Source: Candidatus Poseidoniaceae archaeon (GTDB lineage: Archaea > Thermoplasmatota > Poseidoniia > Poseidoniales > Poseidoniaceae). From it: 44,129 nt of DNA. The notes beneath the pieces were generated by a model. The model saw nothing but the letters and a program-made list of their open reading frames with translations. It searched no databases and was not told where the DNA came from. Position 1 is the first letter of the stretch; the number at the start of each line of letters is the position of its first letter. Both the position numbers and the translations under genes were made by a program. Shown piece by piece: positions 1-44,129 of the stretch. Location of the stretch: positions 1 through 44,129 of the forward strand of contig JAPKFC010000006.1 in NCBI GenBank assembly GCA_028821785.1, given 5' to 3'.

Positions 1-16
1 GCTTCAAAGGACTGCT

Positions 17-709
17 ATGAAACCTAGCACCCACTTCCATATTTCTGGAAAGAAATTATTGCTAACCGTACTAATTTCTCTAGCGTTGTGCTTGGCTTTA
101 CCGGTCGCCAACGCTGAACACGAATGGGACCACCGTTACACACTAACAGGCATTGTCACCGCTGCGAATGGTGAGATTGCAACAGATATGCCCGTATTTC
201 TAGATTGCAGCCCTGAAAACGCCAATCAAAACATATGCGATCATAATGAAGGGAGAAATTCAACTACCGATAGCAGCGGTTCATATTCACTGACCCTGCA
301 CATTCATGCCAATGATCATGGCGCGGTGATATACCTCTTAGTCGAGAACAATTCCTTCCGCCACGTTCTTGATCTGGAAGGAGATGATGGTCAAGCAGAA
401 GAAGGCGACCGTACAGCTACGATGGATATTGACATTCCACAGCAAGAACAACAGGCAATGTCAAAACAAACTATACTCATCGGAGCCTCTTTAGTTTTAA
501 TTCTAGTAATAATGGTGGCTATTAATTTTAAGAAATCCGATACAACGACTACAAAAAACAAAAACTTTCAGCATAGAACTGATTTGCTAAGTTGTCCAAA
601 ATGCGATACAAAATTAAAAGATACCAATTTGGTAAACCACTTGATGAAAAGACACTTCTATAGTGAACTAGATGCCGAAGAAGAGTTGAAAAATCAAACT
701 CTACCTTGA
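17..709 (+). CDS. Exported, membrane-anchored protein with C-terminal C2H2-like zinc finger
   Basis: The 230-residue product begins with a signal peptide (about residues 1-33, cleavage after ANA). An extracytoplasmic domain of about 110 residues follows; it resembles an Ig-like/carboxypeptidase-regulatory beta domain (tentative). One membrane segment lies at about 152-170. A cytoplasmic tail carries C193-x2-C196-x11-H208-x4-H213, a spacing compatible with a C2H2 zinc finger. The ATG at 17 has an upstream AAGGA. The 3' end overlaps the convergent gene on the minus strand by 16 bases. I do not recognise a named family. The topology suggests a surface protein with an inward-facing zinc module that could bind protein or nucleic acid. 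Function is unknown. Confidence 0.75.
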   Translation: MKPSTHFHISGKKLLLTVLISLALCLALPVANAEHEWDHRYTLTGIVTAANGEIATDMPVFLDCSPENANQNICDHNEGRNSTTDSSGSYSLTLHIHANDHGAVIYLLVENNSFRHVLDLEGDDGQAEEGDRTATMDIDIPQQEQQAMSKQTILIGASLVLILVIMVAINFKKSDTTTTKNKNFQHRTDLLSCPKCDTKLKDTNLVNHLMKRHFYSELDAEEELKNQTLP

Positions 710-3537
710 TCGACTAACCATTGTTGGCCGTAATAGTTCCATTGTTCCATAGTCCAACCAGCAGGAATACCTTCTGGAGGAATCGCTGGTCCCACTACTG
801 GAGCAACAGCCACCGGAGGGGCAAGTTGTACTACCGGAACAAGCGCTGGGGCAACTACTGGCATTACTATTGGAGCAGCTACAGGAGGAATCATCGAAGG
901 CGGAGAAGTCGGACTCCACAGGTGTTCAGTTTTTGATATTGCACTCCCCTTAGATTTGCGCACTATTATCCAAGTTACTGGAATCAATGCCAAGAGAGCA
1001 ACCATAACCCACAACCATGTTTTTTGGTAAATCACTTCTTCAACACTGCGTTTTGCATCCTGTGGATAAAAGTCTTGTTCATCCGAAACACCATCACCAT
1101 CACTATCGAGGCAACCAATACGGTCAACGCTAGAATATCCCTCTATCAATGGACAATCATCGCTGAGGTTGGTTGCAGATTGATCTGCGAACCCATCACC
1201 ATCTGTATCGGACCAAACACGAATGTCATTTGGCCATGAGTCTTCAACATCATACACGCCATCACCATCTGCATCTGGACAACCCTGTGAGCCATTTGTT
1301 GAGGTTCCATATTGTGTTGGACACGAGTCACCCATGACTCCTTCAATCCTATCACCAAATCCATCTAAATCGTAATCATCCCACTGACTTGACTCGTTTG
1401 GTAAAGCATCTCCTTCATCAGAGCGGCCATCACCATCAGTGTCAAGGCAACCCAATCTGTCAACAATTGATGTGCCAAAGATATCCGGACAATCATCATA
1501 GTCATTTCCAAACGGTTCATCACCATAGCCATCGCCATCGCGGTCAAACCACTGAGTCTCATCTGAAGGGAAGGCATCAGCGCCATCTTCAGCAGTGTAC
1601 GATGTACTTGGGTCTGACCATCCATCTCCATCTGAATCGCGGCAACCAAGTCGGTCATTGAGTGACTCGCCTGCAAGAGAAACACAGCCATCAGCATCAT
1701 TTCCTTCAGCATTATCACCATAACCGTCCTCGTCGACATCACTCCATTGAGTACTATCATAATCGAAAGCATCAACGCTTTCTGCCCAGCCATCACCGTC
1801 TAAATCAGTACATCCTAGCACACCGCCTTGACTGGAAGTGCCCGAAATCTTTGGACAATTATCATTTACATCTAGATAACCATCGCCATCATCGTCAAAG
1901 TCTTCTGTCGAATCTTCACAGCCATCTCCATCTATGTCATTGCCTTGGAATGAAACGAAACCAAGTGTACCCAAAGGACACATATCTTGGCCACGTACTC
2001 CTCTGCTACAATCCATACTCGGTCCGCCAAGATCACACATACCATCTGCGTCATCATCATAATCTTCATCCGAATCTCGGCAGCCATCAGTATCGTAATC
2101 ATTTAGATTATCACTGGCCCAATTGAGCATTCCTTTACTGCAACGATCATCGACATCGAGAATAGTATCCGCGTCATCATCAAAATCTTCACTTAAATCA
2201 TTACAACCATCCGAGTCATAATCGGTCGACATCTGCGAAGTCCAATCTAGTACACCAAGTTCGCAATCATCATCAACATCGAGTATTCCATCATTGTCAT
2301 CATCTGAATCACAGACATCACCCATACTATCCAAATCATGATTCTCTTGCCCATAGTTTTGGATGTCTGGACAATTATCGACAACATCGGCAATACCATC
2401 ACCATCGGTATCTGTCTGAGGGTCGATTCTAACGACTTCGTCTCGTCCGTTATCAACATAGTAGAGGTGGCCATTTGGACCAATTTCTAGTCCCATGATA
2501 GATGAGGCAGAAGTTTGCACAGAACCAGCTTCAACCGCTCCTTTGCCATTGGTCGCCAAGTCGTACGCAATAATGCGGCCATTGCCATTAAGGGAAACGA
2601 ACAGTTGGTCGCCTTCGAGAGCAATACCGGAAGGCCTGTCAAGACCTGTTGCAAGAACGCCCCATTCGACGCCAGTAATATCTGAGTATTCTTGGAGTGG
2701 CTCCAATCGAGTGGATTCACCCATGATGTTTTGTGTGTTGTAAGATGTATCATCAGTATTTACCCACAGAACTCGGTTTGCACCAGCATCCGCAATGTAA
2801 AGAATTCCAGAATCTTTGTCCAAAACCATGTGGCCAGGAACGCCATAAGCATGCGTAAGCGAGATATCAGCATAGCGGCGAACGATTCCATCGGAATGGT
2901 CATCTTCACCCGTATCGTGGTCTGCTTGGAAATCATAGTAGACTAGTTCACCATGGTAGCCATCATTGTACCAGTATGAATTACCAGAGTCGTGGGCAAT
3001 TCCCACTCCGTTAGGAGATTCATGGTTCATATCAATATGGCTGCCGAGAAGGCCGTTACCGTTGTTCTGATTTTCCACTGCAAAATGGTTCAAGGAAGAT
3101 GGCCAGAGAGTAGGTCCCATGAAATTATTCGCAGTACCTTGGCCGCAGAAAGTATTCCTCGTTTCTTGAGCAGAACCCCATTGCCAATCAAATTCTGGGT
3201 TGTACGCACCAAATGCAATAGCACTCACTTCTTCGAGAAAGTGGTTTCTATTCGAATCTTTCCGGTTCTCAGTGGTTTGATTTTCTAACCCCGTATCATG
3301 GATGATAGTTATGCTGTCAGTGGCTCGATTTGCTACCCACAGTTCATTTGCCCTACCCGGATGAAATTCAAGATCACGTGGGTCGGAGAGGGAGTCGGAA
3401 TAATCAGCGATTACTACTTCGTCGAAGCTAACTCCAAATTGTGGAACTACTGAATCGCCCTCATTTCCCATAGCGTTAGATGGCAGGAAAAACAGCATAA
3501 CCATTAGAAGAACAAGACTAACTCGTCTATTTGCCAT
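694..3537 (-). CDS. Secreted beta-propeller / thrombospondin type 3 repeat surface protein with C-terminal tag
   Basis: The 947-residue product starts with a signal peptide (about 1-24). Residues about 40-370 contain NHL/SMP-30-like strands (for example the stretch with GIALEGDQLFVS and LEIGPNGHLYYVDNG), suggesting a beta-propeller. From about 373 to 835 there is a long run of aspartate-rich D-x-D-x-D-G units with paired cysteines (DNCP, DDC), typical of calcium-binding thrombospondin type 3 repeats. A membrane helix lies at about 843-863. After it comes a proline/alanine/valine-rich cytoplasmic tail ending in W928-T-M-E-Q-W-N-Y-Y-G-Q-Q-W-L941. It is likely anchored at the cell surface and may act in adhesion or polymer binding. 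It overlaps the convergent zinc-finger gene by 16 bases. Confidence 0.85.
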   Translation of the reverse strand: MANRRVSLVLLMVMLFFLPSNAMGNEGDSVVPQFGVSFDEVVIADYSDSLSDPRDLEFHPGRANELWVANRATDSITIIHDTGLENQTTENRKDSNRNHFLEEVSAIAFGAYNPEFDWQWGSAQETRNTFCGQGTANNFMGPTLWPSSLNHFAVENQNNGNGLLGSHIDMNHESPNGVGIAHDSGNSYWYNDGYHGELVYYDFQADHDTGEDDHSDGIVRRYADISLTHAYGVPGHMVLDKDSGILYIADAGANRVLWVNTDDTSYNTQNIMGESTRLEPLQEYSDITGVEWGVLATGLDRPSGIALEGDQLFVSLNGNGRIIAYDLATNGKGAVEAGSVQTSASSIMGLEIGPNGHLYYVDNGRDEVVRIDPQTDTDGDGIADVVDNCPDIQNYGQENHDLDSMGDVCDSDDDNDGILDVDDDCELGVLDWTSQMSTDYDSDGCNDLSEDFDDDADTILDVDDRCSKGMLNWASDNLNDYDTDGCRDSDEDYDDDADGMCDLGGPSMDCSRGVRGQDMCPLGTLGFVSFQGNDIDGDGCEDSTEDFDDDGDGYLDVNDNCPKISGTSSQGGVLGCTDLDGDGWAESVDAFDYDSTQWSDVDEDGYGDNAEGNDADGCVSLAGESLNDRLGCRDSDGDGWSDPSTSYTAEDGADAFPSDETQWFDRDGDGYGDEPFGNDYDDCPDIFGTSIVDRLGCLDTDGDGRSDEGDALPNESSQWDDYDLDGFGDRIEGVMGDSCPTQYGTSTNGSQGCPDADGDGVYDVEDSWPNDIRVWSDTDGDGFADQSATNLSDDCPLIEGYSSVDRIGCLDSDGDGVSDEQDFYPQDAKRSVEEVIYQKTWLWVMVALLALIPVTWIIVRKSKGSAISKTEHLWSPTSPPSMIPPVAAPIVMPVVAPALVPVVQLAPPVAVAPVVGPAIPPEGIPAGWTMEQWNYYGQQWLVDQGRV

Positions 3538-3617
3538 GAGTAAGGCAAAGGGTGTTCAGTTTTGATACCTTGCTAAGGTTGAACAATATGAGAATTAATA
3601 CAATAATTTGTAATAAT

Positions 3618-3932
3618 TCATTCATCTTCCGAAGACTCACTTTGTAATCCAGCGAAAGCAGCACGAAGTTCTTCGACATCAATTCGATTATCTTCATTAA
3701 TGTCAAAGGCTTTGATAATAGACGATACTTGTCCAGGTGAAAGGGATTCTCCAACCAGTGATTGTAGTCCTTTGTATAACTCAGGCCCGTTGATAGAGCC
3801 ATCTGAATCACCATCTATTTGCGCAAATAAAGCATCGACTGAAAGGTCCTTCTCTTCTAAACAAGTTGCAAGCTTTTGCATTGAATCATTCAGTGTCCAT
3901 TGTTGTTCATCATCAGGTGACGTGTCGCTCAT
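3618..3932 (-). CDS. Small EF-hand calcium-binding protein
   Basis: A cytoplasmic protein of 104 residues with two canonical EF-hand loops. Loop 1 is DGDSDGSINGPE and loop 2 is DINEDNRIDVEE; both have acidic residues at positions 1, 3/5 and 12 and isoleucine at 8. No signal peptide is seen, so this is a calmodulin-like sensor or buffer rather than a surface repeat. I chose the ATG at 3932; an in-frame TTG at 3971 would add 13 residues, and neither has a convincing Shine-Dalgarno. It lies just downstream of the ABC exporter on the same strand (63 bases from its stop to this ATG), so co-transcription is likely. The protein target is unknown. Confidence 0.8.
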   Translation of the reverse strand: MSDTSPDDEQQWTLNDSMQKLATCLEEKDLSVDALFAQIDGDSDGSINGPELYKGLQSLVGESLSPGQVSSIIKAFDINEDNRIDVEELRAAFAGLQSESSEDE

Positions 3933-3995
3933 ATCCTTTGACAATAGACCTAAACCAATAACTCTTTGCAATATTGGAGAATCAATAGTATCTGA

Positions 3996-5774
3996 TTAAT
4001 CACTCAGAACTTCTCCGGTTTGAACTGCCCACAGGCGAGCGTAAATACCACCCAAATTTACCAAATCTTGATGCTCACCACTTTCGACTATTTTTCCACC
4101 ATCAAGAACGATAATTCTGTTTGCATAACGAATTGTTGAGAGGCGATGGGCGATTATCATAGTAGTTCTATTATCGGAAATCTTTGCTATGGACCGTTGT
4201 AATGCAGCTTCAGTTTCATTATCTACTGCAGACGTGGCCTCATCCAAAATTAACAACGGAGCATCCTTGAGAACAGCCCTTGCAATAGCAATACGTTGCC
4301 GTTGTCCACCACTCAAACGGTATCCACCTTCGCCAACCAAAGTATCCCATCCACTCGGCAATTGTTCTACAAATTCTCTTGCTTCAGCAACATCAGCCGC
4401 CGCCCAAACTTCCTCATCACTTGCATTCGCCTTACCATATCTGATATTCTCTGCAATGGTGGTTGGAAATAATGTCACATGCTGATCTACCAATGAGATG
4501 TTTGAACGTAAAGATGGCAAAGTCCAATCTTGACTTGATTTGCCAACCCACTCAATACTGCCGCCATCAATATCGGAAAATCTCAACAGCAATCGCGTCA
4601 ATGTCGATTTCCCAGCACCAGTAGCACCGACCACACCCAATGTCTGACCAGCGGTAATTGTTAAATTCAAATCTGTGAATAATGGTTCTCTATCACTATA
4701 ACAAAAACTAACATTATTCATCACAATATCTGATTTCTTAGCATCTTCTCTATTGGCAACAAAATCACCATCTATGATTTCTATTGGGCTCTGTAGTAAA
4801 TCTAAAACACGCGTACTGCTGGCCATCGCCCTCTGATATAAATCAAATGTTTCACCAAGACGAGTAAGCGGCCAAAGCAATCTTTGAGTCATAAAAACCA
4901 AAACTGAATATGCCCCAATAGCAAGAGTTCCTTCTAATGTTAGCCAGCCACCAAGAAGTAGGGTTGCAGTAAATCCAACGAGAATTGCCATGCGAATTAG
5001 CGGCGTAAAAGCCGCAGATAATCGAATTGCTTCCTTATTTGCCATCCTATATTGTTGACTTAATTCTTCAACTCGTTGAGCCTCTAGTGCTTCAGCAGTA
5101 AATGATTGAATTGTTGTCATTCCACTCAAATCATTTTCTAATAGCGCATTCATTTGCCCTGCAGCATATCGAACTTCAGTATAACGCGGCTCCAATGATT
5201 TCTGATAACGGAACGAGCCCCACAAAATAATAGGGATTGGAAGAACTGCAAATAGTGCGACCTGCCAAGAAATAACAAGGAAAACAGTAGAGACGATTAT
5301 CACAGTTGTAGCAACTTGTAATATGTCATTAGCGCCCTTGTCCAGGAAGCGTTCAAGTTGGTTTACATCATCATTTAAAATTGCCAACAGATCTCCTTTT
5401 TGTCTCTTATCGAACCACCCACTGCCTTGTTTTTGTATATGTTGAAAGGTTTCAATTCGCATTTCATGTTGAACGGTTTGCGCTAAGTTACGCCATAGAA
5501 TAGCAAAGAAGTATTCGAATAAAGATTCAAGACCCCAAATAGCGAAAGTCAAAACTGAAAGGAAAATTAGTTGTTGCATTGGATCAGCAATACCAAGAGT
5601 TCCCAAATACGAATTTTCTCTGAGTACAACAATATCAACTGCTAGGCCAATAAGTAGCGGTGGAGCCAAATCCCAAATCTTGTTGAGGATTGAACAAAGA
5701 CCTGCTAAGCGGACAGTGGATTTGTGCGGACGCATATAATGCATCAAGCGCGACAAAGGGGCTTCTCCGCTCAT
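3996..5774 (-). CDS. ABC exporter, fused membrane and ATPase domains (MsbA/MDR type)
   Basis: A 592-residue half-transporter. The N-terminal type IV exporter membrane domain (about 1-310) has several hydrophobic helices, and the nucleotide-binding domain spans about 345-592. Visible motifs are Walker A GATGAGKST (about 385-393), Q-loop LVDQH, signature LSGGQRQRIA (about 487), Walker B LLILDEAT (about 510) and the H-loop in IIAHRLST. It should work as a homodimer, exporting a lipid, drug or peptide with ATP hydrolysis; the substrate cannot be told from sequence. The EF-hand gene follows on the same strand. The GGGP synthase gene is divergent, 109 bases away, so a link to membrane-lipid handling is possible but unproven. 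Confidence 0.9.
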   Translation of the reverse strand: MSGEAPLSRLMHYMRPHKSTVRLAGLCSILNKIWDLAPPLLIGLAVDIVVLRENSYLGTLGIADPMQQLIFLSVLTFAIWGLESLFEYFFAILWRNLAQTVQHEMRIETFQHIQKQGSGWFDKRQKGDLLAILNDDVNQLERFLDKGANDILQVATTVIIVSTVFLVISWQVALFAVLPIPIILWGSFRYQKSLEPRYTEVRYAAGQMNALLENDLSGMTTIQSFTAEALEAQRVEELSQQYRMANKEAIRLSAAFTPLIRMAILVGFTATLLLGGWLTLEGTLAIGAYSVLVFMTQRLLWPLTRLGETFDLYQRAMASSTRVLDLLQSPIEIIDGDFVANREDAKKSDIVMNNVSFCYSDREPLFTDLNLTITAGQTLGVVGATGAGKSTLTRLLLRFSDIDGGSIEWVGKSSQDWTLPSLRSNISLVDQHVTLFPTTIAENIRYGKANASDEEVWAAADVAEAREFVEQLPSGWDTLVGEGGYRLSGGQRQRIAIARAVLKDAPLLILDEATSAVDNETEAALQRSIAKISDNRTTMIIAHRLSTIRYANRIIVLDGGKIVESGEHQDLVNLGGIYARLWAVQTGEVLSD

Positions 5775-5883
5775 ACCCTGTCCTCAACGGCTTGTGCAAT
5801 AAGACTCACTTTTACCAATATTACAACCAATTACAGCAAAAGCCCTATTCAATAGAGAGCCAAGCCCACATTTAGGGTTGAAG

Positions 5884-6690
5884 ATGCGCCGAGACGATAT
5901 GACCACCTTGCAGTATGTTACGGGGCCTTCTGAGCATTGCCGACACATCACACTCATCGACCCAGCGAGCCAATCCCCAGATGTTGCTGCACAGCGAGTA
6001 ATGGTAGCACTTGATTGTGGAACATCGATGATATTCGTCGGTGGCTCAACCGACACTCCTGATGCAATTGTGCACGCGACATGCGAGGCCATCCAAGAAG
6101 TTCTAGAGTTGCGTGTTTTTGCTGCAAGCCAAAACCCCGAATGCGATGAAGAAGATAGCAAGATACCAGTCGTCTTATTCCCAGGCGGAGCCCATGCATT
6201 ATCTCCAGCAGCCGATGCGATCACATTCATGATGCTAATGAATTCAACCAGCAGAAAATTTCTCGTTGGAGAACAAGTTAGAGGCGCCCCCCATCTGCAT
6301 AATTTTGCAGTTGAAGCACTTCCCACCGGATATGTCGTTTGCGCACCGGGTGGAAAAGTCGGCGAAGTTGGTCAAGCAGAATTAATTCAAGCAGATGATG
6401 TTGAACTGATAAACGCCTATGCAAGATGTGGGCAAATGTTTGGATTCAAACTGCTTTATCTCGAGGCAGGTAGTGGTGCGGATAGCCAAGTTTCTCCTGC
6501 TTTGATAGAGAGTGCAAAGCAAGTTGAAGGTTTGACACTATTAGTTGGTGGTGGGATTAGAACTGGAGCACAAGCCAAGATCGCTGCACAAGCAGGAGCC
6601 GATTGGATAGTAACAGGAACTCTAACCGAAGATGCAGCTGATTTAGCAGAATTACGTTCACGTTTGAGTGAAGTAATAGACGCGCTATAA
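5884..6690 (+). CDS. Geranylgeranylglyceryl phosphate synthase (GGGP synthase)
   Basis: This enzyme forms the first ether bond of archaeal lipids, joining geranylgeranyl diphosphate to sn-glycerol-1-phosphate. The product is 268 residues with the PcrB/GGGPS TIM-barrel pattern: HITLIDP near the start, VGGSTDTPD, LFPGGAHALSPAADA, YLEAGSGA, LVGGGIRTGAQA and AGADWIVTGTL for phosphate binding. I chose ATG 5884 because TTAGGG lies about 6 bases upstream; TTG 5878 and ATG 5899 are alternatives. It is transcribed alone, divergent from the ABC exporter. Together with the geranylgeranyl-reductase-family gene near 26 kb it shows that this organism makes archaeal lipids. Confidence 0.93.
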   Translation: MRRDDMTTLQYVTGPSEHCRHITLIDPASQSPDVAAQRVMVALDCGTSMIFVGGSTDTPDAIVHATCEAIQEVLELRVFAASQNPECDEEDSKIPVVLFPGGAHALSPAADAITFMMLMNSTSRKFLVGEQVRGAPHLHNFAVEALPTGYVVCAPGGKVGEVGQAELIQADDVELINAYARCGQMFGFKLLYLEAGSGADSQVSPALIESAKQVEGLTLLVGGGIRTGAQAKIAAQAGADWIVTGTLTEDAADLAELRSRLSEVIDAL

Positions 6691-7047
6691 TCACTTCAAG
6701 GGAAATAGACGATGCCTATTACGGGCCAATACTCTGTAAGCATAATTACGAATTGGTAGAGGAATAATCCAAGCAACAGGATATAGTATTCGCCACCAAA
6801 TTGGCAGATATAACAATGTGCGAATCGCTGCACTGGAAAGCATGTATGGCTTTCCATTTCTAATTAAATAAAGAGAATCAGCATCCTTCATTTGTTGTGA
6901 AAATCCAGCAACTATTTTTTGACCCTGCTCAGAATCAAGTTCGGTAATTATTAATTTATCATCGCGTAATCTACGCGAGATAAACCATCCAGCACGAGAA
7001 CACATTCCACAATGCGCATCCAATAAGAGATAATCGTTGTCCACCAT
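6691..7047 (-). CDS. DCC-family (DUF393) thiol-disulfide oxidoreductase-like protein
   Basis: A 118-residue protein with the N-terminal motif LLLDAHCGMCSRAGWFI, a version of the D-G-x-C-x-x-C motif of the DCC (DUF393) family. Here the glycine after aspartate is replaced (D-A-H-C-G-M-C), but both cysteines are kept. The family is predicted to have a thioredoxin-like fold; a substrate is not established. The tail is hydrophobic with tryptophans and prolines (LPIWWRILYPVAWIIPLP) and may sit on the membrane. I chose ATG 7047 with GGTGGGA upstream; TTG 7059 is possible. The gene starts 12 bases after the DUF4126 stop, so the two are probably one operon. It ends directly at the convergent GGGP synthase stop. 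Confidence 0.8.
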   Translation of the reverse strand: MVDNDYLLLDAHCGMCSRAGWFISRRLRDDKLIITELDSEQGQKIVAGFSQQMKDADSLYLIRNGKPYMLSSAAIRTLLYLPIWWRILYPVAWIIPLPIRNYAYRVLARNRHRLFPLK

Positions 7048-7059
7048 AATTCCCACCAA

Positions 7060-7644
7060 TTAACCAGTTGTTGGTTTTAACTTGCGAAGTTTCAATTTAG
7101 CAATCGCTCTGAATCCAAAATAGAACATAGCAACAAGAGCAACTAGGACAATTATCGGAGATAATAATGCGAGTATTGTCAACACAACAGCGGCGACTGC
7201 CTCAACTACAGATATCAGTGGATTGGCTAAACCACCAGTAGTTCCAGTAGATGCAGCTCTGGTGGCAACAGTTCCTATTTGCACAGTTCCCGCAGCACCA
7301 CCTCCGGCGATCAAAGCAACAGACCATTGTAACATCGGGTCAAAATCACCGAGCATAGATGCGGATACAAATACACCAGCAAGTGCTGCTGTAGGAGTAG
7401 CGACAACATCTAGTAAATTATCAATCCATGGAATAAAGTAACCACCGATTTCAAATGCAACCGCTGCAGATAAAATGGCAAAAGCACCCCAACTGTCTAA
7501 CATTACAAATTGACCATCTAATTCCATCCAATCGAGATTAGCAGCAAGACTCATCATCGCTGGTGGTAAAAAAATACGGAATCCACAGGCAGCAGACAAA
7601 CCAATTCCAACACTAACCGCAGAGATCAAAGACAAAAAGTCCAT
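7060..7644 (-). CDS. DUF4126-family integral membrane protein
   Basis: A 194-residue protein with about four to six hydrophobic segments. The N-terminus (SAACGFRIFLPPAMMSLAA) and the glycine/alanine-rich centre (LIAGGGAAGTVQIGTVATRAASTGTTGGLANP) match the DUF4126 pattern, including the conserved GFR and the TR/S..TGGLANP stretch. Function of the family is unknown; the repeated glycine-rich helices suggest a channel- or transporter-like fold. I chose ATG 7644, immediately after the stop of the coiled-coil gene; an upstream in-frame extension would overlap that gene by 71 bases. It forms a tight cluster with the coiled-coil gene before it and the DCC protein after it. Confidence 0.8.
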   Translation of the reverse strand: MDFLSLISAVSVGIGLSAACGFRIFLPPAMMSLAANLDWMELDGQFVMLDSWGAFAILSAAVAFEIGGYFIPWIDNLLDVVATPTAALAGVFVSASMLGDFDPMLQWSVALIAGGGAAGTVQIGTVATRAASTGTTGGLANPLISVVEAVAAVVLTILALLSPIIVLVALVAMFYFGFRAIAKLKLRKLKPTTG

Positions 7645-7645
7645 C

Positions 7646-8911
7646 TCAATCCTCGTCCTCGTAGAGAACAGGGTCTCCTGAACCACCAGGGCTAGGAGGG
7701 CGAGGGCCATCAACATCGATTCCCTCTTCGATTACAGTTTCATCAACACCAAGTTCAACGCGTCCACCTTTTGCAAGATGCGCCATATCATCGGTTTCAG
7801 GAGTTGATAGTGTTCTTTCAACGTTCGGTGAATTAGCATACGCTTCTCTCTTAGCATCACGTGCATCTTGTTCACGAACAAGTGAGAGGGAGTCTGCGAA
7901 AACGCGCCCAACGACTTCTCTAGTGCGTTCGCCCCGCTTGGCAGAATCAAGTTCAGCCATCATAGCCTCGTTTTGCGTTTCTAATTCTCTGAATTCTGCA
8001 GTACGGTCGCCAAGTGCAGCCTCAAAGTCTGCAATCGTCAAAGTCATTTGTTGGATTCTTTCATCTCTATCAAAGACATCACTATGCAGGCGACGCTCTC
8101 TTCTTCTCAGAGATTCATATTCCCGATTCCTTTCCAATAATCTTCTCTTCAATTCCTCAATTTGCTCAACCAAATAATCATGTTCAGCAGAAACCGAACG
8201 AGGCCCTTGCATTACTCTCTCAAGTTGTTCTTCCAATTCAGCCAATCTTGAATCTCTAGCATCAAGCAATCCGCGCAAGCGATCTGCGATGTCTCGTAGC
8301 CGTTGACGTTCTTCTTCAAGAGCCGTGTTTGCAGCAGTCTCCACTCCGTATTTTCCAGCCATATCATCAAGTTGTGATTTCAATGAACGAACTTCGTCCG
8401 CAGTCACTGAAGTCAATCCAGCCTCAGCGGCTCTTTCCAAAGCTTCAACCATTTGAGAAATACGCCCTTCCATTTCACCAATCACTTCGTCTTGCTCATT
8501 CGACAAGTTTCGTAATTGGCCAACTTCCGTTTCCATAGATTCTCTTTCCTTCTGTGAAAGTGATGATTGCTGACTTGCTAATTCCGCTTGGGTATCGGCG
8601 AGTACTCGTGATAGGTGAACATTCTTTGCTTCAAATTCCTGAAGAGATGACTCCGCATCATTTAGTCGCGCAACTTCCGGTGCAACCAAATCTTCTCTTT
8701 CCGCTAAATCAAGTTCTAAAACACGGATTCTTTGCTTTACAGAAACCAACTCATCATTGCGCCCAGCCAGTTCTTGCCAAGCGATGAGAACCTCCTCCAC
8801 CAGTTGGTCTTGAGGATAGCCGCGAAGCATCCCTTCGAGCACTGCGCGTTCATCTCCAGAGGCATCACTAATTCGTCCGATGCCACCCGCTGTTGAAGTT
8901 CCTAGCGTCAT
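7646..8911 (-). CDS. Long acidic coiled-coil protein
   Basis: A soluble 421-residue protein dominated by charged heptad-like sequence (about residues 45-320), rich in E, R, L, Q and D with almost no aromatic residues. It has no signal peptide or membrane helix. The N-terminal 40 residues (ending DQLVEEVLIAWQELAG) look like a short globular or helical cap. The C-terminus is an acidic disordered tail with a PRPPSPGGSGD linker. It resembles SMC/tropomyosin-like rods only in composition, so no function is assigned. It lies 102 bases downstream of the actin-like gene on the same strand and is followed one base later by DUF4126. A structural role with the actin filament is a guess from position. 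Confidence 0.7.
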   Translation of the reverse strand: MTLGTSTAGGIGRISDASGDERAVLEGMLRGYPQDQLVEEVLIAWQELAGRNDELVSVKQRIRVLELDLAEREDLVAPEVARLNDAESSLQEFEAKNVHLSRVLADTQAELASQQSSLSQKERESMETEVGQLRNLSNEQDEVIGEMEGRISQMVEALERAAEAGLTSVTADEVRSLKSQLDDMAGKYGVETAANTALEEERQRLRDIADRLRGLLDARDSRLAELEEQLERVMQGPRSVSAEHDYLVEQIEELKRRLLERNREYESLRRRERRLHSDVFDRDERIQQMTLTIADFEAALGDRTAEFRELETQNEAMMAELDSAKRGERTREVVGRVFADSLSLVREQDARDAKREAYANSPNVERTLSTPETDDMAHLAKGGRVELGVDETVIEEGIDVDGPRPPSPGGSGDPVLYEDED

Positions 8912-9013
8912 ACAATGGGCAATCGCCGCTCAACCACTCTTGAACTTTGCCAATAGAAGTAGGCATTAGGAGGGGAGTTTGATACCCCTTGGAAACTATT
9001 CAACCTATCAAAT

Positions 9014-10018
9014 TCAGTTGATTGATGTGAACATTTCATCAGGCATTTGCTGAGCCAGTGCTAAAGCACCAGTAGCAACCTTGTCAATTGGGTCTTCAAC
9101 ACACCAGACATTTACATCACCGATATCGGAGATTTCGTCAGCAATACGAGCCGCTAATCCTTCGATTAGAGAGCCGCCACCAGAGATGATGACATTGTTA
9201 CGAAGAACTGGTTGATATTCAGGGTCTGCGCCAGCAACGATTTGCTTGATACCGTTTCCGATCTTTGGAATAATTGATTCACATGCTTCTTGAACTAGGT
9301 CTCCGATGTCTACCACTTGTTTCTTACCTTCAACTGAAAGTTCAACAATTGCTTCACGAGCATCTCCGCCAACGTAGGAAACTTCTTCTTTCCAACGGCG
9401 AACCATGTCCTTGGTTACTTGAGCGCCAGTGTACTTCTTTCGGATCAGGTCCATTAGTGCCTCATCCAACCAATCTCCAGCTTCTTGAAGAGTAATTTGG
9501 TCTTCTTCGGTTGGGAATGTTCCGTAAATACGTGCAATATCAGTTGTTCCAGCGCCAATATCTACTACGATAGAACTAGCGATTTCTTCAATTCCGAATG
9601 CTGTAGCGAATGGTTCAGTAACTACCATTATGGCATTTACTTGTCCACGAAGTGTTGCAACTAGGTTGGACTTGTCAGTGAATGAAACGTGAGATGGTGA
9701 GCAAATTACTCCGAATACCTCATCGAATTCTTCAGGGTCTACTGTTTCCAATAGGTGAGAAACAAACGCCTTTGCAGCAGCAAGGTTTGCATCATCATCT
9801 TGAGCAACTCCAGCAGCCATTGGGCGGTATATATTACATGCCAACTTGTTCTTCAAAGCATCATTTCCGAAAAGAACATCTCGCCCGAGGAAGTTACGAG
9901 CAATAGGGTCTTTCGGTCGTCCAACAACAGTTTCAATTGTGTGGCTTGCACCAGCACTTGACGCGATTGTTGATTGGTATGTTCCCAAATCGATTCCTAC
10001 GTAGAGTCTTTCTCCCAT
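9014..10018 (-). CDS. MreB/MamK-like actin homologue
   Basis: A 334-residue actin-superfamily ATPase. The phosphate-1 motif is VGIDLGTYQST (residues 7-17), the phosphate-2 motif VVDIGAGTTDIA (151-162) and the adenosine motif ISGGGSLIEGL (278-288). E135 in TEPFATAFG matches the catalytic position of MreB/MamK, and that stretch looks closer to MamK than to DnaK. The length is that of a prokaryotic filament-forming actin and no membrane anchor is seen. I chose ATG 10018 because GGAAGGTGA lies 6-7 bases upstream; a longer frame from 10072 lacks such a site. The coiled-coil gene follows on the same strand. A role in shape, division or positioning is inferred from the family. Confidence 0.87.
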   Translation of the reverse strand: MGERLYVGIDLGTYQSTIASSAGASHTIETVVGRPKDPIARNFLGRDVLFGNDALKNKLACNIYRPMAAGVAQDDDANLAAAKAFVSHLLETVDPEEFDEVFGVICSPSHVSFTDKSNLVATLRGQVNAIMVVTEPFATAFGIEEIASSIVVDIGAGTTDIARIYGTFPTEEDQITLQEAGDWLDEALMDLIRKKYTGAQVTKDMVRRWKEEVSYVGGDAREAIVELSVEGKKQVVDIGDLVQEACESIIPKIGNGIKQIVAGADPEYQPVLRNNVIISGGGSLIEGLAARIADEISDIGDVNVWCVEDPIDKVATGALALAQQMPDEMFTSIN

Positions 10019-10029
10019 TTTATTCACCT

Positions 10030-10050
10030 TCCGCGTTGCGGACAGACCGC
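10030..10050 (-). promoter_or_regulatory. Two mutually exclusive mini-hairpins next to the actin ribosome-binding site
   Basis: On the minus strand the block CCGC can pair with GCGG on its left (10038-10050, 4 bp, loop of 5) or with GCGGA on its right (10030-10042, 5 bp, loop of 3). The right-hand arm directly abuts the AAGGTGA ribosome-binding site of the actin gene. Stems this short are marginal, so a translational switch is only a possibility. Confidence 0.25.
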
Positions 10051-10115
10051 CGAGGATGCCACTACCCTTCAAGGTTCACCTTCACTAAAAAGGGATGATA
10101 TCTGCATGCGTAAGC

Positions 10116-10122
10116 AAAAAAA
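10116..10122 (-). terminator. T-tract terminator after the subtilase gene
   Basis: Seven consecutive T residues on the minus strand follow GCGGGGC, 27 bases after the subtilase stop. Archaeal termination commonly uses a U-run without a strong hairpin. This position would separate the subtilase from the actin gene. Confidence 0.4.
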
Positions 10123-10148
10123 GCCCCGCAGTATGGCGAAAAGAAAAA

Positions 10149-13100
10149 CTAAACCCCATCACTTTCAACAGGAACCAATTCTTTCTCAGATATGTCGGAA
10201 AAGCCTTCATTGAAATCATCGCGAAGAAATTTCTTAGCGACCAGTAACGCGCCAACCAAACCACCAATCAATCCTACAATTGCTAACGCTAGAAATCTCT
10301 TTTGTTTGGCAATTTCTTCTTTATTTAAAATCAAAGAACTGTCATCACCTATTGAGGAGTTATCCCACGATGAAGTGAATACATTTTGACTGCTTTTTAT
10401 TATTAATTCATTATTCGCTTCTGGAGATTGGTTTGAACTTTGTACAAAGAACTCCAGATGTAATTGTTGCCCATTAATGTCGTATGAAGGGAGATCGGCT
10501 GGAATTACCCAGATACAAAAGAATTCATTTGAATGATTCCCCATCATCCCCGGAACACAACGAACTAATTCCGAAGAACTCTCATTTGAATCATTATGTG
10601 TAATCATTATTTTGACGCCAGTTGTCAATTGGTCGCCATCGCCGTCTTCTGCTAGCCATCGAACCAGCATCACATCTTCCCAAACACTGCCATTTTCTAA
10701 TTCTGAGATGATAGTAATTTGTGGAGTATTATCTATTGGCCTACAGCCATTTTCCATTATAGGCCAACTACTGTTGATTATTTCTGTATAGCATAGATCA
10801 ACATCATCCTTGACGGAATCCGCATCCGAATCATCAACGCAACCATCTGAATCCAAATCGAAACCACTTGCATCCTCGCCCCCGCATAAGTCAATATCAT
10901 CGGTTATTGTGTCTCCATCCGAATCATCAAGACAGCCATTGAAATCTAAATCAAAACCGCTTGCATTTTCAATTGGGCAGAGGTCTAATACATTTTCAAT
11001 ACCATCTCCATCACCATCCATCCACCCATCGTAATCCCGCTGCACCCCTTTAGCAGCAATAGAAAATCCATTTCTATCACCATCAATGCCGACGGTTCCA
11101 GGTGAGTTTCCAGGTGAGATATAGCGGGCCCGAACTTCAATTTCAATCCATTCAATTTCACTTAAGTCAACAGCATCCAAATGAACCTTCACAGTGGTTT
11201 CATTGCTTGACGGAAATGAGTTGTTATTTGAGTAATTAACAACGCTTTCGTAAAACAAGGTATTGGAGCCATCAGAATTTGTTTTGCCCGAGATAGCGAC
11301 TTGACCATTTGAGAGACGTACGACCAGCAACATGTCATCGACCAGATAAGGTTCGGGTGATGAAGGGAATGCCATTGTAACATCCAATGGTTGACCCTGC
11401 TCAATTGAAAGCCGCGTTGTCCAAATTTCTCCACTCGAGAGGAACGGACCTACGGCTCCGTCCCCATTCCAGGGATTATTAGCTAAATTTTCCAATGGGC
11501 TAAGGTTTCCATCTCGTTGCGATAATAACTGCATAGGTTGCAACTGTTCTAAACGATAGGAGTCGTGAATCCAAACATCACTAGCTGGAGAAACATTACC
11601 CTCAGAGATCATATTTTCTAATTGTGCAAAATCAATTAGTTGAGATAAATTTAGTCGACCAAACCCATCATATGGGTTTCTCAAATCCTCTCCTCCATTT
11701 CCAGCGTTTCTTTCATCCAACGACAAAGGAGTACTTGCAATCGCCATCAAAGCCCGTAACATTGGCCCAGAAGGAGTGAAACCATCACCCAATGTCAAAT
11801 TAGATTGGTTGTCAAGAGAATTATCAGCCCACTGAGGCCGCAATTGGTTGATAGAAACATCATGGGTGTTTTCCTGTGAGCCACGAATCCACCCCTGCTC
11901 AACCATTTGCTGAATTATAGCAGCAGTGCTTGCTGCCATTGGGGTGGCCATACTAGTACCGCTTGATGAGCGCAAGTCATCATTGTAAGAATCATCAATA
12001 CCGTCAGCCTTCGCCGATAGAATTGATGTTCCGGTAGCGAGTGCGAAAATACCAGTTGTCTCCACTTGTAATGGGCCATGAGTATTCGATGCCCAACGTT
12101 GCGATTGGTCATTTTTTATTGAAGCCCCAATGGCAGCAACATTTCTGGCGTTTGCAGGCTCTAAGATTTCACCACCATTATTGCCTGGAGCAACAAATGC
12201 AAGCGACCAAGGAAATTCCCTGCCCCACGCATCAAAATCAGCCGAACGAGCAGTATATTCGGCAGAATTATCCCCCCATGAATCGGAATGGATTACCGCG
12301 CCATTAATGGCCGCTTCATACAATAGCAAATCCACATCTGGAACTACCCACCCCTCGCTTGATACAATATCTTGGAAGACCAGAGAACTACCATGGGCAA
12401 GTGAAGAGCCCGTAGTTGGAAGAGTCCCGTTTCTATAATCGTAAACATCAAAGCAAGACAAAGTGCCAGCGACATGAGTTCCGTGTCGATAATCACTATG
12501 CCCCTGAGTATCTCCTGAATCTATTGTTTCATTGAGCAATAGAAGTTTGCGATGATAGAGGCCAGCAGGAGCCTCAGCATCACTTCCATTTTCACCCTCG
12601 GAGCCGAACAGTGAAGCTGCAGTCGCATTTCTAAAACAAGAATGATCGGCATCAAGACCAGAATCAGCCATCCCAACAACGACGCCACTTGCATTCAAAC
12701 CTAAATCCCAAGCAGGGTTTTCAGAGAGGCCCCCATTTTGGTGAATAGATGCAGATTGTGTGTTACGGGCAAATGTTTCCAATACCGGCTCAACCCAAAG
12801 CAAACCATCAACCGCTAGTAATTGAGAAAATAATTGCGGATCATCGTACGTCCATTTTACAATCATGACTTGAGGAATTGGGCTTGATAAGAATAATTCT
12901 TCACCACTCATTTCAATTGAAAACATTGCCAATTGTTGAGATAACTGCCGTGCAGCCGTATCGGGCAATCTCGGTTCAAAGACCAAGCGAAGTATGGTGT
13001 CGGGGGAAGGCTGCAAGCCATCTAAGCCAGCCTTGTATTGTGCTTGCTTTGCTTCATTTATTTCAATATTCAAATCCAAATTAATATCCCCGGCACTACC

Positions 13101-13358
13101 CCAGGCCAATAGTGTTGAGGGGGAAATAATTCTCAAAGGGGTGAGCCCGTTATTTTTCACCACATTCCAATTGTCCTGAGTCCAATATCCATCTTTTAGA
13201 ACGATCTCAATTTCTCCCCCTTCACCAATAGTGACTGGATAGTCTGTATTGTCGGTTAGAAAGGCAGTGGCAAGCGGCATCAGCAATACTAGCAATAGTA
13301 TAATCGCTGGCCGCATAAACCTTGTCAAAACCTCAAACCATGTCAATCTCACCCCCAT
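10149..13358 (-). CDS. Large secreted subtilisin-like serine protease (S8) with calcium-repeat tail
   Basis: About 1069 residues; the positions below count from an in-frame TTG two codons upstream. A signal/anchor helix lies at about 17-35. An N-terminal region resembling a pro-domain runs to about 205. The S8 catalytic domain (about 215-480, plus an extension to about 585) has D234 (MADSGLD), H294 (RHGTHVAGTL), N395 (APGNNGG) and S471 (SGTSMATPMAAS), so the triad is complete. After a beta-rich region come three thrombospondin type 3-like units (about 785-860), an Ig-like stretch, a membrane helix (about 1025-1047) and a short acidic tail. It likely digests protein at the cell surface. The start is uncertain: ATG 13358, or ATG 13316 directly before the signal helix. 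Confidence 0.9.
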   Translation of the reverse strand: MGVRLTWFEVLTRFMRPAIILLLVLLMPLATAFLTDNTDYPVTIGEGGEIEIVLKDGYWTQDNWNVVKNNGLTPLRIISPSTLLAWGSAGDINLDLNIEINEAKQAQYKAGLDGLQPSPDTILRLVFEPRLPDTAARQLSQQLAMFSIEMSGEELFLSSPIPQVMIVKWTYDDPQLFSQLLAVDGLLWVEPVLETFARNTQSASIHQNGGLSENPAWDLGLNASGVVVGMADSGLDADHSCFRNATAASLFGSEGENGSDAEAPAGLYHRKLLLLNETIDSGDTQGHSDYRHGTHVAGTLSCFDVYDYRNGTLPTTGSSLAHGSSLVFQDIVSSEGWVVPDVDLLLYEAAINGAVIHSDSWGDNSAEYTARSADFDAWGREFPWSLAFVAPGNNGGEILEPANARNVAAIGASIKNDQSQRWASNTHGPLQVETTGIFALATGTSILSAKADGIDDSYNDDLRSSSGTSMATPMAASTAAIIQQMVEQGWIRGSQENTHDVSINQLRPQWADNSLDNQSNLTLGDGFTPSGPMLRALMAIASTPLSLDERNAGNGGEDLRNPYDGFGRLNLSQLIDFAQLENMISEGNVSPASDVWIHDSYRLEQLQPMQLLSQRDGNLSPLENLANNPWNGDGAVGPFLSSGEIWTTRLSIEQGQPLDVTMAFPSSPEPYLVDDMLLVVRLSNGQVAISGKTNSDGSNTLFYESVVNYSNNNSFPSSNETTVKVHLDAVDLSEIEWIEIEVRARYISPGNSPGTVGIDGDRNGFSIAAKGVQRDYDGWMDGDGDGIENVLDLCPIENASGFDLDFNGCLDDSDGDTITDDIDLCGGEDASGFDLDSDGCVDDSDADSVKDDVDLCYTEIINSSWPIMENGCRPIDNTPQITIISELENGSVWEDVMLVRWLAEDGDGDQLTTGVKIMITHNDSNESSSELVRCVPGMMGNHSNEFFCIWVIPADLPSYDINGQQLHLEFFVQSSNQSPEANNELIIKSSQNVFTSSWDNSSIGDDSSLILNKEEIAKQKRFLALAIVGLIGGLVGALLVAKKFLRDDFNEGFSDISEKELVPVESDGV

Positions 13359-13416
13359 TTCCAATCGTTTAGTCGCGCCATAGCGCTTAAGACGGGATTG
13401 CGAGTCGCCCCATTTG

Positions 13417-13683
13417 ATGAAGGCCTATCGAATTTCAGGAATCGCCCCTTTCGGACGCATGCGCCAAGGATTCTCAATTGATATAGCAGCAAACGATGAA
13501 GCTGATGCTGAACATCGCGCGTATTCAATTATGGGTTCACGCCACAAAGCAAATCGCCGTTCAATTACTATTGAATCAATCGCAGAAATTGATCCAAGAA
13601 CCTCCAAGGAATCACGCATTCTAGACCACTTCCGCGAGCAAATTGCAGCAGCCGGTGGACGAATCGCATCCGAAGAAGAGTGA
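13417..13683 (+). CDS. rplX: 50S ribosomal protein LX (L18Ae family)
   Basis: An 88-residue protein starting MKAYRISGIAPFG and containing the LX/L18Ae signature region around residues 20-55 (FSIDIAANDEADAEHRAYSIMGSRHK). It is a component of the archaeal large ribosomal subunit, homologous to eukaryotic eL20 (L18a). Length is normal for archaea, where the protein is about half the eukaryotic one. ATG 13417 fits the family N-terminus; a TTG one codon upstream is in frame. It heads the cluster LX - prefoldin alpha - FtsY, an order common in archaea, and is divergent from the subtilase. Confidence 0.92.
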   Translation: MKAYRISGIAPFGRMRQGFSIDIAANDEADAEHRAYSIMGSRHKANRRSITIESIAEIDPRTSKESRILDHFREQIAAAGGRIASEEE

Positions 13684-13689
13684 GGTTGT

Positions 13690-13707
13690 CCGGCCGCGCC
13701 GGTTTTT
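13690..13707 (+). terminator. GC hairpin with T-run between LX and prefoldin genes
   Basis: CCGGC-CGC-GCCGG (13690-13702) forms a 5-bp stem with a 3-base loop and is followed by TTTTT. It looks like an intrinsic terminator, yet it lies inside a conserved gene cluster, 7 bases after the LX stop and 33 bases before the prefoldin start. It could act as an attenuator that makes LX more abundant than the downstream products. Confidence 0.45.
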
Positions 13708-13740
13708 CAACCCCGACGGTCTACGAGGGGATGAGCGAAG

Positions 13741-14325
13741 ATGGCAACGAGGGAAGAACTGCAAAATTTAGCCCGCATCGTCGAGGTAACTAAGGCTAGT
13801 TTTGACGAAGTAGAAAAGCAGATCGGCAAAGTCGAAGAAGTCATCAAAGAACATACTATCACCCTAGCAACACTCAATGAATTAGTTCAAGTTGGAACCA
13901 AGGGAAGTGCTAGCGCCCATCTTTCAATTGGCTCAGGAGTAACACTTCCATACAAACACGAAGGCCAGCAAGAAGGCTTGGCGATGATTGATTTGGGCAG
14001 TGGCATCTTCGGAGAAAAACCGTGGAGCCAAGCAATTGAAATTACTCAACAACGCAAAGACGACATCATTCAATTACGCAACGATTTACAGATTCAAGCC
14101 CAAGCCCTAGAAGTGAAAATCGGAGAGGCTGCAGAGCAATTTAATCAGGTGGCGATGGCCATTAAATCACAACCGAGTGAAAACAAATTACCAGCCAAAG
14201 CCTCTAACGCTTTGGTGCCACCAACAGAACAGGATGTAGAGGAACAACAATCCGAACAAGCAACCCGCCGTAGTGGAAAGCGCCGTGGTGGAATGTTTGG
14301 CAACGAATTGACACTAGATGACTGA
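13741..14325 (+). CDS. pfdA: Prefoldin alpha subunit
   Basis: A 194-residue protein with two coiled-coil helices (about 1-45 and 95-145) around a beta-hairpin region (LNELVQVGTKGSASAHLSIGSGVTLP), the layout of prefoldin alpha. Two alpha and four beta subunits form the jellyfish-shaped chaperone that passes unfolded proteins to the thermosome. It is longer than the usual 140-150 residues because of a hydrophilic C-terminal extension (from about 146) rich in Q, E and basic residues. The gene lies between ribosomal LX and FtsY, the standard archaeal location, and its stop is 9 bases before the FtsY ATG. Confidence 0.9.
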   Translation: MATREELQNLARIVEVTKASFDEVEKQIGKVEEVIKEHTITLATLNELVQVGTKGSASAHLSIGSGVTLPYKHEGQQEGLAMIDLGSGIFGEKPWSQAIEITQQRKDDIIQLRNDLQIQAQALEVKIGEAAEQFNQVAMAIKSQPSENKLPAKASNALVPPTEQDVEEQQSEQATRRSGKRRGGMFGNELTLDD

Positions 14326-14334
14326 GGTATTTGC

Positions 14335-15738
14335 ATGGGATTATTTGATAGATTCAGAAAAGTAGCCGAGGTTACAGATACAGAGGCATTGTCCGCTGCA
14401 GAAGAATCAGATGAAGCCCAGCAAGCACTACAAAATGCACAACAACAAACTCAAACACCACAACCTGAGCCGGTTGAGGAAATATCAAACCAACAAGATG
14501 ATGACTGGGACGACCTCGATGAAGAAGTTGTTAGTGAAACAACAGGTGAGGAAGATGATTGGGATGATTTCGATGAAGAAGAAGAGATTGCTCTACCAGT
14601 TGAATTGACCAAGGTTCAAAGGAAATTACTTGAGCGAGAAAAAAAGGCTGGAGAAAAAGCCGAAAAAGCCCGACAAAAGCAAATCAAGAAGCGCGGCGGA
14701 GTTGAACTCGCACGTCCACAGGGTTCACGTGTCGATTTGTCTATGATGAGAACTACGACTGGAAGAAAACTGGTCAGTGTCGAATCGGCACCAAAAGGCT
14801 CTTCCAAATCAGCAACTATTGAAACAGAATTCGGCGGTAAGGTCGAAGTTGAACTCGGTGGCGGTGTAGTTGAGCAAGGTGGAAGAGTGATCAAATCAGG
14901 AGATGGCCTCGATACTCTACTAGAGGAATTAGAGTGGGTATTACTAGAATCTGATATTTCATCGGATGCGGTTACAGCGATAATAGATGCTTTGCGCAAT
15001 ACATTGGTCGGGGCAAGATTGCGCAAAGGAGCAGACCTTTCCAAGGTTCTCGAAGCATCTCTTAAACGCGCATTAAATAACTTACTTTCAGCTGGCTATT
15101 GGGATTTCGATGCTACAGTACAATCTTATGTGGATAAGGGAGATTTACCAGTCGTCATAATGATGGTTGGGGTAAATGGAACCGGGAAAACAACTACAGC
15201 AGCAAAGATTGCTCACAGATTACAGTCTCGAGGACTATCTGTTATTGCAGCAGCAGGTGATACATTTAGGGCAGGCGCAATCCAACAATTAGAATCACAT
15301 TGCGAAACCCTGGGAATTCGTTGCATCTCCAGCCAACGCGGCGGCGATGCTGCAGCGGTAATCAGAGACGCCATAGATTCTGCAAAGGCAAAAAACATTG
15401 ACGTCGTATTGGTTGATACAGCAGGAAGAATGCACAATAAAACAAATCTAATGAAAGAATTGAACAAAGTTAGGAGAATTGCCAATCCTCACCTTACTCT
15501 ATTCGTCGGTGATGCTTTGGCAGGTAATGATGCAGTCGATCAAGCTAAGATGTTTCAAGAAATAATGAAGTTCGATGGCGCAGTATTGACAAAAATGGAT
15601 ACTGATGCCAAAGGTGGAGCAGGACTTTCTATCGCTTTCGCAACAGGACGACCAATCGTTTTCGCGGGCACTGGACAAGGTTATGATGACCTATTGCAAT
15701 TTGAACCAAATTGGCTCCTCGACCAGTTATTTGAATGA
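14335..15738 (+). CDS. ftsY: Signal recognition particle receptor FtsY
   Basis: A 467-residue SRP GTPase that docks SRP-bound ribosomes at the membrane. The first 165 residues are a charged, acidic A-region (DDWDDLDEE and similar), followed by the helical N domain (about 190-265). The G domain has the P-loop GVNGTGKTT (about 279-287), DTFRAGAIQQL, DTAGRMHNKTNLMKEL (about 361) and TKMDTDAKGG (about 419). The C-terminus FAGTGQGYDDLLQFEPNWLLDQLF is typical of the family. The ATG is preceded by GAGGT at a spacing of 6. It is translationally close to prefoldin alpha. Confidence 0.95.
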   Translation: MGLFDRFRKVAEVTDTEALSAAEESDEAQQALQNAQQQTQTPQPEPVEEISNQQDDDWDDLDEEVVSETTGEEDDWDDFDEEEEIALPVELTKVQRKLLEREKKAGEKAEKARQKQIKKRGGVELARPQGSRVDLSMMRTTTGRKLVSVESAPKGSSKSATIETEFGGKVEVELGGGVVEQGGRVIKSGDGLDTLLEELEWVLLESDISSDAVTAIIDALRNTLVGARLRKGADLSKVLEASLKRALNNLLSAGYWDFDATVQSYVDKGDLPVVIMMVGVNGTGKTTTAAKIAHRLQSRGLSVIAAAGDTFRAGAIQQLESHCETLGIRCISSQRGGDAAAVIRDAIDSAKAKNIDVVLVDTAGRMHNKTNLMKELNKVRRIANPHLTLFVGDALAGNDAVDQAKMFQEIMKFDGAVLTKMDTDAKGGAGLSIAFATGRPIVFAGTGQGYDDLLQFEPNWLLDQLFE

Positions 15739-15761
15739 ATAATTGAATCAGCAAAAGCGAT

Positions 15762-15794
15762 GAGGACAAAAACCTCCTATGCAAAGGAGTAATC
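15762..15794 (+). promoter_or_regulatory. Ribosome-binding site of the DUF1844 gene inside a possible hairpin
   Basis: The strong site AAGGAG (15784-15789, 5 bases before ATG 15795) can pair with CTCCT at 15774-15778 (5-bp stem, 6-base loop). The same CCTC can instead pair with GAGG at 15762-15765. This gives a possible closed/open arrangement of the start region. Stems are short. Confidence 0.3.
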
Positions 15795-16172
15795 ATGGCG
15801 GAGATATTTCACGACGACGAAACGGCTCGATTTTTTCAATTAGTACACCTATTCCAACGCTCAGCATTATTACAAATGGGTCAATTACCAGATACTGAAG
15901 GTAATGTACATTACAATATGTCTGAAGCCAAAGAGGCCATTGACTTACTAACAATGTTACAGAAGAAGACCAAAGGAAATTTACAACCCGTCGAAACATC
16001 ATTGTTGAATGGGATAGTTTCGGAACTACAATTACAATTTATGAAAGCACCAGCACTGCACAGGAAAATGCAAGAAGAAAAAAATCAATCGGAAGCGATG
16101 AGAGATACGTTTGCAAATCCACAACAAGGCCCAGTGGAAGATTTGAGTGGGTCGCAAGAAGAAGAGGAATGA
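15795..16172 (+). CDS. DUF1844-family small protein
   Basis: A 125-residue cytoplasmic protein. The pattern of a helical start (FFQLVHLFQRSALLQMGQLP), then EAKEAIDLLTMLQKKTKGNLQPVETSLLNGIVSELQLQF, matches DUF1844, including the conserved IDLL.ML..KTKGNL.P.E..LL core. The family is found in many bacteria and some archaea and has no established function. The C-terminus is a charged, disordered tail. The start has a clear AAGGAG. It lies between FtsY (56 bases upstream) and the degenerate receiver gene (48 bases downstream), all on the plus strand. Confidence 0.8.
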   Translation: MAEIFHDDETARFFQLVHLFQRSALLQMGQLPDTEGNVHYNMSEAKEAIDLLTMLQKKTKGNLQPVETSLLNGIVSELQLQFMKAPALHRKMQEEKNQSEAMRDTFANPQQGPVEDLSGSQEEEE

Positions 16173-16220
16173 ACAATTTTCATCGCATGTTTGATGTGCA
16201 AGAATGGTGGCGTGAGTAAT

Positions 16221-16925
16221 ATGGCGTATGTGACCGAGGCAGAGGGAGAATCTACTCCGACCGTCCTTATCGTCGATAATAACCCAATGTCAATAACCAG
16301 ATTGAGCAATATTTTCAAGGTCAAAGAATTCAAAATTGAAATTTGCGAAGATGGCGATAAAGCGGTTGACGAATACATTAGGTTAGACCCTGAATTAGTG
16401 GTTTTATCTTTAGACATACCATCATTGGATGGCCATTTAGCCGCTTTGGAAATTAGAGAGCACGGTGGAGAGGGGAGGATTATATTTGTTGCACCAAAGC
16501 ACCAAGCGCAATTAGCAGCAGACGCAGCATATTCAGCAGGGGCGGTAGCATGGCTTCAAAAACCAGTCATCACAGCAGATTTGGATAAGATTTGGGAAAC
16601 CGTTCTCGGACCAATTCCTGAAGCACCAGGGTTAGCAGATTTGGATAGTTTATATCCAGAAGATCGCATTAAACCCGAAGAAGATTCTGGGCCAATGCCT
16701 TTGCCAGGATTGCCACCTCTGCCAATGCCAAACGCAGATGGAACATTACCCGCTTTGACGCTACCTCCATTGGAAATGCCATTATTGGTGGTTGAAGAGG
16801 CTGACAACAAGCCAAAACGCAAGATAAAGGGTCTGAAGAAAATGCTATTGTTGATAGCGCTATTAGCAGGTGCTGGTGGTTATTGGTATTATCAAACAAT
16901 TATGATGAATTCTCCGCTCTTTTGA
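16221..16925 (+). CDS. Membrane-anchored degenerate receiver (REC-like) protein
   Basis: A 234-residue protein with a CheY-like fold at about 12-130, starting TVLIVDNNP. The usual second acidic-pocket residue is N20 instead of D. The phospho-acceptor position is serine (S63 in ELVVLSLDIP, four residues before P67, where CheY has D57). The conserved threonine is replaced by alanine near residue 91, while lysine K114 (WLQKP) is kept. It therefore probably cannot be phosphorylated in the normal way. A proline-rich linker (about 150-195) leads to a basic patch (KPKRKIKGLKK) and one C-terminal membrane helix, so the receiver faces the cytoplasm as a tail-anchored domain. I chose ATG 16221; a TTG at 16191 is in frame. 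Its partner is unknown. Confidence 0.78.
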   Translation: MAYVTEAEGESTPTVLIVDNNPMSITRLSNIFKVKEFKIEICEDGDKAVDEYIRLDPELVVLSLDIPSLDGHLAALEIREHGGEGRIIFVAPKHQAQLAADAAYSAGAVAWLQKPVITADLDKIWETVLGPIPEAPGLADLDSLYPEDRIKPEEDSGPMPLPGLPPLPMPNADGTLPALTLPPLEMPLLVVEEADNKPKRKIKGLKKMLLLIALLAGAGGYWYYQTIMMNSPLF

Positions 16926-16931
16926 CCACAG

Positions 16932-17924
16932 TCAAGGAACTCTTTTGTCCATTATAGTTTTCCATAACGGTGGAATAAGGGCTAACCAAAAACACACATA
17001 GTATCCATATGGCAGTTGTGGAGCTCCTTCTTGAGCGCGCAAATTCCACATTGGATCACTGGCTTTTAGATGATGAGCGGGATGAAGGGGCAACTCCAAC
17101 AAAGTCCAACGAGACCACAATTTTCTGCTTTCCCAAGAATGGGCACTCGTTTGTTTTTCTCCATCTTCAACGCGAAGTCCATAGTGCTGTAAATAATTGA
17201 CAAACTCTAGTAAAATAATTGCAACAGTAGCAGAAAGCAAGAATGCCAATGCAGCATTAAGGCTAAGCCCATAGTAAAGCCCTGCGACAAAGGCAATCTG
17301 AATCATTAAACTATGTAATATTGGATTTTTTATTCCTTTACGCCCCTTATCCGAATGAGTTTTCCATGCCGAAATAAACTGGAGGGGTATTGTTCTGATA
17401 ATTTGAATCCACAAACCTCTGCCCTTTGGTGAAGAAGCAGGATCTAATTCTGTCGCATAATGGCGGTGATGTCCATGGTTATGTTCGGTTGTATAATGCA
17501 TATACATCACCCATAGCAAATTGAGTCGCCCCATTCGCCAAATTAGTGACCCCTTTTTTCGATGTCCCTGCTCATGTGCATTGACAATAGCTGAAATACC
17601 ACTGACCAGCCCAACCGATATTGCACCTACAATTGTTGTAATTATTAAACCGTCCAATTGAGCGCGGTACATCAGAGCAGATAACGCCAATATCGCAGCA
17701 ATACTATGGCCGAAAAGTAAGAGATTCCACGGCGTGGGGGATAGTTCACTATTTCGACTCGGTATACCTTCAGGAGATAACAAGTCCAAGATAGGGCCAA
17801 TACCCAAGCCCCAAATTATTCCACTCGCAGACCACCACCCACCTTGTAATAATCCAGCGATTGTTACAATTGGTAATATGAATCCGAGCAGATGAGGTTT
17901 CCAACTCTCAATCCGCTCCTCCAT
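16932..17924 (-). CDS. AlkB-type integral-membrane diiron monooxygenase (alkane hydroxylase-like)
   Basis: A 330-residue membrane protein with all nine histidines of the AlkB diiron centre: H117 and H121 (HEQGH), H148, H152 and H153 (EHNHGHHRHYATELDPAS), H247 (NYLQHYGL), and H281, H284 and H285 (LHPAHH). The C-terminal block GAPQLPYGYYVCFWLALIPPLW is also closely AlkB-like. The family hydroxylates terminal carbons of alkanes or related hydrocarbon chains, using O2 and electrons from rubredoxin. It is somewhat shorter than bacterial AlkB (about 400 residues), and no rubredoxin or rubredoxin reductase gene is in the window. I chose ATG 17924; TTG 17939 is in frame. It is convergent with the receiver gene, 6 bases apart. 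The substrate could be an alkane or a lipid chain. Confidence 0.88.
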   Translation of the reverse strand: MEERIESWKPHLLGFILPIVTIAGLLQGGWWSASGIIWGLGIGPILDLLSPEGIPSRNSELSPTPWNLLLFGHSIAAILALSALMYRAQLDGLIITTIVGAISVGLVSGISAIVNAHEQGHRKKGSLIWRMGRLNLLWVMYMHYTTEHNHGHHRHYATELDPASSPKGRGLWIQIIRTIPLQFISAWKTHSDKGRKGIKNPILHSLMIQIAFVAGLYYGLSLNAALAFLLSATVAIILLEFVNYLQHYGLRVEDGEKQTSAHSWESRKLWSRWTLLELPLHPAHHLKASDPMWNLRAQEGAPQLPYGYYVCFWLALIPPLWKTIMDKRVP

Positions 17925-17972
17925 GAACCAACCAAGCAAGCATTTGTATTCAATATGAAGGTTGAAATGACA

Positions 17973-18200
17973 TCAATACTTTCTTTGTTGAGGATAAACC
18001 AAGGTTACATCATCGTAAATTTGTGTACCAGGTGGTCCCTGAGTAATACGTTTAATTTTAACTCCTGAATCGCTGAGAATTGAAACATCTCCCCGTTGAA
18101 TTTTTTTATTTATTGAGCGGTGTGACCTAACCGCCCACCAAATAACGGCTAATGGCACCGCCAATGAGAGCGTAATTAGAAGTAAATCTGTAAGATTCAT
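17973..18200 (-). CDS. Small single-pass membrane protein, unknown
   Basis: A 75-residue protein with one N-terminal membrane helix (about 5-25, LLLITLSLAVPLAVIWWAV) and a basic soluble part (RSHRSINKKIQRGDVSILSDSGVKIKR). The soluble part ends in a short segment with possible beta strands (TQIYDDVTLVYP). No family recognised. It lies between the pyrF-like gene and the AlkB-like gene on the same strand (48 bases to either side), so it may share their transcript. The clean ATG and positive-inside pattern support a real gene. Confidence 0.6.
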   Translation of the reverse strand: MNLTDLLLITLSLAVPLAVIWWAVRSHRSINKKIQRGDVSILSDSGVKIKRITQGPPGTQIYDDVTLVYPQQRKY

Positions 18201-18248
18201 ATGGGCTCAGGTAATTGCAGCATATGCTAACAATTCAACGTTTGCAAT

Positions 18249-19043
18249 TCAACGGTTTAGTAATGCGTGCCAAGAAACCTCAGCATATTTCGCCGCTTGT
18301 TGCGACGGGTTATCTGCCATGTGAATGCCTGAACCGACGATAATACAGTCTGAGCCAGCATTGACCGCTTGTGCAGGATCGCCATAACGCTGACCCATTT
18401 CACCATCACCAACAGCAAGGTTAACACCCGGAGTCCAGATCATCTTTGCTTCGCCAACAGCCTTGCGTAACTCCCGTAACTCATCTGGTCTAGAGCCATT
18501 GCCAATGAAACCGAATACTCCATCATGTGCCTTTCCTTTCTCAACCACTTGAGCGGTATATTGAGGATTTAGCAAATTGCCACGAGAAGACATTTGCGCC
18601 AATAACAAGACTCCTCCTTGCCTATTGACATCAGCCCATCCGGCTTGAAGTCCATCAACGATATCAGGCCCAGAGATTAGATGGGCAGTGACCAAATCAG
18701 ACCAAGAACGAATATCATAAACTCCAGCCATTTGATTTCGAGATATTTTTCCAATATCAGCGAACTTCCTATCTTCAAAAATTATCAAGTCGGCCGCTTC
18801 TGCTTTTGCACAGAATGCTGCCCAAGAATCAGCAGTCCAATCATCCACCAAGTCAACATGAGTTTTCAATGCTGCAATATGCTGGCCGACTTCATCAATC
18901 AATTGATTGAGACCAGCCATGGTTGATCTATCGGCAGCCAAACAAACCAAACTTTGCTTGCGGCAAGCCACTTCCATGTAGCGTCTAGCCATTGGCAAAG
19001 TGTTCTCCTGCCATCGCTTTCCCCACACCTGTGGCGCTTCCAT
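18249..19043 (-). CDS. pyrF: Orotidine 5'-phosphate decarboxylase, eukaryotic-type
   Basis: Catalyses the last step of UMP synthesis. The 264-residue product carries LKTHVDLVDDW and the catalytic block IIFEDRKFADIG (D-x-K-x-x-x-D). It also has AQMSSRGNLLNPQYT, FGFIGNGS, TPGVNLAVGDGEMGQRYGDPAQAV and DCIIVGSGI. The FEDRKFADIG form and the SS-(K/R)-G block match the fungal/animal URA3 type rather than the usual archaeal or E. coli types. I chose ATG 19043 because it gives an N-terminal length like that of yeast; a TTG at 19085 with a weak AGGT site is an alternative. It follows the SDR gene on the same strand. Confidence 0.92.
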   Translation of the reverse strand: MEAPQVWGKRWQENTLPMARRYMEVACRKQSLVCLAADRSTMAGLNQLIDEVGQHIAALKTHVDLVDDWTADSWAAFCAKAEAADLIIFEDRKFADIGKISRNQMAGVYDIRSWSDLVTAHLISGPDIVDGLQAGWADVNRQGGVLLLAQMSSRGNLLNPQYTAQVVEKGKAHDGVFGFIGNGSRPDELRELRKAVGEAKMIWTPGVNLAVGDGEMGQRYGDPAQAVNAGSDCIIVGSGIHMADNPSQQAAKYAEVSWHALLNR

Positions 19044-19095
19044 AATACAGGCCAGCGGCTCTTTGTCCTCAATCCTTGCGGCCAAATGACCTATA

Positions 19096-20094
19096 TTATT
19101 GACTAATAGAATCTATTGAATCTACAAGGGTTTGTTGGTAATCGGTAAAAACAAAATCAAGCTCCTGCTCAACATTTCCAACATCATATCCGATTCGCAC
19201 ACCCAGGTTTCCTCGTAATTGTTTAATGGAAAGTTTAGAGTGGAAAATAGCCATCAAGTAAGCAATAACCGAAGGTACTTTTCTGGTAGCCCATTTCCTC
19301 TCCGGTTTTAATTTACACAACTCTGCACCGATCTCATGCATCCACATGCCACGTTTATGAAGGAGATAACGTTCACCATCTTGACCATTAGTCAATGCGC
19401 TAACATGGGCTTTGGCAACATCTCTAACATCAACAAAATTGATATTAATTTTCAAAACAAACGGTCGTCCAGAATTAAAATGTTCCATATAAGACATTGA
19501 ACCATTCTTATGTCTTGCAGACAATATTGGGCCGAAAACAATAGAGGGGTGGATGGTTATTAGGCGTGGTTTTGAATCTTTATCTTGCCCTTCAACCCAT
19601 TGCCGCATTACCTTTTCAGCGCCCGCCTTAGCAAGTCCATAGGGATTAGATTTGACAGTAGCATCATCACACCAATCTGCAGCAGAAAAGATTGTTCCGT
19701 TTTCATGTGATGTATTTCTAATGGCAGCAACCGAAGAAGTGTGAATAATTCTTTCAACAACACCCGCTTGCTGTAATGCTTTCACCAAATTGCTAGTTCC
19801 TTCAATACTGGGGTCTACAATATCTTTCTGAGCGTCATTTGCTCCAACTGGGAGTGAAGCAGCACAATGAATCACATCTTTACAATCAGAAACTGCACTG
19901 CGAACACTAGCAAAATCGAGTAGATCCATTGCAACGATTTGAAGCGATGCACCGTTTACAAGTGGAAGTGAATTGAGAAATATGGCATTTTTTGGATTGC
20001 GGACAGTAGCGCGAACTTGCGCTCCGGACTGCAATAATTGCGCTACTACGTGGCTGCCGATGAAACCGGCAGCCCCTGTTACCAATACGGGCAT
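19096..20094 (-). CDS. NAD(P)-dependent epimerase/dehydratase (extended SDR, dihydroflavonol-reductase-like)
   Basis: A 332-residue Rossmann-fold enzyme with the N-terminal nucleotide-binding motif VLVTGAAGFIGSH. It also has DVIHCAASLPVG (substrate/cofactor wall), the catalytic Y-x-x-x-K in NPYGLAKAGAEK and a serine-rich strand TSSVAAIRNT. The sequence after it (ITIHPSIVFGP) matches dihydroflavonol-4-reductase/3-beta-HSD-like extended SDRs. The substrate could be a sterol-like, sugar-nucleotide or aldehyde compound and is not determined. The stop is 53 bases before the pyrF ATG on the same strand, so they are probably co-transcribed. Confidence 0.85.
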   Translation of the reverse strand: MPVLVTGAAGFIGSHVVAQLLQSGAQVRATVRNPKNAIFLNSLPLVNGASLQIVAMDLLDFASVRSAVSDCKDVIHCAASLPVGANDAQKDIVDPSIEGTSNLVKALQQAGVVERIIHTSSVAAIRNTSHENGTIFSAADWCDDATVKSNPYGLAKAGAEKVMRQWVEGQDKDSKPRLITIHPSIVFGPILSARHKNGSMSYMEHFNSGRPFVLKININFVDVRDVAKAHVSALTNGQDGERYLLHKRGMWMHEIGAELCKLKPERKWATRKVPSVIAYLMAIFHSKLSIKQLRGNLGVRIGYDVGNVEQELDFVFTDYQQTLVDSIDSISQ

Positions 20095-20181
20095 GCAGCG
20101 CCTTTACAGCAATAGTTCAATAATTTACAGGTTGAAATCATTAGCATCACATTGATGAAAGCCGCATTACAGGGCAAAGTG

Positions 20182-21966
20182 ATGCGCATAGCCTACCTGC
20201 TAGTCTCGCTAGTCCTATTGGGGCCGATGGCAGGGTGCTTTGGTGGAGACTTATCCAATGCCATTGACGATGATAAAGAAGGAATGTATCCATCGATTTG
20301 GCAACGCCACGACCTCGATTGGAATTGGACTGATAGTTATTCTTACACCCTTCAACCAGGGCCCCATCATGCCTTAGAAGTTCAAGAGGCAACCTTTGAA
20401 GTGGATACTTCTCAGGTTTGGGAAACAGGACCTTCAACCTCAAATATACATCTTTCATATTGGTTACCATCTAACACGGAAAGCGGCGACCAAGTTCCTG
20501 TAATAGCAGTAATAAGTCCGTATTTTTCATTCGGCCAACAAGGTTCAGAGTCCGGAGCAACCAATGTCGTAGGTTCGGGGCGGGGCGAATTTATTTACGA
20601 TAATTTCATTCCACATGGATATGCATTTGCTCAAGTTTCCGTGTTTGGAACCGAGGAATCAAGCGGTTGTTTTGACTATCGCGGAGAAGGTGAAGGATGG
20701 GGAATTCATCAAGCGGTGGAATGGTTAGGAACTCAAAATTGGTCTAATGGGAAAGTTGGCCTATATGGGAAATCATACGAGGGTGCAACCCAATGGGAAG
20801 CTGCAGTACATGGTAGCGATTACCTTGCGACAATAGTGCCAATTTCAGGAACAACCGGATTACATCCATTGCTTTACAAAAATGGTAGCGCAGAAGCACG
20901 AAGTCAAGTAATGCACATGAACTATTTTTCAAGCACCGTTGACTATAATGCCGAGGATTTAGACAACATCTGTCCTGATATTGTCGAGGGTTTTTTTGCA
21001 GGTCCAGTGACATACGGGATGGGAGAACTAGACCCATATATGTCAAATTATTATGAGGAAAGGGAACATATTTCAAAGGCGCTAAACAACTACCAAGGTA
21101 GCGTTTATTGGGTACAGGGGATGCAAGATTGGAATGTAGACCCCCACCAAGTATTTCCTTGGTATCAGCAATTTAGAGATCAAGGGTTTGAAGTCAGAGG
21201 AATGCTTGGGCAATGGGGGCATAATTATCCAGACCAATGGAGCAAACATAACGCTCAAGATTCAGGTTATGGTGGTGAAGCGATTGACAATATGACTCGT
21301 TGGGATTGGGCCCAAGATTTGTTTGAATGGTTTGAATACTATCTCAAAGGAATAGGGCCGAAACCCGACTTAATAGCCCAAATACAGCGAAACGATGGCC
21401 AATGGCGCATTGAAGAAACCTGGCCGCCATTAGATGCACAATGGACAACACTAGATCTATCTGAATGTAGCCAAACTGGAACAAGAGTGGGCGGTACCTC
21501 AGTTATTGGAGGAGGACTATCTACTGTAACCATTGAATGTGGAGCACTAGATGAGCAGTTAGATACACTAATTTCAGGATTACTAACCTTGCACTTAGAT
21601 GTGACAGCAGCAATGGATGGGGGGCAAATTTTTGTCGAAATGCAGGATGCTGAAAGCGGATTGCGAATTGGCCACGCCACTATGGATATTCGCTATTATC
21701 AAGGTGGAAGTGAGCCAACAACAGTCTTGCCAATGCAGTCTTTAACGATGCTAATGGAATTCCAAGCGATAGACGCAATATTGCCAGCAGGACATGGAAT
21801 AAGATTGGTAATGACTGAAACCGGAGAAGATTATCTCGCTCCCGCCTGTGGAGTTTCCTGTCCAATCACCGTTAATGGAGGTGCTTTTTCAATTCCACAT
21901 TTATCACGTGATGATAGTAATGCTCTCATCACACCACAAAGCGAAGAAGCAGCGAATAATCAATAA
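20182..21966 (+). CDS. S15/CocE-type alpha/beta hydrolase lipoprotein (X-Pro dipeptidyl-peptidase-like)
   Basis: A 594-residue exported protein. A signal peptide ends in the lipobox M-A-G-C (lipidated Cys 19). The catalytic domain has GLYGKSYEGATQW (nucleophile Ser in G-x-S-Y-x-G), the acid in QGMQDWNVDPHQ and the histidine in LGQWGHNYPDQW. A beta-jellyroll follows from about residue 415 (C-terminal S15 domain). The family cleaves X-Pro dipeptides, cocaine-type esters or glutaryl-amides; peptides are the likely substrate here. I chose ATG 20182 directly before the signal peptide; earlier in-frame starts add about ten residues that do not look like part of it. It stands alone, divergent from the SDR gene. 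Confidence 0.87.
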   Translation: MRIAYLLVSLVLLGPMAGCFGGDLSNAIDDDKEGMYPSIWQRHDLDWNWTDSYSYTLQPGPHHALEVQEATFEVDTSQVWETGPSTSNIHLSYWLPSNTESGDQVPVIAVISPYFSFGQQGSESGATNVVGSGRGEFIYDNFIPHGYAFAQVSVFGTEESSGCFDYRGEGEGWGIHQAVEWLGTQNWSNGKVGLYGKSYEGATQWEAAVHGSDYLATIVPISGTTGLHPLLYKNGSAEARSQVMHMNYFSSTVDYNAEDLDNICPDIVEGFFAGPVTYGMGELDPYMSNYYEEREHISKALNNYQGSVYWVQGMQDWNVDPHQVFPWYQQFRDQGFEVRGMLGQWGHNYPDQWSKHNAQDSGYGGEAIDNMTRWDWAQDLFEWFEYYLKGIGPKPDLIAQIQRNDGQWRIEETWPPLDAQWTTLDLSECSQTGTRVGGTSVIGGGLSTVTIECGALDEQLDTLISGLLTLHLDVTAAMDGGQIFVEMQDAESGLRIGHATMDIRYYQGGSEPTTVLPMQSLTMLMEFQAIDAILPAGHGIRLVMTETGEDYLAPACGVSCPITVNGGAFSIPHLSRDDSNALITPQSEEAANNQ

Positions 21967-21983
21967 TTTAATCGTCACGGACT

Positions 21984-22002
21984 TATTCTACGAAATAGAA
22001 TA
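21984..22002. terminator. Inverted repeat between convergent genes
   Basis: TATTCTA-CGAAA-TAGAATA is a perfect 7-bp inverted repeat with a 5-base loop. It lies 17 bases after the S15 lipoprotein stop and 41 bases after the convergent HTH-CBS gene. It may serve as a weak shared terminator or RNA 3'-end structure. Confidence 0.4.
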
Positions 22003-22043
22003 GGGGAATGAGGAAATGTTCTGAGGTCGAAGAAGAGTTGTGA

Positions 22044-22601
22044 TTATTGTGAAATATCACGTAAAGCTCTAACCATGTCAATTCTTGAAACCAAACCGAC
22101 CAACCTACCATTTTTAGTTACCAATAATGCTTCTTCAACAGTTAACAATTCGCGCGCTTCAGAAATAGAAACATCATAATTGACTACAACTGCATTTGCC
22201 TGCATCACACTTTGAACCGATCCCATAGTTTGCGCTCCATGAGTCAACAAACTGGCTTCAGAAACCAGTCCGATAGGGGAGCCACTACTCGATATTACTG
22301 GTAACTGGGAAACATTACCACCAATCATTTTGTCAATAGCACTTTGAATGGTGTCATCAGCGAATAAGGTAATCAAATCTTCAACCATGATGTCGTTAAC
22401 AACATGTGGTTGGTCAGGAAATTGCAACCGATTCAAAGCGCCCACTATTTTTTTCAAAGTCGAAGCGCGAGGATCTACACTTTCATTCTCCACCTTGGCG
22501 ATGACAGATTGAGCAATACCAGATAATTGCGACAATTCAGTTTGGGTCAACCCTAATGATTTCCGACAACGCTTCAGATGCTTGCCGGTAGGAATCTCCA
22601 T
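22044..22601 (-). CDS. XRE-type helix-turn-helix regulator with two CBS domains
   Basis: A 185-residue regulator. An HTH_3 domain (about 5-60, KSLGLTQTELSQLSGIAQSVIAKVENESVDP) is followed by a pair of CBS domains (about 70-185). These show the typical QLPVISSSGSPIGLVSEASLL and ALLVTKNGRLVGLVSRIDMVRAL strands. CBS pairs bind adenosine nucleotides or S-adenosylmethionine, so it may sense energy or nitrogen state. I chose ATG 22601, which begins the HTH cleanly; the frame stays open upstream to a TTG at 22682. It is divergent from glutamine synthetase across an AT-rich gap, so regulation of glnA and of itself is a reasonable inference. Confidence 0.87.
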   Translation of the reverse strand: MEIPTGKHLKRCRKSLGLTQTELSQLSGIAQSVIAKVENESVDPRASTLKKIVGALNRLQFPDQPHVVNDIMVEDLITLFADDTIQSAIDKMIGGNVSQLPVISSSGSPIGLVSEASLLTHGAQTMGSVQSVMQANAVVVNYDVSISEARELLTVEEALLVTKNGRLVGLVSRIDMVRALRDISQ

Positions 22602-22749
22602 GAGTGATGGCAAATAGTCGAAGCAAATTAGTTCACCGCAATTTCGGCGAGAAATTGCACTGTAAATAATCACAACTTTCAAAATTAATCAATTGAAAAA
22701 TCATGGTCAATTTTCTTATCATTTGCATAAGTATCTAAACATAAAATAA

Positions 22750-22762
22750 CCCATATTATGGG
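22750..22762. promoter_or_regulatory. Near-palindrome, possible operator between regulator and glnA
   Basis: CCCATA-T-TATGGG is a perfect 6-bp inverted repeat around one base in the AT-rich divergent region 22602-22869. Two further A/T-rich octamers containing TGCAT lie at 22721-22729 and 22790-22797. Such symmetric sites suit dimeric HTH proteins, and the adjacent HTH-CBS regulator is the obvious candidate. Confidence 0.35.
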
Positions 22763-22831
22763 CAAACGAATTATTTTAAGTGAAAATGGTATGCATTTAC
22801 ATCAACATATTTGAACAAAAATGAGCGTATG

Positions 22832-22840
22832 TTTGATATA
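22832..22840 (+). promoter_or_regulatory. TATA-like box of the glutamine synthetase gene
   Basis: TTTGATATA lies about 30-38 bases before the glnA start. With the usual 25-base distance from an archaeal TATA box to the transcription start, the transcript would have a very short leader or none. This fits the absence of a Shine-Dalgarno sequence. Confidence 0.4.
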
Positions 22841-22869
22841 CCGTCTAGCCAACCAACCGTTTGATACCT

Positions 22870-23883
22870 ATGATAGATAAAGCAAAACTGGAATATATTT
22901 GGCTCGACGGATACAGCCCGACACAAAACATGCGCAGCAAAACTTTGGTACGTTCTGATTTCGAAGGAACCCTTGAAGAATGCCCTATGTGGAATTTTGA
23001 TGGCTCCTCAACAAGACAAGCAGAAGGCAACTCATCCGACTGCCTACTAAAGCCGGTAGCAATTTATCCAGACCCACAACGATTCAGCGGTTTTCTTGTA
23101 ATGTGTGAAGTTATGAATGCTGACGGGACTCCGCATGCAAGTAATGGTAGAGCAACAATCGAAGATGATGATGAAGATTTTTGGTTTGGATTTGAGCAAG
23201 AATACTTCCTTATGGATGCAGAAACGCAACTACCTCTCGGCTTTCCAATGGGCGGTTATCCAGGGCCACAAGGAATGTACTACTGTTCAGTTGGTGGCAA
23301 AAATACGCACGGCAGATCTTTGGTAGAAGAGCACGCAGACCTATGCCTTGATGCAGGAATCAACTTTGAGGGAATCAACCAAGAAGTTGCCTGTGGTCAG
23401 TGGGAATTCCAAATATTTGCAAAGAGTGCTAAGAAAGCTGGAGATGAACTTTGGGTTGCTCGGTATCTTCTTGACAGATTAACAGAAAGTTATGGCTGTT
23501 ATATTGAATATCATCCAAAGCCGGTTAAGGGCGATTGGAACGGTTCTGGAATGCATGCTAACTTTTCAGATGGAAAAATGCGTGATGAAGGAGGAGAAGA
23601 CCTGTTCACGAAAATATGCGAAGAATTCGGCAAGAATGTTAAGAAGCACATGGATGTCTATGGTGAGTTTAACGACCAAAGATTGACTGGACTGCACGAA
23701 ACACAATCCATTGACCAATTCTCCTATGGAATTTCAGACCGTGGGGCGTCGATTCGCATCCCAATTACCGTACCCGAGGATGGGTGGGTTGGTCGTCTTG
23801 AAGACCGTCGCCCAGCCTCTAACGGCGACCCTTACAAGATTGGAGCAGTAATCATTGAGACTACCAAAGCCTCTTACAACTGA
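22870..23883 (+). CDS. glnA: Glutamine synthetase, type II (eukaryotic-type GSII)
   Basis: Makes glutamine from glutamate, ammonia and ATP. The 337-residue product has the GSII set: YIWLDG near the start, MWNFDGSSTRQAEG, VMCEVMNADG, FWFGFEQEYFL, GPQGMYYCSVG, CGQWEFQIF, KGDWNGSGMHANFS, RLTGLHETQ, SDRGASIRIPI and LEDRRPASNGDPY. These are motifs of the plant/animal/rhizobial type and not of the longer GSI (about 440-470 residues) usual in archaea. The length is slightly below the typical 350-370. I chose ATG 22870; TTG 22861 is also in frame. The HTH-CBS gene upstream is the likely regulator. The last 10 bases overlap the convergent SemiSWEET gene. Confidence 0.95.
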   Translation: MIDKAKLEYIWLDGYSPTQNMRSKTLVRSDFEGTLEECPMWNFDGSSTRQAEGNSSDCLLKPVAIYPDPQRFSGFLVMCEVMNADGTPHASNGRATIEDDDEDFWFGFEQEYFLMDAETQLPLGFPMGGYPGPQGMYYCSVGGKNTHGRSLVEEHADLCLDAGINFEGINQEVACGQWEFQIFAKSAKKAGDELWVARYLLDRLTESYGCYIEYHPKPVKGDWNGSGMHANFSDGKMRDEGGEDLFTKICEEFGKNVKKHMDVYGEFNDQRLTGLHETQSIDQFSYGISDRGASIRIPITVPEDGWVGRLEDRRPASNGDPYKIGAVIIETTKASYN

Positions 23884-24167
23884 TCTCTAATTTCAGATTT
23901 ATCTTCGCTTCTACGCACGCGTATTACGCCGATGAAAACTGCACCAATTACCGACAAGGTCATGATATTTGCAGCAACCATGGCAAAAGAATCTACAAGA
24001 ATTCCGTATACGAGCCAAAGAGAAAGTGCTATTGCCACTACGCCAAATGTTGTTAGCGACAAACCATCATGTCGCTTGTGAACCCAGACCTGGATAATTT
24101 GTGGAATCCAGGCAACAATGCCTATTACGCCGGCTAACAAGCCAAGTGCCTCAATCATCATAGTAGC
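23874..24167 (-). CDS. SemiSWEET / PQ-loop small membrane transporter
   Basis: A 97-residue protein with three membrane helices, the size of a bacterial SemiSWEET half-transporter. Helix 1 carries the PQ-loop signature (GVIGIVAWIPQIIQVW), followed by HKRHDGLSLTTFGVVAIALSLWLVYGI, close to the family pattern with the S-x-x-x-x and W..YG positions. It dimerises to move sugars or related small solutes in characterised relatives; the substrate is not known here. The start could be ATG 24167, 24158 or 24155. It is the last gene of the minus-strand run GGR - HAD - NERD - SemiSWEET, and its end overlaps the glnA stop by 10 bases. Confidence 0.83.
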   Translation of the reverse strand, partial: ATMMIEALGLLAGVIGIVAWIPQIIQVWVHKRHDGLSLTTFGVVAIALSLWLVYGILVDSFAMVAANIMTLSVIGAVFIGVIRVRRSEDKSEIRDQL

Positions 24168-24208
24168 CATGGGAGGTGCCAATAGCCCAACCCAAATCAA
24201 ACCTTGTC

Positions 24209-25132
24209 TTACTTAGAACTTGGTTTCTCGCCCCATTTTGCGGGTGGTCTGGCAGCAAATACTTTGTTTACAGTGGCCCAATCTACCAATCTTCTTTCCT
24301 TTTCTCCCACAACATGCATTTTCAAGCGTAAATCCTTTGCTAAAGTCGCTTCAATATTCTTTGTTCCGTGAGATAATTTGACTTGACTTGGCCTTTTACT
24401 GAAGATAGAAAAGATACTACGCCGATGAGTTGTTTGCACATTCAAATCTTCTTCTCGTAGTTCGAACCAATCATCTACGTCCGAACCTAATCCCAGTTGA
24501 ATTAGGTCTCCTTTCAAAGTTAATCCACCATGCAATTCGATTTCATCCCAAGTTGAAAACCCTTCAACTGTTTGTAGGAGATCTTCATTTAATTCACCGG
24601 GAACTGTTGACTCTAATATTTTTATAAAATCCGCTTCATTAACCATTTCCTGCTTAAAATTCTTAGGGATTTTCGGCCATTCTAACCTTTGATGAGTCAT
24701 CGCAACAATGACCCTAACCTCTACGCCATCAGCTTGTTTTTGTTTGATTCTTCGATGGTGGATTTCGTTTAACATTCTCGCCTTTCTAGCGATTCTCTCG
24801 GCAACCGTACTATGGTTGTGTTCGCTACCATTATTACGATATTGAACAAACTCTTCATCACCATTAATTTCAAATCTTCCAGCCCAATGTTTCTGTTCTA
24901 CTACCAGAAGGGTATTGCCTCCAACGATAACCAAGTCAATTTCTCTTCGCCCTCCATCTGCAGGGTCTGGAATACGCACAGATGCAAAAACATGCCACCC
25001 GTTTGCCTTTCCAGCAGCGCGAGATAGTTTTTCTAAACGTAATTCAGACAATTCACCAGCGCGATGAATCTCGTCTGGAGGGTGTTTTTTACAGCGCGTT
25101 CTCCACCAATGAAATTGCTGTAGAAAAGCCAA
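24209..25132 (-). CDS. NERD-domain (nuclease-related) protein
   Basis: A 307-residue cytoplasmic protein. A NERD domain lies at about 25-145, with E-x-R-L-E-K-L, REIDLVIVGGNTLLVVEQKHWAGRFE (the D ... E-x-K core of the restriction-endonuclease-like fold, here E-Q-K) and the polar stretch after it. The remaining 160 residues are not recognised. NERD proteins are predicted nucleases for DNA processing, with little experimental data. The start is a TTG at 25132, supported by GAGGG seven bases upstream; no ATG nearby keeps the domain intact. It follows the HAD gene closely (17 bases) in the same run. Confidence 0.8.
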   Translation of the reverse strand: MAFLQQFHWWRTRCKKHPPDEIHRAGELSELRLEKLSRAAGKANGWHVFASVRIPDPADGGRREIDLVIVGGNTLLVVEQKHWAGRFEINGDEEFVQYRNNGSEHNHSTVAERIARKARMLNEIHHRRIKQKQADGVEVRVIVAMTHQRLEWPKIPKNFKQEMVNEADFIKILESTVPGELNEDLLQTVEGFSTWDEIELHGGLTLKGDLIQLGLGSDVDDWFELREEDLNVQTTHRRSIFSIFSKRPSQVKLSHGTKNIEATLAKDLRLKMHVVGEKERRLVDWATVNKVFAARPPAKWGEKPSSK

Positions 25133-25149
25133 AATAATCCCTCACAAAT

Positions 25150-25938
25150 TCATCTAAATAATTCATCTACAGAGTTGACAATGAGATCTGGCATTTGCTC
25201 TGCACCCGACTCTAATGAGTCAACATCAGTCTTTTGTGCTTCGCCCGAAAGAACCAGAACTCCGACGCAGCCGGCGCGATTTGCCATCGCAATATCAGTG
25301 TATAACCGGTCACCAACCATTGCGCAACGGGCAGGATCTAATCCGAGTTCTTCTATTTTATGAAGAATCATCCCAGCATTTGGTTTTCCTGTGATGTGAA
25401 CAGGGTCAACCCCAGTTGTAGCCTTGAACATTGCAAGATACGCACCAACATCTGGTAACCCTCCGTCTGGACTAGGGCAGACCATATCGGGATGACTTGC
25501 AACCAAAGGAATGCCAGCGTGCATGTGTATGCTAGCGGTCATTATTTTGTCATAAGTTAATTCAGTATCATAGCCCAGTACAACATATTGAGGTTTTTCA
25601 GACTTTGTTGCAATACCACAATCCTGCAACATTTGGGCCATGCCATCAGTACCAACGAGCCAAGTTTCAGTGACCTCGTTGGCCTGTAACCACGAAAGTA
25701 AATCGTGGGTCGAAAGAAGAATATCTTGTTGTTCAGCAGGAATATTAAATTTAACTAATTTCTCCTGATATTGGCTAACGGAACGAGATGAGTTATTTGA
25801 TAAAAAGAAGCGACGTACTCCCCTAGCCTCGCATCGCTGCAAGAATTCCAAAGCACCTTCAATAAGGTCGTTACCAAGATATATTGTACCATCCAAGTCT
25901 AAGAAAATCGCATCAATTTCCTCTAGCCGAGCATCCAT
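25150..25938 (-). CDS. HAD-superfamily phosphatase, NagD/AraL type (class IIA)
   Basis: A 262-residue hydrolase. Motif I is DAIFLDLDGTIYLGN (nucleophile and acid aspartates), motif II FFLSNNSSRS, motif III HITGKPNAGM (lysine) and motif IV MVGDRLYTDIAMANRAG. The large alpha/beta cap between motifs II and III is typical of class IIA enzymes such as NagD, p-nitrophenyl phosphatase and phosphoglycolate phosphatase. The physiological substrate is unknown; phosphoglycolate or a glycerol/sugar phosphate are reasonable options. AGGTGAT precedes the ATG. It lies 9 bases after the GGR gene, so the two are certainly close enough for one transcript. Confidence 0.88.
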   Translation of the reverse strand: MDARLEEIDAIFLDLDGTIYLGNDLIEGALEFLQRCEARGVRRFFLSNNSSRSVSQYQEKLVKFNIPAEQQDILLSTHDLLSWLQANEVTETWLVGTDGMAQMLQDCGIATKSEKPQYVVLGYDTELTYDKIMTASIHMHAGIPLVASHPDMVCPSPDGGLPDVGAYLAMFKATTGVDPVHITGKPNAGMILHKIEELGLDPARCAMVGDRLYTDIAMANRAGCVGVLVLSGEAQKTDVDSLESGAEQMPDLIVNSVDELFR

Positions 25939-25947
25939 AATATCACC

Positions 25948-27345
25948 TTAGAACATCAAAGTTTTAAACATAAACCAGGGAGAATGAAGGTCCTGTTGAG
26001 CTTCTTTACTAGCGATCATCTCCGTCATCATCTCTTGAAGCATTGGCTTTTTACTGGCCTTCTTTACGAACCAATTCAACAACCATGCCTTGCGACTCAA
26101 CTTTTGCATTCTAAACGAATTGATTAGTTCAGGGCCCAATACTGCCCACAACTCTTTCTGATATTCTGAGTGCTCTTTGCCCTCAATGATATGCCGGGCA
26201 GCCATTTCACCACTAACCAATGCATTACCAACACCCTCTCCGCTAAACGGGTCAACCAGTGTTGCAGCATCTCCGACTAAACGGATACCGTTAGCGCTCG
26301 CTCTACGCGGTTGATTTTCTTCTGATTTACGCGGTGAGCCGAAAGGTAACTGCCAGCCCTTTGAAGTTCCAGCAACAAGAGTTGCATCAGCAAAACGCTC
26401 TTTGAAGAGAGGGTGATTTGCGATAACATCAGTCTGCAATGCCTTTAATTTGTTCTTTTGTTTATCCATTAGAGACATTACCATGCCGATTCCGACATTG
26501 ACAACCCCTTCAGAAACAGGGAATAGCCAAAAGTAACCAGGGATCACAGTATCGACAAAATGAATTTCAATATCGCCTGCAGAATCTCCAATATCTTTCA
26601 CTCCAGTCCAATACTCTCTATATCCAGCACAGTAGTGTGTGCGGTCAACCATTTTTTCTGAATATGTATCTTCGACTAAACTTACAGCGACAGGGCAGCG
26701 ATATCCAGCAGCACCAACCAGTTGACGAGAATGGAACGTCAATTCTTCTCCACCACGGCCGCCAACTCTCACCACAACTCCACTGGCATGCCGCGACTCC
26801 TTTGAGCCAGAGCCAGGGTCATCACCACCACAATCATCATCGTAGAGAACTTCTCTAACCTCGCCACCTTGCAAGACCATTCCACCAGCATCACGAACTA
26901 GTTTTTGACAAGCATCGAATAACAAATGATCAAATTGGGAACGTGGCAGTGAATAACCAGCCTCCATTTTTTCAACTTCTTCCTCCGGAAGAGGAACTCT
27001 AACGATATGTCCTTTCGGACTAGAGAATTTTATTCCGGTTACTCGGAAATGGGGGGTGGCCTCAAGAATTTCTTTTACCCCTAATTCACGAACATGGCCA
27101 AGCGATTTTCCGCCAACTGCATCGCCACATATTTTATCGCGTGGCCAAACACTCTTTTCGATGAATAGAATTTTCTTCCCGCCCTTAGCAAGATATCCCG
27201 CTGCAGAAGCCCCACCCGGACCTCCACCAACTACAATTGCGTCAAAAGTAGCATTATTTTCAGGTGAAGGACCGCTGTCAATTGGTTGCTCCCACACGCG
27301 TGGAGCCGACACCTTCCCATCGGACATATCAATCACAGAACACAT
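25948..27345 (-). CDS. Geranylgeranyl reductase family FAD-dependent protein
   Basis: A 465-residue flavoprotein with the dinucleotide-binding motif AIVVGGGPGGASAAGYLAKGG (about 35-55). The GGR signature region IEKSVWPRDKICGDAVGG follows, then the second FAD motif LVGDAATLVDPFSGEGVGNALVSG (about 370). Archaeal members saturate the double bonds of geranylgeranyl chains in membrane lipids with a reduced cofactor; plant and bacterial members act on chlorophyll or quinone chains. With the GGGP synthase gene present, lipid saturation is the best guess. The ATG at 27345 has GGAG only three bases upstream; ATG 27327 is an alternative. It heads the run GGR - HAD - NERD - SemiSWEET. Confidence 0.9.
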   Translation of the reverse strand: MCSVIDMSDGKVSAPRVWEQPIDSGPSPENNATFDAIVVGGGPGGASAAGYLAKGGKKILFIEKSVWPRDKICGDAVGGKSLGHVRELGVKEILEATPHFRVTGIKFSSPKGHIVRVPLPEEEVEKMEAGYSLPRSQFDHLLFDACQKLVRDAGGMVLQGGEVREVLYDDDCGGDDPGSGSKESRHASGVVVRVGGRGGEELTFHSRQLVGAAGYRCPVAVSLVEDTYSEKMVDRTHYCAGYREYWTGVKDIGDSAGDIEIHFVDTVIPGYFWLFPVSEGVVNVGIGMVMSLMDKQKNKLKALQTDVIANHPLFKERFADATLVAGTSKGWQLPFGSPRKSEENQPRRASANGIRLVGDAATLVDPFSGEGVGNALVSGEMAARHIIEGKEHSEYQKELWAVLGPELINSFRMQKLSRKAWLLNWFVKKASKKPMLQEMMTEMIASKEAQQDLHSPWFMFKTLMF

Positions 27346-27444
27346 TCACTCCTTGAGGCTATTTGTTGCCAACTATGGTGGAGAGAGATAATCCAACCTT
27401 CATTTTGATGCCATAGACAGGCTTCATCAAGACCACTTCTCAAT

Positions 27445-28362
27445 TCAAAATGGTAATTCTTTATCGAGTCTCTCGGTCATTTCAAGATATCTATCAGTAT
27501 GTTCAGTATTTGGTAAATTGATCACAAACTGCCAATAACGCCATGCGGCAATTGAAAGAGTTGCCAAACGATGTAAGGCTGGTAAAGCATTAATTTCAGC
27601 ATCATTCAACTTCCTTATCGACTGATATCCGGCTAGTAAAGAATCCCACCGTTCAGCTACTGGCTGACCATTTTCCCAGCCAAATCCAACAAAAGTCATC
27701 ACCAAATCGAAAGCCAAGACATCATGGCATATTTCTTCAAAATCAAGTAAGGATTTGACTTTCTCTTTAGTTCCGATGACATTGTCGGGAAATAAATCCC
27801 CGTGTATTATTCCCTTTGGCAAATCTTGGCCTATGCTTTCAGCTAGTAGGGTATTCTCAGTTTGTAGCATATTTAGAAAATCAGTCCAGCCATGAGTTTC
27901 ATTGGCAATTGAAAATAATTTCTCAAAAAGAGTATTGCCCATTGAGAAATTACTCTTCAGGCCCTTAGGAGGTTTTAGTAGATGTAAATTGGCTTGGATC
28001 ATACCAAGTGAGTATAGTGACGAATGATTGGATTCTAGCCACTGTCCTTCTACAAAGGGCAGAAGTGTCCATGCCAAGCCATCTTTAATCATCATCAATT
28101 CACCATTCTTAAACTTGATAGGAGTGGCTGTCGGGACGCCATTATTAGCCAAATAAGATGTCATCGTTAGTAAATATTCAACTTCTTCTAGCGATTGTTC
28201 ATTCCATATCTTCAATACTAGTTTAGTATTATCTTTTAGAGTCAAAATGTAGTTGGAATTAGCCCAGCCCCCTGCTAATTTTTCAATACTAAGTAATTCT
28301 GACAGACCCGTGGCTTCAACAATCGCTGAAGCGTCATCAAGTGATACTTCTGTGTAAGCCAT
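27445..28362 (-). CDS. Homoserine kinase type II-like (ThrB2/APH fold) kinase
   Basis: A 305-residue protein of the aminoglycoside-phosphotransferase-like fold. It has IEKLAGGWANSNYIL (nucleotide-binding loop), LVLKIW (ATP-contacting lysine), GIIHGDLFPDNVIG (catalytic loop H-G-D-x-x-x-x-N) and LLDFEEICHDVLAFDL (metal-binding DFE). The arrangement and the C-terminal LPALHRLATLSIAAWRYWQF resemble ThrB type II homoserine kinases, which phosphorylate homoserine on the way to threonine. Other small-molecule kinases (choline, methylthioribose) share the fold, so the substrate is inferred. It is transcribed alone, 99 bases before the GGR gene on the same strand. Confidence 0.8.
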   Translation of the reverse strand: MAYTEVSLDDASAIVEATGLSELLSIEKLAGGWANSNYILTLKDNTKLVLKIWNEQSLEEVEYLLTMTSYLANNGVPTATPIKFKNGELMMIKDGLAWTLLPFVEGQWLESNHSSLYSLGMIQANLHLLKPPKGLKSNFSMGNTLFEKLFSIANETHGWTDFLNMLQTENTLLAESIGQDLPKGIIHGDLFPDNVIGTKEKVKSLLDFEEICHDVLAFDLVMTFVGFGWENGQPVAERWDSLLAGYQSIRKLNDAEINALPALHRLATLSIAAWRYWQFVINLPNTEHTDRYLEMTERLDKELPF

Positions 28363-28547
28363 ATAGTGTCCCTAACTCAATTTCTTTTTCTTTTTATCTA
28401 TTGGATACGCTGATATTTCAGAGACGAACCCTTCTTGCCATGGGCAGGTAATGAAAAGGCCCACGCGGCTTCCTAAAAGGGCAAGCAGTAGAAACAAAGG
28501 AATGGGAGGGGAAACAAAGATAGGGCCCCGGGGGTGAGGGATATAAC
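28363..28547. other. Intergenic region upstream of the repeat lipoprotein
   Basis: A 185-base divergent gap. On the plus strand it holds a T-rich tract (28381-28397) and then an unusually G-rich purine stretch (about 28495-28540). The stretch ends in GAGGG seven bases before ATG 28548, which is the ribosome-binding site of the lipoprotein gene. I saw no tRNA or known RNA fold; a short stem TGGGC/GCCCA is possible near 28440-28465. Confidence 0.4.
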
Positions 28548-31400
28548 ATGAATCGCGCCCTATTGCTTAGTTTAATGTTTATAATTTCCACTTTCGCGGG
28601 GTGTATCGACAGCCCAGTGAATGGAGTTTCTGGCCAAATTGATGGTTCTAAAGTGGGTGGAACCTTCGACTGCGAGCAACCATATACAAGTACCACTTTC
28701 CAATTGGGAACTAATGATAATTGGGATCCTAATATTGCAGAGGCCCCACTTCCGAATGTTCCCGCCAATCTCATGCAAATTGTATTATATACCAAGGAAA
28801 CCGATGATAATTTTAATGAAGCGGTTGTTGCCCACCATTTCAGTAATATAGGTGGATTGACAATCATAGACGCCCAGATGACAATTCAGACTCGTGCCGT
28901 TACAGGAATGGCTCCTAATTCAGATATTCTAGAGTTGATGTTCCACGATGACATGACCCAATACCCCACTTGGAATATTCCAGTTGGACTAACTGCGGAC
29001 TCTCCATTTGGTATGACAGAGGTCCTGCACCTCGATGAGTTGCCCACTAGTGGGATGGGCGATCTATCTACATTGGTAGCCGGCACCACCGACTTAATTC
29101 CAACACTCAATAGTCTTGGATACATCGACATAGTTGTTTCTCATGGCCAGCAAGTCGATTATGTTGAACTTGAGATATGTGTTCAATCCCCACCCCCTCC
29201 TTCAGGAGGTTCCTTTGATTGCCCTGCACCGTACTCAAGTTTCAGTTTCTTTTTAGGGACAAATGATAATTGGGACCCGACCATTGCAGAATCTCCACTG
29301 CCTATACTCACCTCAAACCTTTTGCAAATTGCAACATATGCGAAGGGTACAGACGATGATTCGAATGAAGCATCAGTTGCCCATCAGTTCGGTAGTATAG
29401 CGGCATTTACAATTGTCGATGCACAATTGACAATCCAAACACGAACAATTCCAACCGAGGCTCCAAATATTGCCAATCTAATTTTATTATTTAGTGATGA
29501 CATGACGGCATATCCTCCTTGGGAGATTCCAATCGGACAAGCAGCAGATCCTCCATCAACACTGACTGAAACATTACATCTAGATGAATTACCCACAAGT
29601 GGAATGGGTGATTTGTCTTTATTGGCTGCAGGTAGTACAGATATAATTTCGATACTAAACACACTAGGTTATCTAGACATTATTGTACAAAATGACCAGG
29701 AGGTTGACTATGTTGAATTAGAGGTATGTGTCGATAAGACTTGGTCGACACCCACACTACCAATGCCGTGTGAAGATTGGGAAGATCCACTTTCACCATC
29801 ATATTTAGCAGGCGATGTTATTGAAATAATCCATGGGAGCCAGGATGGATTTTCTCTCGCTACAACAGATCCTGCCCCCCAGCCGCGCGATTCGTTAGTT
29901 GGTATTATCGACTGGCAAACGAACTCGTATGCAAGAGTCGGTCCGAACTCTCCAGTTTGGTCTAGTTGGGGTGCAAACAGCGGTCAAGCGACATTATCGA
30001 CTTTCGATGAATTATCCGCCAATAATATGCTGATGACTAGTTTTACCGGATTGCCAAACAATATCGTCGATGCCCGTATTGATTTTGGAGTTGCTTTCCT
30101 TGGAGGAGCTAATCTAGAAACAGATAGTATTCATCTAGGATTTACTCAAGAAATGGCAACACCCGGAACATACCCTTATCACAACCTCGATACTATTACA
30201 CAGGGCGATTACTGGGATGAGACTGCACCAACTGTTCTGGATTCAACATTTAATACACAGAGCCAAATACTCAGTTATCCATATACTGGAATTACTACTC
30301 AGATGAACTCGGGAGGTGGCTTGACAATATCTCTGCACCTAAGTCATTTATACACATCTGGGCATGTGTTTAACTCCCAAACATCGTTGAATTGGGGAAC
30401 TAACAGTATCATTCAAGAAATGAACGATCAAGGTTTCTTGGATTTCTTAATTCAAGATGATACCAGTGTGGATTATGTTGCACTAAAATATTGTGCAGGA
30501 GACTTTGATACTGATAACGATGGCCAAAATGATGACACTCAAGATTTAGACAACGATAATGATGGAATTTCAAATGCAGATGAAGGAGATGCAGATCCGG
30601 ACGGAGACCAAATTCCAAATCATCTAGATGATGATAGTGATGGAGACGGTATTCCAGATTCTGTTGAAGGAAATGTAGATAGTGACGGAGACGGTATTCC
30701 AGATTTCCTAGACTTAGATAGTGACGGAGACGGGATTCCAGATTCTGTTGAAGGAAATGTAGATACCGACGGAGACGGTATTCCAGATTACCTAGACTTA
30801 GATAGTGACGGTGATGGCATTCCAGATTCTGTTGAAGGAAATGTTGATACCGACGGAGACGGGATTCCAGATTACCTAGACTTAGATAGTGACGGAGATG
30901 GTATTCCAGATTCTGTAGAAGGGGTCGTTGATAGCGACGGCGATGGTATCCCAGATTATCTAGACACTTTTGATGATACTGATACTGACGGCGATGGTAT
31001 TCCAGATTCTGTTGAAGGAAATGTTGATACCGACGGAGACGGGATTCCAGATTACCTAGACTTAGATAGTGACGGAGATGGTATTCCAGATTCTGTAGAA
31101 GGGGTCGTTGATAGCGACGGCGATGGTATCCCAGATTATCTAGACACTTTTGATGATACTGATACTGACGGCGACGGTATGCCAGACGTATGGGAATCTA
31201 GTAATGGCCTAGATCCAAATGACGACACTGATGCTGGTATAGATGCTGACGGCGATGGTTTAACAAATCTAGAAGAATATGGTTACGGTACAGATCCGAA
31301 TAATGCAGATACAGATGGTGGTGGAGTCAATGATGGAGATGAAATCACCAATATGAGTGATCCAAATGACGACACTGATGACGGCGTAATCAACGGATAA
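28548..31400 (+). CDS. Large lipoprotein: triplicated unknown domain plus D-x-D-G-D-G calcium repeats
   Basis: A 950-residue protein with signal peptide and lipobox F-A-G-C (Cys 19). Two closely similar domains of about 170 residues follow (about 40-212 and 224-395). Each starts FDC..PY, contains LGTNDNWDP, and ends [13 protein letters not shown] ... VDYVELE(I/V)C. A third, diverged copy lies at about 405-650 and ends VDYVALKYC. From about 652 to 940 there are tandem '[14 protein letters not shown] / [13 protein letters not shown]' units that match thrombospondin type 3/calcium-binding repeats. No enzyme motif is seen. It is likely a lipid-anchored surface protein whose rigid calcium-dependent stalk is C-terminal. 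The gene is transcribed alone and convergent with the Lrp gene. Confidence 0.85.
30625..31190 (+). repeat. In-gene tandem repeats with a 180-base exact duplication
   Basis: This is the coding region of the D-x-D-G-D-G units. Besides short units of about 60 bases, positions 30819-30994 are identical to 30999-31174, that is 176 identical bases at an offset of 180. Since even synonymous positions agree, the duplication is recent or maintained by recombination. It adds exactly 60 residues and keeps the frame. Confidence 0.92.
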
Positions 31401-31513
31401 GTGCTATAATAATTCACAGATTAGCTTTTGTTTCTTCGCATGAATAACTGCAGATTTCCATTTACAGGGGTCTTTTCAGTGCCTAGCTCTGTGATTGAAA
31501 CGACGAACAATTC

Positions 31514-31975
31514 TCATCTGAAAGAAGAAGCTACGCCTTCAAATTCATAAAACGATATCATTGTTTGAGTTCCAGAAACTCCAGCAACCTTGCTGACCTG
31601 GTCAAGAATAGCATCCCCTAAGGTATCCATCGATGAAGCGACCACTTCAACTAATAAATCCCAATCACCGGTGATGATGCTAACGCGAATACAAAATGGC
31701 AGAGTAACTAGTTGTTCAGCAACATCTCTTCTATCAACCTGTCCTCTTTCACATCTTACGAAGAGAAAAGCACGCAAGTCTAAGCCAACTGCACGCGGTT
31801 CACGTTGGATAGTAAATCTCTTGATTACACCCTTTTCTTTTAGCCGACGAATCCTATCGTGAACGGTAACCCTTGGCATCGACAAGGAATCGGCAATCGC
31901 CTGTGTACCTTTACGAGAGTCAGATTCTAGGCTATGCAAAATCGCCTCATCTTTGTCATCTAATTCGATTACCAT
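31514..31975 (-). CDS. Lrp/AsnC family transcriptional regulator
   Basis: A 153-residue regulator. The N-terminal AsnC-type winged helix (LDDKDEAILHSLESDSRKGTQAIADSLSMPRVTVHDRIRRLKEKGVIKRFTI) is followed by a C-terminal RAM domain with the core strands AFLFVRCERG, IITGDWDLLVEVVA and the ISFYEF end. These proteins form dimers to octamers and respond to amino acids. I chose ATG 31975; the frame is open to 31999. It is divergent from the PLP enzyme gene at 32122, so control of sulfur amino-acid metabolism and of itself is a plausible inference. Confidence 0.9.
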   Translation of the reverse strand: MVIELDDKDEAILHSLESDSRKGTQAIADSLSMPRVTVHDRIRRLKEKGVIKRFTIQREPRAVGLDLRAFLFVRCERGQVDRRDVAEQLVTLPFCIRVSIITGDWDLLVEVVASSMDTLGDAILDQVSKVAGVSGTQTMISFYEFEGVASSFR

Positions 31976-32040
31976 TAAATCGCCGATGCGTCGGAGCATT
32001 TCAACACTTCCGACACTTTGACGGTATATTGGCTACTATT

Positions 32041-32051
32041 TTCTATAAAAG
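32041..32051. promoter_or_regulatory. TATA-like element between lrp-type gene and PLP enzyme gene
   Basis: TTCTATAAAAG lies on the plus strand (CTTTTATAGAA on the minus strand) in the divergent gap. On the plus strand it would start transcription near 32070, upstream of ATG 32086 or 32122. On the minus strand the start would fall near 32018, before ATG 31975. One nearly symmetric AT core could therefore serve both genes. Confidence 0.45.
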
Positions 32052-32121
32052 CCGACGAATATAACAAATTATCACCGTATCGTTGATGTCCTATGAGCGC
32101 TTCAAGGTAATTGGGAGTAAA

Positions 32122-33300
32122 ATGACCGACGAAACTAATCTTACTGGATTTGGCAGCAAGGCTGTGCACAGCGGAACGAACCACGTTGGAGATGCGGTAA
32201 ACACTCCAATTTTTCAATCTTCAACCTACAAATTAACTGATGATAGATACGCTGGTTGGGCTGCAGGCGCGCAACACACTCTTCTCTATGCAAGATTATC
32301 TTCAGTCAATTCAGATGCAGTTGCACAGAAGCTATGTGCAATGGAAGGAGGAGAAGATGCAGAAACCTTTTCTTCTGGAATGGGCGCAATCTCAACAACA
32401 CTTGTTTCATTATTGAGTAATGGCGATCACATCGTTGCAAGCACCGATGTATATGGTGGCACATATGGCTTATTGACCGAGGAACTTCCAAGATTTGGCA
32501 TTTCTACTACGATGGCAGATATGCGAGACCCAGCATCCTATGAGGCAGCAATCCAAGAAAATACAAAAATCCTCTATATTGAAACACTAACAAATCCAGT
32601 TCTGAAAGTTTGTGATATCCCAGCAATGGTTGAAGTGGCAAAGCGACATAACTTATTGTGCATTGTCGATAATACCTTTGCTTCCCCTTGGGCATGCAAT
32701 CCCCTTGCAATGGGTGCGGACTTGGTAATCCATTCAACCACGAAATATCTTGGAGGCCATTCTGATATTATTGGAGGGGCAGTCGTTGGTTCTAAAGAAT
32801 TAATTACTCAAATATTCCAGCGAAAGGTCCACTTCGGGGCATGTCCAGACCCTCATAACTGCTATCTGCTTGAGAGAGGTATGCGAACTTTGGATGTTCG
32901 AATGCCGCGTATTTGTGAAAACGCAGCAACAATTGCTTCGCGCTTAGAAGCTCATCCGATGATAGAACTTGTTTATCATACATCATTAGCATCACATCCA
33001 GATTATGAGATTGCTCAAAGAGTAATGCCGAAAGGTAGTGGAATGGTTGCCTTTGTAGTAAAGGGTGGAGATGATGCAGCATTGAAATTCATGCGCGGCT
33101 TGACAATGATTTACGAAGCAACAAGCCTTGGTGGCGTTGAATCTTTGATAGAATGCCCCTTCAACTCAAGTCATATGATGATTCCAGAAGATGTAAGACA
33201 TGCAGCAGGGCTTGTTCCTGGCTTTGTTAGAATGAGCATTGGAATAGAAAGCATTGACGATCTATGGGCTGACATCGAACGCGGCTTTAGTAATGTATGA
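32122..33300 (+). CDS. Cystathionine gamma-synthase / gamma-lyase family PLP enzyme
   Basis: A 392-residue fold-type I PLP enzyme. It has FQSSTYKL (N-terminal substrate region), YARLSSVNSDAVAQKLCAMEGGEDAETFSSGMGAI (phosphate-binding S-S-G-M-G), ADMRDP, YIETLTNPVLKVCDI, IVDNTFASPWACNPLAMGADLVIHSTTKYLGGHSD (aspartate; Schiff-base lysine in S-T-T-K-Y), then TSLGGVESLIECP. The family includes MetB, MetC-like, cystathionine gamma-lyase and methionine gamma-lyase, and the exact reaction cannot be fixed from sequence. I chose ATG 32122 because GGGAG is four bases upstream; the frame also begins at 32086. The divergent Lrp/AsnC regulator suggests amino-acid control. Confidence 0.9.
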   Translation: MTDETNLTGFGSKAVHSGTNHVGDAVNTPIFQSSTYKLTDDRYAGWAAGAQHTLLYARLSSVNSDAVAQKLCAMEGGEDAETFSSGMGAISTTLVSLLSNGDHIVASTDVYGGTYGLLTEELPRFGISTTMADMRDPASYEAAIQENTKILYIETLTNPVLKVCDIPAMVEVAKRHNLLCIVDNTFASPWACNPLAMGADLVIHSTTKYLGGHSDIIGGAVVGSKELITQIFQRKVHFGACPDPHNCYLLERGMRTLDVRMPRICENAATIASRLEAHPMIELVYHTSLASHPDYEIAQRVMPKGSGMVAFVVKGGDDAALKFMRGLTMIYEATSLGGVESLIECPFNSSHMMIPEDVRHAAGLVPGFVRMSIGIESIDDLWADIERGFSNV

Positions 33301-33502
33301 GAAAATAACATTTACAGATTTTCCACAATCAAGTAATTTATTTTTAGTATTCACAAACACAAAACCCTCGTGTTTTGTACTTAAAACGCGATAAAAGGCC
33401 TAAAAACACAGTAAAACCATTCTACATTAGGTGTTTTTTACTACACCGCCCACTCCATCAACCTACAATAAACGCCATTATAGGGCATTTTTCCTACAGT
33501 GG
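33301..33502. other. Intergenic region with two inverted repeats
   Basis: A gap between the PLP enzyme gene and the promoter of the aquaporin-like gene. It contains ACAAAAC-CCTCGT-GTTTTGT (33359-33378, 7-bp stem) and a second pair AAAAACAC (33402-33409) / GTGTTTTT (33431-33438), followed by a T-run on the plus strand. These look like 3'-end or terminator structures for the PLP gene. No ORF was recognised. Confidence 0.4.
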
Positions 33503-33510
33503 TATTATAA
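33503..33510 (+). promoter_or_regulatory. TATA box of the aquaporin-like gene
   Basis: TATTATAA lies 49-56 bases before ATG 33559. With the normal archaeal spacing, transcription would begin near 33533, leaving a leader of about 25 bases. That leader contains the strong site GAGGGGG at 33544-33550. Confidence 0.5.
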
Positions 33511-33558
33511 GTGGTTCGATTGAACTTGCAAATGCTCTCAACAGAGGGGGATAATAAT

Positions 33559-34197
33559 ATGGAAATGGATTGGAAAGGAAATATGGCTGAACTCGGAGGC
33601 GCATTTATGCTCTCTTGGGTTGTACTTGGAATGGGCGGAAGCGGAGTTGGCACACTTATTGGTGCGGCAACTCTAGCAGTCGCTTGGATGGCGTTTAGTG
33701 GCGCACACCTACTACCTGTAGTTACATGGTGCCACATGATGACTGGCGACTTGGCTGACACTGAAGGGAATTGGATGGCAAACGGTATGCGTTTGGTATT
33801 CCAAGCACTCGGAGCATTAGTGGCAGTTCTATTGATGACAGAAGCAGGATCTCTTGAGACTCCTACCTTCGTTGCACCTGAGATGTGGGTTGCAGACATG
33901 GGTAACATGATGTGGCCTGTCATCACAATGATGGCAGCAGGTGCAGTATGGTGGCAAATCCACACACGTTGCAACTCAGAATGGGTAAGCGCATTAGGAT
34001 TAATGGCTATTGCCGGAGTTGGAATACACCTAGATGGAGCAAACTGGATGGGTTCAATGCTAGCAGATGGCGGAACACAAGTAGCAGATGTTGCAGTGGA
34101 CTGGCTCTTGAACGGTCTAGTCTTCGGCCTTGGTGCATTACTCGGTGTAAAAATCGATGAAAATATACCAGGCGGCGACGACAGCAGCGCTGAGTGA
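33559..34197 (+). CDS. Aquaporin/MIP-fold membrane protein with both NPA motifs altered
   Basis: A 212-residue integral membrane protein with about six helices. Residues 10-56 follow the MIP N-terminal half closely (AE-x-x-G-x-F ... SGAHLLPVVT, where aquaporins have SGAHLNPAVT). So the first NPA is L52-P53-V54. In the second half the residues GIHLDGANWMGSML (155-168) align with G-A-S-M-N-P-A-R-S-x-G-P-A-L. NPA becomes D159-G160-A161, and the selectivity-filter arginine becomes N162. Without the paired asparagines, water or glycerol conduction cannot be assumed. The ATG is set by GAGGGGG eight bases upstream. The gene is monocistronic, with its own TATA box and a strong hairpin after it. Confidence 0.72.
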   Translation: MEMDWKGNMAELGGAFMLSWVVLGMGGSGVGTLIGAATLAVAWMAFSGAHLLPVVTWCHMMTGDLADTEGNWMANGMRLVFQALGALVAVLLMTEAGSLETPTFVAPEMWVADMGNMMWPVITMMAAGAVWWQIHTRCNSEWVSALGLMAIAGVGIHLDGANWMGSMLADGGTQVADVAVDWLLNGLVFGLGALLGVKIDENIPGGDDSSAE

Positions 34198-34246
34198 AAT
34201 CAGTAATAACGCTCGCTTAGTAGTTTAAACACTACTTCCCGATGAA

Positions 34247-34280
34247 GTACGGGGGCATGTCTGCGGACATGTCCCCGTGC
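34247..34280 (+). terminator. Strong hairpin downstream of the aquaporin-like gene
   Basis: A 15-bp stem (34247-34261 with 34266-34280, two G-U pairs in RNA) and the tetraloop TGCG. It starts 49 bases after the stop. The T-rich run TTTCTTTTTTTCTTTT follows at about 34302-34317, so it can act as a terminator or a stable 3' end. Confidence 0.6.
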
Positions 34281-34317
34281 GCCATTTTGGTAACAAGATG
34301 GTTTCTTTTTTTCTTTT

Positions 34318-34343
34318 ACAAAGTCAACAAAACCTGACTTTGT
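34318..34343. terminator. Second inverted repeat before the convergent gene end
   Basis: ACAAAGTCA-ACAAAACC-TGACTTTGT is a perfect 9-bp inverted repeat, followed on the plus strand by TTATTTT. It lies 5 bases from the stop of the minus-strand 583-residue gene and could terminate transcription from both sides. Confidence 0.5.
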
Positions 34344-34348
34344 TTATT

Positions 34349-36100
34349 TTAAGCACTACCGGTTACTTTCTTTAATTGTTGTAATGCTTGTTGCCACTGC
34401 TCTCTTTGAGATTCTAATTGACTCTCATCACACTTTAGTAATTCAACTCCACACTTGTGCATATCTTTGCTAGCACTAAGCCATGCACCCGCCTTATCAC
34501 GGGCATTTGGTTCGAAATGCCATTCTTGTCCACGTGAACGATCAACAGTTAGTAACCAAGTCCATGCAGCAGCGGCTGAATCAATATCGGCATGACGCCC
34601 AGTAGCTTCTCTTTCAGCCTTACCAGGACCGTCTAATAATCCGGTTAGCAACAGATCGTGAATCATTCCAACAGGCCCTTCAATAGAACCGCGTCTTGTT
34701 GGGAATTTGGCAACATCCTGGGCCGCCTTTCTTGCAGAATCTAAACCTTTGAGGAATGTGCCAAACGGTTTCGGTTTATTGACTTGAGTTTGCCAAATCT
34801 CTTCAGCCTCTTCTCCTTCAATGCCAAGGCTAGCCAATCCTTCAAGACCCCACCTTTCCCACATGTTTTTGAGAATATCACCACATGATGCACCGTTTAT
34901 TATCTCAAGTGCAGCTGCGTTTCGAGGAGAAATACCGCCGCGTGAATCAATTCGTAAACCTTCATCCCCATCAGGCCCATCGCTAACCGAAGCAAATAGT
35001 ACGTGGGCGGTTAGGTTTCTTTCATCCTCGGAACCAGCAACATCTGAAAGAGATTCTTCGATCGATTGTAATGAATCTCCTGCAACCCAATTCTCACCGA
35101 CGACCAACCCAGTATCGACACTATCCAAAACAGCTCTTCGAATCGCCATTGCAATCAGACCTTCATTCATAGAAAGGCCCTGCCAAGCATCGATGATTTT
35201 GTCTATGCCTTCATCAGCAGCAGCAGGTAAAACCTTGTCTAGAGGCCACCCTTTCGGAGTCCATTTAGCATCAATTGTTAGAATAGATGGTAGGAAAGGT
35301 GGTAACATTGAAAGAGCAAGGTGGTGAATAAAAGAAGAATCCTTCTTGCTTGGATTTTCAAGAGCGGTTAGACTAATCGCTAGTACCGGCCCATGGTGAA
35401 AAGTCATACGAACATAACCCTCTGGTGTGTTTCCGCCTTCCACTACTGTTGCAGGATCCAAGTCTGCAGTAACCCAAACAACCTTTCCATCTATTTCATT
35501 TTCAATGAAATCAAATCGTGAGCGAGAAAGAACATCAGCCAGCCATTCAGGTGGAGGATTTGGATTCTTACCAGTACATACAAAGCCACCCTTCCATGTA
35601 AAGAAATACATTCCTTTTTTTGCGTGATTTTCCCATGGTAACATCCGCAGAGTTAGATGATTAAAATTTTGGATCCCGGCAAGGTAGCCTTGTTTGCCAT
35701 CTCCCCGGCGAATGAATGAGGCTGAACCGAAAGAAGCTGAACCGAACTTTCCAACCATTTTTATTTCATCATCGTGAGCAGCGTGCAGAGAACCAGCAAA
35801 TGCTTTTGCAACAGGGTCACCACTTCTTGACATCATGCGTTTTGATAACCAAGCAACGTCGTTCTTCTTAGAGATAATTCTATCAAGCGCTTTCATAGTT
35901 TTCGTCACAGAGTCAAAAGCAAACCAGGAGTCCTTTCCAGCCCAAGTCAATTGCGGCAAATGGGCATAAGGGGCCTCAAGCAAATTTTTTAGTTGCCGAG
36001 ATATCTTTTCAGAGGTTTCTTTGTTGGCTTGTTTTGTACCACGCATGCGAATGCTTTGCTTTTTTTGGCCAGGGAATTCAACTTTAGAAGGTCCAGCCAT
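34349..36100 (-). CDS. 583-residue protein of unknown function
   Basis: A cytoplasmic protein without signal peptide or membrane helix. It begins with a basic stretch (KKQSIRMRGTKQANK) that may bind nucleic acid. A mixed alpha/beta body of many tryptophans follows (MYFFTWKGGFVCTGKNPNPPPEWLADVL at about 165-195, VVWVTADLDPATVVEGG, VRMTFHHGP), then a mostly helical C-terminal half with WERWGLEGLASLG and AAAAWTWLL. I recognise no family or catalytic motif. It is transcribed alone, divergent from the PqqB-like gene across a palindrome-containing gap. Normal base composition and long open frame support a real gene. Confidence 0.75.
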   Translation of the reverse strand: MAGPSKVEFPGQKKQSIRMRGTKQANKETSEKISRQLKNLLEAPYAHLPQLTWAGKDSWFAFDSVTKTMKALDRIISKKNDVAWLSKRMMSRSGDPVAKAFAGSLHAAHDDEIKMVGKFGSASFGSASFIRRGDGKQGYLAGIQNFNHLTLRMLPWENHAKKGMYFFTWKGGFVCTGKNPNPPPEWLADVLSRSRFDFIENEIDGKVVWVTADLDPATVVEGGNTPEGYVRMTFHHGPVLAISLTALENPSKKDSSFIHHLALSMLPPFLPSILTIDAKWTPKGWPLDKVLPAAADEGIDKIIDAWQGLSMNEGLIAMAIRRAVLDSVDTGLVVGENWVAGDSLQSIEESLSDVAGSEDERNLTAHVLFASVSDGPDGDEGLRIDSRGGISPRNAAALEIINGASCGDILKNMWERWGLEGLASLGIEGEEAEEIWQTQVNKPKPFGTFLKGLDSARKAAQDVAKFPTRRGSIEGPVGMIHDLLLTGLLDGPGKAEREATGRHADIDSAAAAWTWLLTVDRSRGQEWHFEPNARDKAGAWLSASKDMHKCGVELLKCDESQLESQREQWQQALQQLKKVTGSA

Positions 36101-36172
36101 ACATTCCCCTCAACCTTGGCCAAAACCCTCTCTCGTTTGAGCCCTTCGCGGCGGGTTTCGAAAGGGAGCAAT

Positions 36173-36192
36173 CAAGAAGCGGTCGCTTCTTG
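36173..36192. promoter_or_regulatory. Palindrome in the divergent promoter region
   Basis: CAAGAAGCG-GT-CGCTTCTTG is a perfect 9-bp inverted repeat around two bases. It lies between the 583-residue gene (minus) and the PqqB-like gene (plus, ATG at 36216). It looks like an operator for a dimeric regulator or a very tight hairpin in the leader. Confidence 0.4.
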
Positions 36193-36215
36193 CCCTAATT
36201 AAGAGGAGATTGTTG

Positions 36216-37067
36216 ATGGTCGAAGTAACCTTACTCGGTGTTGCACAAGACGGTGCTCGCCCTCAAGCAGGTTGTATTCAACCATGCTGTGCAGGTTTGA
36301 CAGCAGAAGACACCATGTTCCCTGTTTCTTTAGGAATTATTGATGATTCTGGTGCTGGCCATTTGATTGAGGCAACTCGTTATCTGGGTGAACAATTTCG
36401 TATTTGGGGCGCCTCATCACTCGATTCAGTTTGGTTAACCCATGCACACTTTGGCCATGTTGATGGTTTGGGGTTATTTGGCAAAGAGACCATGGCTAGC
36501 AGAGATCTCGACTTGCATGTTTCAGATGAGATGTTTCATCTGATGGAAGAAACACCTCAGTGGGCTCTAATGCTGAAGCAAGGTGTCTTTCAGGACAAGG
36601 TATTCCAAAATGGTGAACGAATAACCAAGAACGAACATCTTTCCATTATACCGATAGTAATACCTCATCGCGATGAACTTTCTGACATGCATGCATTTTT
36701 GATTTGCGGCGCTAATAAGAGATTACTGTTTTTGCCAGACCACGACTCATGGCAACAAACTCTAGATTGTCATCGCCAGCCAGATATTCGTAGTTGGCTT
36801 AGACATTTACAAGTTGACATCGCATTACTAGATGGCACTTTTTGGTCTGAAGATGAGTTAGGAGGGCGCTCGCAGCAAGATGTCCCTCACCCTCCAGTTA
36901 AGCAAACATTGCAATTATTAGGAGAAAGAAAAATTGACGACCCGGAGATTATTTTTATTCATTTGAATCATACAAATCCATTGTATGATGAATCAAGCCC
37001 AGCCTATGAAGAAGTTATCAGCAATGGATGGAAAGTAGGAGTGCAAGGCCAAACTTTCACTCTTTAA
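36216..37067 (+). CDS. PqqB-like metallo-beta-lactamase-fold protein
   Basis: A 283-residue protein similar to PqqB across its length: LLGVAQDGARPQAGCIQPCC near the start, WLTHAHFGHVDGLGLFG (metal-binding H-x-H with G where many relatives have D), VIPHRDELSDMHAFLI, RLLFLPDHDSW, ALLDGTFWSEDEL, DVPHPPV and IFIHLNHTNPLYD. The family tolerates these changes. PqqB acts in pyrroloquinoline quinone synthesis in bacteria, but no pqqA, C, D or E gene is here, so its real job may differ. ATG 36216 is supported by GAGGAG at seven bases. The end overlaps the convergent symporter gene by 11 bases. Confidence 0.85.
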   Translation: MVEVTLLGVAQDGARPQAGCIQPCCAGLTAEDTMFPVSLGIIDDSGAGHLIEATRYLGEQFRIWGASSLDSVWLTHAHFGHVDGLGLFGKETMASRDLDLHVSDEMFHLMEETPQWALMLKQGVFQDKVFQNGERITKNEHLSIIPIVIPHRDELSDMHAFLICGANKRLLFLPDHDSWQQTLDCHRQPDIRSWLRHLQVDIALLDGTFWSEDELGGRSQQDVPHPPVKQTLQLLGERKIDDPEIIFIHLNHTNPLYDESSPAYEEVISNGWKVGVQGQTFTL

Positions 37068-39162
37068 CTTCAGCGATGGTGTAGTCTAATACTATCAGTT
37101 CAATGGAATAGTCAACGTTTTCACCATTATCAGTATGTTGGCAACCAGCACCACCACCCATGCTTACATCAACCGAAATCTCGATTGAATAATCGCCAAG
37201 GCCAGCACCATTTGAATCGAGCCCAGCCATGATCTCGGTTTTTGTAACATTGGACACATTGCCAATCATCGAAGCATCATACCATTCAACCAATGTTTCA
37301 TGAGAGGCAGGAGCGCCGTCTTGATTTTGACCACTTCCAGTTCCATTGAATGTGGAATGAGATAAAACACCGGTGATGGTATCTGATTCTGTATTTGTTG
37401 CCCCGGGCGCCAAACATCCGATTCCTGCACTACTTTCATCTTCTGAATAGGTCATGACAATCTTTGCTCCAACGATGTTCATCGCATCAGCGCCACTGAG
37501 AGAATCTGTTGACAAATTAAGTGCGAATGTAGCCCCGTCGTCAATGTATTCTCCACCACTATCAAGCACAATAGTTTCGAAATTTGCAGTTACATTGTAG
37601 GTTCCAATCACTCCTTGTGATTCAGAATTATCTGGTGCAAAGGCGTAGTATGAAGCCTCTACTGAAGCGGTTAGGACAAAAACTACAACAGCTCCAACAG
37701 TCAATGTTTTCTGAGCAGGAATCGAGTAGCGTCCAAATGGATTTTTTGATGATTGTTCACGGAAATTACACATTATGAAGTGCGCAGCGAAAGCAGCACC
37801 CATTCCAGGAACCGATGGAAACACATCGGTACCATAACCAAGAACAGTCCAAATAATTACACTACTCATCGCCGCAATCATCATCGCTATGGAGTGATTT
37901 GTATCTGGCTCATAACCCATCATTCTTATCAATAACAATGGAACAAATATTCCGCCTAATCCGTAAACTGCTAATACAACCAAGGCGAAAACAGAATCTC
38001 CGAAGCCTGGAAATTGTTGTCCAATCAATGAAAGAACGGTAGCGAATACGGCGACAGCCAAAGTGACCTTTTTTGTAGCCGAATGGTTCTGACTCCACTC
38101 CGGCTTAATATCATCTGTAATGGCTGCAGTGCAAGCCAATACTTGACTATCTGCAGTCGACATAGTTGCAGCAAATATGGATGCTAGAATCACTCCTGCT
38201 AGGAATGGATTGAGTACTTCCATTGCCAATACTGGTAGCCCAGTTTCAGCATCCGAAGCATCCATGTCTAGGAAAACAGCTCTACAGGCAAGTCCAATTA
38301 TGAACATCAGTATGATGAATGGTGTTTGCCATACGAAGAACCAAACAGCCGCCTGCTTTCTTGCTTTGTCATCTTTCAAAGTCATTACTCGAGAAACCAC
38401 TTGTGGCTGACCAGCCACACCTAGCCCACCTAGGAAGAAAGCAGCAATCCAAAGAGTGGCGCCGAATTTCAAACTGCTAGGATAGATGTTAACCATGTTT
38501 GGATCAAAACTCTTCAAAGTTGAATGAAGGCCAGAAAACCCACCAACTTCCGACACTGCAACATAACACAAAATCGTTGAACCGACAATCATTACACATG
38601 ATTGTGCAGCATCGGTCCAAATTGAAGCACGAATACCGCCAGCGTAGCAATATGCTACAACTAAAACAAAACCAATCAGTATTCCGATAATTTGAGACCA
38701 ACCCAACATCGAATTCAGTGCTAATCCTCCAGCGGTTAACTGCGCTGCAGCATATATTGAAAGCAATATAACTGACAACACTGCTGCTAGTTTTGCCTCT
38801 GGAGAGCCAGTTTTATTGGAAACAAGCGAGGTTAGTGAGCGAATGCCACGTTCATGGCCTTCCTTCTGGATATACTTGTACAACCAAACCCATGCAACGA
38901 GTTGTCCCACTGTAGAAACAAGCGCAATCCATACCGCTGAATAGCCTTGAACGAAAATGAATCCAATAAAACCAATGAACATGTATCCAGAGTTCCAAGT
39001 ACTGACGGCAGACAATGCAGCTAAAGCCGGGTGCATCCCTCTTCCGGCAACAAGATAGTCATCTGTAGTATCTTCTTTGACTCTCATCGATGCAAGCCCA
39101 ACGCCTGCAAAAAACAACATAAATAGTAGAAAAGAACCGAGAAGAATAATTTCATTTGACAT
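37057..39162 (-). CDS. Sodium:solute symporter (SSS family) with long extracytoplasmic tail
   Basis: A 701-residue transporter. The first 510 residues have about 13 hydrophobic helices and SSS landmarks such as DDYLVAGRGMHPALAALSAVSTWNSGYMF at the N-terminus, the GGL..QP region (GGLGVAGQPQVVSRVMTLKDDKARKQ) and FAATMSTADSQVLACTAAI. It should use a sodium gradient to take up a solute such as proline, another amino acid or a carboxylate. An extra tail of about 185 residues (from about 515) is beta-rich and has two cysteines (GIGC and GAGC), suggesting a disulfide outside the cell. The start is ATG 39162 with GGAG 11 bases upstream. Its first bases lie just 8 bases after the DphB stop. Confidence 0.9.
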   Translation of the reverse strand: MSNEIILLGSFLLFMLFFAGVGLASMRVKEDTTDDYLVAGRGMHPALAALSAVSTWNSGYMFIGFIGFIFVQGYSAVWIALVSTVGQLVAWVWLYKYIQKEGHERGIRSLTSLVSNKTGSPEAKLAAVLSVILLSIYAAAQLTAGGLALNSMLGWSQIIGILIGFVLVVAYCYAGGIRASIWTDAAQSCVMIVGSTILCYVAVSEVGGFSGLHSTLKSFDPNMVNIYPSSLKFGATLWIAAFFLGGLGVAGQPQVVSRVMTLKDDKARKQAAVWFFVWQTPFIILMFIIGLACRAVFLDMDASDAETGLPVLAMEVLNPFLAGVILASIFAATMSTADSQVLACTAAITDDIKPEWSQNHSATKKVTLAVAVFATVLSLIGQQFPGFGDSVFALVVLAVYGLGGIFVPLLLIRMMGYEPDTNHSIAMMIAAMSSVIIWTVLGYGTDVFPSVPGMGAAFAAHFIMCNFREQSSKNPFGRYSIPAQKTLTVGAVVVFVLTASVEASYYAFAPDNSESQGVIGTYNVTANFETIVLDSGGEYIDDGATFALNLSTDSLSGADAMNIVGAKIVMTYSEDESSAGIGCLAPGATNTESDTITGVLSHSTFNGTGSGQNQDGAPASHETLVEWYDASMIGNVSNVTKTEIMAGLDSNGAGLGDYSIEISVDVSMGGGAGCQHTDNGENVDYSIELIVLDYTIAEVKE

Positions 39163-39170
39163 GAAAACCA

Positions 39171-40052
39171 TCACTCCTTTTTCCAACGAAGCAACGCCTC
39201 TTCTTCAACATCACTCAGAGATGAGGGAAATACTAGACAATTCAGTCTCCCACCTTTGAGTTGAGATAATTGACCAACTGTAGTAGTAATAATCTGTTCA
39301 TTTGAACAACCCATGTCACTACACAAGACAACAATTCGCTGTTCTATCGGAGTTTGCAAGTATTGTTTACAGGCCTCAATTCTCATTCTTTCTAAGGCAC
39401 TATCACCTTGCATCTCACCAACAGATTGTTGTAATTTTGTAAACATCATCATTAGAGCAGAAATAGCATCACCAGGCTGCATAGGGCGCTGGTCACCGGT
39501 TCCTGCACCAGTTGGATCTAAATCTAGTAGAGCCAGAGTATGCAAATTCAAATGATTATTTTGCGCTAATACCTCTAGTGGAGAAGTGGCAACCCAACCG
39601 CCATATGGATAGGTTAGAGTAGTCTGTCTGCCAAATTTATAATTGGATAAACCAATCGCACCGGTTACTATGGTTGTGATAGAAATTCCGTGGAATGTAA
39701 TACATTCAATCCCCGCTTCAGCTGCTTGTAACTGTAAATCCACATGCGTTGTTGCCTGTAGTGGGTCGCCAACAACCAGTAATCCAACCAACGAACTCTT
39801 GGCCAACTCCAATAAGAGTTCAGGTGATTCAATTTCAGGACGCATTACCTTAGTGATTTGACCACATTCCGCTTCCAATAAATCTAATTGATCTTGTGGC
39901 CATAAGGCAGTATAGGCTTCATAGCGGAGCGAATCACATGCTTGTGCGGCTTGTTTTGCTTCAATGGTCATCGATGAAAATTTCCCAGGCCCCATGCCAA
40001 TTAACACAAGACCACAATCTGGTAAGTTGAGAGAATTGCTATTTTCTGCCGT
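39171..40052 (-). CDS. dphB: Diphthine synthase
   Basis: A SAM-dependent methyltransferase that methylates the modified histidine of elongation factor 2 in diphthamide synthesis. The 293-residue product has the tetrapyrrole-methylase-like fold: LVLIGMGPGKFSSMT at the start, YEAYTALWP, LLVVGDPLQATTHVDLQLQAAEAGI, HGISITTIVTGAIGLSNYKFGRQTTL and DLDP. Length is slightly above the usual 265. I chose ATG 40052, which starts shortly before the conserved core; the longer frame to 40094 would overlap the divergent gene. It is co-directional with, and 8 bases upstream of, the symporter gene, and divergent from the Trm5-like gene. Confidence 0.92.
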   Translation of the reverse strand, partial: TAENSNSLNLPDCGLVLIGMGPGKFSSMTIEAKQAAQACDSLRYEAYTALWPQDQLDLLEAECGQITKVMRPEIESPELLLELAKSSLVGLLVVGDPLQATTHVDLQLQAAEAGIECITFHGISITTIVTGAIGLSNYKFGRQTTLTYPYGGWVATSPLEVLAQNNHLNLHTLALLDLDPTGAGTGDQRPMQPGDAISALMMMFTKLQQSVGEMQGDSALERMRIEACKQYLQTPIEQRIVVLCSDMGCSNEQIITTTVGQLSQLKGGRLNCLVFPSSLSDVEEEALLRWKKE

Positions 40053-40092
40053 CATCCTCAAACCCTCCCGTCGCTTGGATGTAGCGAGCATC

Positions 40093-41193
40093 ATGCGTCA
40101 TTTGAGTGTGCCGAGCGCGCAAACCCAGACTTGGTTAGACTTTTGCAAGTCTAATGGATGGTTGTTTAGCGAGGCAGGAGTTTACCCATTAGATGGGGGT
40201 AGAAAGGGCATTCCACTTTTGGATAGTGCGCCCATTGCAGGAGATTCAGTATGGCAGGGAATGCCGGAAGTAATGGTTGCTGGCAGAGTAAAAGGGCCAT
40301 CTCACTGGACACAAAGACTGGATGAAGAGATTTTCAACAAAATGGAAGGCCAGTGGCCGGCAGCATTCGAAGTTCAAGGTGATTTACAAATTGTAAAAAT
40401 TGAACCAGAATTACAACAATTTGAATCAAACATAGCGGCAGCAATGCTACAGCAGTCACCTAATATTCGTATGATTTGTGCTGATGAAGGGGTTCAGGGC
40501 GACTTTAGAATCAGAAAACTAAGAGTTCTTCAAAGTAGAGATGGCAACGAATCAACCCTGACTAGAATTAAAGAAAATGGTTATTCATTATGGGTCGATC
40601 CCACCAAAGTATATTTTTCAATTCGTCTATCAACTCAGAGAACTAACACAGCGATTTGTGCAACTAAACTATCACACAAACTCGGCCGAGGAATAGTAGT
40701 TTGCGACCCATATGCAGGAGCCGGACCTAGCATGGGTGCATTATTGGCTGAGGATGGATTAGTTTCTGGCTATCACGTAGGAGATCTAAATCCGCAGGCA
40801 GTCGAACTACTGCAAATGAACATTGAACATTTGGTTACAAAATCATCGAACAGTCATTTTTCTCCAGCAACAATTCGTTGCGCCGATGCCACCAAATGGG
40901 CGATGAATGATGAGTTGGTAGAAAGTTGCGATTTATTATTAGTCAATCTGCCTCACGATAGCATAAGTCATTTACCAAAACTAATTCCATTATTGAAAAA
41001 GGGAGACACAACGGTATTACGTGGCTGGGCTATCATCGATAAAGACGAATTAGAATCGCAAAAACAATCGATAATAGAGGCGATTGAGAACACATCAGCA
41101 ATAATTGAATCAGTTACTATAGAGGAGATTAAGGGATTTTCATCCAGCAAATGTTTTGCTTGTTTTGAAGTGTGGTTGTCAAGGCCTATCTGA
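40093..41193 (+). CDS. Trm5/TYW2-type class I tRNA methyltransferase
   Basis: A 366-residue protein. The C-terminal methyltransferase domain (about 160-366) has the Trm5-like substrate block TLTRIKENGYSLWVDPTKVYFSIRLSTQR. SAM motif I is VVCDPYAGAGPSMGALLA, the ribose-binding acid lies in GDLNPQAVELLQMNIEHL, and motif IV is LLVNLPHDS. These match aM5U/Trm5-TYW2 enzymes, which make m1G37 or the aminocarboxypropyl step of wyosine at position 37 of tRNA; which reaction applies is unresolved. The N-terminal part (about 1-155) is more diverged. I chose ATG 40093, 40 bases from the divergent DphB start, as the longer frame would overlap that gene. Confidence 0.82.
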   Translation: MRHLSVPSAQTQTWLDFCKSNGWLFSEAGVYPLDGGRKGIPLLDSAPIAGDSVWQGMPEVMVAGRVKGPSHWTQRLDEEIFNKMEGQWPAAFEVQGDLQIVKIEPELQQFESNIAAAMLQQSPNIRMICADEGVQGDFRIRKLRVLQSRDGNESTLTRIKENGYSLWVDPTKVYFSIRLSTQRTNTAICATKLSHKLGRGIVVCDPYAGAGPSMGALLAEDGLVSGYHVGDLNPQAVELLQMNIEHLVTKSSNSHFSPATIRCADATKWAMNDELVESCDLLLVNLPHDSISHLPKLIPLLKKGDTTVLRGWAIIDKDELESQKQSIIEAIENTSAIIESVTIEEIKGFSSSKCFACFEVWLSRPI

Positions 41194-41231
41194 GCGTTTA
41201 ATTCATCAAGCAGTTATGCTTGGGCTGTAAT

Positions 41232-41357
41232 ATGGGGAACACGATTCAATGCAAGTGTGGAGTCACAATCGACATCACAGGAACAATTCCAAGAAAAGAT
41301 GGAACAAAGGTTTGGTGCCGCGTTTGCGGAACATCCATGGTGCACCACCACAATTGA
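41232..41357 (+). CDS. Tiny four-cysteine zinc-ribbon protein (41 residues)
   Basis: An ORF of 41 codons in the gap between the Trm5-like gene and the convergent M24 peptidase. It encodes C7-K-C9-G ... W-C29-R-V-C32-G, two cysteine knuckles about 20 residues apart, a zinc-ribbon pattern, and ends in HHHN. It starts 38 bases after the Trm5-like stop. No strong ribosome-binding site was found, so it could also be translated from a leaderless or coupled message. The four well-placed cysteines make chance unlikely. The function is unknown; such ribbons often bind nucleic acid or ribosomes. Confidence 0.6.
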   Translation: MGNTIQCKCGVTIDITGTIPRKDGTKVWCRVCGTSMVHHHN

Positions 41358-41379
41358 AAACTACTTCTAAAAGATGAAA

Positions 41380-42432
41380 TCATACGATTTCAATAGCATC
41401 TTCGCCCATTAATTTTCTCCATGCTGCAAGTGCAAACAAGCAAATTATTTCGATGATGCCAACGGGGGCGGGCAGAAGAGACGAATCATCTGGTAAGTTC
41501 GCAGTGTTATCTTCAACACCAGGGTATTCAGAAGCATTGTATGCATCTTCATAGATCATAAACCAATCTAAATCTCTAGGAATAATCGCACTCAAATACT
41601 CATGGTCTTCTTGATTTACTAAGAAATCATCTTCAATTCTGATACCGAACCAACCGTCGATATAAATTCCCGGTTCGATAGTTATTGCATCGTAAACTGC
41701 CAGAGGTTGCTGGTTGTATGATAATCCGAATAATGGGTCATCCGTTCCACCAGAGAGTAAAGGAGGTTCATGAACGCAGACTCCAAAACCATGTCCGAGT
41801 GAATGAATGAAGTATTCTCCAAAACCTTCGTTTTCAATATGTGTGCGAGCAATATCATCTAACGACCAAGCGGGTGTACCCGCTTCAATTAACGGGAATG
41901 TCAAATTCTGTGCATCATAAACTGCATTATATGCTTTGATTATGGTTTCGTTTTCAGTCCCTCCAACCGCATAAGTCCTAGTAATATCGCTAACCCAATC
42001 ATTCACTCTCGCACCCAAATCAACAACGACAATATCGCCTACCATGACCTGTTTAGGACCAGCTCCGGCGTGTTCAGCATCACCATGAGGAATAGCACCA
42101 TTTGCGCCCGAAGCAACGATTGTTTCAAACGAAGGCCAATCTGGATTAGAACCATTTTCGATCATGGCTCGGTCAATTTCATCTGCGATTTGACGTTCGC
42201 TCAAATTCGCTCCCATCAATACCATCCACAATTGAGTTCTAGCAACAGTTTGTCCAATTTCCGAAATACGCACGGTTTCGCGTATTGAATCATCTTTATT
42301 CGGAGAAATACCGGTTGGTGAAGGCAATTGGCCATTAGCAATACGCGCAGCTTCTGTTTCACACGCCGCTACTGTAGGCAATGAAGCCACCAGTAATAGC
42401 GCAACAAATGAAAGCGCAAGCACCTTTCGCAT
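41380..42432 (-). CDS. Exported M24-family (Xaa-Pro aminopeptidase-like) metallopeptidase
   Basis: A 350-residue protein. A signal peptide (1-23) ends in V-A-A-C24, a possible lipobox. The pita-bread catalytic domain keeps all five metal ligands: D138 (VVVDLGA), D149 (SDITRTY), H214 (SLGHGFG), E253 (TIEPGIY) and E267 (IRIEDDF). A C-terminal hydrophobic helix (about 320-340) before a short charged end gives a second possible anchor. Most M24 enzymes are cytoplasmic, so the export signal is notable. I chose ATG 42432 because AGGA lies six bases upstream. It probably trims proline-containing peptides outside the cell, along with the S8 and S15 enzymes. Confidence 0.87.
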   Translation of the reverse strand: MRKVLALSFVALLLVASLPTVAACETEAARIANGQLPSPTGISPNKDDSIRETVRISEIGQTVARTQLWMVLMGANLSERQIADEIDRAMIENGSNPDWPSFETIVASGANGAIPHGDAEHAGAGPKQVMVGDIVVVDLGARVNDWVSDITRTYAVGGTENETIIKAYNAVYDAQNLTFPLIEAGTPAWSLDDIARTHIENEGFGEYFIHSLGHGFGVCVHEPPLLSGGTDDPLFGLSYNQQPLAVYDAITIEPGIYIDGWFGIRIEDDFLVNQEDHEYLSAIIPRDLDWFMIYEDAYNASEYPGVEDNTANLPDDSSLLPAPVGIIEIICLFALAAWRKLMGEDAIEIV

Positions 42433-42527
42433 AGTTTGTCCTAACGGCAGTCCCTTTTGAAATCGCCTCTTTTTTTCATCATTGATTAGGCGGCATATTG
42501 ATGGCCGTCTTTCTACACCGACACAAT

Positions 42528-43121
42528 ATGAGCGAAGCCCCACTTGTCATTGATGTAATTGATAACGGTGGGCAATGGACACACCGTGAATGGCGAATGT
42601 TGCGCTACTTGAAGGTAGATACGCAAATCATAGAAAACACAACCCCACTCGAAAAGATGCGTAAATTAGACGGAATTATTCTTTCCGGCGGGGCTGCTAG
42701 AGTTGGGTTGACAGGAGAACTTGGAAACTGTGCAGCCTATCTTGAATTAGATATCCCAATACTTGGAATCTGCGCAGGCCATCAATTCATGGCCCGATTC
42801 TATGGAGGCGATGCCCGCGAATCTCCGGAACCAGAATTCGGAGCAATGCAAATAGAACTGCAAAATGGTGGTGGAAAAATATTCGCAGGAACAAATGAGT
42901 CCCAAACAGTATGGGAGTCTCACAATGACGAAGTTCACCAATTACCAAAAGGATTCTTCATTACTGCCAGTAGTTCATCGTGTCAAATCCAAGGTATGGA
43001 AAACGAAAAGGGCGATCGCTTCGGATTACAATTTCATCCAGAGGTTAACGACTCTGAATTCGGCAAAGAGATGTTTGATAACTTTGTAGCAGTATGTAGG
43101 GCGGCCAAGGATTCAAACTGA
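42528..43121 (+). CDS. guaAA: GMP synthase, glutamine amidotransferase subunit A
   Basis: A 197-residue class I glutaminase, the stand-alone small subunit found in archaea, that supplies ammonia to the GuaAB ATP-pyrophosphatase for GMP synthesis. It has VIDNGGQWTHREWRML, GIILSGGAARVG, the nucleophile in ILGICAGHQFMA (Cys in G-I-C-A-G) and the H-P-E end of the triad in GLQFHPEVNDS. The partner subunit is not in the window. I chose ATG 42528; upstream codons of the longer frame overlap the divergent peptidase leader. It is convergent with the acidic-repeat gene, one base apart. Confidence 0.93.
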   Translation: MSEAPLVIDVIDNGGQWTHREWRMLRYLKVDTQIIENTTPLEKMRKLDGIILSGGAARVGLTGELGNCAAYLELDIPILGICAGHQFMARFYGGDARESPEPEFGAMQIELQNGGGKIFAGTNESQTVWESHNDEVHQLPKGFFITASSSSCQIQGMENEKGDRFGLQFHPEVNDSEFGKEMFDNFVAVCRAAKDSN

Positions 43122-43122
43122 A

Positions 43123-44129
43123 TCAAATCTTGAGGTTTGCTTGCCTAGCCAACATTACAATTCGCATACTGTGCTCGAGCATAGCAGCATTTGCCCATGC
43201 TTGGTCTAAGTCTGCACCAACTGCATAAGCACCATTGCCACGGATAACAACACAACGCATACCACCCTGAGTCAAAGCTTCAGCAACTTGTCTTAGGAAG
43301 TTTTCAGGGTTGTCATCATCGGGATCAACAATGATAATCTTGCCAATCTGTTTTTTGCCTATTTCATCAATTGGTTGAACTACGATCAAATCCTTCTCAC
43401 AAGATGAGGCGGTGGTATATGCTCCAAAGCAATGTATAACAGCGGCTGGGCCGCCTGTAAGCAAACTCACTGAAGCGAGTAATACTTCCAAAATACGCCA
43501 TTCTTCAGGAGCGCCGCGTGGTGCTCCGGAACCAAGTTCTGCCGCACATAACCCTCTTTCATCTAGGCGTGGTAACAAAGTCATGTGTTTGGTAGAGATC
43601 ATCACTCCTGGCTTGTCAGGATGTAACATTGCGATAGTACCCATATTAGCTCTAATCAATAATTCTCTATCCAATTGACGTGCTAAGCGAGCAAAATCAC
43701 CAACAAGGAATGCAGGGACAATAATATCTTCCAAGACGGCAGGAGGCATAGGTGGATTTTCCAAGTCTTCGATAACTTCAGCAGCACCTGCCATCGAACG
43801 ACGAAGGCGAGCAATTTCAGCATTTAATCGGTCCATTTCTTGCTCTGCTTCTGCTGAAAGAGTAGGCTCCGTAGGCGCTTCTTCAACCACAGGCTCGGGA
43901 ACTTCCTCGACTTCTTCTTCAACCACCGGTTCCGGTTCTTCTTCTACAGTTTCTTCAACTACAGGTTCAGGAACTTCCTCAACTTCTTCTTCAACCACAG
44001 GCTCCGGTTCTTCTTCTACAGTTTCTTCAACTACAGGTTCAGGAACTTCCTCGACTTCTTCTTCAACCACAGGTTCCGGTTCTTCTTCTACAGTTTCTTC
44101 AACTACAGGTTCAGGAACTTCCTCGACTT
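43123..44129 (-). CDS. Class II aldolase/adducin-fold protein with acidic repeat region (5' end outside window)
   Basis: Incomplete: the reading frame runs off the right edge, and the apparent start at 44070 is a GTG valine inside a repeat. The visible N-terminal part consists of V-E-E-E-x-x-E-x-x-P-E-P-V repeats, followed by a short coiled coil (about 75-100 of the visible 315 residues). The last 210 residues resemble the class II aldolase/adducin fold, with AAVIHCFGAYTTASS and CVVIRGNGAYAVGADLDQAWANAAMLEHSMRI. The zinc-binding H-x-H is H-C-F and the usual N-H-G is G-N-G, so metal binding and aldolase activity are doubtful. The product may be a structural or binding protein. Confidence 0.75.
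   Translation of the reverse strand, partial: VEEVPEPVVEETVEEEPEPVVEEEVEEVPEPVVEETVEEEPEPVVEEEVEEVPEPVVEETVEEEPEPVVEEEVEEVPEPVVEEAPTEPTLSAEAEQEMDRLNAEIARLRRSMAGAAEVIEDLENPPMPPAVLEDIIVPAFLVGDFARLARQLDRELLIRANMGTIAMLHPDKPGVMISTKHMTLLPRLDERGLCAAELGSGAPRGAPEEWRILEVLLASVSLLTGGPAAVIHCFGAYTTASSCEKDLIVVQPIDEIGKKQIGKIIIVDPDDDNPENFLRQVAEALTQGGMRCVVIRGNGAYAVGADLDQAWANAAMLEHSMRIVMLARQANLKI
43880..44129 (-). repeat. 72-base tandem repeat coding for acidic PEPV units
   Basis: A 24-residue unit (V-E-E-E-V-E-E-V-P-E-P-V then V-E-E-T-V-E-E-E-P-E-P-V) is repeated at least three times with almost no nucleotide change and continues beyond the window. It encodes a highly negatively charged, extended and probably disordered region. 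The repeat number is likely to vary between strains. Confidence 0.85.

Follow-up and report, generated by a model that had tools for sequence, protein, structure and literature searches.

The stretch of DNA analysed here (the window, 44,129 nucleotides from a Candidatus Poseidoniaceae archaeon) encodes a genuine AlkB-fold protein, confirming the observation made in the initial annotation. The protein keeps all nine histidines of the AlkB diiron site but lacks the carboxylate that has been reported as a ligand of Fe2, and it belongs to an archaeal order in whose genomes a profile search found no rubredoxin. We consider, with a probability of roughly 0.5, that it is an alkyl-chain hydroxylase with biogenic alkanes as the most likely substrates and with a [2Fe-2S] ferredoxin feeding it electrons. 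The broader proposal, that the Poseidoniia possess working, ferredoxin-run alkane hydroxylases of AlkB fold with no carboxylate at this place of the iron site (Gln in about half of them and Arg in the rest), is put forward more tentatively.

The longest frame of the gene (16932..17939, minus strand) opens with a TTG and has 335 aa. There is an in-frame ATG at 17924 that gives 330 aa and agrees with the start region of the relatives and with the coordinates of the initial annotation. In Pfam the protein matches FA_desaturase (PF00487, E 2.9e-23), and a sequence search of the PDB returned 8sbb (4.4e-33) and 8f6t (5.9e-30), both FtAlkB, as the sole matches at E<=0.001. NCBIfam is uninformative here, as it had no match for the protein and likewise none for the AlkB and XylM controls (L034 and L038). 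Comparison with the 90% identical copy of the genome G015 gave a dN of 0.052 and a dS of 0.489, indicating purifying selection on a reading frame that is more than a chance one. Regarding the C-terminal AlkB block described earlier, the HYG / HSWES / HxxHH region is present but the protein ends in ...MDKRVP, lacking the additional tail (of variable length) found in four bacterial AlkB rows.

The iron ligands of FtAlkB are His 137, 141, 167, 171, 172, 272, 311, 314 and 315, together with Glu271 (PMC10113152). All nine histidines align with counterparts in the window protein (117, 121, 148, 152, 153, 247, 281, 284 and 285, counted from the ATG), as had been noticed from the sequence, and they are kept in 45 of the 45 archaeal rows of the same type (type 1), the window among them. 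Not included in this alignment were 9 rows that were short or nearly identical to others (four of them archaeal), L028, which represents the L133 gene, and L036, a desaturase. Glu271 has been reported as an Fe2 ligand (PMC10113152) and proposed as a proton relay; in a second FtAlkB paper the corresponding glutamate lies close to the other of the two irons, with an unresolved side chain (PMC10110569). At the place of this tenth ligand, on which the initial annotation was silent, the window protein has Gln246, and the description of a complete AlkB does not hold here, nor at the rubredoxin-docking patch, which is reduced (see below). The 45 archaeal type-1 rows have either Gln (23) or Arg (22), and a set of 65, obtained by adding 20 more genomes picked to widen the genus coverage, has Gln in 31 (including the window), Arg in 34 and Glu in none. 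Glu is found in bacterial AlkB (6/6), in Bacteroidota (26/26), in a second MGII type described below (type 2, 9/9) and in the plasmid relatives of the latter (2/2). Since Glu271 is absent from all 65 archaeal type-1 rows, the reaction might differ from that of AlkB.

Features of the alkB locus in the window (positions of the whole window)
Feature	Position	Strand	Remarks
AlkB-like membrane diiron protein	16932..17924	-	330 aa from ATG; coordinates include the stop codon
His box 3, H281..H285 (HPAHH)	17070..17084	-	coordinates from residue numbers
Q246-H247	17184..17189	-	Gln at the place of FtAlkB Glu271 (Fe2 ligand), then the equivalent of ligand His272; coordinates from residue numbers
His box 2, H148..H153 (HNHGHH)	17466..17483	-	coordinates from residue numbers
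His box 1, H117..H121 (HEQGH)	17562..17576	-	coordinates from residue numbers
Small ORF, 75 aa	17973..18200	-	N-terminus hydrophobic by eye; no Pfam match; adjoins alkB here as well as in G015 and G006
pyrF-like orotidine 5'-phosphate decarboxylase	18249..19085	-	upstream of alkB, same strand
SDR / NAD-dependent epimerase-type protein	19096..20094	-	upstream of alkB, same strand
S15-type peptidase	20152..21966	+	relatives also near alkB in L155, L156, L157 and L187

An AlphaFold2 model of the window protein, built from 46 sequences (pLDDT 96.2), was compared with known structures. Its fold is predicted to be that of AlkB from end to end, with a Z of 39.6 over 326 residues at 2.1 A against 8f6t (FtAlkBG) and of 36.0 over 328 residues at 2.5 A against 8sbb (FtAlkB); the Foldseek TMq values to the FtAlkB entries were 0.86 and 0.89. 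Far behind came a chloroplast motor complex, two chains of which gave Z values of 14.7 and 13.1 across 267 residues.

Homologues were detected by profile search in 151 of 193 Poseidoniales genomes, representing all 21 genera (the matches of G045, G167, G086 and G099 are fragmentary), and in 28 of a group of 40 relatives that includes the window's own genome. Restricting the count to genomes with little contamination and a completeness of at least 90% left 34, of which 24 carried the gene; it is therefore widespread but not indispensable. At the level of the phylum, with up to five candidates scored per genome, 103 of 389 genomes matched, all of them within the class and four outside the order (one of these four, G227, is fragmentary and contains a stop). 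No relative of the window protein appeared in viral contigs. Two records of 'Acinetobacter phage MD-2021a' (CAKLQH020000011.1 and CAKLQF020000009.1) contain alkB, possibly as host DNA.

Fourteen of the 193 genomes (G019, G058, G059, G082, G097, G106, G113, G127, G137, G151, G159, G162, G169 and G175), from six genera and both families, carry instead type 2, for which the match spans only about positions 96-328 of the profile. The nine that were read (L133 and L146-L153) encode proteins some 375 aa long that keep Glu at the Fe2 ligand place (in a single row one His position is unread). Among the genes near them are those for FtsZ, DnaJ, a protein of isocitrate-dehydrogenase type, DUF1246/DUF1297 and TSP_3. 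Types 1 and 2 were never found in one genome; naive Fisher tests, which ignore the tree beyond a check within one genus, gave 8e-9 for the order (1e-8 without the four fragments) and 9e-4 within genus g1. This mutual exclusion suggests that both types do the same job. Type 2 groups with proteins of Hydrocarboniclastica and Polaromonas (support of 97, with a long-branch warning) and branches outside the set formed by the AlkB, Bacteroidota and archaeal type-1 rows. The Hydrocarboniclastica gene adjoins a Fer2-FAD-NAD reductase, and in Polaromonas the Fer2-FAD-NAD domains and the AlkB part are fused into a single protein of 752 aa, followed by genes for a GMC oxidoreductase, a long-chain acyl-CoA ligase and an aldehyde dehydrogenase. 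A three-domain ferredoxin-reductase-AlkB enzyme of this kind has been expressed and was active, according to a review (PMC8918992).

A protein with this fold could also modify the lipids of the cell itself, in which case fatty acyl chains or isoprenoid ethers, and not alkanes, would be hydroxylated or desaturated, a reading that we regard as unlikely. It would suit the presence of the gene in all 21 genera, as expected from a standing cellular role, and the Pfam domain is named FA_desaturase; moreover, the carboxylate-free site recalls SCD1, which has a water at a similar place (PMC10110569). However, the similarity of the model to SCD1 (Z about 6, over 177-184 residues) is far from that to AlkB (Z 36-40), and 10 of the 34 genomes at least 90% complete show no copy, so that the gene is dispensable. 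In addition, the gene is replaced by type 2, whose bacterial kin in Polaromonas sits in a gene set of alkane type. The initial annotation had contemplated action on the cell's own isoprenoids, and two lipid genes are indeed in the window, but the GGGP-synthase-type and the geranylgeranyl-reductase-like genes lie about 10 and 8 kb off, and none of the annotated conserved neighbours of alkB in other genomes is a lipid-synthesis gene. The annotated neighbours in archaea are mostly housekeeping genes, which counts against the favored alkane reading too, and several loci have a wyosine-type radical SAM, PiT/PhoU, FtsX-type permease and ABC genes, or a cupin nearby.

The kinship of the alkyl-chain hydroxylase that we favor was examined in three quick maximum-likelihood trees. 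From 80 homologue loci 56 were translated and the 24 left out were all bacterial; four split or fragmentary loci (L026, L027, L029 and L030) were not used. Archaeal type 1 formed one clade in the three trees, with SH-aLRT supports (no bootstraps were calculated, and these trees contain several long branches that come together) of 99 with 45 archaeal rows (after omission of 9 short or near-identical rows, four of them archaeal), 100 with 35 (after omission of L028, which is the L133 gene, the desaturase L036 and 12 further near-duplicates) and 100 with 65. This is a clade of its own and not a part of bacterial AlkB, which forms another; the closest bacterial rows are those of Bacteroidota. In the tree with 35 archaeal rows, archaeal type 1 shares a set with bacterial AlkB and Bacteroidota, with XylM and type 2 outside it (96, with the root assumed on XylM), a placement that is compatible with AlkB kinship. 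The window gene groups with that of G015 and then with the copies of g12, g14 and g15 (a set of five, 99), while other genomes of its own genus, g1, carry a type about 45% identical to it. This last observation made us suspect a lateral gain by the genus, a suspicion weakened by the origin of the nearest rows after G015 in g12, g14 and g15, where an S15 peptidase is also found near alkB. The best explanation is that the Poseidoniia as a class (MGII together with some MGIII) have an old alkB-like gene that was mostly inherited vertically.

The same trees bear on the idea of a XylM-like enzyme acting on methyl groups of aromatics or terpenoids, which appears improbable. The three XylM rows also have Gln at the Glu271 place (as do two alphaproteobacterial rows), they share a short loop before HSW/HAW with the archaeal proteins, and they have an adjacent Fer2-FAD-NAD reductase. 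Against it, the XylM rows fall outside when the root is assumed on them, identity is just 23-24%, and Arg takes the place of Gln in half of the archaeal rows. Besides, no XylA-like fused reductase was seen in the neighbourhood of the gene in the window or in the own genome (G000, 86% complete); in G000 there are only two Fer2 matches, one in a frame of 117 aa and the other in one of 226 aa (some relatives have longer Fer2 frames), and the sole PF00175 protein combines FAD_binding_1 and NAD_binding_1, the make-up of a CysJ-type flavoprotein. These findings on G000 count against the favored ferredoxin-fed reading as well.

The electron donor is the other point at which the archaeal proteins depart from AlkB. 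The initial annotation had pointed out that no rubredoxin lies near the gene, and this can be extended to the own genome, 86% complete, to 40 relatives and to the 193 Poseidoniales genomes, none of which had a match to PF00301, a profile that was positive in 7 of 14 control genomes. Among 22 genomes of bacterial relatives with AlkB-like proteins (within L065-L119, 20 of Bacteroidota or similar and 2 of Alphaproteobacteria, of unstated completeness), only two had a match, in frames of 472 and 504 aa. Along these lines, the six columns that correspond to the rubredoxin-docking arginines of FtAlkBG have a mean of 2.3 basic residues in archaea, versus 5.3 in bacterial AlkB (five rows with 6/6 and one, Rhodococcus or other, with 2/6), 3.8 in Bacteroidota and 3.0 in XylM. 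The loss of the patch is partial, since the columns of FtAlkB 143 and 287 are still basic in 44 and 45 of the 45 archaeal rows, respectively.

Those two columns would fit an AlkB of the usual kind, driven by a rubredoxin that has diverged too far to be recognized by PF00301, and in Alphaproteobacteria rubredoxin-like cysteine motifs have been described in a disulfide isomerase (PMC10654063). Given the complete lack of matches in 193 genomes with a profile that recovers half of the controls, and the reduced docking columns, we find this quite improbable. A Dokdonia with AlkB and without AlkG and AlkT assimilated 13C-hexadecane (PMC10654063), although the position of its AlkB in the tree is outside our analysis. 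In bacteria, two of 56 loci (L072 and L114) have a Fer2-FAD-NAD reductase next to alkB, and a motif scan of the same 56 found no rubredoxin. As for the archaea, none of the annotated neighbours of alkB is an adjoining partner gene. A small plant-type [2Fe-2S] ferredoxin is present in 154 of the 193 genomes; in G000 (G000:C54:7600-7944, L122) its gene is away from alkB, near peroxiredoxin- and thioredoxin-like genes (names given from reading the sequence). A first impression from 40 genomes that this ferredoxin co-occurs with AlkB disappeared in the order-wide test, in which no association was seen (122/29/32/10, p 0.52). Cytochrome b5 (PF00173) was found in none of 40 genomes, a weak test as the control was positive in just 1 of 14. 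A ferredoxin is the putative donor to the archaeal AlkB-like enzyme, against which the separate location of its gene and the missing association speak.

The archaeal gene context indicated earlier was corroborated by domain searches, with FtsY (TIGR00064, above its cut-off), prefoldin (above the Pfam cut-off and below that of TIGR00293), a protein of the PcrB/GGGP-synthase type, a geranylgeranyl-reductase-like and a TYW2-type protein. The order FtsY, DUF1844, response regulator, alkB, 75-aa ORF, pyrF, SDR and S15 peptidase is found also in G015 and in G006, whose contig breaks within alkB. The 75-aa ORF has gaps of 48 bp towards both alkB and the pyrF-like gene, and the three genes may possibly be on one shared transcript. 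The lineage of the window has a different arrangement around alkB from the other archaeal loci, with the nearby S15 peptidase in common; the presence of this peptidase at L155, L156, L157 and L187 suggests that the arrangement in the window may have arisen from theirs by rearrangement. The mainly bacterial record of AlkB could bring to mind contamination with bacterial DNA or a chimeric assembly, but this was rejected as extremely improbable given the even composition (GC of 0.41-0.47 along the window), the archaeal neighbours, the gene order shared with G015 and G006, the homologue (L046) in the single-contig MG-II chromosome record CM001443.1 and the purely archaeal clade.

Three other genes of the window are described here for their own sake. 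The response regulator (16191-16925, plus strand) has a receiver domain, a proline-rich part and a hydrophobic C-terminal segment (by eye), with no output domain in Pfam. An archaeal MreB/actin-family protein is encoded at 9014-10072 (minus strand; PF06723 5e-25; Salactin 6e-6, under its cut-off). At 22861-23883 (plus strand) there is a glutamine-synthetase-like protein of just 340 aa, with its best match to positions 15-155 of 344 of the catalytic profile.

Returning to the alkyl-chain hydroxylase fed by ferredoxin, the reaction could proceed as follows. A hydrophobic alkyl chain would enter from the membrane to the nine-histidine diiron site, where O2 would be activated and a terminal C-H hydroxylated. 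The likeliest substrates would be biogenic n-alkanes, for example those produced by cyanobacteria, and the alcohol would be handed to fatty-acid beta-oxidation. Instead of rubredoxin, a [2Fe-2S] ferredoxin would supply the electrons by way of a separate reductase; the small ferredoxin found across the order (in the own genome G000:C54:7600-7944) is the likeliest candidate. FadB-like or enoyl-CoA-hydratase-like matches were found at up to about 6.5 kb from alkB at 6 of the 10 loci compared (the FadB-like label was confirmed in Pfam for L043 and L132). We infer the hydroxylation, the alkane substrate and the link to beta-oxidation from this set of data, and alkane turnover by the archaeal enzyme appears plausible.

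The presence of alkB in MGII is not new. An MGII alkane 1-monooxygenase has been in print since 2018 and up to 2023 (PMC6461757; PMC8166890; PMC9535955, citing the former study; PMC10703444), and it was given as enriched at the MGII crown node (PMC10703444). On the other hand, when 1,246 archaeal genomes were surveyed with KEGG, alkB was listed in a single nanoarchaeal genome only (PMC9535955). Another work, with no mention of 'alkane', attributes some fatty-acid degradation to all MGII families (PMC6336850), in agreement with the proposed link to beta-oxidation. In our literature search, centred on papers open without subscription, we found no description in MGII of the lost glutamate or the absence of rubredoxin, nor of a Glu-type AlkB that replaces archaeal type 1. 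Love et al. (Nature Microbiology, 2021) reportedly dealt with pentadecane and wrote 'possibly archaea' in this regard.

Among the planktonic archaea that live in surface waters, MGII are said to be the most abundant (PMC6461757), and phytoplankton hydrocarbons are a large pool in comparison: the output of marine phytoplankton is given as about 100 times that of seeps and human sources (PMC10176705). If the proposal is true, alkane consumption would be an ancestral trait of an archaeal group that ranks among the most abundant in the surface ocean. Genome studies count the MGII gene as alkane 1-monooxygenase by label, and the changed iron site together with the lack of rubredoxin means that this label needs testing before alkane turnover is deduced from it. 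The 65 sequences are a natural substitution series at the one acidic ligand of AlkB, which makes the role of Glu271 directly testable; if alkanes are hydroxylated, the glutamate proposed for AlkB catalysis would be dispensable.

A way to place the archaeal protein is to compare it with the known systems. It resembles AlkB (FtAlkBG 8f6t and FtAlkB 8sbb) in the fold, over 326-328 residues, and in the nine His ligands, and differs in having Gln or Arg for Glu271, 2.3 of 6 docking columns basic, no C-terminal tail and no rubredoxin found in the order. The AlkB-like proteins of Bacteroidota (Winogradskyella, Saprospiraceae, Chitinophagales and others) are the nearest bacterial rows, with 30-38% identity, and few of the genomes searched have a rubredoxin (2/22, two of the 22 being Alphaproteobacteria); unlike the archaeal ones, all 26 rows keep Glu271. 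The three-domain enzyme of Polaromonas and MGII type 2 are likewise of AlkB type without rubredoxin, and type 2 replaces type 1 in 14 genomes, but both have Glu271 and are outside the archaeal type-1 clade, and in the two bacteria the reductase is fused or adjacent. XylM (pWW0) has the same Gln as Q246 of the window and a Fer2-FAD-NAD reductase, not a rubredoxin, as neighbour, yet it belongs to a separate clade, with 23-24% identity, and no XylA-like protein was seen in G000. The archaeal protein is thus AlkB-like in its fold and its histidines, and its chemistry is probably AlkB-like too. Three defining features of AlkB, however, were looked for and not found, namely the carboxylate, a rubredoxin partner and a full docking patch, and we therefore class the protein not as AlkB itself but as an AlkB-like variant.

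Follow-up and report, generated by a model that had tools for sequence, protein, structure and literature searches.

What defines the aquaporin (MIP) family is usually taken to be its machinery of an NPA pair and a filter arginine. A gene in the 44,129-nucleotide stretch analysed here (the window, a contig from a draft archaeal genome of 1.8 Mb) had been read in an initial annotation as encoding an aquaporin-fold protein devoid of both NPA asparagines and of this arginine. The locus, which we call LPV-type, thus raises the question of whether a protein so altered is still a MIP, whether the alteration is fixed in a family, and what, if anything, its pore would pass.

The open reading frame and its start were confirmed at the coordinates first assigned. 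The initiating methionine is common to all close relatives compared, and a 228-aa frame opening at a GTG codon is therefore only an upstream extension. The TATA-like element, ribosome-binding-like stretch and terminator-like hairpin noted earlier are all present (Table 1), and most relatives' genes are preceded, at a comparable position, by an A/T element resembling a TATA box. In 31 of 32 genes of family A, which includes the window gene (hairpin and ribosome-binding stretch at 33535-33552) and relatives L072-L112, a leader hairpin of the form CTCN-tetraloop-NGAG abuts or overlaps the ribosome-binding site, and its stem varies with compensating changes (CTCT/AGAG, CTCGC/GCGAG, CTCAC/GTGAG, GACC/GGTC and GCCC/GGGC). 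This hairpin would lie close to the 5' end of the mRNA.

Table 1. Features of the LPV-type locus, in window coordinates
Feature	Position	Strand	Basis or remark
TATA-box-like element TATTATAAG	33503..33511 (about)	+	sequence
Short leader hairpin CTCT-CAAC-AGAG	33535..33546	+	kept in relatives with compensating changes
Ribosome-binding-like stretch AGAGGGGGAT, just 5' of the ATG	33543..33552	+	sequence
LPV-type MIP-like membrane protein gene, 212 aa	33559..34197	+	stop codon included; ATG 33559, stop TGA 34195-34197
Predicted TM1 (residues 5-25), buried Glu11	33571..33633	+	AlphaFold2 model; alignment
Loop B / half-helix HB signature SGAHLLPVVT (residues 47-56)	33697..33726	+	sequence; L-P invariant (64/64)
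Loop E region DGANWMGSM (residues 159-167); M164-G165-S166-M167 at the NPAR place	34033..34059	+	spacing and alignment
Predicted TM6 (residues 175-202), conserved G192-A193	34081..34164	+	AlphaFold2 model; alignment
13-bp G+C-rich hairpin ACGGGGGCATGTC-TGCG-GACATGTCCCCGT, 3' of the gene	34249..34278 (about)	+	sequence
Second, terminator-like hairpin, then T run	34281..34312	+	follows the 13-bp hairpin

The window protein matched no family in Pfam or NCBIfam and did not reach the cut-off of the MIP family (PF00230); among 18 relatives, two matched the Pfam MIP model, at a best E-value of 0.0035. The assignment to MIPs therefore rests on profile comparison and fold. In hhalign, the LPV-type profile matched the canonical MIPs of the order with a probability of 97.6% (E 4e-12); taken by halves, the first half gave 96.9% (E 1.7e-10) and the second a weaker 69% (E 4.5e-5). 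A profile search of the PDB returned twelve matches, all to aquaporins (best E 0.0037). The structure check proposed earlier agreed: an AlphaFold2 model built on 41 sequences (pLDDT 83.5, pTM 0.82) has the predicted order TM1-TM2-HB-TM3-TM4-TM5-HE-TM6, which is the MIP hourglass order, and its best 50 PDB folds were all aquaporins (probability 1.00, TM-score 0.49-0.63, about 0.6, rmsd 5-6 Å). Descent of the LPV-type family from MIPs is thus well supported by profiles and predicted structure.

The first half of the protein carries the MIP signature, as had been stated: the window protein has SGAHLLPVVT where MIPs have SGAHxNPAVT, so that Leu52 stands at the first NPA asparagine and Pro53 is retained, and the loop aligns without gaps with SGAHINPAVS of canonical MIPs. 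All 64 distinct family sequences have Leu-Pro here and none has Asn; in their consensus, G-(A/S)-(H/D)-(V/I/L)-L-P-x-x-T, the L, P and T are invariant and the H is found in 63. Along with GAH-x-x-P-x-x-T, the first half retains the Q-x-x-G-A of TM3 and the TM1 glutamate, which is present in 41 of 41 family sequences and in all canonical MIPs.

Loop E required a change of register. The initial annotation had placed DGAN at the NPAR position, and this fits less well, since some four additional residues would be needed to reach TM6 from the loop. By contrast, the motif GA(N/H)xMGxx pairs gap-free with GASMNPAR of the order's canonical MIPs, making NPAR correspond to MGSM in the window protein and to MGAS in most members. 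We favour this register because the spacing from the loop-E glycine to the TM6 glycine (31-33 residues in the family) matches that of canonical MIPs (30-33), and because hhalign pairs the loop-E GA of the two groups. Across the 41-sequence alignment, the NPAR site reads M-(G/A)-(A/S/T/G)-(S/M/E/C) in 39 sequences, with Met at the second asparagine site, and IGGM in two rows from a sister clade, B. The filter-arginine site holds Ser, Met, Glu or Cys, with Glu carried by one subclade (6/41), and Arg in none. When read in the DGAN register, the loop varies (T/D/G/S/E/N-G-A/G-H/N/S/D), again with no arginine among the residues seen; it is conserved only when read as GAxxM(G/A)(A/S)(S/M/E). Of the proposed LPV/DGA pair, then, the Leu-Pro of loop B is conserved and the DGA is not. 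Neither of the two outcomes that the initial annotation had named as refuting its claim, a fold other than that of MIPs or loops lacking any conservation, holds for loop B.

The central claim of the initial annotation, loss of both NPA asparagines and of the filter arginine, withstood this correction: the whole window protein contains neither NPA nor NPxR, and Asn and Arg are absent from loop E in either register. The family has also exchanged the TM4 glutamate that every sequence of the canonical set carries, mostly for Trp. As judged from the alignments, both pore asparagines are replaced by conserved hydrophobic residues (Leu52 and Met164) and the filter arginine by Met, Ser or Glu, and the first half is conserved as a MIP while the second reads as rebuilt. 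In the model, the half-helix HE spans residues 160-169, starting within DGAN, one turn before the position given by the ungapped alignment; with this offset, a TM-score of about 0.6 and an rmsd of 5-6 Å, the modelled pore geometry is unreliable.

A single-sequence search with the window protein found relatives, in a patchy distribution, in 17 of 171 genomes of its own family, and a profile search extended this to 118 of 319 genomes of the Poseidoniales (marine group II), or about 113 when five weak or partial matches are set aside. A scan of 84,980 species yielded 42 confirmed GTDB loci, every one titled as marine-group-II-type, and the loci of the nearest public relatives bear Candidatus Poseidoniales, Poseidoniaceae or Thalassarchaeaceae titles. 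Outside the order, the profile search of an even sample of the phylum gave two weak matches, one to an ordinary NPA/NPAR MIP and the other to a MIP with NPV and NPG. The family is thus order-specific and essentially absent outside Poseidoniales. Two scans of viral contigs turned up no relative and matches to a viral fold library were all weak, one of them a giant-virus MIP fragment, on which grounds a viral origin was rejected. We found no published work in the open-access literature that joins marine group II or Poseidoniales with an aquaporin.

Close pairs of LPV-type genes gave dN/dS values of 0.08-0.24, which indicates purifying selection and, together with synteny and the spread across the order, rules out a pseudogene or a chance reading frame. 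Measured against 17 ORFs around ribosomal protein genes, the codon adaptation of the LPV-type gene (0.68) ranks second in the window; it lies above that of the genome's canonical aquaporin (0.63) and compares with 0.64-0.81 for the ribosomal-region genes themselves. This hints at good expression and is not proof of it. First in rank among the window's genes is one on the minus strand (9014-10072), whose product is MreB/actin-like (MreB_Mbl, E 5e-25; Salactin, E 6e-6).

The LPV-type gene is flanked on one side by a gene for a PLP enzyme of Cys/Met metabolism and on the other by an oppositely oriented gene for an uncharacterised 583-aa protein, an order conserved, with both neighbours, in the closest genomes. 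Across genera the surroundings differ, and the neighbourhood comparison yielded no constant operon partner; a function could not be drawn from the neighbours and this approach was dropped. One syntenic slot holds two strongly diverged family-A kinds, LPVVT (L077-L079) and LPPVT (L102, L103 and L108). Proteins of the LPPVT kind share about 40% identity with the window protein, and the pattern resembles an exchange of alleles at one locus. Elsewhere in the window, positions 28548-31400 encode a 950-aa protein with acidic TSP3-type repeats, probably secreted or on the cell surface.

Clade B shares the loop-B replacement: its members read GSEILP, GSQILP, GGTILP or GAMILP, and where canonical MIPs have NPAR they carry a hydrophobic residue, G, then Met or Ile. 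Their profile matches aquaporins; the AlphaFold2 model is of low confidence (pLDDT 65), with aquaporin matches at a TM-score of at most 0.40. Several members (among L095:5846-6454, L090:875-1489, L148, L156 and L159) follow a family-A gene directly, as a tandem pair with it. In the tree, the two LP-type clades together split from NPA-type MIPs with branch support of 100/100, and the LP change looks like a single ancient event in the order, as far as an unrooted, long-branched tree can suggest. The window's genome also carries a canonical aquaporin (G000:C84:5663-6244, L001), as do the family-A genomes of the same genus. A further MIP group, in Thalassarchaeaceae (L152, L158, L162-L181; about 80 of 148 genomes), has NPA in loop B and FNPAV in loop E, placing Val at the filter arginine. 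In one protein from another family of the same class (L144, G386:C11), loop B reads NPV and loop E reads NPG with Ile next. It may represent a stage between the NPA and LP types, and its placement in the tree is unsure.

On sequence and modelled fold, the LPV-type family is a real, conserved aquaporin variant of a known superfamily, and we consider it highly probable that the family, its MIP descent and the replacement of its pore residues hold together. The asparagine pair of MIPs caps the half-helices and faces the pore. In the LPV-type protein, Leu52 would face Met164 where this pair normally orients water, giving a hydrophobic pore centre. Since such a centre would also stand without a positive filter residue, the protein is probably not a selective water file or a normal water channel. 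Instead, small molecules that are neutral or weakly polar (dissolved gases, NH3, small volatile or organic solutes) may diffuse through it passively, beside the ordinary aquaporin of the genome. The best overall explanation, to which we give a probability of roughly 55%, is an order-specific MIP-derived protein whose rebuilt hydrophobic pore centre passes small neutral molecules or gases. The transport role taken by itself, passive passage of such molecules, is a tentative suggestion from sequence and model, and more doubtful still is a separate marine group II MIP class in which a Leu/Met hydrophobic gate replaces the NPA asparagines and admits gases and small neutral or weakly polar molecules but not water. 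Our favoured ranking from alignments and model places neutral molecules or gases first, followed by a non-conducting protein, an ion channel and an ordinary water or glycerol channel.

The closest competitor, unlikely yet deserving weight, is a MIP relative that conducts nothing, its pore plugged by Leu and Met, and whose role in the membrane would be that of an abundant structural, packing or sensory protein. Lens AQP0 has a structural role. Hydrophobic residues at both asparagine sites, a rebuilt second half that is weakly conserved as a MIP, a very acidic (net charge -16) and Met/Trp-rich composition, fairly high codon adaptation and the lack of a conserved operon partner pointing to a substrate would all suit such a protein. 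However, the strict retention of H50, L52, P53 and T56 in loop B seems beyond the needs of a scaffold.

An ion-permeable MIP is improbable. In ordinary MIPs, the two NPA asparagines and the arginine jointly form a filter that excludes cations and protons (PMC4150397), so their loss could turn the protein into a cation or anion channel, and the glutamate at the arginine site of one subclade would fit this. Against it, ions would pass poorly through a hydrophobic Leu/Met centre, a leaky cation channel would be costly for the cell, and the residue at the arginine site varies among Ser, Met and Glu. Slightly less probable again is an ordinary water or glycerol channel that works despite the substitutions. 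MIP descent and fold are compatible with it, and conduction persists in some MIPs whose motifs have changed (PMC8355241), whereas the altered motifs listed for prokaryotes usually hold at least one Asn (PMC6912568), here both asparagines and the arginine are gone, and a canonical aquaporin is already encoded in the genome. The missing Pfam match and the modest TM-score would suit a convergent six-helix protein or a formate-nitrite family member with its aquaporin-like fold. Either is very improbable, given that sequence and structure matches are all to MIPs and that loop B aligns with them ungapped.

The LPV-type family carries wider implications. In an order of abundant ocean archaea, other residues have been fixed at the NPA and arginine sites under purifying selection, with the scaffold retained, and this aquaporin clade is largely invisible to Pfam and NCBIfam searches. 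Most genomes with an LP-type gene also hold an ordinary aquaporin, and the family as a whole offers a naturally occurring test of the asparagines' function.

Compared with the MIP superfamily (PF00230; AqpM, AqpZ and GlpF grades), the LPV-type protein shares the order of transmembrane and half-helices, the TM1 Glu, SGAH-x-x-P-x-V-T, the TM3 Q-x-x-G-A, the TM6 G-A and the loop-E-to-TM6 spacing, and lacks the asparagines of both NPA boxes, the proline of the second, the filter arginine, the TM4 Glu and a PF00230 score. The genome's own canonical aquaporin, L001, and related proteins of the order have the same fold class and a significant profile-profile match, but L001 retains GAHINPAVS and GASMNPAR, and the LP-type proteins lie across the 100/100 branch. 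Formate-nitrite transporters (FocA/NirC/HSC) have an aquaporin-like fold without NPA motifs, and PMC4150397 cites a FocA structure paper titled to this effect; they are absent from the LPV-type sequence matches and the best 50 folds. Departures from NPA within the MIP fold are known from Sulfolobus (NPN/NEA) and Segniliparus (TPV/VPA) (PMC6912568), and from TbAQP2, with NSA/NPS and the filter IVLL (PMC8355241). Such proteins mostly hold Asn at one or both sites, whereas the order-wide LP-type clade has fixed Leu and Met and has no Arg; the nearest parallel is the TPV/VPA of Segniliparus, if both boxes sit in one protein.
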